Shown: positions 1 to 21,998 of the stretch, in pieces
Numbering within the stretch: position 1 is the first letter of the stretch
How the letters are laid out: every line of letters starts with the position of its first letter
Virus record (IMG/VR): IMGVR_UViG_3300037132_000058
Coordinates: 1 to 21,998 of that record
DNA length: 21,998 nucleotides
Direction: 5' to 3' (one strand)
Source of the DNA: a virus
Position numbers and translations under genes: made by a program
The notes under the pieces: model-generated
What the model was told of the DNA's origin: nothing
Database searches by the model: none
Seen by the model: only the letters and a program-made list of their open reading frames with translations

Positions 1-78
1 GTGCGCCCGTTGAAATGCGACTGCGAAGAAGGGGAGATAACGCACGTCTGGAAGAATAAACCGGGGGCCCGCCCATGA
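1..78 (+). CDS. C-terminal fragment of an unknown upstream gene
   Basis: An open frame enters from the left edge and ends at TGA 76-78, giving about 25 residues (ending KPGARP) with a CDCEEGE segment. The start lies outside the window, so family and function cannot be judged. A ten-codon frame (75-107) overlaps its stop by ATGA and ends over the start of the next gene. It is probably not a gene but may couple translation across the junction. Confidence 0.4.
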   Translation: MRPLKCDCEEGEITHVWKNKPGARP

Positions 79-103
79 CCACCCGCCGCGTCAAGGAGTG
101 CAA

Positions 104-484
104 ATGACCCAAAAAGAACGCCATAAGCTAACAAAGGCTAATGACAAGATGTGCTCAGAATTGGTCCGGCGCCGTGACTTCGAGAGGTTCAAGGGATCGT
201 GCGGGCGTTGTGGTCATGCCGTCCCGTCCTGGAACAAACTTCAATGGGCGCATCTTATCAGCCGGTCACATCTCAAAACCCGCTGGAATCCCGACGTAGC
301 CTGCGGTATCTGCGCCGGCTGTCATATGTTCATCGATCGGGAAATGGACGCCAAACAGGAACTGATAGACAAATTCATCGGGCGCGAGAAATATGAACTC
401 TTGAAGTCCGCGGCAAATGACACAGGGAAGGTGGACTATCAGGGGTGGAACCTTTATCTGAAACAAGAGCTGGAGGCGCTATGA
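104..484 (+). CDS. HNH/NinG-like cysteine-rich phage protein
   Basis: 126 residues. ATG 104 is preferred over GTG 98 because AAGGAG (93-98) lies five bases before it. The protein has a CGRCG pair (C33, C36), a WAHLISR segment (H50), RWNPD, and a CGICAGCH cluster (C67, C70, C73, H74). This order, a Cys pair, then a His in a W-x-H-L-I-S-R context, then N-P-D and a second Cys/His cluster, resembles zinc-bound HNH-fold phage proteins such as lambda NinG, which acts in recombination. The fold assignment rests on family resemblance. Nuclease activity is inferred only, since the classic HNH asparagine and final histidine cannot be placed with certainty. The stop overlaps the next gene by ATGA. An HNH endonuclease of the packaging type is an alternative, but such genes usually lie beside terminase. 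Confidence 0.65.
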   Translation: MTQKERHKLTKANDKMCSELVRRRDFERFKGSCGRCGHAVPSWNKLQWAHLISRSHLKTRWNPDVACGICAGCHMFIDREMDAKQELIDKFIGREKYELLKSAANDTGKVDYQGWNLYLKQELEAL

Positions 485-711
485 GTAAGAATAACGATAT
501 GGCCGAAGTAGGTTTCAACTATCTGGCCCTGGCCATCCTGATAAAGCGGCCCGGTGTCAACGGGAAAGAGAGCAAGTGTATCTCGAGGGCCTGCTGCGCC
601 TTGCGGTCTCACTCACTGTCAACCCCAACCATGCAGACCGGGCATGTAAATCACCAGGGCGGCATCGACCTGCTTAACCGGGGCGGCATACTGGGCGACG
701 CGGGACTGTAG
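481..711 (+). CDS. Small hypothetical protein, possibly frameshifted
   Basis: 76 residues from ATG 481, which overlaps the upstream stop as ATGA and suggests translational coupling. The first 22 residues (MSKNND...LALAILIK) look like normal protein. After about position 545 the reading becomes rich in Cys, Ser and Gly. Another frame there (about 564-677, ending TAA 675-677) reads more like protein, with EQVYLEGLLRLAVSLTVNPN. This suggests one indel near 545-565 has broken a gene that once ended at 677, or that two short frames overlap. No family is recognised. Confidence 0.4.
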   Translation: MSKNNDMAEVGFNYLALAILIKRPGVNGKESKCISRACCALRSHSLSTPTMQTGHVNHQGGIDLLNRGGILGDAGL

Positions 712-715
712 AAAA

Positions 716-738
716 TATCCGAACAAAAGTCCTATAAT
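716..738 (+). promoter_or_regulatory. Promoter-like site sharing a 12-base motif with the late promoter
   Basis: TATCCGAACAAA (716-727) is followed by a perfect TATAAT (733-738). The same 12-mer occurs at 2058-2069 with its -10 box (TAAAAT) at exactly the same distance of 17 bases. No good -35 box precedes this copy (tagaaa at 709-714), so an activator may be needed. The ATG at 747 lies nine bases after the box, so a transcript from here would be nearly leaderless. Confidence 0.45.
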
Positions 739-746
739 GAGGTCGA

Positions 747-980
747 ATGACTGAGAAGCTGGGTGTGAACCTAATCCCCTACCTGTTGACGCCGAGCCAA
801 GCTGTTTTAATTGAGCTGTGCAAAATTCACCCATGGGACCATATCGAAATCGAATTACAGGATGCGCAGCCGATGGTAGTATTCAAATACACGCACGATG
901 GGTTGGGTAAAGAAAAAATCAGCATCCAGAGAACAGCGGAAATCTTGAGAATAGATTTATCGAAATGGCAAAAGCAATGA
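747..980 (+). CDS. Hypothetical protein (77 aa)
   Basis: Starts at ATG 747 after GAGG (739-742) with a short four-base spacer. The 77-residue product is soluble-looking, with a hydrophobic N-terminal third (NLIPYLLTPSQAVLIELCKI), an acidic middle, and a basic C-terminus ending KWQKQ. There is no motif that I recognise. It follows a promoter-like element and is followed by a strong terminator (1029-1074), so it may be the last gene of a short transcription unit or a monocistronic gene. Function unknown. Confidence 0.55.
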   Translation: MTEKLGVNLIPYLLTPSQAVLIELCKIHPWDHIEIELQDAQPMVVFKYTHDGLGKEKISIQRTAEILRIDLSKWQKQ

Positions 981-1028
981 GACGAATAACTTTTAACTAA
1001 CATCGCCTGACCAGGTTTAGGGCCGGAG

Positions 1029-1074
1029 GGCGGGAATCTCGGACTTGAAAGAGTCTGGGGTTTCCGCCTTTTTT
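1029..1074 (+). terminator. Strong intrinsic terminator
   Basis: Arms 1029-1045 and 1052-1068 pair over all 17 positions (four of them G-T wobbles) around a six-base loop (tgaaag), followed directly by T6 (1069-1074). It closes the unit ending with the gene at 747-980. The 980-1095 gap holds nothing else apart from the AAGGAGG ribosome site of the next gene. Confidence 0.85.
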
Positions 1075-1094
1075 GTTGTCAAAAGGAGGTTTTG

Positions 1095-1382
1095 ATGAGT
1101 CGAACTGTAGAGCAACCCCGGAAACACCGCGGCGGTCAACCAGGTAACAGGAACGCGAGGAAGGGCAGCCTCGAGGGGGTCGAAGTTGTCACTATCGACC
1201 GGGTGGCCCTTTTGCGGGAAGCTGCGAGAATTGCAACTCTCGCCATGACCCGCTGCGAGACCTGCGGCCAGCTCATTCACCCCCGCTTCAAGCATCACCA
1301 CTGGAAGGTGAAGGACATCCCGATGGGTGAATGGACGCCGCATGGCCGGGGCGCGTTCAGGGTGGTGGAATATGTTATTTAA
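1095..1382 (+). CDS. Hypothetical basic protein with a GGQPGNRNARKG motif
   Basis: 95 residues. ATG 1095 is preceded by a near-perfect AAGGAGG (1083-1089) with a five-base spacer, better than the TTG three bases upstream of it. The N-terminus contains GGQPGNRNARKG (13-24), a Gly/Asn-rich basic motif often seen at the start of small phage and mobile-element proteins and probably nucleic-acid-binding. A Cys pair (C54, C57 in CETCG) with following histidines (H62, H67-H69) could bind a metal. The gene ends 11 bases inside the next frame. Function is unknown. The DNA-binding idea is inference from charge and motif. Confidence 0.6.
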   Translation: MSRTVEQPRKHRGGQPGNRNARKGSLEGVEVVTIDRVALLREAARIATLAMTRCETCGQLIHPRFKHHHWKVKDIPMGEWTPHGRGAFRVVEYVI

Positions 1383-1599
1383 CACACCGATATGGGACTG
1401 TCTCAACTTCGAATCTCAACTCTGCCTCTTCCGGTTCCAGCGAGACAACCATGACGCCGGATGGATGCCCAGGGAGCACCCTACCAGAGTTTCAACTGAA
1501 GGGACACGCGGAGGGCTTACATGCTCTGAGAACGTTCCCGCCATCATGCAGGCCACCCCCGAGCAGGTCAAGCACAACATGGGGGTGTTCAGGACGTGA
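1372..1599 (+). CDS. Hypothetical protein (75 aa), coupled to both neighbours
   Basis: ATG 1372 follows GGTGGA and begins before the stop of the upstream gene. The frame ends at TGA 1597-1599, which overlaps GTG 1596 of the next gene as GTGA. Such double coupling supports a real gene. The product has an N-terminal hydrophobic stretch (LFNTPIWDCLNF), a Gly/Thr-rich middle and a plausible helical end (ATPEQVKHNMGVF). No family is recognised. Other frames in this interval are also open, so the call is moderate. Confidence 0.45.
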   Translation: MLFNTPIWDCLNFESQLCLFRFQRDNHDAGWMPREHPTRVSTEGTRGGLTCSENVPAIMQATPEQVKHNMGVFRT

Positions 1600-2021
1600 C
1601 CGACTATTTCTCCCCCGGTGAGTTTCACTCATACCATCGCGACCAGGTTGTGTTTTTCCTGAATGAGTGCAGGGAAAGCTGGCCTCAGAAAGAGTCTAAC
1701 TACACCGACGCGCCGATCTCGCATCAATCAAGCAGCCACATGCCGGGGGAAACCGAGTCGCTAGTTCGTGCAGAGATAACCCAGCGCATCAGTATGTGCG
1801 GAGACTATGGCGTGCGGTTGTATGTCGAGATTATAGCCAAAGGGAAAGAGCGGCCCGTAGAATTTGATGACCTGTCGTCAGATTCCCGTTCTGCGGTCTC
1901 ATACGTCTGCGGATTATGCCGGCGCTGGCAGTCGTGCGAAAACTGTTTGGTTAAAAAATGCAAACGGCGCGGCCGGAAGCCATGCACGTTCGAGCAATGG
2001 ATAAACCATAGGTTGCGCTAA
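1596..2021 (+). CDS. Cys-rich putative zinc protein, candidate late regulator
   Basis: 141 residues from GTG 1596, which overlaps the previous stop. The C-terminal third contains C105-x2-C108-x5-C114-x2-C117-x4-C122-x7-C130 within a strongly basic stretch (VKKCKRRGRK), as expected of a zinc-stabilised nucleic-acid-binding module. The N-terminal two thirds show no motif. Family unknown. Position is suggestive: its stop lies just before a promoter (2051-2080) followed by a terminator-like hairpin (2091-2131), the order found in lambdoid phages for the Q antiterminator gene, late promoter and early terminator. Some Q proteins carry zinc clusters. I see no sequence match to Q, so a late-regulator role is inference only. 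Confidence 0.6.
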   Translation: MTDYFSPGEFHSYHRDQVVFFLNECRESWPQKESNYTDAPISHQSSSHMPGETESLVRAEITQRISMCGDYGVRLYVEIIAKGKERPVEFDDLSSDSRSAVSYVCGLCRRWQSCENCLVKKCKRRGRKPCTFEQWINHRLR

Positions 2022-2028
2022 AAAACAC

Positions 2029-2080
2029 TTGACAACTTCAGGCACGAGACTTGACTTTATCCGAACAAACGGACTAAAAT
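2029..2080 (+). promoter_or_regulatory. Probable late promoter with paired ACTTGAC repeats
   Basis: TTGACT (2051-2056), an 18-base spacer, then TAAAAT (2075-2080). The spacer carries TATCCGAACAAA (2058-2069), shared with the promoter-like site at 716. ACTTGAC occurs at 2027-2033 and again at 2049-2055, 22 bases apart (two helical turns), with a full TTGACA at 2029-2034. This may be an activator site or an alternative -35 box. Predicted transcript start is about 2087. Confidence 0.6.
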
Positions 2081-2090
2081 CTGATTTATA

Positions 2091-2131
2091 GAGTGGGAAG
2101 TCTAACCAAAGACGGCCCGCTCTTTCTTTTT
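2091..2131 (+). terminator. Promoter-proximal hairpin with T-run (terminator or attenuator)
   Basis: GAGTGGG (2091-2097) pairs with CCCGCTC (2116-2122, one G-T pair). Inside it GTCT (2100-2103) pairs with AGAC (2110-2113) around an AACCAA loop. TTTCTTTTT follows (2123-2131). The hairpin begins only a few bases after the predicted start at about 2087, so transcription would stop after roughly 40 bases unless antiterminated. It could also be the 3' end of a small RNA. Confidence 0.6.
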
Positions 2132-2361
2132 GCCCCCAACTATCCCAAATCTTCGAACAGTTCGTTTTCTTCGGACAGCCTCCACTCCTGCAAGCCGTTA
2201 GGGCGGCTCATCCCCGCCAGCGGCACATTACCAGCACCGGGGCGACTGAGGTTATTCCTTCCTAGGCCGCCCCGGACACTATTAAACCACAGCCCGAAAT
2301 CGACCTCGCCGTCGAAACACGCTCAAAGCGGGGTAGGGCTGGCTGGTTAAGAGGTAGAAAA
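2132..2361 (+). other. Gene-poor leader region with inverted repeats
   Basis: No convincing gene. An 85-codon frame through it is low in complexity (Ser/Pro/Leu-rich) and probably spurious. GGGCGGC (2201-2207) is complementary to GCCGCCC (2266-2272), enclosing CCCCG (2212-2216) and CGGGG (2238-2242), so an RNA from the 2051 promoter could fold here. GAGGT (2351-2355) lies six bases before ATA 2362, a possible start of the phosphoesterase gene. Confidence 0.4.
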
Positions 2362-2415
2362 ATAGAAGTTATCTCGAGAATCGTCGATTACAAATCACGT
2401 TCTGATACCTTCAAA

Positions 2416-3171
2416 GTGCACCTTCTGGGTGACATACACCTCGGAACCGCCCACTGTGCGGAAGATAAGATAAAAGCCCGCGTCCAGCAAATCAAGGATG
2501 ACCCGTTCGCCCTGTGGATAGGGATGGGTGATTATTGTGAATTCATAAGTGCCCACGATCCGCGCTTTGATGGAAAATGTATTTCAAATTGGATCGACCC
2601 CGCCGAAATCGGGGAAAGTGAAATAGAGAAAATCGTCAACCTATTTCAGCCCATCCGTTCTAAATGCATCGGGCTATTAATGGGAAATCACGAGGACGCT
2701 TACAGGAAACATCAGGACGGAGACCCTCAAAAGCAAATCTGCAAGAGGCTGAACCTTCCAGACCTGGGGTATTCAGCCTTTGTCCGCCTGATTTTCCGCC
2801 GTAAGTCCGGTAATTGCAGGGAAGCGCATGAGTTTCTAGGGGTTGTGACTCACGGGGCGGGCGGCGGTATCACGCGCGGGGCCAAAATGACGCGCCTCGA
2901 AAGATTCATGGATAACTTCAACGCCAGGTGGTACGCTCACGGCCATGTCCATGACACTATTATATCAACCAAGCACTACATGGAACTCACAGAGGCGGGA
3001 AAGATAATCTCGCTCGAAAAGATCGGGGCTATGACCGGCTGCTGGTTTCGGGGATACACGCAGGGAATCCCGCCGTCATACGGAGAGATTAAGAATTATC
3101 CACCAAATGGCATCGGAGCACCGGTATTTATCTTTAACCCCCAAGAAAACAAAGTGAGTGTGACGGGGTAA
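2416..3171 (+). CDS. Calcineurin-type metallophosphoesterase
   Basis: 251 residues from GTG 2416. It shows the full metal-binding set: GDIH (D6, H8), GMGD (D39), GNHE (N91, H92), THG and HGHVH (H175, H177, H179). It should therefore hydrolyse a phosphoester with two divalent metals in the cytoplasm. The substrate is unknown. The same frame stays open upstream, and family members usually have a beta strand before GDIH. Residues encoded from ATA 2362 (IEVISRIVDYKSRSDTF) fit that strand, and ATA 2362 has GAGGT six bases before it, whereas GTG 2416 has no ribosome site. The true protein may thus be 269 residues. It overlaps the DUF4406 gene by one base. Pairing with a nucleotide-like hydrolase suggests nucleotide or cyclic-nucleotide handling (inference). 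Confidence 0.85.
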   Translation: MHLLGDIHLGTAHCAEDKIKARVQQIKDDPFALWIGMGDYCEFISAHDPRFDGKCISNWIDPAEIGESEIEKIVNLFQPIRSKCIGLLMGNHEDAYRKHQDGDPQKQICKRLNLPDLGYSAFVRLIFRRKSGNCREAHEFLGVVTHGAGGGITRGAKMTRLERFMDNFNARWYAHGHVHDTIISTKHYMELTEAGKIISLEKIGAMTGCWFRGYTQGIPPSYGEIKNYPPNGIGAPVFIFNPQENKVSVTG

Positions 3172-3482
3172 TGAAAATCATCTTTGTGTCCGGCCCCTAC
3201 CGCGCCCCGACAAAGCAGGGCATCGAAGCCAATATCTACGCGGCCATGCACGCGGCAAAAGACCTCTGGCGCTCTGGCTTTGCGGTGATTTGCCCTCATG
3301 CGAACACGGCAAACTTCGATGGAGTCGTACCAGATGAGATATTCCTTGAGGGCGATCTTGAGATTTTAAGACGCTGCGATTGCATATTCATGATGGCTGG
3401 CTGGGAATCGAGCGAAGGTTCCAAGGGTGAATATGAGCTGGCGCTCGCGCTCGGTCTGGACGTTTATTATAAAACGTCCTGA
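3171..3482 (+). CDS. DUF4406 / nucleoside 2-deoxyribosyltransferase-like protein
   Basis: 103 residues. The N-terminal strand and loop IIFVSGPYR (3-11), a central helix, and MMAGWESSEGSKGEYELA (74-91) match the DUF4406 group of Rossmann-like proteins related to nucleoside 2-deoxyribosyltransferases. By analogy the glutamate at 87 would be the nucleophile, with SGPYR around the substrate. Members are frequent in phages and their substrates are mostly undefined. It begins on the last base of the phosphoesterase stop. Its TGA (3480-3482) lies against the left end of the IS element, so the last residues may have been altered by the insertion, but the length is normal for the family. Confidence 0.8.
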   Translation: MKIIFVSGPYRAPTKQGIEANIYAAMHAAKDLWRSGFAVICPHANTANFDGVVPDEIFLEGDLEILRRCDCIFMMAGWESSEGSKGEYELALALGLDVYYKTS

Positions 3483-3487
3483 GAAAA

Positions 3488-3508
3488 CCCCGCATTTTAA
3501 TGCTGGGG
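3488..3508 (+). repeat. IS left-end hairpin
   Basis: CCCC-GCAT-TTTA-ATGC-T-GGGG: an eight-pair stem with one unpaired T and a four-base loop. It has the same architecture as the right-end hairpin and is the expected TnpA recognition structure on the single-stranded left end. Confidence 0.75.
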
Positions 3509-3523
3509 ATGAATCAGGGGCAG

Positions 3524-3553
3524 TTGACAAGCAATGTAGATAGTTGGTATATT
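3524..3553 (+). promoter_or_regulatory. Promoter of the IS element
   Basis: TTGACA (3524-3529), 18 bases, TATATT (3548-3553), a near-consensus housekeeping promoter. The predicted start falls at about 3560, on the tnpA ATG itself, so tnpA mRNA may be leaderless. Transcription would continue through tnpB and the right end into the terminase genes. Confidence 0.65.
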
Positions 3554-3559
3554 GTAAAC

Positions 3560-3949
3560 ATGGAATACGAACGTATAAGAAACCAAGTCTACCTCTTGAA
3601 CTTCCATTTAGTGTGGTGCCCAAAGCGTCGGCGCTCGGTGTTGACTGGCGGTATTAAAGATAGGCTGGCCGAGATATTGGCGCAGGTAGCCGTAGAGCAG
3701 AAGGTGAAGATATTAGCGTTAGAGGTAATGCCAGACCATTTACACCTTTTCGTTTCGTGCTACCCACAAATAGCGATTCACAAATTGGTCAAAGCGTTTA
3801 AGGGAAGAAGCTCCAACATGCTCAGGAAAGAGTTTCCCACACTGCTAAGGCTCCCTTCGCTCTGGACTAATAGCTACTTCGTGTCTACAGCAGGCAACGT
3901 ATCCAGCGAAACTATTAAGAAGTACATCGAAGCCCAAAGTAAAAAATGA
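3560..3949 (+). CDS. tnpA: IS200/IS605 Y1 HUH transposase TnpA
   Basis: 129 residues from ATG 3560. A frame from ATG 3500 exists but would begin inside the left-end hairpin, and the family's N-terminus matches MEYERIRN. The HUH metal site is H60-L-H62 in ALEVMPDHLHLFV, and the catalytic tyrosine is Y122 in IKKYIEAQ. Length and motifs are those of active single-domain TnpA, which cuts and rejoins single-stranded IS ends as a dimer, favouring lagging-strand DNA. The stop overlaps the tnpB start by ATGA. Confidence 0.9.
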   Translation: MEYERIRNQVYLLNFHLVWCPKRRRSVLTGGIKDRLAEILAQVAVEQKVKILALEVMPDHLHLFVSCYPQIAIHKLVKAFKGRSSNMLRKEFPTLLRLPSLWTNSYFVSTAGNVSSETIKKYIEAQSKK

Positions 3950-5076
3950 AACTGACCTATAGATATAGGGCCTATGCCAACAAAGAGACACTGGAACATG
4001 TGTCTCAATGGCTGGAGCTATGCCGTAGGCTCTACAATGTGGCACTGGCTAATCGGATAGAATGTTGGCAAGAAGACCACGAAACGGTATCTGGATATGA
4101 CCAAGCCAACGCTCTGCCCGATTTCAAAATAGTCCACCCCGAATATCAGAACGTAGGTTCCCAAGTGCTCCAGAATGTGCTAGAGCGACTGGATAAAGCC
4201 TACAAAGGATTTTTCCGCAGGGTGAAGGCTGGGGGCAAAGCAGGCTTTCCTCGGTTCAGGGGCAGGGGCTGGTATGATTCCTTCACCCTAAAGCAGACGG
4301 GCTGGAAACTTGAGGGGAATCATCTGCATATAGCCAAGGTTGGTATCTTCAAACTTCACCTTTCCCGCCCCATTGAGGGGGAGATTAAAATTGTCACCAT
4401 GCGCCGCTCTGCTACCGGTAAGTGGTACGTCTGCTTCTCTTGCGACAGCGTGCCGGAGAATAAACTTCCTGAGAATGACAAATCCATCGGCATAGATGTA
4501 GGCATAACCTCGATGGCAGTAGACTCTGAGGGACACAAGATAGATAATCCACGCTATTCCAACAAAAGCATGGCAGAACTGCGGCTAAGGCAGCGCAGGT
4601 TGAGCCGGAGGATTAAAGGCTCACAAGGAAGGAAACGAGCTCGGGTATTAGTAGCTAAGGCACACGAAAAGGTAGCCAGTCAACGCGCAGACTTTCTGCA
4701 CAAGGTAGCCAATTACTACATTCAAAGCTACGGCACGATTTACGTAGAGGGTTTGAATATCAAGGGGATGGTGCGGAATCACCATCTGGCAAGGCACATT
4801 CTGGATGGAGCTTGGGGGCAATTCTTCGGGCTGCTATCCTATAAGGCTGAGAGTGCCGGTAGGATACTGGTCAAAGTAGCGCCCCAAAATACCTCTCAAC
4901 TCTGTTCAGGATGTGGTATTAAAGTACCAAAGACACTAGCTGAGCGTATCCATTGCTGCCCTAACTGCGGATTAGTGTTAGACAGGGATGAGAACGCCGC
5001 TAGGAACATACTCAGTCGTGGGGTCGGGCAGACCCCTCAGGTGCTAACGTGGGAGGTTGCTCCGTGCGTAGCCTGA
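3946..5076 (+). CDS. tnpB: RNA-guided RuvC-like nuclease TnpB
   Basis: 376 residues. Domains in order: N-terminal OrfB/IS605 helix-turn-helix part (KLTYRYRAY start), a beta-rich recognition region, and a split RuvC nuclease with D184 in GIDVG, E268 in YVEGLN and D348 in DRDENAARN. A four-Cys zinc finger (C320, C323, C338, C341) sits between the second and third RuvC motifs. All catalytic residues are present, so it should be an active reRNA/omegaRNA-guided DNA nuclease that helps retain the IS at its donor site after excision. Its 3' end lies against the right-end hairpin, which typically forms part of the guide RNA scaffold. The last codons overlap the GTG from which terminase small subunit may now start. 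Confidence 0.92.
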   Translation: MKLTYRYRAYANKETLEHVSQWLELCRRLYNVALANRIECWQEDHETVSGYDQANALPDFKIVHPEYQNVGSQVLQNVLERLDKAYKGFFRRVKAGGKAGFPRFRGRGWYDSFTLKQTGWKLEGNHLHIAKVGIFKLHLSRPIEGEIKIVTMRRSATGKWYVCFSCDSVPENKLPENDKSIGIDVGITSMAVDSEGHKIDNPRYSNKSMAELRLRQRRLSRRIKGSQGRKRARVLVAKAHEKVASQRADFLHKVANYYIQSYGTIYVEGLNIKGMVRNHHLARHILDGAWGQFFGLLSYKAESAGRILVKVAPQNTSQLCSGCGIKVPKTLAERIHCCPNCGLVLDRDENAARNILSRGVGQTPQVLTWEVAPCVA

Positions 5077-5126
5077 AGAATCCCCGCTCTTTAGAGCCGG
5101 GGAGTGTCAAGGAAACTACGATAACC
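4900..5126 (+). ncRNA. Probable omegaRNA (reRNA) of TnpB
   Basis: In this family the guide RNA is made from the 3' end of tnpB through the right end, with the guide taken from the flank just outside the element. Here the scaffold would end with the 5082-5102 hairpin and GTGTCAA, and the guide would begin near 5111 (gaaactacgataacc), the start of the terminase small-subunit gene. The boundaries are inferred from family knowledge, not seen directly. Confidence 0.4.
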
Positions 5127-5792
5127 CCAAAGCTCACAATAAAACAGGCTCGTTTCTGTGTCGCCTACTTCAAAGGCGGCTGCTCGAACGCTACTGAGGC
5201 GGCTTTAGCTGCTGGATATAAACCCAAGACAGCGAGAGCGATAGCTTCGGAAAACTTGACAAAGCCAAACATAATTCAAAAAATAAGCCACCTACGCGCC
5301 GCCGTTGATACTTCCGCCGTTGCATCTGTCCAGGAGCGCAAGGAAATACTCACTCAAATCGCCCGCGGCAAGCTCATAGACTTCTGTGAGTGCGGCGAGG
5401 ACGGCGTCTGGTTTAACATCGGGCCTGAGACGCTTCGAAGCGCGGCCCTCGCATCCGTTACCTCAAAGACTGTCATAGGCAAAGATGGGGCGGATGACGC
5501 CTTGTTTATCCATGCGGAGCTTCGTAATCCTGTGGACGCTATCAAGGAACTCAACAAGATGGACGGAGTCTACCCCTCCGAGTCGATAGACATAACATCC
5601 AAGGGTAAGCAAATCAATACCTCGATCACACAGATAAACATAGGAGAAATCGATGTCTCAAACGCCCTCGCTATCCTTGTCAAAGCGGGGGCCGTCCGGC
5701 TGGGAGCCACTGAAGACGGTCAACCCCCGTCTGAACAAGTACATACCTCACAAGCCGACGGACAAACAGTTAGCCTTCCTGCTACTGGATAA
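5064..5792 (+). CDS. terS: Terminase small subunit, N-terminus fused to the IS right end
   Basis: LTIKQARFCVAYFKGG...NATEAALAAGY and KPKTARAIASENLTKPNI match the helix-turn-helix region of the Terminase_2 small-subunit family, which binds phage DNA and starts packaging. No ATG exists upstream. GTG 5064, inside the IS, has GGGAGG (5051-5056) seven bases before it and would add about 19 IS-encoded residues (242 aa in total). GTG 5049 is possible too. Family members usually begin with a few residues such as MTPKLT-KQ. Here that position is ATA 5121, with AAGGA (5109-5113) seven bases upstream, giving 223 aa. The IS therefore replaced or displaced the native start region. The last 140 bases overlap TerL. 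Confidence 0.82.
   Translation: MRSLKNPRSLEPGSVKETTITPKLTIKQARFCVAYFKGGCSNATEAALAAGYKPKTARAIASENLTKPNIIQKISHLRAAVDTSAVASVQERKEILTQIARGKLIDFCECGEDGVWFNIGPETLRSAALASVTSKTVIGKDGADDALFIHAELRNPVDAIKELNKMDGVYPSESIDITSKGKQINTSITQINIGEIDVSNALAILVKAGAVRLGATEDGQPPSEQVHTSQADGQTVSLPATG
5082..5102 (+). repeat. IS right-end hairpin
   Basis: CCCC-GCTC-TTTA-GAGC-C-GGGG: the same 21-base design as the left end, with one unpaired base. It is followed by agtgtcaa, the usual right-terminal sequence of such elements. Confidence 0.75.
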
Positions 5793-7008
5793 CCAAGAGG
5801 TGTTTTACGGCGGGGCGGCTGGCGGTGGCAAGTCCGACGCTCTTTTAATGGCGGCTCTCCAGTACGTAGACATCCCGGGATATGCGGCCATCATCTTCCG
5901 TAAAAACTATTCAGAACTCACACTCCCCGGCGCACTACTTGACCGCTCCCGTGAGTGGTTGTCTAAATTCCAAAGCCAGGGTGTTGTTTGGAAAGAGCAG
6001 GAAAAAACTTGGCACTTTCCGAGCAGCGCGACGATCTCATTCGGCTACCTCGATAACGCCACGGACATGTACCGCTACCAGGGCGCGGAATTCCAGTTTG
6101 TAGCCTTCGATGAATTGACCGAGTTTTCCGAAAAAGCCTTTAAATTCCTCTACTCCCGGTTACGCCGCCTCGAAACATCTGAAATCCCCTTGCGTATCCG
6201 GGCCGCGTCCAACCCCGGCGGTGTAGGTCATGACTGGGTAAAGCAGCGGTTTATTACGGAGGGTCTTGAAAAGGGTCGTATATTTATACCGGCACGGCTA
6301 GACGATAACCCCTACCTGGACAGGGGGTCCTACACTCAGAGCCTCAATCAGCTTGACCCGATAACCCGACAGCGGCTTCTTCTGGGCGACTGGTCCGCCA
6401 GAGACACGGGAAACTTATTCAAGCGCGAGTGGTTTGACATCGTAGAGGCTGCGCCCGCTGGCATCAGGTGGATAAGGTATTGGGACATGGCCGCCACGGA
6501 GGCCACAAAGGGCAAAGATCCGGACTATACCGCAGGATGCAAGATAGGCAGGGACGGACAAGGGAAGTTCTATATAGCCGACATGCGACATCTCAGGGCA
6601 TCTCCCCAGGGCGTCGAAGCTCTTGTAAAACAAACAGCCATACTCGATACTACCGCAACCAAAATCTACATCGAACAGGAGCCGGGCGCGGGCGGTAAAA
6701 CATTAATCGATTACTACATCCGCCAGCTCGCTGGTTACTCGATCACCCCAGACAGGCCCGCTACCGACAAAGTTACGAGGGCCGCTCCGGCATCATCCCA
6801 GGCCGAGGCTAAGAACATATTACTGATACGGGGCGCGTGGATTGGCGACTTCCTAGACGAGGTTGAAGCCTTTCCCAACGGCTCACACGATGACCAGGTT
6901 GACACGATGAGCGCGGGGCTGGGGATACTTACAGGGACCGCTGATTTACTCGCCCTCTGGCAGGGAGCGGCCAAACTTATGACGGACAAACAGGAGCAAC
7001 ATGGCTGA
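5653..7008 (+). CDS. terL: Terminase large subunit
   Basis: 451 residues. ATG 5653 follows AGGAGA (5642-5647) at a good distance, although it lies 140 bases inside terS. The ATPase has Walker A GGAAGGGKSD (K60, S61) and Walker B VAFDE (D153, E154), then a SNPGG coupling motif. The RuvC/RNase H-like nuclease has D278 in WDMA, E341 in YIEQE and D413/D414 in HDDQVD. This is the complete packaging motor and headful or cos nuclease. With TerS and the portal it pumps DNA into the prohead. Length and motifs are normal. Confidence 0.95.
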   Translation: MSQTPSLSLSKRGPSGWEPLKTVNPRLNKYIPHKPTDKQLAFLLLDNQEVFYGGAAGGGKSDALLMAALQYVDIPGYAAIIFRKNYSELTLPGALLDRSREWLSKFQSQGVVWKEQEKTWHFPSSATISFGYLDNATDMYRYQGAEFQFVAFDELTEFSEKAFKFLYSRLRRLETSEIPLRIRAASNPGGVGHDWVKQRFITEGLEKGRIFIPARLDDNPYLDRGSYTQSLNQLDPITRQRLLLGDWSARDTGNLFKREWFDIVEAAPAGIRWIRYWDMAATEATKGKDPDYTAGCKIGRDGQGKFYIADMRHLRASPQGVEALVKQTAILDTTATKIYIEQEPGAGGKTLIDYYIRQLAGYSITPDRPATDKVTRAAPASSQAEAKNILLIRGAWIGDFLDEVEAFPNGSHDDQVDTMSAGLGILTGTADLLALWQGAAKLMTDKQEQHG

Positions 7009-8764
7009 TTTTAGACTATATACTGCAAAGCCCGAAACGCCCGCCTTGTGGCTCCCGTCTAACGTTGGGTTCGGTCCTGGTGCGCCTATCAGCCCCTCTG
7101 CCCCCGGCGAGAAGCCCCGCGCCAATGACTATGCGGTCTCGCGCAACATGCAAATCATGCCCCGCGCTACCGAGGCGCGGGCGGTTACATATGACCAGAT
7201 GAGGGGACTGGCGCAGATTGACGGCATCCTACGGACTATCATCGAGCAGCGCAAAGACGAGCTGAAGGGGCTGGATTGGCAGATAGCAACCCGCAAAGAG
7301 TTTGCCGACGAGGATTATTCCACCGAACAGAAACAGGGTCAAAAGTTCTTTGAGCGCCCCGATTTAGAACATACGTTTGACCAGTGGCTCGGCATGCTGG
7401 CCGAAGACCATTTTGTCGTTGACACCCCGGCTCTCTACAAAGAGCGAGACCGTATCGGGCGTTTCCGCTCCCTGCAAATAGTGGACGGCACTGGGATACT
7501 CGTACTGGTGGATGACACGGGGCGTGTTCCGGCTCCGCCCGAGATGGCTTACGAGCAAATCATCAAGGGTATGCCGCGCACGTCTTATATTAAACCCGTT
7601 CCCGGCGATAATAACGGACAATATGAACTTTACTACAGGCCATATAACACTCACTCAGACGGGGTGTATGGCTTCTCGCATGTGGAGTCAATCGCCCAGA
7701 TTCTCAACATCGTTATCCGGCGCAATGTGAGCTTCCTTGAATGGTTCCGCTCGGGCAACGTTCCCCAGGGCATCGTTCAACTTACAGACGATACTATGAA
7801 AGCCATGACGCCCGATCAACTTCCCCAATGGCAAGCTGTGATTGATACTTTGTTATCTGGTGATCTGGCCCAGCGGTCGAAGATGCACGTCCTGCCCGGT
7901 ACGGGCGGCGTCCAAATGCTCCAACAGCTCCAGTTTGATGGCCTGTTCGACGAATGGCTGGCCCGCGTAGAATGCGCCTGTTTCGGTGTCTCTCCCGCCC
8001 CTTACGTTCGCATGATGAACCGGGCCACCGCCGAAACTCAAGAGGAAGCGCGCCAGGAATATAGCCTTATTCCCCTACTTAATTTCTTCAAGTCGTGGTT
8101 TGACCAGATTCTTTGTGACGACCTTGGCCTCCCCATGCTTGAGTTTATCTGGACGCCGGGCGCGAATTACAACAAAGAGCGCTCGGATATGAATGACCAG
8201 ATGCTGTCAAAGGCAATTAAGACCATCGACGACATCCGGGGGGAGCAGGGGTTACCTCCCCTTGATAACGGCATGGGGGCGATTCCCCTTGTTTTCACAG
8301 GTTCAGGGCCTATCCTGCTGGCCGATGTCCTGTCCGGCAAGTTCCAGCCCGGAGCGGTTCAGGGACAGCAGGGCGCCCAAATAGGCCAGCCGCAGGGTTT
8401 ACCCGCCTTATCTATCGCGCCGCCGGATGATGAGCGGGAATCGGATTACTACCCCGAGCTATCCCTGAAGTCCGAGCTGGACGCATGGGAGAAATTTACC
8501 CTTAACCGGCTGGGTAAAAAATCCTTGAGGGAATTTGAGACGAAAACTATCCCCGCCGAAATGAAGCAGGCCGTCTCTGTGAAACTGGCTGGTGCGTCTA
8601 CTCCCGAGGCGGTAAAAGCTTTTTTTGACGGCGTGCGCACGGGTTTAGGGAGAAGGAACCGCACACCCGCAGTGGGGGGCTCTCTTGACCAGCTTATCGG
8701 CTCCTATGAGGACGTGCTAAAGACCGCAATGGAAAGGGCGAAAGCTACCGTCGAGGCGGCTTAA
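7001..8764 (+). CDS. Portal protein
   Basis: 587 residues, starting eight bases before the TerL stop with GGAG upstream. Segments such as IDGILRTIIEQRKDELKGLDW near the N-terminus, a stem/wing region with FSHVESIAQILNIV and FGVSPAPYVR, and a Gln/Pro-rich linker fit large tailed-phage portals. Position after TerL confirms the role. The protein forms the dodecameric ring at one capsid vertex through which DNA enters. The C-terminal 120 residues (after about 465) form a separate charged helical domain (ELSLKSELDAWEKF), longer than in many portals and perhaps contacting the minor head protein. No membrane segments. Confidence 0.9.
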   Translation: MADFRLYTAKPETPALWLPSNVGFGPGAPISPSAPGEKPRANDYAVSRNMQIMPRATEARAVTYDQMRGLAQIDGILRTIIEQRKDELKGLDWQIATRKEFADEDYSTEQKQGQKFFERPDLEHTFDQWLGMLAEDHFVVDTPALYKERDRIGRFRSLQIVDGTGILVLVDDTGRVPAPPEMAYEQIIKGMPRTSYIKPVPGDNNGQYELYYRPYNTHSDGVYGFSHVESIAQILNIVIRRNVSFLEWFRSGNVPQGIVQLTDDTMKAMTPDQLPQWQAVIDTLLSGDLAQRSKMHVLPGTGGVQMLQQLQFDGLFDEWLARVECACFGVSPAPYVRMMNRATAETQEEARQEYSLIPLLNFFKSWFDQILCDDLGLPMLEFIWTPGANYNKERSDMNDQMLSKAIKTIDDIRGEQGLPPLDNGMGAIPLVFTGSGPILLADVLSGKFQPGAVQGQQGAQIGQPQGLPALSIAPPDDERESDYYPELSLKSELDAWEKFTLNRLGKKSLREFETKTIPAEMKQAVSVKLAGASTPEAVKAFFDGVRTGLGRRNRTPAVGGSLDQLIGSYEDVLKTAMERAKATVEAA

Positions 8765-8827
8765 ATGGATGACACGCTGTCTAAACTCTCCCAGCAGATG
8801 CAACTTGCCGCGGCGCAGGCGGATTAA
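8765..8827 (+). pseudogene. Truncated duplicate start of the minor head gene
   Basis: A 20-codon frame begins on the base after the portal stop and ends at TAA: MDDTLSKLSQQMQLAAAQAD. The next gene begins MNEILASLSKNMQLAASQ. Ten of the first 18 residues agree but only five codons are identical. This looks like the original 5' end of the minor head gene, cut off and replaced by a diverged copy downstream. The spacer 8828-8926 is AT-richer and holds no gene. Confidence 0.55.
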
Positions 8828-8926
8828 GTTAGTTGTAAGTTCGTAGCGACGGACTTTATCCAACCCAAAAATTCTAGTTTGCTCATCGTAAACTTTGCAC
8901 GATTGATGGGCTAAAAGTCAAATGAA

Positions 8927-9661
8927 ATGAACGAAATATTGGCCAGTTTATCCAAGAATATGCAATTAGCGGCGAGTCAATTTCTTGTATTGGCCTACAC
9001 TCTGGGCCGCAACAAAGCAGCTAAGAAGTACGGCATCCTTCCCTGGGGCGAGATCGACAACGTAAATATCGCCATGCTGATTAACCGGCACGCGCAGGAA
9101 CTGGCGGCGAGTATGGCCGCGCTCGAACTCCGAGCTTCACAGGGCGAGCCTCTTAAAGACCTGCTTGACGGGCTGATTCACCGGGTAGGTTCGTGGTCAT
9201 GGGTACTCTCGCCTGCTCTCGCGCTGGGGCTTGCGGCTTATGTTGATACCGCGCGCCGGGACATCGCCACACAGATACAGGTTGAGACCGTCCCACCAGG
9301 CAAGCCTCCTATTTCAGGTGCCGTGGGCGTACTGCCCGCAGCGAATGATATAGGAATCATCTGGTATACCGCCGAGGATAAAAGGGTCTGCCCGAAGTGT
9401 TTATATCTGGCCGGACGGTGGTTTGACGCGAAGCAGGCCTACGATTTAGCCCGATCAATCCACATTGGGTGCAGGTGCTCAGCTTTTTTCGACATCGGTA
9501 TGCCGGATGAGGCGCTAGTCGGCCCGATCCCCGGGTACAAGCCTGGCACCGCTCAAGATGTTTACAGGGATTTGCACGTTGACGGGCTGGCATCAGCAAG
9601 AACTCGCCGCGCCCGGTCAATCATCGAAAAGGGAAAACCCAAAGAATACGCGAGGGCATGA
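8927..9661 (+). CDS. Minor head protein (Mu F-like head morphogenesis)
   Basis: 244 residues. The diagnostic part is C-terminal: AEDKRVCPKCLYLAG (C155, C158) and IHIGCRC (H179, C182, C184), the Cys/His pattern of Mu gpF / SPP1 gp7-like head morphogenesis proteins, which associate with the portal and help DNA exit or head assembly. The N-terminal half is helical. The gene normally follows the portal, as here, but a 162-base interval containing a truncated duplicate start separates them. No strong ribosome site precedes ATG 8927 (taaaagtcaa). Its first 20 codons are AT-richer than the rest, consistent with a recombination joint. Confidence 0.85.
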   Translation: MNEILASLSKNMQLAASQFLVLAYTLGRNKAAKKYGILPWGEIDNVNIAMLINRHAQELAASMAALELRASQGEPLKDLLDGLIHRVGSWSWVLSPALALGLAAYVDTARRDIATQIQVETVPPGKPPISGAVGVLPAANDIGIIWYTAEDKRVCPKCLYLAGRWFDAKQAYDLARSIHIGCRCSAFFDIGMPDEALVGPIPGYKPGTAQDVYRDLHVDGLASARTRRARSIIEKGKPKEYARA

Positions 9662-9831
9662 TGGCCTCGAAGAGTTTATACATCAACTTTTACTTCACAC
9701 CCTACCTCGTGGAGCGCCTCAAACAAGCCATAGAGCTTGACCTCTTGGAGGTCTACCAGCCTTCCATCGAGTCAGTTTATGTCAAGGGTGTATACGCTTT
9801 AGTCCCTTCCCTTAATTTTTACCTGAATTAA
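9658..9831 (+). CDS. Small hypothetical protein (57 aa) between head genes
   Basis: ATG 9658 overlaps the minor head stop as ATGA, and a second ATG follows at 9661. The frame reads MMASKSLYINFYFTPYLVER and continues to TAA 9829-9831, ten bases before the protease gene. The protein is rich in Tyr, Phe and Leu (SLNFYLN end) with a mixed-charge middle. It has no recognisable motif, and the aromatic stretches are too broken by polar residues for a clear membrane helix. Tight coupling on the left and exact fit in the gap support a real gene. Function unknown. Confidence 0.6.
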   Translation: MMASKSLYINFYFTPYLVERLKQAIELDLLEVYQPSIESVYVKGVYALVPSLNFYLN

Positions 9832-9841
9832 GAGGTGAATC

Positions 9842-11551
9842 ATGGAATTATCGTCCAATCTCTCAGTAAAGGCTCAAAAGGTTTTTAAGGCCGTCTATAA
9901 CCGCGAGTTTGCCAAAGACGGCAACGAGGCCCGTGCTTTTAAGTGCGCTTCTGAAAAGGCAGGCGCCACAATCGAAAACCTGCCAACCGAAGATACCGAG
10001 AGCCGAGTCAACAAAGAGGACTTGTCCCAGTCCTGTGTTGATGAGGCAAACGCCGCCGCCGATTACAGGGCGAGGGCAGATTTGGCCCTATCGGCAGGTG
10101 ACGTAGAGTCTGCCGCTCTCTTTGAGCATATCGCCGCCGAAGAGGACGGGCATTATAACGAGTTCGCAGGGCGGCTTCAGGGTATGAGTAAGGCACTAAA
10201 GGCGCTCAAGACAGCATTTGTCGAAGAGCCATCAATCCCCGCCGTCAAAACCTACGCGGTCAAGTTCTTCGATGAGGAAAAGGGCGTCGTGGAAGGTTTG
10301 GGCGTCCCTTACGGCGGCCCGCTGCGCGAGAAAGTCTCAGACCTCGGCAAAGACCTTCATGCCGAGTGGTTTGACGGCAGGACCGACTGCACGTCCGAGC
10401 GGTATGACGGCAAATCGGTCAAGTCCATGCCGGAACTTTACCACCACGGGCTTGACACAGAACTCAAAGACGCGCCCATCGGGAAGGTTATCGAAATCAC
10501 GGACACGCCGGAAGGTAAATGGTTTAAGACACAACTCGACACGGCCAACCGCTATTACGAGCTAATCAAGATGCTCGTTAAGCTGGGTAAGCTCAAGTTT
10601 TCGAGCGGAGCGTTTGCCGATGGCGTGGTCAAATCACTTGAAGGCCACGTCGAAAAATGGCCGCTCAAAGAGATATCACTCACACCCTACGCGGCCAACC
10701 CTATGGCCGACACCGCTTTCAAGTCCCTACTGGAAACACCGAACTATAACGAAAATAAATTGGAGGTAAACATGGCAACAAAAAAGGCCGTCAAGGCCGA
10801 AGAGAAACCCATAACTCCCCCGGAACCTGAAAAGAAACCCGAAGACGGCGCACCTACCCCTGTCGAAAAGCCCGCTGTGGAAGTCCCCGAGGACGCGAAG
10901 CCGGAAGCCGTAAAACACTTTATGAAGTGTGCGACGTGCGGCAAGTCCATTCAACTCCCCCAGCCGGTCACTGACGCCCTCAATGCGTTGGTGGCGTCAG
11001 CCCAGGACATCCTGTCCGGCGGCGACGGCAGCGGTGAGACCGCGCAGGATGAGCAATGGGCCGCCCCGCCCGTCCCGCCCGCGCAACCCGTCGCGCCTGT
11101 TCCCCCGAAGGCCCCTGCCGCCCCAGTTTCTGAAGCCACCGAAACCCCCAAGCAGGAAGCCGCGGAACCTGTAGCCGAGCAAACCCCCGAAGAGGAGAAG
11201 AAGAAACCCCCGTTCAAATCAGTTACCCCCGAGGCGGTTAAAAGCCTTATCGACGAAGCTGTAGCCAAGGCGATTAAAGGCGTTGAAGAGGCGGTTGTAA
11301 AGCCGCTTAAAGAACGCATTGAGACCCTCGAAAAGCAGCCCGTCAAAGGCCCCCCGCTCCGTGACGTAAAAGCGGTTACCAACACCAAAATGGGAGAGAC
11401 CAACGACCCCAGCAAGGCAGCCTTCTACGACGCGCTGCTCAAAGACCCCAATATCTCCGCATCGACCCGCATGGAAATCGCCCGGAAGTCGGCTGAGGAC
11501 TCAATTATGGATGTCTTCGCCGCCGGCCCCCAATCGCCCCGACACAATTAA
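9842..11551 (+). CDS. ChaB / ferritin-like / prohead protease / scaffold fusion
   Basis: 569 residues. Residues 5-40 resemble a ChaB domain (AQKVFKAVYNREFAKDGNEARAF broken by short variation). Residues 63-112 look ferritin-like (DEANAAADYRARA, EHIAAEEDGHYNEF). Residues 135-300 form an HK97-type prohead protease domain (XkdF-like) with candidate catalytic H201/H202 in YHHG and S254/S255 in KFSSGA. The rest is Pro/Glu/Ala-rich with a CATCG pair, a predicted coiled coil (AIKGVEEAVVKPLKERIETL) and a helical tail, as in scaffolds. It should therefore act as scaffold inside the prohead and be cleaved when the protease domain activates. It lies directly before the major capsid gene. An internal start at 10772 probably makes free scaffold. 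Confidence 0.82.
   Translation: MELSSNLSVKAQKVFKAVYNREFAKDGNEARAFKCASEKAGATIENLPTEDTESRVNKEDLSQSCVDEANAAADYRARADLALSAGDVESAALFEHIAAEEDGHYNEFAGRLQGMSKALKALKTAFVEEPSIPAVKTYAVKFFDEEKGVVEGLGVPYGGPLREKVSDLGKDLHAEWFDGRTDCTSERYDGKSVKSMPELYHHGLDTELKDAPIGKVIEITDTPEGKWFKTQLDTANRYYELIKMLVKLGKLKFSSGAFADGVVKSLEGHVEKWPLKEISLTPYAANPMADTAFKSLLETPNYNENKLEVNMATKKAVKAEEKPITPPEPEKKPEDGAPTPVEKPAVEVPEDAKPEAVKHFMKCATCGKSIQLPQPVTDALNALVASAQDILSGGDGSGETAQDEQWAAPPVPPAQPVAPVPPKAPAAPVSEATETPKQEAAEPVAEQTPEEEKKKPPFKSVTPEAVKSLIDEAVAKAIKGVEEAVVKPLKERIETLEKQPVKGPPLRDVKAVTNTKMGETNDPSKAAFYDALLKDPNISASTRMEIARKSAEDSIMDVFAAGPQSPRHN
10772..11551 (+). CDS. Nested scaffold protein from an internal in-frame start
   Basis: GGAGGT (10762-10767) stands just before ATG 10772, which is codon 311 of the protease fusion, after the end of the protease domain. 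Translation here would give a separate 259-residue protein: Pro/Glu-rich region, CATCG pair, then coiled coil. A protease gene containing an in-frame scaffold gene is well known from lambda C/Nu3. The ribosome site is seen directly. Its use is inference. Confidence 0.65.
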   Translation: MATKKAVKAEEKPITPPEPEKKPEDGAPTPVEKPAVEVPEDAKPEAVKHFMKCATCGKSIQLPQPVTDALNALVASAQDILSGGDGSGETAQDEQWAAPPVPPAQPVAPVPPKAPAAPVSEATETPKQEAAEPVAEQTPEEEKKKPPFKSVTPEAVKSLIDEAVAKAIKGVEEAVVKPLKERIETLEKQPVKGPPLRDVKAVTNTKMGETNDPSKAAFYDALLKDPNISASTRMEIARKSAEDSIMDVFAAGPQSPRHN

Positions 11552-11571
11552 ATTTTTAACAGGAGAAGAAA

Positions 11572-13032
11572 ATGCCTCAGACAAACAACCTCGGACTTAC
11601 CACGGATGAAACCTTGGCACTCGCTCAGGGCCTCCAGACCGGCCCGCGCAAGGCCACTTCCGCCGTCAAGACCGGCATCACCTCAAGCCAGTATCTTTAC
11701 GGCTACCCACTGGAAGCCCCCGCGAAAAAGCTCTACTTTATCGAGGACACCCTGCGCCGCCGCATCCCCCGCGTTCTCAACGAGACGGGTGGCGTCGCGG
11801 CTCACTGGAAGGTTATCACTGCCATCAACTCCGGCAAGATCAAGGCTTCCGTAGCGGCAGGTGCCGTTGCAACCGCCCTGACCCTGGCCACCGCCGAAAA
11901 GAGTGCTAACTACAAGACGCTCAACCAGTACAATACCTACGATGACGAGTCTCGCATCTTTGGCCGCAAGTTCGAGGACGTGCCCCAGCTCGGTATGCTG
12001 TCCACCCTCCAGTCGCTGATGATCCAGGAAGATCGTTACGACCTGGGCGGGAACATCACCGCCCTCGGCGCACCCACGACTGTCACCGTCGCAGACGGTG
12101 CTTCTTCCGGCGGCACCTTCGCCGGCTCGGCCTACTACATCTCTGTTTCCGCCCTGACTATTCACGGCTGGCAGAACGGAGCGGCTGGCCGCATCTCTAG
12201 CGTGGACGCTCCCGACGAGACCCCCGCCACTTCATGCAACACCGGCACCCCATTCTCTGCGTCGGCCAACCATACCCTGACCTGCTCATGGACGGACGTG
12301 CCCAACGCCTTCGCCTATAACATCTATTGCGGCACCGCGTCCTATGCCGCCGCCGTTTATATCGGCACGGCCTTCACTAACAGCGTCACCCTGACCAGCC
12401 CGACGTCCTATAACGGGTACACCACCGGAACAGGTGTCGGGAACTCCGCCGACCAGACCGCCGACGCCAACGCCTATAACGGCATCGTTCCTCTGCTGAA
12501 TGCGGCCTCGTCCGGCGCCTACTACAAGAGTCTGGCTGGTTCTGCGTTGACAGGCGACGGCTCCGGCGGCGTGGTCGAAATTGAGACCATGCTGCAATCC
12601 ATCTGGAATAACTACCGCGTTTCCCCAACCGCCTTCTTCGTCAATGCCCAAGAATCCAAGTCTATCAAAAAGCTGGCCATCGGATCCTCGACCTCTAACG
12701 CCGTGCGCGTGACCATCAATGAGGACGACAAGAACAAATTCACCGCCGGCAGCGCCGTCAACACCTACTTCAGCCCCTACCAGGAGCAACTCATTGAGAT
12801 TAAAACCTCTGTGCATGTTCCTCCAGGCAAGATCATCGCCATCGGAGAGACCGTGCCCTACCCGAACGCCGAAACCCCCAACAACCTCGAAATGGAACTC
12901 CAACAGGAATACTACGGCGAGATGTTCGCCCGCACGACCCGCGTGACCCCTGTCGGCGTCACGATGATCGGCGCGCTCAAGCTCTACCTGCCCGGTGCCT
13001 GTGGCGTCATCTCCAACATCATCCCTAGCTAA
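11572..13032 (+). CDS. Major capsid protein with an inserted Ig/FN3-like domain
   Basis: 486 residues, with AGGAGA before ATG 11572. The gene directly after a protease/scaffold is normally the major capsid protein. The N-terminal part (AKKLYFIEDTLRRRIPR, NQYNTYDDESRIFGRKFEDV) and C-terminal part (IWNNYRVSPTAFFVNAQESK, IAIGETVPYP) fit an HK97-fold shell protein. Residues about 165-290 form a Ser/Thr/Gly-rich beta segment with TLTCSWTDVPNAFAYNIYCG, the W...A-Y-N-I-Y pattern of FN3/Ig-like domains, probably displayed on the capsid surface. Codons end in C far more often than in neighbouring genes, as expected for the most expressed protein. A strong terminator follows. Confidence 0.88.
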   Translation: MPQTNNLGLTTDETLALAQGLQTGPRKATSAVKTGITSSQYLYGYPLEAPAKKLYFIEDTLRRRIPRVLNETGGVAAHWKVITAINSGKIKASVAAGAVATALTLATAEKSANYKTLNQYNTYDDESRIFGRKFEDVPQLGMLSTLQSLMIQEDRYDLGGNITALGAPTTVTVADGASSGGTFAGSAYYISVSALTIHGWQNGAAGRISSVDAPDETPATSCNTGTPFSASANHTLTCSWTDVPNAFAYNIYCGTASYAAAVYIGTAFTNSVTLTSPTSYNGYTTGTGVGNSADQTADANAYNGIVPLLNAASSGAYYKSLAGSALTGDGSGGVVEIETMLQSIWNNYRVSPTAFFVNAQESKSIKKLAIGSSTSNAVRVTINEDDKNKFTAGSAVNTYFSPYQEQLIEIKTSVHVPPGKIIAIGETVPYPNAETPNNLEMELQQEYYGEMFARTTRVTPVGVTMIGALKLYLPGACGVISNIIPS

Positions 13033-13042
13033 AACGGAACGC

Positions 13043-13076
13043 AAGGGGCCGGGTTAAAGCACCGGCCCCTTTTCTT
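13043..13076 (+). terminator. Strong intrinsic terminator after the capsid gene
   Basis: AAGGGGCCGG (13043-13052) pairs over ten bases with CCGGCCCCTT (13062-13071), nine-base loop, followed by a T-rich tract (TTTTCTTT, 13070-13077). Partial termination here would give more capsid mRNA than tail mRNA. Confidence 0.85.
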
Positions 13077-13087
13077 TGAGGTGCAGC

Positions 13088-13582
13088 ATGTTTAATTTTA
13101 GAAAGAAGCCACTGAAGGCAACCCCCAACAATACGCCAAGAGTATTCACGTCAACGCCTGTTGTCACTGATAGTCTGCAAACAGGCGACATGCTGGTCTC
13201 CTCGAATACCCTCCAGATGTGGGGCGTGACGGGGATAACTGCCAACGCCTCCACTTCTACTCAGGCGACGAGCGTGGCCACGGCAACACCCGTAAACGCC
13301 GTAGCCGCAACTTTGACCACGGCTTTGACGGGGGCAATTGACGACCTCACCTTTACCGCCGTGACTAAGGGTACAGCCGGACAGAATATAACGGTTGCCT
13401 ATGTGAACGCAGGGGCCACTCAAACCCTAGCCTGCACGGTCACAGGAACCGCCATATCGGTCAACCTGGCTACAAACGGCAGTAGCGTGATAACTACCAT
13501 TGCCTCGGACATTTCGACCCTCATAGCTGCCACACCTGCGGCCGGCGCCTCACAGTGGGTTCCGTCTATTAATTTGTCTTAA
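13088..13582 (+). CDS. Putative head decoration or surface beta protein
   Basis: 164 residues from ATG 13088, with GAGGTG (13078-13083) upstream. After a short basic N-terminus (MFNFRKKPLK) the protein is Ala/Thr/Ser-rich. Residues about 85-150 contain DDLTFTAVTKGTAGQNITVAY and VTGTAISVNLATNGS, a beta repeat seen in many phage capsid-decoration and fibre proteins (family knowledge). Placement directly after the capsid gene favours a decoration role. No catalytic residues are seen. Confidence 0.6.
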   Translation: MFNFRKKPLKATPNNTPRVFTSTPVVTDSLQTGDMLVSSNTLQMWGVTGITANASTSTQATSVATATPVNAVAATLTTALTGAIDDLTFTAVTKGTAGQNITVAYVNAGATQTLACTVTGTAISVNLATNGSSVITTIASDISTLIAATPAAGASQWVPSINLS

Positions 13583-13595
13583 AAGGGGTGAAATC

Positions 13596-13787
13596 ATGGC
13601 AGCAGCTAAACGGCAGCACGTATCCCCTCTCAAGTGGTTAAAAACGCTTACCGCCGATACTAATCCGGCCAATGACTCTACGAACCCCATCCCTATCGGT
13701 TCAGAACTTCAGGACTTACAGGCGGGCATCATTTACAAGTGGGACGGCGCGTCTTGGGTTCTTTCGCAGAAGTTAACCATATCTTGA
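13596..13787 (+). CDS. Small hypothetical structural protein (63 aa)
   Basis: ATG 13596 follows AGGGGTG with a short spacer. The N-terminus is basic (MAAAKRQHVSPLKWLKTL), then a polar linker with Asn/Pro and an end with KWDGASWVLSQKL, a short beta hairpin pattern common in small phage structural and fibre-associated proteins. It fills the gap between the decoration-like gene and the connector. Function not recognised. Confidence 0.6.
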   Translation: MAAAKRQHVSPLKWLKTLTADTNPANDSTNPIPIGSELQDLQAGIIYKWDGASWVLSQKLTIS

Positions 13788-13800
13788 CCGGGAGGCATTC

Positions 13801-14388
13801 ATGGCCGTAACTTTAACCGCCCCGATAAGCGCCGCAGACCTCGAAGCATATCCCGGCCTCAAGCTGCCAGATGGTTTTGCCGGGGACTCTGTGACTCTCC
13901 TACTCAATAAGGCGTGGGCCGCGCTTTCCACGTTCGCCCATCAACCGCTTTCACAGACCGCCAATACCGAAATTGAGCAGTTCGGGAGCGGGTTCTGCAA
14001 CGTAGCTCCGGACGGATCCCTTGTTGTTTTGACGCGGAACGTCCAACCGCCACCCATCACGATAACGTCTCTCTCTTATTCAGTTTCCCCCGCTAACCAT
14101 GGCTGGACGGCGTTGACCGGCTTTGACACGGTAAACGAAAAGGTCATATTGAGCGCCAGCCCGTTCCGCCGGGGGGATACGGGATTCGTTCAACTCGTCT
14201 ACACTTCCGGATTCCCTCTCTCCTCTGTCCCTGAAGACCTCAAGATCGCGTGCGCACTCATGGCGAATCACCTCCTATCGGGTGGTTTCTTCCCGACTGA
14301 AGGCGGTAGCGGGGAGGGGTCATTGCTCCCTGCCTGGCTACCGAGAGACGTTGATAGAATCCTGAATACCTACACCAGGAAGCGCTAA
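13801..14388 (+). CDS. Head-tail connector protein (gp6-like adaptor)
   Basis: 195 residues, with GGGAGG before ATG 13801. The pattern (SAADLEAYPGLKLPDGFAGD, then LLLNKAWAALSTFA, a beta stretch with GFDTVNEKVILSAS, and a C-terminal helix VPEDLKIACALMANHLLSGG) resembles HK97 gp6/SPP1 gp15-type adaptors that dock under the portal. The late VPEDLK-A-x-L helix is typical of this family. Position between capsid and Mu G-like genes agrees. It ends one base inside the next gene. Confidence 0.7.
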   Translation: MAVTLTAPISAADLEAYPGLKLPDGFAGDSVTLLLNKAWAALSTFAHQPLSQTANTEIEQFGSGFCNVAPDGSLVVLTRNVQPPPITITSLSYSVSPANHGWTALTGFDTVNEKVILSASPFRRGDTGFVQLVYTSGFPLSSVPEDLKIACALMANHLLSGGFFPTEGGSGEGSLLPAWLPRDVDRILNTYTRKR

Positions 14389-14852
14389 TGTCCGTCTCAA
14401 TCAACGTCAAAATCTCCGGCCTGGAAAACATGCAGCGGGCCGTCAATAATCTGGCCGAGAAGATTAACAACCCCGACGATAAGCTCATGAAGCGTATCGG
14501 CGACACGATGCTTGAAGATACCGACAGGCGCTTCATGACGCGCGGCTATGGAACCTGGCCGGAGGATTCGCCCGAGACGGTAAAAAGGAAAGGCCACGGC
14601 AATGTTCTGATAGAAACCGGGGCCATGATGTCCTCTACCAAGATTACAAGGCAGGGAAATACGGTCAAACTCTCCGTCCCTTATGGCGGCAAGAATAGAA
14701 GCCCGGACGTGCCTGAATATCATCAAGAGGGAACGCGCAGGATGCCCCAGCGCAAGGTAGTGGCCGTTACCACTCAGCTCACATCGGCCCTCGCGGCCAC
14801 ATTGACCATCTGGATTAGGGATGTAGTCGCGGCTTTCGCTAAGGGGGCGTAA
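14388..14852 (+). CDS. Mu G-like virion morphogenesis (tail completion) protein
   Basis: 154 residues, overlapping the connector stop by one base. VKISGLENMQRAVNNLAEKI at the start, RFMTRGYGTWPEDSPETVKRK in the middle, IETGAMMSSTKI, and EYHQEGTRRMPQRKVV near the end follow the order of the phage virion morphogenesis family (Mu gpG, P2 gpS type). These proteins join heads to tails or stabilise the neck. The R-x-x-P-x-R element after HQEGT is a clear family mark. Confidence 0.85.
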   Translation: MSVSINVKISGLENMQRAVNNLAEKINNPDDKLMKRIGDTMLEDTDRRFMTRGYGTWPEDSPETVKRKGHGNVLIETGAMMSSTKITRQGNTVKLSVPYGGKNRSPDVPEYHQEGTRRMPQRKVVAVTTQLTSALAATLTIWIRDVVAAFAKGA

Positions 14853-14855
14853 AAA

Positions 14856-15308
14856 ATGCTCACGTCTCTCAATACCTTAATCACGTGGCTCACCCCTATG
14901 ACCTCGGACTCCTCCCAAGACTGGTACGTGTCCGAGTTTTACACCGGCGAACCTTCGCAGGCATGGGCGAAACACGTTCCTTTTTGTGCGGTTATCCCCC
15001 AGCCTTCGAGTGTGGAAGCGGCCTTTGTCGAACAGGACACGGACACCGAGAACTTCAATATCAGATTCTACCAGTCCGGGGCAAGGTCAAACATGGAGCC
15101 CGCCGAAGTGCAAGCCGGGATTACAAAACTAATGGCTCAATCCGATTATGCGAAAACCTTACTCCGCACCGACCCGACGAACGGCGGCGCGTGGGTCACA
15201 TCGAGCATCAAAATCAACCCCACCTTGCCCGTCACGAACGAGAGTAACGCCTACCGCATGGGCGAGATTCAAATAGAGATTAAAACGAGGCGCCTATGGG
15301 GGCAATAA
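14856..15308 (+). CDS. Putative tail terminator / neck protein
   Basis: 150 residues. Pattern of an N-terminal helix (LTSLNTLITWLTP), a beta region around AKHVPFCAVIPQPSSVEAAF and a C-terminal strand ending EIQIEIKTRRLWGQ. This shape and its place between the Mu G-like gene and the tail tube are typical of tail terminator proteins, which cap tail polymerisation. The sequence itself shows no firm family motif, so the call is mainly positional. Confidence 0.5.
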   Translation: MLTSLNTLITWLTPMTSDSSQDWYVSEFYTGEPSQAWAKHVPFCAVIPQPSSVEAAFVEQDTDTENFNIRFYQSGARSNMEPAEVQAGITKLMAQSDYAKTLLRTDPTNGGAWVTSSIKINPTLPVTNESNAYRMGEIQIEIKTRRLWGQ

Positions 15309-15323
15309 TCAAGGGGGTGGCCG

Positions 15324-15530
15324 ATGAAGAGCCGCCCCTCATTATTAAAAAGGCTTGTCAACGTCGTCGGCTCGCTTACCTGCTTTCTGGACTTCTATGT
15401 CGGAATCCTCTTTGGAGAGGGCAAGGTCTTAGAAGCGTGGCTTATCTTGGCTGTGAGCGTCGTTATAAGCACAGCGGTTTTTGAGCTTTGGACTTGGTAT
15501 TTGGAATATCTCACAAATAAGGGGGAATAA
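15324..15530 (+). CDS. Small membrane protein in the tail operon
   Basis: 68 residues, ATG 15324 after AAGGGGGTGG. Basic N-terminus (MKSRPSLLKRL), a partly hydrophobic first segment (about 12-31) and a clear hydrophobic helix AWLILAVSVVISTAVF (38-53), then an aromatic end (WTWYLEYL). One or two membrane spans are likely. A membrane protein between tail terminator and tail tube genes is unusual. Lysis or holin-like action, superinfection exclusion and an inserted moron gene are all possible. No family is recognised. Confidence 0.65.
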   Translation: MKSRPSLLKRLVNVVGSLTCFLDFYVGILFGEGKVLEAWLILAVSVVISTAVFELWTWYLEYLTNKGE

Positions 15531-15533
15531 AAC

Positions 15534-16541
15534 ATGAGCGCAGGATCAAAGGCTTTCAGGAAAATTCAGGTAGGTTTAGAAACTACCAGGGGCCAATCGG
15601 TACCAGCGACGGCCCGCCTAATCGGCACACTGACACCAAAACAGACACAGAAGTATTACAGACCATCAGACCTCGAAACGGGCGCGCTTAACGACTACAC
15701 GCGCTCAGACATTACCTCCACACAGATGACGGCGGCTTTCGAGTCGGACGCGAACTATGAGCAACTTGCCTACCTGCTCGGCATGGCGGTCAAGGGTGGT
15801 ATCACGCCCACGGGGGGCAGCTCTGCGCCATACATCTGGACGTATCTTTTAAGCCCGACGGCCTCGCAGACACTAGATACCCGAACAGTTGAATACGGGG
15901 ATGATGTGCAGGCGTTTCAGTCGCCCTTCGTCTTCGGTACGGACATAGAACTTACCGGAAAACTGGAGGACGTGGTCAAGGTTAAATCCAACCTGGTAGG
16001 CCAGTTTCTATCCACCCATACCTTTACGACCGCACTCACCAACCCCACAACATTACACGCCGTCAACGTGGGCACGGGTAAAACCTACTTGGACCCCACG
16101 TGGGCCGGGTTGGGCGGGACTCAATTATCCTCGACCCTCGTGGATTTCTCATATAAACTGACATCCGATAAGGGCACGCCCCAGACGCCTATCAAGTACA
16201 TGGACGGTAACAATTACTATACTGACATAGCGGAACAGAAACGCCATATAGAAATGAGCCTTACGCTGGCGTTTAACTCCAGCGTAACCGCCCTTTTTGC
16301 TGATTACACCGCTAGTCCACAAACCGCCAAGTTTTGGGACCTTAAATTCACCGGCCCGACTATCACGGGAGGCACGATGGGGTTGGCGCTCGGTGGCTGT
16401 TTCATTATTGACGACTACTCCGAACTCAAGGACCGTGACGGGCAGGACATCGTATCACTGAAGCTCATGTCGCGGCTTGATGCCACATCCGGCGATGAGT
16501 ACCAGATAATCTTGACAAACTCTATCGCGTCCCTGGTCTAA
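15534..16541 (+). CDS. Major tail tube protein
   Basis: 335 residues. The start (KAFRKIQVGLETTRGQSVPATARL) and the repeated beta-rich structure (AAFESDANYEQLAYLLGMAV, FVFGTDIELTGKLEDVVKVK, IEMSLTLAFNSSV) resemble tail tube proteins of siphoviruses, which stack as hexameric rings around the tape measure. It is directly followed by the tail assembly chaperone and tape measure genes, as the tube normally is. No sheath gene follows, which argues for a non-contractile tail. Confidence 0.82.
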   Translation: MSAGSKAFRKIQVGLETTRGQSVPATARLIGTLTPKQTQKYYRPSDLETGALNDYTRSDITSTQMTAAFESDANYEQLAYLLGMAVKGGITPTGGSSAPYIWTYLLSPTASQTLDTRTVEYGDDVQAFQSPFVFGTDIELTGKLEDVVKVKSNLVGQFLSTHTFTTALTNPTTLHAVNVGTGKTYLDPTWAGLGGTQLSSTLVDFSYKLTSDKGTPQTPIKYMDGNNYYTDIAEQKRHIEMSLTLAFNSSVTALFADYTASPQTAKFWDLKFTGPTITGGTMGLALGGCFIIDDYSELKDRDGQDIVSLKLMSRLDATSGDEYQIILTNSIASLV

Positions 16542-16553
16542 AATGGAGGTTTT

Positions 16554-16931
16554 ATGACTAATAACTACCCCCTCGTGATAACTCTCAAAGTGCCTCATTA
16601 CGGCTGGGAAATCAAGGTTTTTGAGCCGACCCTTGAGGAAAATCAAACCATCGACCACGAATTGCAGGCCGGCTTCGACAAACTGGACGCGGCCAAACTC
16701 CAACAGTCATTCGCCAATATTCTAGTCCCGAATGGTTGGAACTGCACGGACAGAAAGGGACAGCTTTTGCCCTGTAACATCGAGGGTGTCAGGCAAATCC
16801 CCCAGTCGGTATTTCTAAAGATGATCGCGGAGTTGGCTGAAGCCCTCAAGGTGGGCTTTAGCGACCCAAAACCAAGCTCCGCATCATCGCCTACTACAAA
16901 GGCAGAGCCAGGGGCGATACAGACAACATAG
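16554..16931 (+). CDS. Tail assembly chaperone, short product (gpG-like)
   Basis: 125 residues, with GGAGG before ATG 16554. It starts with a beta strand (YPLVITLKVPHYGWEIKVFEP) and is helical after residue 30, ending in a Ser/Pro/Thr-rich tail (SSASSPTTKAEPGA). Location between tail tube and tape measure plus the slippery site at 16865-16871 identify it as the lambda G counterpart. It keeps the tape measure soluble and recruits tail tube subunits. Sequence similarity to lambda G itself is not evident. Confidence 0.8.
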   Translation: MTNNYPLVITLKVPHYGWEIKVFEPTLEENQTIDHELQAGFDKLDAAKLQQSFANILVPNGWNCTDRKGQLLPCNIEGVRQIPQSVFLKMIAELAEALKVGFSDPKPSSASSPTTKAEPGAIQTT

Positions 16932-17071
16932 CCCCCCTTGATGTGGTCATACACGAAATGGCTCAGAAATATAACCGCTTCCCGTGGGAGTTGAAACAAG
17001 CTCCGGCCCGCGAGTTTTTTAAGATGCTCGAAATCGAGCGGCTAAAGGATTGGGCTGCCAATGTCGGATAA
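16554..17071 (+). CDS. Tail assembly chaperone, -1 frameshift product (gpGT-like)
   Basis: Slipping one base back at C-CCA-AAA (16865-16871) joins the first 106 codons to the -1 frame, which runs open to TAA 17069-17071 and adds 66 residues beginning TKLRIIAYYKGRARG. The -1 frame has a stop at 16859-16861, just before the slip site, and no early start codon, so it can hardly be expressed otherwise. The 172-residue fusion ends ten bases inside the tape measure gene, as in lambda GT. Confidence 0.85.
16865..16871 (+). promoter_or_regulatory. Programmed -1 ribosomal frameshift site CCCAAAA
   Basis: A canonical X-XXY-YYZ heptamer in the zero frame (gaC-CCA-AAA). Four bases after it, GCTC (16876-16879) can pair with GAGC (16905-16908), with an inner GCC/GGC pair (16889-16891, 16901-16903). 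This is a weak but well-placed candidate stimulator. Confidence 0.85.
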
Positions 17072-18905
17072 TGAAGTTGTATTGCGAACTGTAGTTGAGG
17101 TTACCGGTGTTGAACAACTACAGAAAGTTAATAAAGAGCTGGCCAACTTGGGGAAATCCAACGTCAATGCCACTGAAAGCACAGGCAAACAGAGCGCGGC
17201 GTTGGACAAAAACACATTCAGCCTCAAGCAGATGGTGCCCCAGCTTCAGGCGTTCAATCCGCTTATCAGCCAAGCGGGTTTCGGCTCTCTGTTCGCCGCT
17301 GGCGGGTTTGTCGGGCTAGCCGTAGCCATGGCCAGTTTCGGCACGCAACTACCCGCTCTTGAGGCGCAAATTTCTACGTTCGGCATGACAATGGGGTCAT
17401 ACGGGGGGGCAATTGAAACTGCCGCTGAATCTTACAACCAACTCCAGGAGTTGTCTCTTAAAAACAACATAACGATGGGGCAAACATCGAGCGCAATGGA
17501 AACCCTTATAGCGGTTACTCACAACCAAGCAAATGCCGAAACCTACCTTTCCGAGGCCACGGAGATGCATCTTGCTACGGGTAAATCAGTGACCGACATG
17601 GCCAAACTGCTGGCGGACGCGCTCAACGGTAATATCGCGGTATATTCAGCCACGGGCGAGAGGCTCCAAGGCGTCGCCGCCGCACAAAGGGAGTATCAGC
17701 TCGCCACAGCGCAGGGAACAGCGGCTACTAAATTCTTTAACTTCGGGCTTGACCAGACCAAAATGCTGGGGGAACAGGCACTCGGAGCCTTGAAGGTAGT
17801 CGGAGCTGGGTTACTAACCATTGTCATTTCTCCCTTGGTGTTAATTGAGGAAGTCCTCAAGGGGCTATCTGACCTTTTTAACTCATTCCCCCGCTGGGGC
17901 AGCAATATATCTCACGCCTTGAGCAATATAGGACAAGGACTTTCTGACTTCTTTTCTTCCGCTGGGGCTAAGATGTCAAGTGGCTTCTCCGATGTCGGCA
18001 AAGCTATGGATAATATCGGGTCGTCTCTCAATACGGCGGGGTTGTCGATTACCGGCTTCCTATCAACGATAGGCTCCAAGCTCGTGACTGGTTTCGGTGA
18101 CATCGGAGCAGGGGCAAAGGTCGCTTGGGATAAGGCCGTTAATGTCGCAACCTGGCTAATGAGCGGCATCATGGCGGGTGTCAATTGGCTTACGAGCAAC
18201 GGCGGGACGTTAATCTCTACCGCATGGACTGCGATTTGCACGGGCTTCAAGACCGCATGGAATAAGGCCATTGACATTGTGGGATGGATAACCGATTCGA
18301 TAAAAACCGGGGCAACCTGGTTAGCAAACGAGGGCATATCGTTACTTGGCAAGGCGTGGATAACCACTGTTCAAATCTTCAAGAATGCCTGGGATGACCT
18401 GGTGGATGTGGCAAAATGGATAACAGGTTCGATCAATAATGCCGTTACGTGGATCAGTAACGCAGGCAGAATGTTGATTGGAGCCGCGTGGATAGACACG
18501 TGCAGCGTATTTAAGAACGTCTGGGATGACCTCTGCAATATCAAGGATTGGGTGGTTTCCGCTTTTAACAACGCCATTACTTGGCTCGAAAATGTGGGAA
18601 AATCACTCTGGAATAACACACTGGGCCGTATTTTTGGAACCGTGGGTTCTGCGTCAACAACCTCCAGCTCTACTACTCCTGGCTATGCTTCGGGTACTGA
18701 TTACGCCCCCGGCGGTATGGCTACTGTGGGCGAGAATGGGCCCGAACAAGTCTATCTGCCCCGCGGCTCACAGGTTGTGCCGAATGGCGGCGGTGCAGTA
18801 AATATCTCTGTCAATATCTCTACGCTGGGTAGTATCCCATCCAGTGTAATCAATGAGATTACGTCCTCAATCTTTAGCGAGATGCAGTTACGAGGCATAA
18901 CTTAA
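17061..18905 (+). CDS. Tape measure protein
   Basis: 614 residues. N-terminal coiled coil (VEQLQKVNKELANLGK), hydrophobic segments (about 85-105 and 240-265, LKVVGAGLLTIVISPLVLIE), a helical TMP core (MAKLLADALNGN), then Trp-rich 44-residue tandem repeats (about 355-515). The C-terminus YAPGGMATVGENGPEQVYLP is a well-known tape-measure ending. At about 0.15 nm per residue the tail would be near 90 nm, short for a siphovirus. The gene overlaps the end of the frameshifted chaperone. No lysozyme or peptidase domain is visible. Confidence 0.92.
   Translation: MSDNEVVLRTVVEVTGVEQLQKVNKELANLGKSNVNATESTGKQSAALDKNTFSLKQMVPQLQAFNPLISQAGFGSLFAAGGFVGLAVAMASFGTQLPALEAQISTFGMTMGSYGGAIETAAESYNQLQELSLKNNITMGQTSSAMETLIAVTHNQANAETYLSEATEMHLATGKSVTDMAKLLADALNGNIAVYSATGERLQGVAAAQREYQLATAQGTAATKFFNFGLDQTKMLGEQALGALKVVGAGLLTIVISPLVLIEEVLKGLSDLFNSFPRWGSNISHALSNIGQGLSDFFSSAGAKMSSGFSDVGKAMDNIGSSLNTAGLSITGFLSTIGSKLVTGFGDIGAGAKVAWDKAVNVATWLMSGIMAGVNWLTSNGGTLISTAWTAICTGFKTAWNKAIDIVGWITDSIKTGATWLANEGISLLGKAWITTVQIFKNAWDDLVDVAKWITGSINNAVTWISNAGRMLIGAAWIDTCSVFKNVWDDLCNIKDWVVSAFNNAITWLENVGKSLWNNTLGRIFGTVGSASTTSSSTTPGYASGTDYAPGGMATVGENGPEQVYLPRGSQVVPNGGGAVNISVNISTLGSIPSSVINEITSSIFSEMQLRGIT
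18123..18614 (+). repeat. Tandem 132-base (44-residue) repeats in the tape measure gene
   Basis: Units begin at 18123, 18255 and 18387, with a fourth partial unit from 18519. They start AWDKAVNVATW, AWNKAIDIVGW, AWDDLVDVAKW and VWDDLCNIKDW, and share a second Trp at position 22 and a third at 35. Spacing is exactly 44 residues, so gain or loss of a unit would change tail length in fixed steps. Confidence 0.8.
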
Positions 18906-18906
18906 A

Positions 18907-20319
18907 ATGTCAGCGCCCTTGACTGTGACTATAAACGGTGTCCAATACGATCCGTGGACACCTGCCGAATTTACTTACACCAACTCGATGGGGCAGACTA
19001 TCCCCACGATGTCGGGGACGCTCTACGACAAGGGCGGCACGCTGCCTATCCCCCCAATGGCCGCCGACATGATTGTGCGAGACGCTACCGGTGCGCCTGT
19101 ATGGGGCGGGTTGCTATCGATGCGTACGGGCCGGACTGAGGGCAATAATCGTTACTGGGACATCCATGGGCAGGGGTATGCCCTACTTTTGCAGAAAACC
19201 CTCGTATACGGCTCTTATGGCGTGGCTTATACCTATACCAATCAATTCGGCCAACTCTTAGCGGGGGACCTTGCAATCATCGCCAATCTGTTCGAACAAT
19301 GCATCGTCGGCCCCGGCGGCACTCAATCGACGCCCTCTGAAATAATGGTGAACGCGAATTACTGCCAACAGGGCACGACGTCCCTTTCTACCGTTGACTT
19401 TCTGTATGCCTACCAGCAGGAGGTTATCCAGTATTTTTGCAACCTGGTGGGGTTCGGTTACTATGTAGACCCGCTCAAGATTATCCACTATTACTATCTG
19501 CCGATGAACCTCGCGCCGTTCTCGCTTGCCAGCACGGATGTAACCTCAGTGAGCGGGAGGGCAGCGGTTCCATACCATAACCTCAGATGGAAAGAGGATG
19601 CAACCCGTCTCCAAAACAACTTCCTTGTTTTTGGGACTACCGTTACGAGCAATACCCAGCCGCCGTTTTATCTGGCGGGTGATGGTGTCAGCGCAACGAT
19701 AAACACCACGCCCGTAGGTACTAACTACCCCATTTCAGGCGCGCCAGGGACTTACACATTGCCCGTCTGGTTAAATACAGGGACGCAAGCCGCGCCCGTA
19801 TGGACTCAATTAGTCTCAGGTGTTAAAGGTGTTGACACACTGGGCCAGTATTCCGGCGGGGCGGGTGGTGTGGTGCAAGTCCTTTTCGACGGCGCAAACC
19901 AACAATTGATATTCCAGACAGCGCCGCCCGCTTTTACCAATGCGGTTAAAATTGTTTACGTCTTTACGTACCAAGGCGGCCAGCCTTTCCCGGACATACC
20001 GAGCCAGACAACATATAACAGGGTGTTTTCTCAGAGGCTTATCGCCTCCGACGCCAACTCAGCCGCCGCCATGACCTCGCTAGTAAATCATCTTGACCAA
20101 CAATTCGCAAACCCCCTAGAGGTCTTGACCTGTAATGTGGTAGACACGGAGTTCCCGTCCGGCAATTCAAACCGCTTCCTTGTGGGGCAATGGTTGCCGT
20201 TTTGGAATAAGACGCTCGGGATAAACTCCGGGTACTACATACATTCGATAACCACTAAAGTTTTGGGCGGGCAGACACGAAATTACGACCTAGAATTACG
20301 GTCTTATACACTGGAGTAA
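18907..20319 (+). CDS. Tail hub / distal tail-associated protein
   Basis: 470 residues, starting one base after the tape measure stop. The N-terminal part (TVTINGVQYDPWTPAEFTYTN, TMSGTLYDKGG, MIVRDATGAPVWGGLLSMRTG, YWDIHGQGYALLLQK) has the pattern of gp27/gpD-like hub domains, in which an embedded field value and a G-G-x-L strand are followed by a Y-x-L-L helix. The central region is Thr/Gly-rich (insertion about 250-340), and the end returns to a beta domain (IHSITTKVLGGQTRNYDLEL). It probably closes the tail tube and holds the tip. Its order after the tape measure matches Dit/Tal proteins, though no peptidase domain is seen. Confidence 0.7.
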   Translation: MSAPLTVTINGVQYDPWTPAEFTYTNSMGQTIPTMSGTLYDKGGTLPIPPMAADMIVRDATGAPVWGGLLSMRTGRTEGNNRYWDIHGQGYALLLQKTLVYGSYGVAYTYTNQFGQLLAGDLAIIANLFEQCIVGPGGTQSTPSEIMVNANYCQQGTTSLSTVDFLYAYQQEVIQYFCNLVGFGYYVDPLKIIHYYYLPMNLAPFSLASTDVTSVSGRAAVPYHNLRWKEDATRLQNNFLVFGTTVTSNTQPPFYLAGDGVSATINTTPVGTNYPISGAPGTYTLPVWLNTGTQAAPVWTQLVSGVKGVDTLGQYSGGAGGVVQVLFDGANQQLIFQTAPPAFTNAVKIVYVFTYQGGQPFPDIPSQTTYNRVFSQRLIASDANSAAAMTSLVNHLDQQFANPLEVLTCNVVDTEFPSGNSNRFLVGQWLPFWNKTLGINSGYYIHSITTKVLGGQTRNYDLELRSYTLE

Positions 20320-20321
20320 AA

Positions 20322-20576
20322 ATGTCGAATAACAGCCAGGCGGTTACAACCCGATCTAGCGATTTCATGCAAGTATTAGTCAACCTCCAGCAGGGCGTGC
20401 AGGCCGCAGCACCGTCGAATAGTCCCGTTTACCTCGGGGCGATTGAAACCGACGCATCCACTAAAACCGATACATCTTCGATAGCGGCCGCCGGGCCACC
20501 CTATTACTCCCAATCAGCCGCCATCTATATCGGAGCGGCGAACGCCATAATTTGCGGCTTCTTTGCCGCCTCTTGA
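20322..20576 (+). CDS. Small hypothetical tail-tip protein (84 aa)
   Basis: Begins two bases after the hub gene. Polar N-terminus with a helix (DFMQVLVNLQQGVQAAA), a Thr/Ser/Asp-rich middle and a hydrophobic end (AAIYIGAANAIICGFFAAS). The C-terminal stretch could insert in a membrane or pack within a tip trimer. No family is recognised. Coupled position between hub and baseplate-like genes suggests a structural role. Confidence 0.6.
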   Translation: MSNNSQAVTTRSSDFMQVLVNLQQGVQAAAPSNSPVYLGAIETDASTKTDTSSIAAAGPPYYSQSAAIYIGAANAIICGFFAAS

Positions 20577-20582
20577 GGGGAT

Positions 20583-21020
20583 ATGAACATAACTGTAAAA
20601 GGCCATGTCCAAATCAGGACAACCGACGGCGAGATTCTCGCAGAGCGAGATAACCTTGTCGTAACTAACGCGCGGGTCTTACTCGCTGCGGCAACTGCGG
20701 GTAACTCCGGCTATCAAGTTATTTCCTATTGCGCCATCGGGACGGGCACCACGACGCCCGCTATCACTAACGTAACCTTGACCTCTGAGGTCTCGCGGCA
20801 ACCTACGTCACTCAGTGGCGCATCGGGTGTTACTGCAACGATCCAAACCTTATTCCCTGCCGCTTTGTCATCCTTCAGTATTAAGGAGTTGGGCCTTTTT
20901 GGCGGCGCGGCTACATCGGTATCAGGCAGCGGATTGATGTTCTCGCACACACTTTTGACCTATAACAACGCATCCGGCCCCAAAGACCTTATCATCACAT
21001 GGACAATTTCGTACTCTTAG
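20583..21020 (+). CDS. Tail tip / baseplate-like protein
   Basis: 145 residues, GAGGGG upstream of ATG 20583. The series KGHVQIRTTDGEILAERDNLVV, then YCAIGTGTTTPAITNVTLTSEVSRQP, FSIKELGLFGG, and a final beta strand (LIITWTISYS) matches a widespread phage and prophage tail domain in which an N-L-V-x-N strand is followed by IGTG and a K-E-x-G-L-F element. These proteins sit between hub and fibres. The family match is from memory of the pattern. Confidence 0.7.
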   Translation: MNITVKGHVQIRTTDGEILAERDNLVVTNARVLLAAATAGNSGYQVISYCAIGTGTTTPAITNVTLTSEVSRQPTSLSGASGVTATIQTLFPAALSSFSIKELGLFGGAATSVSGSGLMFSHTLLTYNNASGPKDLIITWTISYS

Positions 21021-21032
21021 GAGCGTAAAATT

Positions 21033-21929
21033 ATGGCTTGGCATTCAGGATTCTGGCAAGCAGGCGTCACGGGTACCGCCGCGAATATGAATAATTGCCT
21101 TTTGGGTTGGGGCCTTTATTCGGATTTCCCGACTCCGGCCGCGGCCCCGTCTTCCCCCGGACTTACCAATGGAACAGGTGTGGCGACAGGTTCGCCTATC
21201 AATCTATCAGCCGGGGCAAATACCATCACCATCACAACTCAAGGCACTTTTACTATTAACCTAACTACGGGCAACGCTGGTATAGTCACGTCGGGAACCT
21301 CTATAGTGACCGCCTCGCCCGTCTCTTTAACTAGCGGCTCCAATACCATCACCACCACGGGGACGGGTACGATTACGGTGGGTATTACAGTCACCGCGCC
21401 AGGAAATGCCGGTATGCTCGCCCTTGCCACAGACCGGGATATGATTTATTACTCGGACGGCTCGGCATGGCAGCAGTCGTCTATCGTACCGCCCGCCTCA
21501 CTCGCGCAGGGAGACATCATTTATTTTAACGGCACGAGTTGGGCGAGGCTCGCCGCCACCACGGCGGGTTATGTTTTAACCACGCATGGAGCAACCAGTA
21601 ATCCGACTTTTGCAGCGCCTACGGGCATCACCGGCAACGTCACGCAGTCTCAACCTACACGGGTACTCGGAACGGTCTACCACAACACGGGTACGACGGC
21701 TTTGTTCGTGAGTGTTTATATCTACTACTCAACCTCTGCCTCGGGTGTGGAGTTTTACTGTGACGCCAGTTCGTCGCCCACTACGCCAGTTGCGTGGACA
21801 GAACAAAGCGACGCAGGCGCCATCAGGGAGACCGTCTCATTCTGTGTCCCCTCCGGTTCTTACTACGAGGCAGTTACCAGTTCGGGCTCCCCCACAATCG
21901 GGAAGTGGACGGAGTGGGCCCTCTCCTAA
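21033..21929 (+). CDS. Putative receptor-binding / tail fibre protein
   Basis: 298 residues, AGGAGCG before ATG 21033. The N-terminus (MAWHSGFWQAGVTGTAANMN) may attach to the tip. Residues about 45-125 hold two Thr/Gly-rich 41-residue beta repeats. These are followed by a DRDMIYYSDGSAWQQ and GDIIYFNGTSWARL pair, short hairpins common in fibres. The C-terminal 100 residues form a separate beta domain (VLGTVYHNTGTTALFVSVYI, AIRETVSFCVPSGSYY), likely the receptor-binding head. No enzyme motif is visible, and there is no chaperone gene in the window. Confidence 0.7.
   Translation: MAWHSGFWQAGVTGTAANMNNCLLGWGLYSDFPTPAAAPSSPGLTNGTGVATGSPINLSAGANTITITTQGTFTINLTTGNAGIVTSGTSIVTASPVSLTSGSNTITTTGTGTITVGITVTAPGNAGMLALATDRDMIYYSDGSAWQQSSIVPPASLAQGDIIYFNGTSWARLAATTAGYVLTTHGATSNPTFAAPTGITGNVTQSQPTRVLGTVYHNTGTTALFVSVYIYYSTSASGVEFYCDASSSPTTPVAWTEQSDAGAIRETVSFCVPSGSYYEAVTSSGSPTIGKWTEWALS
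21219..21354 (+). repeat. 41-residue internal repeat in the fibre gene
   Basis: AATACCATCACCA occurs at 21219-21231 and again at 21342-21354, exactly 123 bases (41 codons) apart. The surrounding protein segments (SPINLSAGANTITITT and SPVSLTSGSNTITTTG, then GNAG) are parallel, indicating a duplicated beta unit. Confidence 0.65.
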
Positions 21930-21998
21930 TGTTTAACCGGCTGGTCACTACCCTCGCCATGTTGACCGCCTTGCTCTTTGCCGTAGCTCTTGTCGGCA
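21929..21998 (+). CDS. Start of a gene with a hydrophobic N-terminus (partial)
   Basis: ATG 21929 overlaps the last base of the fibre stop. The 23 codons seen, MFNRLVTTLAMLTALLFAVA and three more, read as a signal peptide or membrane anchor with one basic residue. The rest lies beyond the window. A holin, spanin or exported protein would fit a place after the fibre gene, but this is a guess. Confidence 0.55.
   Translation, partial: MFNRLVTTLAMLTALLFAVALVG

Follow-up and report, generated by a model that had tools for sequence, protein, structure and literature searches.

In a viral contig of 21,998 bp (IMG/VR virus record IMGVR_UViG_3300037132_000058; the window analysed here is this whole stretch), we found a gene at 1596 to 2021 that is followed by a sigma-70-like promoter, an intrinsic terminator, and the late genes, and we found the same order in many distantly related phages and prophages of Dehalococcoidia. 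The arrangement is probably a late-gene switch of Q type (we put its probability at roughly three in four), in which the gene at 1596 to 2021 would supply the antiterminator. The most likely reading is that this gene represents a new, sequence-unrelated class of Q-type antiterminator; we infer antitermination from the architecture of the locus. Dehalococcoidia are an anaerobic lineage, organohalide respirers among them, whose phages have to our knowledge been little studied.

Read from its left end, the contig carries an HNH/NinG-like endonuclease gene (98 to 484; phrog_5034, E = 1e-12), several small genes, and then the Q-like gene (1596 to 2021, plus strand, GTG start, 141 amino acids). Behind it on the same strand come the promoter (2051 to 2080), the terminator with its T-run (2090 to 2131), a 284-nt late leader (2132 to 2415), and the first late-side gene, encoding a metallophosphoesterase (2416 to 3171; PF00149, E = 5e-5). 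A DUF4406 gene, an IS200/IS605 element, the terminase small and large subunit genes, and more late genes follow. The large-subunit gene (5653 to 7008, plus strand), with the small-subunit gene just upstream, starts the packaging genes that we propose to be controlled. In homologues of the metallophosphoesterase gene, the start lies further upstream (ATG in locus L021, TTG in L004). The corresponding codon in the study contig and its relative L002 is ATA (region 2353 to 2415), so translation may begin at this ATA, or the open reading frame (ORF) may have been given too late a start at 2416. The IS200/IS605 element (tnpA plus tnpB; 3467 to 5110) is 100% identical over 1,644 bp to that of L002 (3513 to 5156). 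It occupies a site at the DUF4406 gene end, ahead of terS, in the study contig and one upstream of the Q-like gene in L002, and such identity at different sites in two related phages indicates very recent transposition between phages.

The promoter consists of a -35 hexamer TTGACT (2051 to 2056), an 18-nt spacer, and a -10 hexamer TAAAAT (2075 to 2080; 10/12 matches). Judging by the distance to the -10 hexamer, transcription is predicted to start at 2087 to 2090 (plus strand). The hairpin (A2090 to T2123) begins 9 nt after the -10 hexamer, placed like the tR' terminator of phages 21 and Sf6. Its stem of 8 bp (one G-U pair) and a further 4 bp, divided by a 2-by-2 internal loop (AA/GG), carries a 6-nt loop at the tip, and the hairpin runs into the T-run TTTCTTTTT (2123 to 2131; TTTCTTTTTG is exact in L021). 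Its folding energy is -19.4 kcal/mol, compared with -8.1 ± 2.4 kcal/mol for shuffled sequences (z = -4.7; 0/200 shuffles equally stable). A simple terminator scanner overlooked it because of the internal loop. The predicted leader RNA ending at the T-run would be about 44 nt long. A preliminary description of this DNA had noted TTGACT-N18-TAAAAT followed by a hairpin and T-run, with the hairpin about four bases after the transcript start; the coordinates hold, and the hairpin falls at about +1 to +4. In the plus-strand promoter scan, no further promoter-like site was found between 2080 and 3524. The terminator lies 3' of a good promoter, with no other plus-strand promoter-like site before the late genes, which argues for the Q-type reading.

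The promoter spacer contains a 12-mer, TATCCGAACAAA (2058 to 2069, plus strand), with a second exact copy at 716 to 727, each 5 nt upstream of a -10-like hexamer. The second copy sits before TATAAT within a promoter-like site found by the scan (TAGAAA-N18-TATAAT; 709 to 738, plus strand), upstream of a strong intrinsic terminator (1025 to 1072, plus strand; detected by scanning and folding) and of the Q-like gene. We tentatively regard TATCCGAACAAA as a candidate DNA element for the Q-like protein, and if the copy at 716 to 727 were also a target, a positive loop on the Q-like gene would result. This second target promoter stays tentative because the TATCCGAACAAA site is missing upstream of the homologous ORF in L002. 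No repeated binding element was evident across the family loci. TAnnnT-like hexamers can be read 2 to 9 nt after the -10 hexamer in some loci; a clear sigma-dependent pause element was not established. The terminator at 1025 to 1072 has a similar element in L002: in the surrounding region (980 to 1088; L002, 5307 to 5413), the strong hairpin is preceded by CATCGCCTGACCAGGTTTAGG..CCGGAGGGCGGGAATCTCGGACTT, a stretch that is better conserved than the sequence around it. In L004, CCTGACCAG is likewise found upstream of the terminator (at about 4229).

The gene at 1596 to 2021 is not a chance ORF and belongs to a real gene family, which has 15 members, the study-contig protein plus 14 more from viral contigs and Dehalococcoidia genomes. 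Close searching gave L002 (93%), L021 (45%), and L004 (39%), and terminase-guided searching located the members of L038/L040 and L023. The L064 member came from the upstream flank of a terminase match in a Dehalococcoidales metagenome-assembled genome and matches the family profile at E = 1e-14. A profile search of genomes found the family in 7/156 Dehalococcoidales genomes (one, L081, a fragment only) and in 6/393 Dehalococcoidia genomes (one, L077, part of a larger ORF), and in a sample of 400 Chloroflexota genomes it matched three only, each already among those Dehalococcoidales genomes. L077 and L081 were left out of the family-locus counts. Given these matches, the probable host range of the family is Dehalococcoidia, and the host of the study phage itself is by extension probably a member of the Dehalococcoidales (Chloroflexota).

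The family shares the conserved core (W/Y)Y.P.EI.YTR.QVLWVL.N...L.EG.WP....SGY.D ... AE...RL...G.DG ... AL.YVSG.RRR..SY..W. The predicted parts are an N-terminal helix, a conserved WP..(S/N)Y.D loop, and a core resembling sigma region 4. The study-contig protein has a basic, Cys-rich C terminus, where a zinc-like insert (C-x2-C-x5-C-x2-C-x4-C-x7-C) precedes the last helix. This insert is restricted to the study-contig protein and its close relatives, and the L064 and L068 proteins have a Cys cluster at the N terminus instead. Searches with family members gave no Pfam or NCBIfam match and no significant PHROG match, the cultured phages searched contained no relative of the protein, and a sequence search of the PDB returned nothing significant. 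In a Dehalococcoidia genome, part of a 432-codon ORF (L077; G457 C17) resembles the family core; the best PHROG match of this divergent copy is phrog_79, "anti-termination protein Q-like" (E = 0.05), a point in favour of the Q-type reading.

An automatic downstream scan found a sigma-70-like promoter and an intrinsic terminator after the gene in 11/14 nonredundant family loci. Under a strict fixed criterion, the pair followed 9/13 family genes, compared with 2/165 other genes of the same contigs (P = 9e-11), 4/317 intergenic gaps of a wider set (P = 4e-12; one of the four positive gaps is the L021 module itself), and 4/520 dinucleotide-shuffled stretches. Several of the loci had been found without reference to DNA signals, L064 by the terminase search and L067 to L071 and L078 by the protein profile, and the recurrence of the order in loci fetched in this way supports the Q-type architecture suggested in the preliminary description. 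The conserved feature is the gene-promoter-terminator architecture and not the DNA sequence. Between the end of the -10 hexamer and the hairpin lie 9 nt in the study contig and L086, about 4 to 11 nt in L021, 13 nt in L023, 24 nt in L064 and L084, 28 to 38 nt in L087, L085, and L078, and about 114 nt in L083; the L004 signal is weaker. In L021, the module lies about 890 nt from the Q-like gene, with two genes in between. L038 has the promoter, and its hairpin folds no better than shuffles. Neither promoter nor terminator was found at L089, which is near a contig end, or at L088, a lone chromosomal copy where no module is expected. The Q-type reading is weakened by the unconvincing hairpin of L038, the absence of the module from L089 and L088, and the long spacings in L021 and L083.

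Behind the module lies a large terminase subunit of the study-contig type (TerL) in L021, L023, L038, and L064 and other terminase-like ORFs in L083, L084/L085, L078, and L004. The Q-like gene itself is upstream of TerL in the study contig and the same four loci and upstream of the terminase-like ORFs in L083, L084, L085, and L078. Since the module precedes several unlike terminases, it is associated with late control and not with one packaging cassette. Individual loci also have features of their own. In L064, a perfect palindrome, GTGACAAATTTGTCAC (about 8322 to 8337), overlaps the stop codon of the Q-like gene just 5' of the promoter, and two opposite-strand genes (8431 to 9160), resembling a moron insertion, separate the terminator from terS, so that late transcription would cross them antisense. 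The terminase large subunit gene of L004 (8974 to 10017) has its Walker A motif (GAGK) split by an intein-like sequence, and a tandem array of a 24-nt unit, taggctctaacctgtgagctatcg, lies upstream of the terminase genes in L020 (about 640 to 870).

If the locus works as a Q-type switch, RNA polymerase would start unaided at the constitutive-looking sigma-70-type promoter (2051 to 2080) and halt at the terminator (2090 to 2131), leaving the short leader RNA. The roughly 40-nt RNA mentioned in the preliminary description would be this terminated leader and not a rival to the Q-type reading. The product of the last early gene (1596 to 2021) would bind DNA inside the promoter through its sigma-region-4-like helix-turn-helix and transfer onto the polymerase as the latter leaves the promoter. 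Polymerase loaded in this way would resist the leader terminator and later ones, and the late genes would be transcribed. By analogy with 21Q, the N-terminal helix and the WP..(S/N)Y.D loop may sit in the RNA exit channel and block hairpin formation.

Structure prediction is compatible with such a protein. The AlphaFold2 (AF2) model of the study-contig protein (pLDDT, 65) had no useful structural match. The model of the L038 member (pLDDT, 79) is helical at the N terminus and contains, besides a loop that was modelled poorly, a sigma-region-4-like helix-turn-helix. A Foldseek search with it placed sigma factors and 21Q at the top, all at E values of about 1, with 21Q entries at ranks 2, 10, 14, and 20. 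In VIA-align, 21Q (6p18_Q) gave a weak match to the N-terminal helix and core (Z = 5.5 over 86 residues) and 6jny_B a Z of 5.2, while the top rows were sigma factors, with region 4 reaching a Z of 6.4 over about 70 residues. A BFVD search returned weak sigma-like matches only. The modelled fold is therefore compatible with a 21Q-like protein, the match being too weak to serve as proof, and the Q-type reading is weakened by Z scores of 5 to 6 that tie with or fall below those of ordinary sigma region 4.

The same model would fit an activator or sigma-like role, in which the protein, like other late activators of phages, recruits polymerase to the late promoter and the hairpin ends the early operon or damps leaky late transcription. 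The sigma factors in the top VIA-align rows point this way, and a hairpin about 70 nt past the gene stop is where an ordinary early terminator might be found. However, most family promoters have a consensus -35 hexamer (TTGACA) and would not need an activator, and a terminator 3' of the promoter would shut off the same genes that the protein was meant to activate. Many loci also keep the order, and its equivalent in Sf6 is annotated as a unit of Q, late promoter, and tR'. We therefore consider the activator unlikely.

The study contig, L021, and L086 have in common the sequence CTAAAAT, the inner stem AAGTCT..AAAGAC (GTCT/AGAC), and a similar T-run, and in all three the hairpin starts right at the expected RNA start. 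The hairpin, for which the preliminary description had proposed searching relatives, has counterparts of this kind in L021 and L086, whereas the other family loci keep the order and not the sequence. The hairpin pattern occurs at two places in the 156 Dehalococcoidales genomes, and one of the two is a locus of the present type. Among viral contigs, the exact DNA pattern recovered only two relatives, both already known, and a looser pattern yielded no new family loci among the matches listed. This hairpin subtype may reflect common descent or a constraint on the RNA, and the inner stem in three divergent loci leaves open that the RNA could have a role. The locus might encode a further Q family of Dehalococcoidia phages, with no detectable sequence relation to 21Q, lambda Q, or 82 Q, in which the nascent 5' hairpin is both terminator and part of the recognition signal, its inner stem GGAAGTCT..AAAGAC having been kept in three loci whose proteins are divergent. 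We regard this as rather improbable; if true, such a system would combine DNA-loaded (Q) with RNA-loaded (nut/put) antitermination.

We attach a still lower probability to a functional small RNA of about 44 nt as the main product, with terminator read-through incidental. Such an RNA would suit the strong hairpin at the 5' end, the similarity of inner stem and T-run in the study contig, L021, and L086, and the near absence of the motif from other Dehalococcoidales genomes. Yet the remaining family loci keep the order without the sequence, which means that conservation does not lie in the RNA sequence, and the Rfam search of the study contig gave no match of any kind. The study contig and L002 are 100% identical around the hairpin. 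We rejected this identity as a sign of constraint: a block of about 1.1 kb (1707 to 2819) differs between them by only two mismatches, with flanks well below such identity, and represents a recent exchange. A breakpoint falls within the Q-like gene (at about codon 37), and the two proteins have different N termini and the same putative DNA-binding half. The exchanged block carried this half together with the promoter, terminator, and leader, and by moving together in this way the protein and its target site would stay matched.

It is very improbable that an ordinary early-operon terminator merely stands beside a chance promoter match. Promoter-like matches on their own are not rare (9 found in 6 kb, with 4.2 expected), but the combination exceeds chance after this gene family: it follows 9/13 family genes, compared with 0.8% of the shuffled stretches and 1.3% of the other gaps between genes. 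Put-type antitermination, offered in the preliminary description beside the Q type, would have the nascent hairpin RNA alone render polymerase termination resistant without a protein and would suit a hairpin at the very 5' end of the predicted transcript, but we give it almost no weight, as the single hairpin is a terminator (GC stem plus T-run) and not an elongation signal, and most loci pair the module with the protein family and not with the hairpin sequence.

Q proteins are known as three families of lambdoid phages without detectable mutual similarity, and lambda Q has only its helix-turn-helix in common with sigma region 4 and 21Q (PMC7171158). 21Q looks like a sigma region 4 against which its helix H1 packs, and H2 with its flanking loops makes a ring that inserts into the RNA exit channel (PMC6606751). 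Our family has no significant sequence similarity to any of the three, as the preliminary description had anticipated in calling the protein not recognisably Q. The 21Q model (PF06530, Phage_antitermQ) had no match in the study contig at an E value of 1e-3 or in any family member at an E value of 10, and hmmscan of the members at the latter threshold gave no match to PF03589 (lambda Q) or PF06323 (82 Q). In hhalign, 21Q-type proteins matched the N-terminal region at 7.9% probability (E = 0.004), which fell to 0.2% with a smaller alignment, so that profile comparison, negative to inconclusive, does not place the family in 21Q. This lack of significant similarity to known antiterminators weakens the Q-type reading. 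A literature search on antitermination in Dehalococcoides prophages found no relevant paper in the library searched.

The closest counterpart in anatomy is the late-control region of phages 21 and Sf6, whose annotated order our loci match. In Sf6 (annotated as phage 21-like), the end of the Q gene is followed by TTGACA-N18-CATAAT and a tR' hairpin 8 nt after the -10 hexamer, compared with 9 nt in the study contig. In both cases, the gene in the Q position is the last early gene, an N18 late promoter lies behind or overlaps its end, and the late genes follow; the predicted sigma-region-4-like core with an N-terminal helix would be a further likeness. Unlike phages 21 and Sf6, our family has no PF06530 match, a probable host in Chloroflexota instead of Proteobacteria, and a Cys-rich insert in some members, and no direct-repeat binding element of the 21/Sf6 kind was seen in it. 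Lambda Q and 82 Q are alike in genome position and promoter-then-terminator logic but unlike in their Pfam families. HK022 put RNA resembles the present leader in being structured and lying close to the 5' end of its phage transcript (PMC9378689), whereas here a terminator hairpin, a T-run, and a protein gene occur together, with no sign of an RNA acting alone.

If the Q-type reading is correct, either a sigma-region-4-like scaffold gave rise to this late switch more than once, or the switch is much older and more widespread than detectable sequence similarity indicates. The gene-promoter-terminator order would then be a sequence handle for late-gene control in phages without annotated regulators, and the family loci would be natural variants for testing how Q-type proteins load. 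Q proteins and AlpA of Pseudomonas aeruginosa bind between the -35 and -10 hexamers and suppress termination ahead of the first gene (PMC6606751, PMC7969949, PMC9371919), and AlpA is unrelated to Q by sequence (PMC7969949, PMC9371919). By published description and not by sequence, AlpA resembles the present system in that a DNA element lies within the promoter and the first target gene is preceded by an intrinsic terminator, but it regulates lysis genes of a chromosomal locus. Since sequence-unrelated Q families and AlpA exist, failed membership in 21Q makes it less probable that our protein is a 21Q, not that it works like Q, and Dehalococcoidia phages and prophages add another sequence-unrelated family with Q-like promoter-terminator anatomy.
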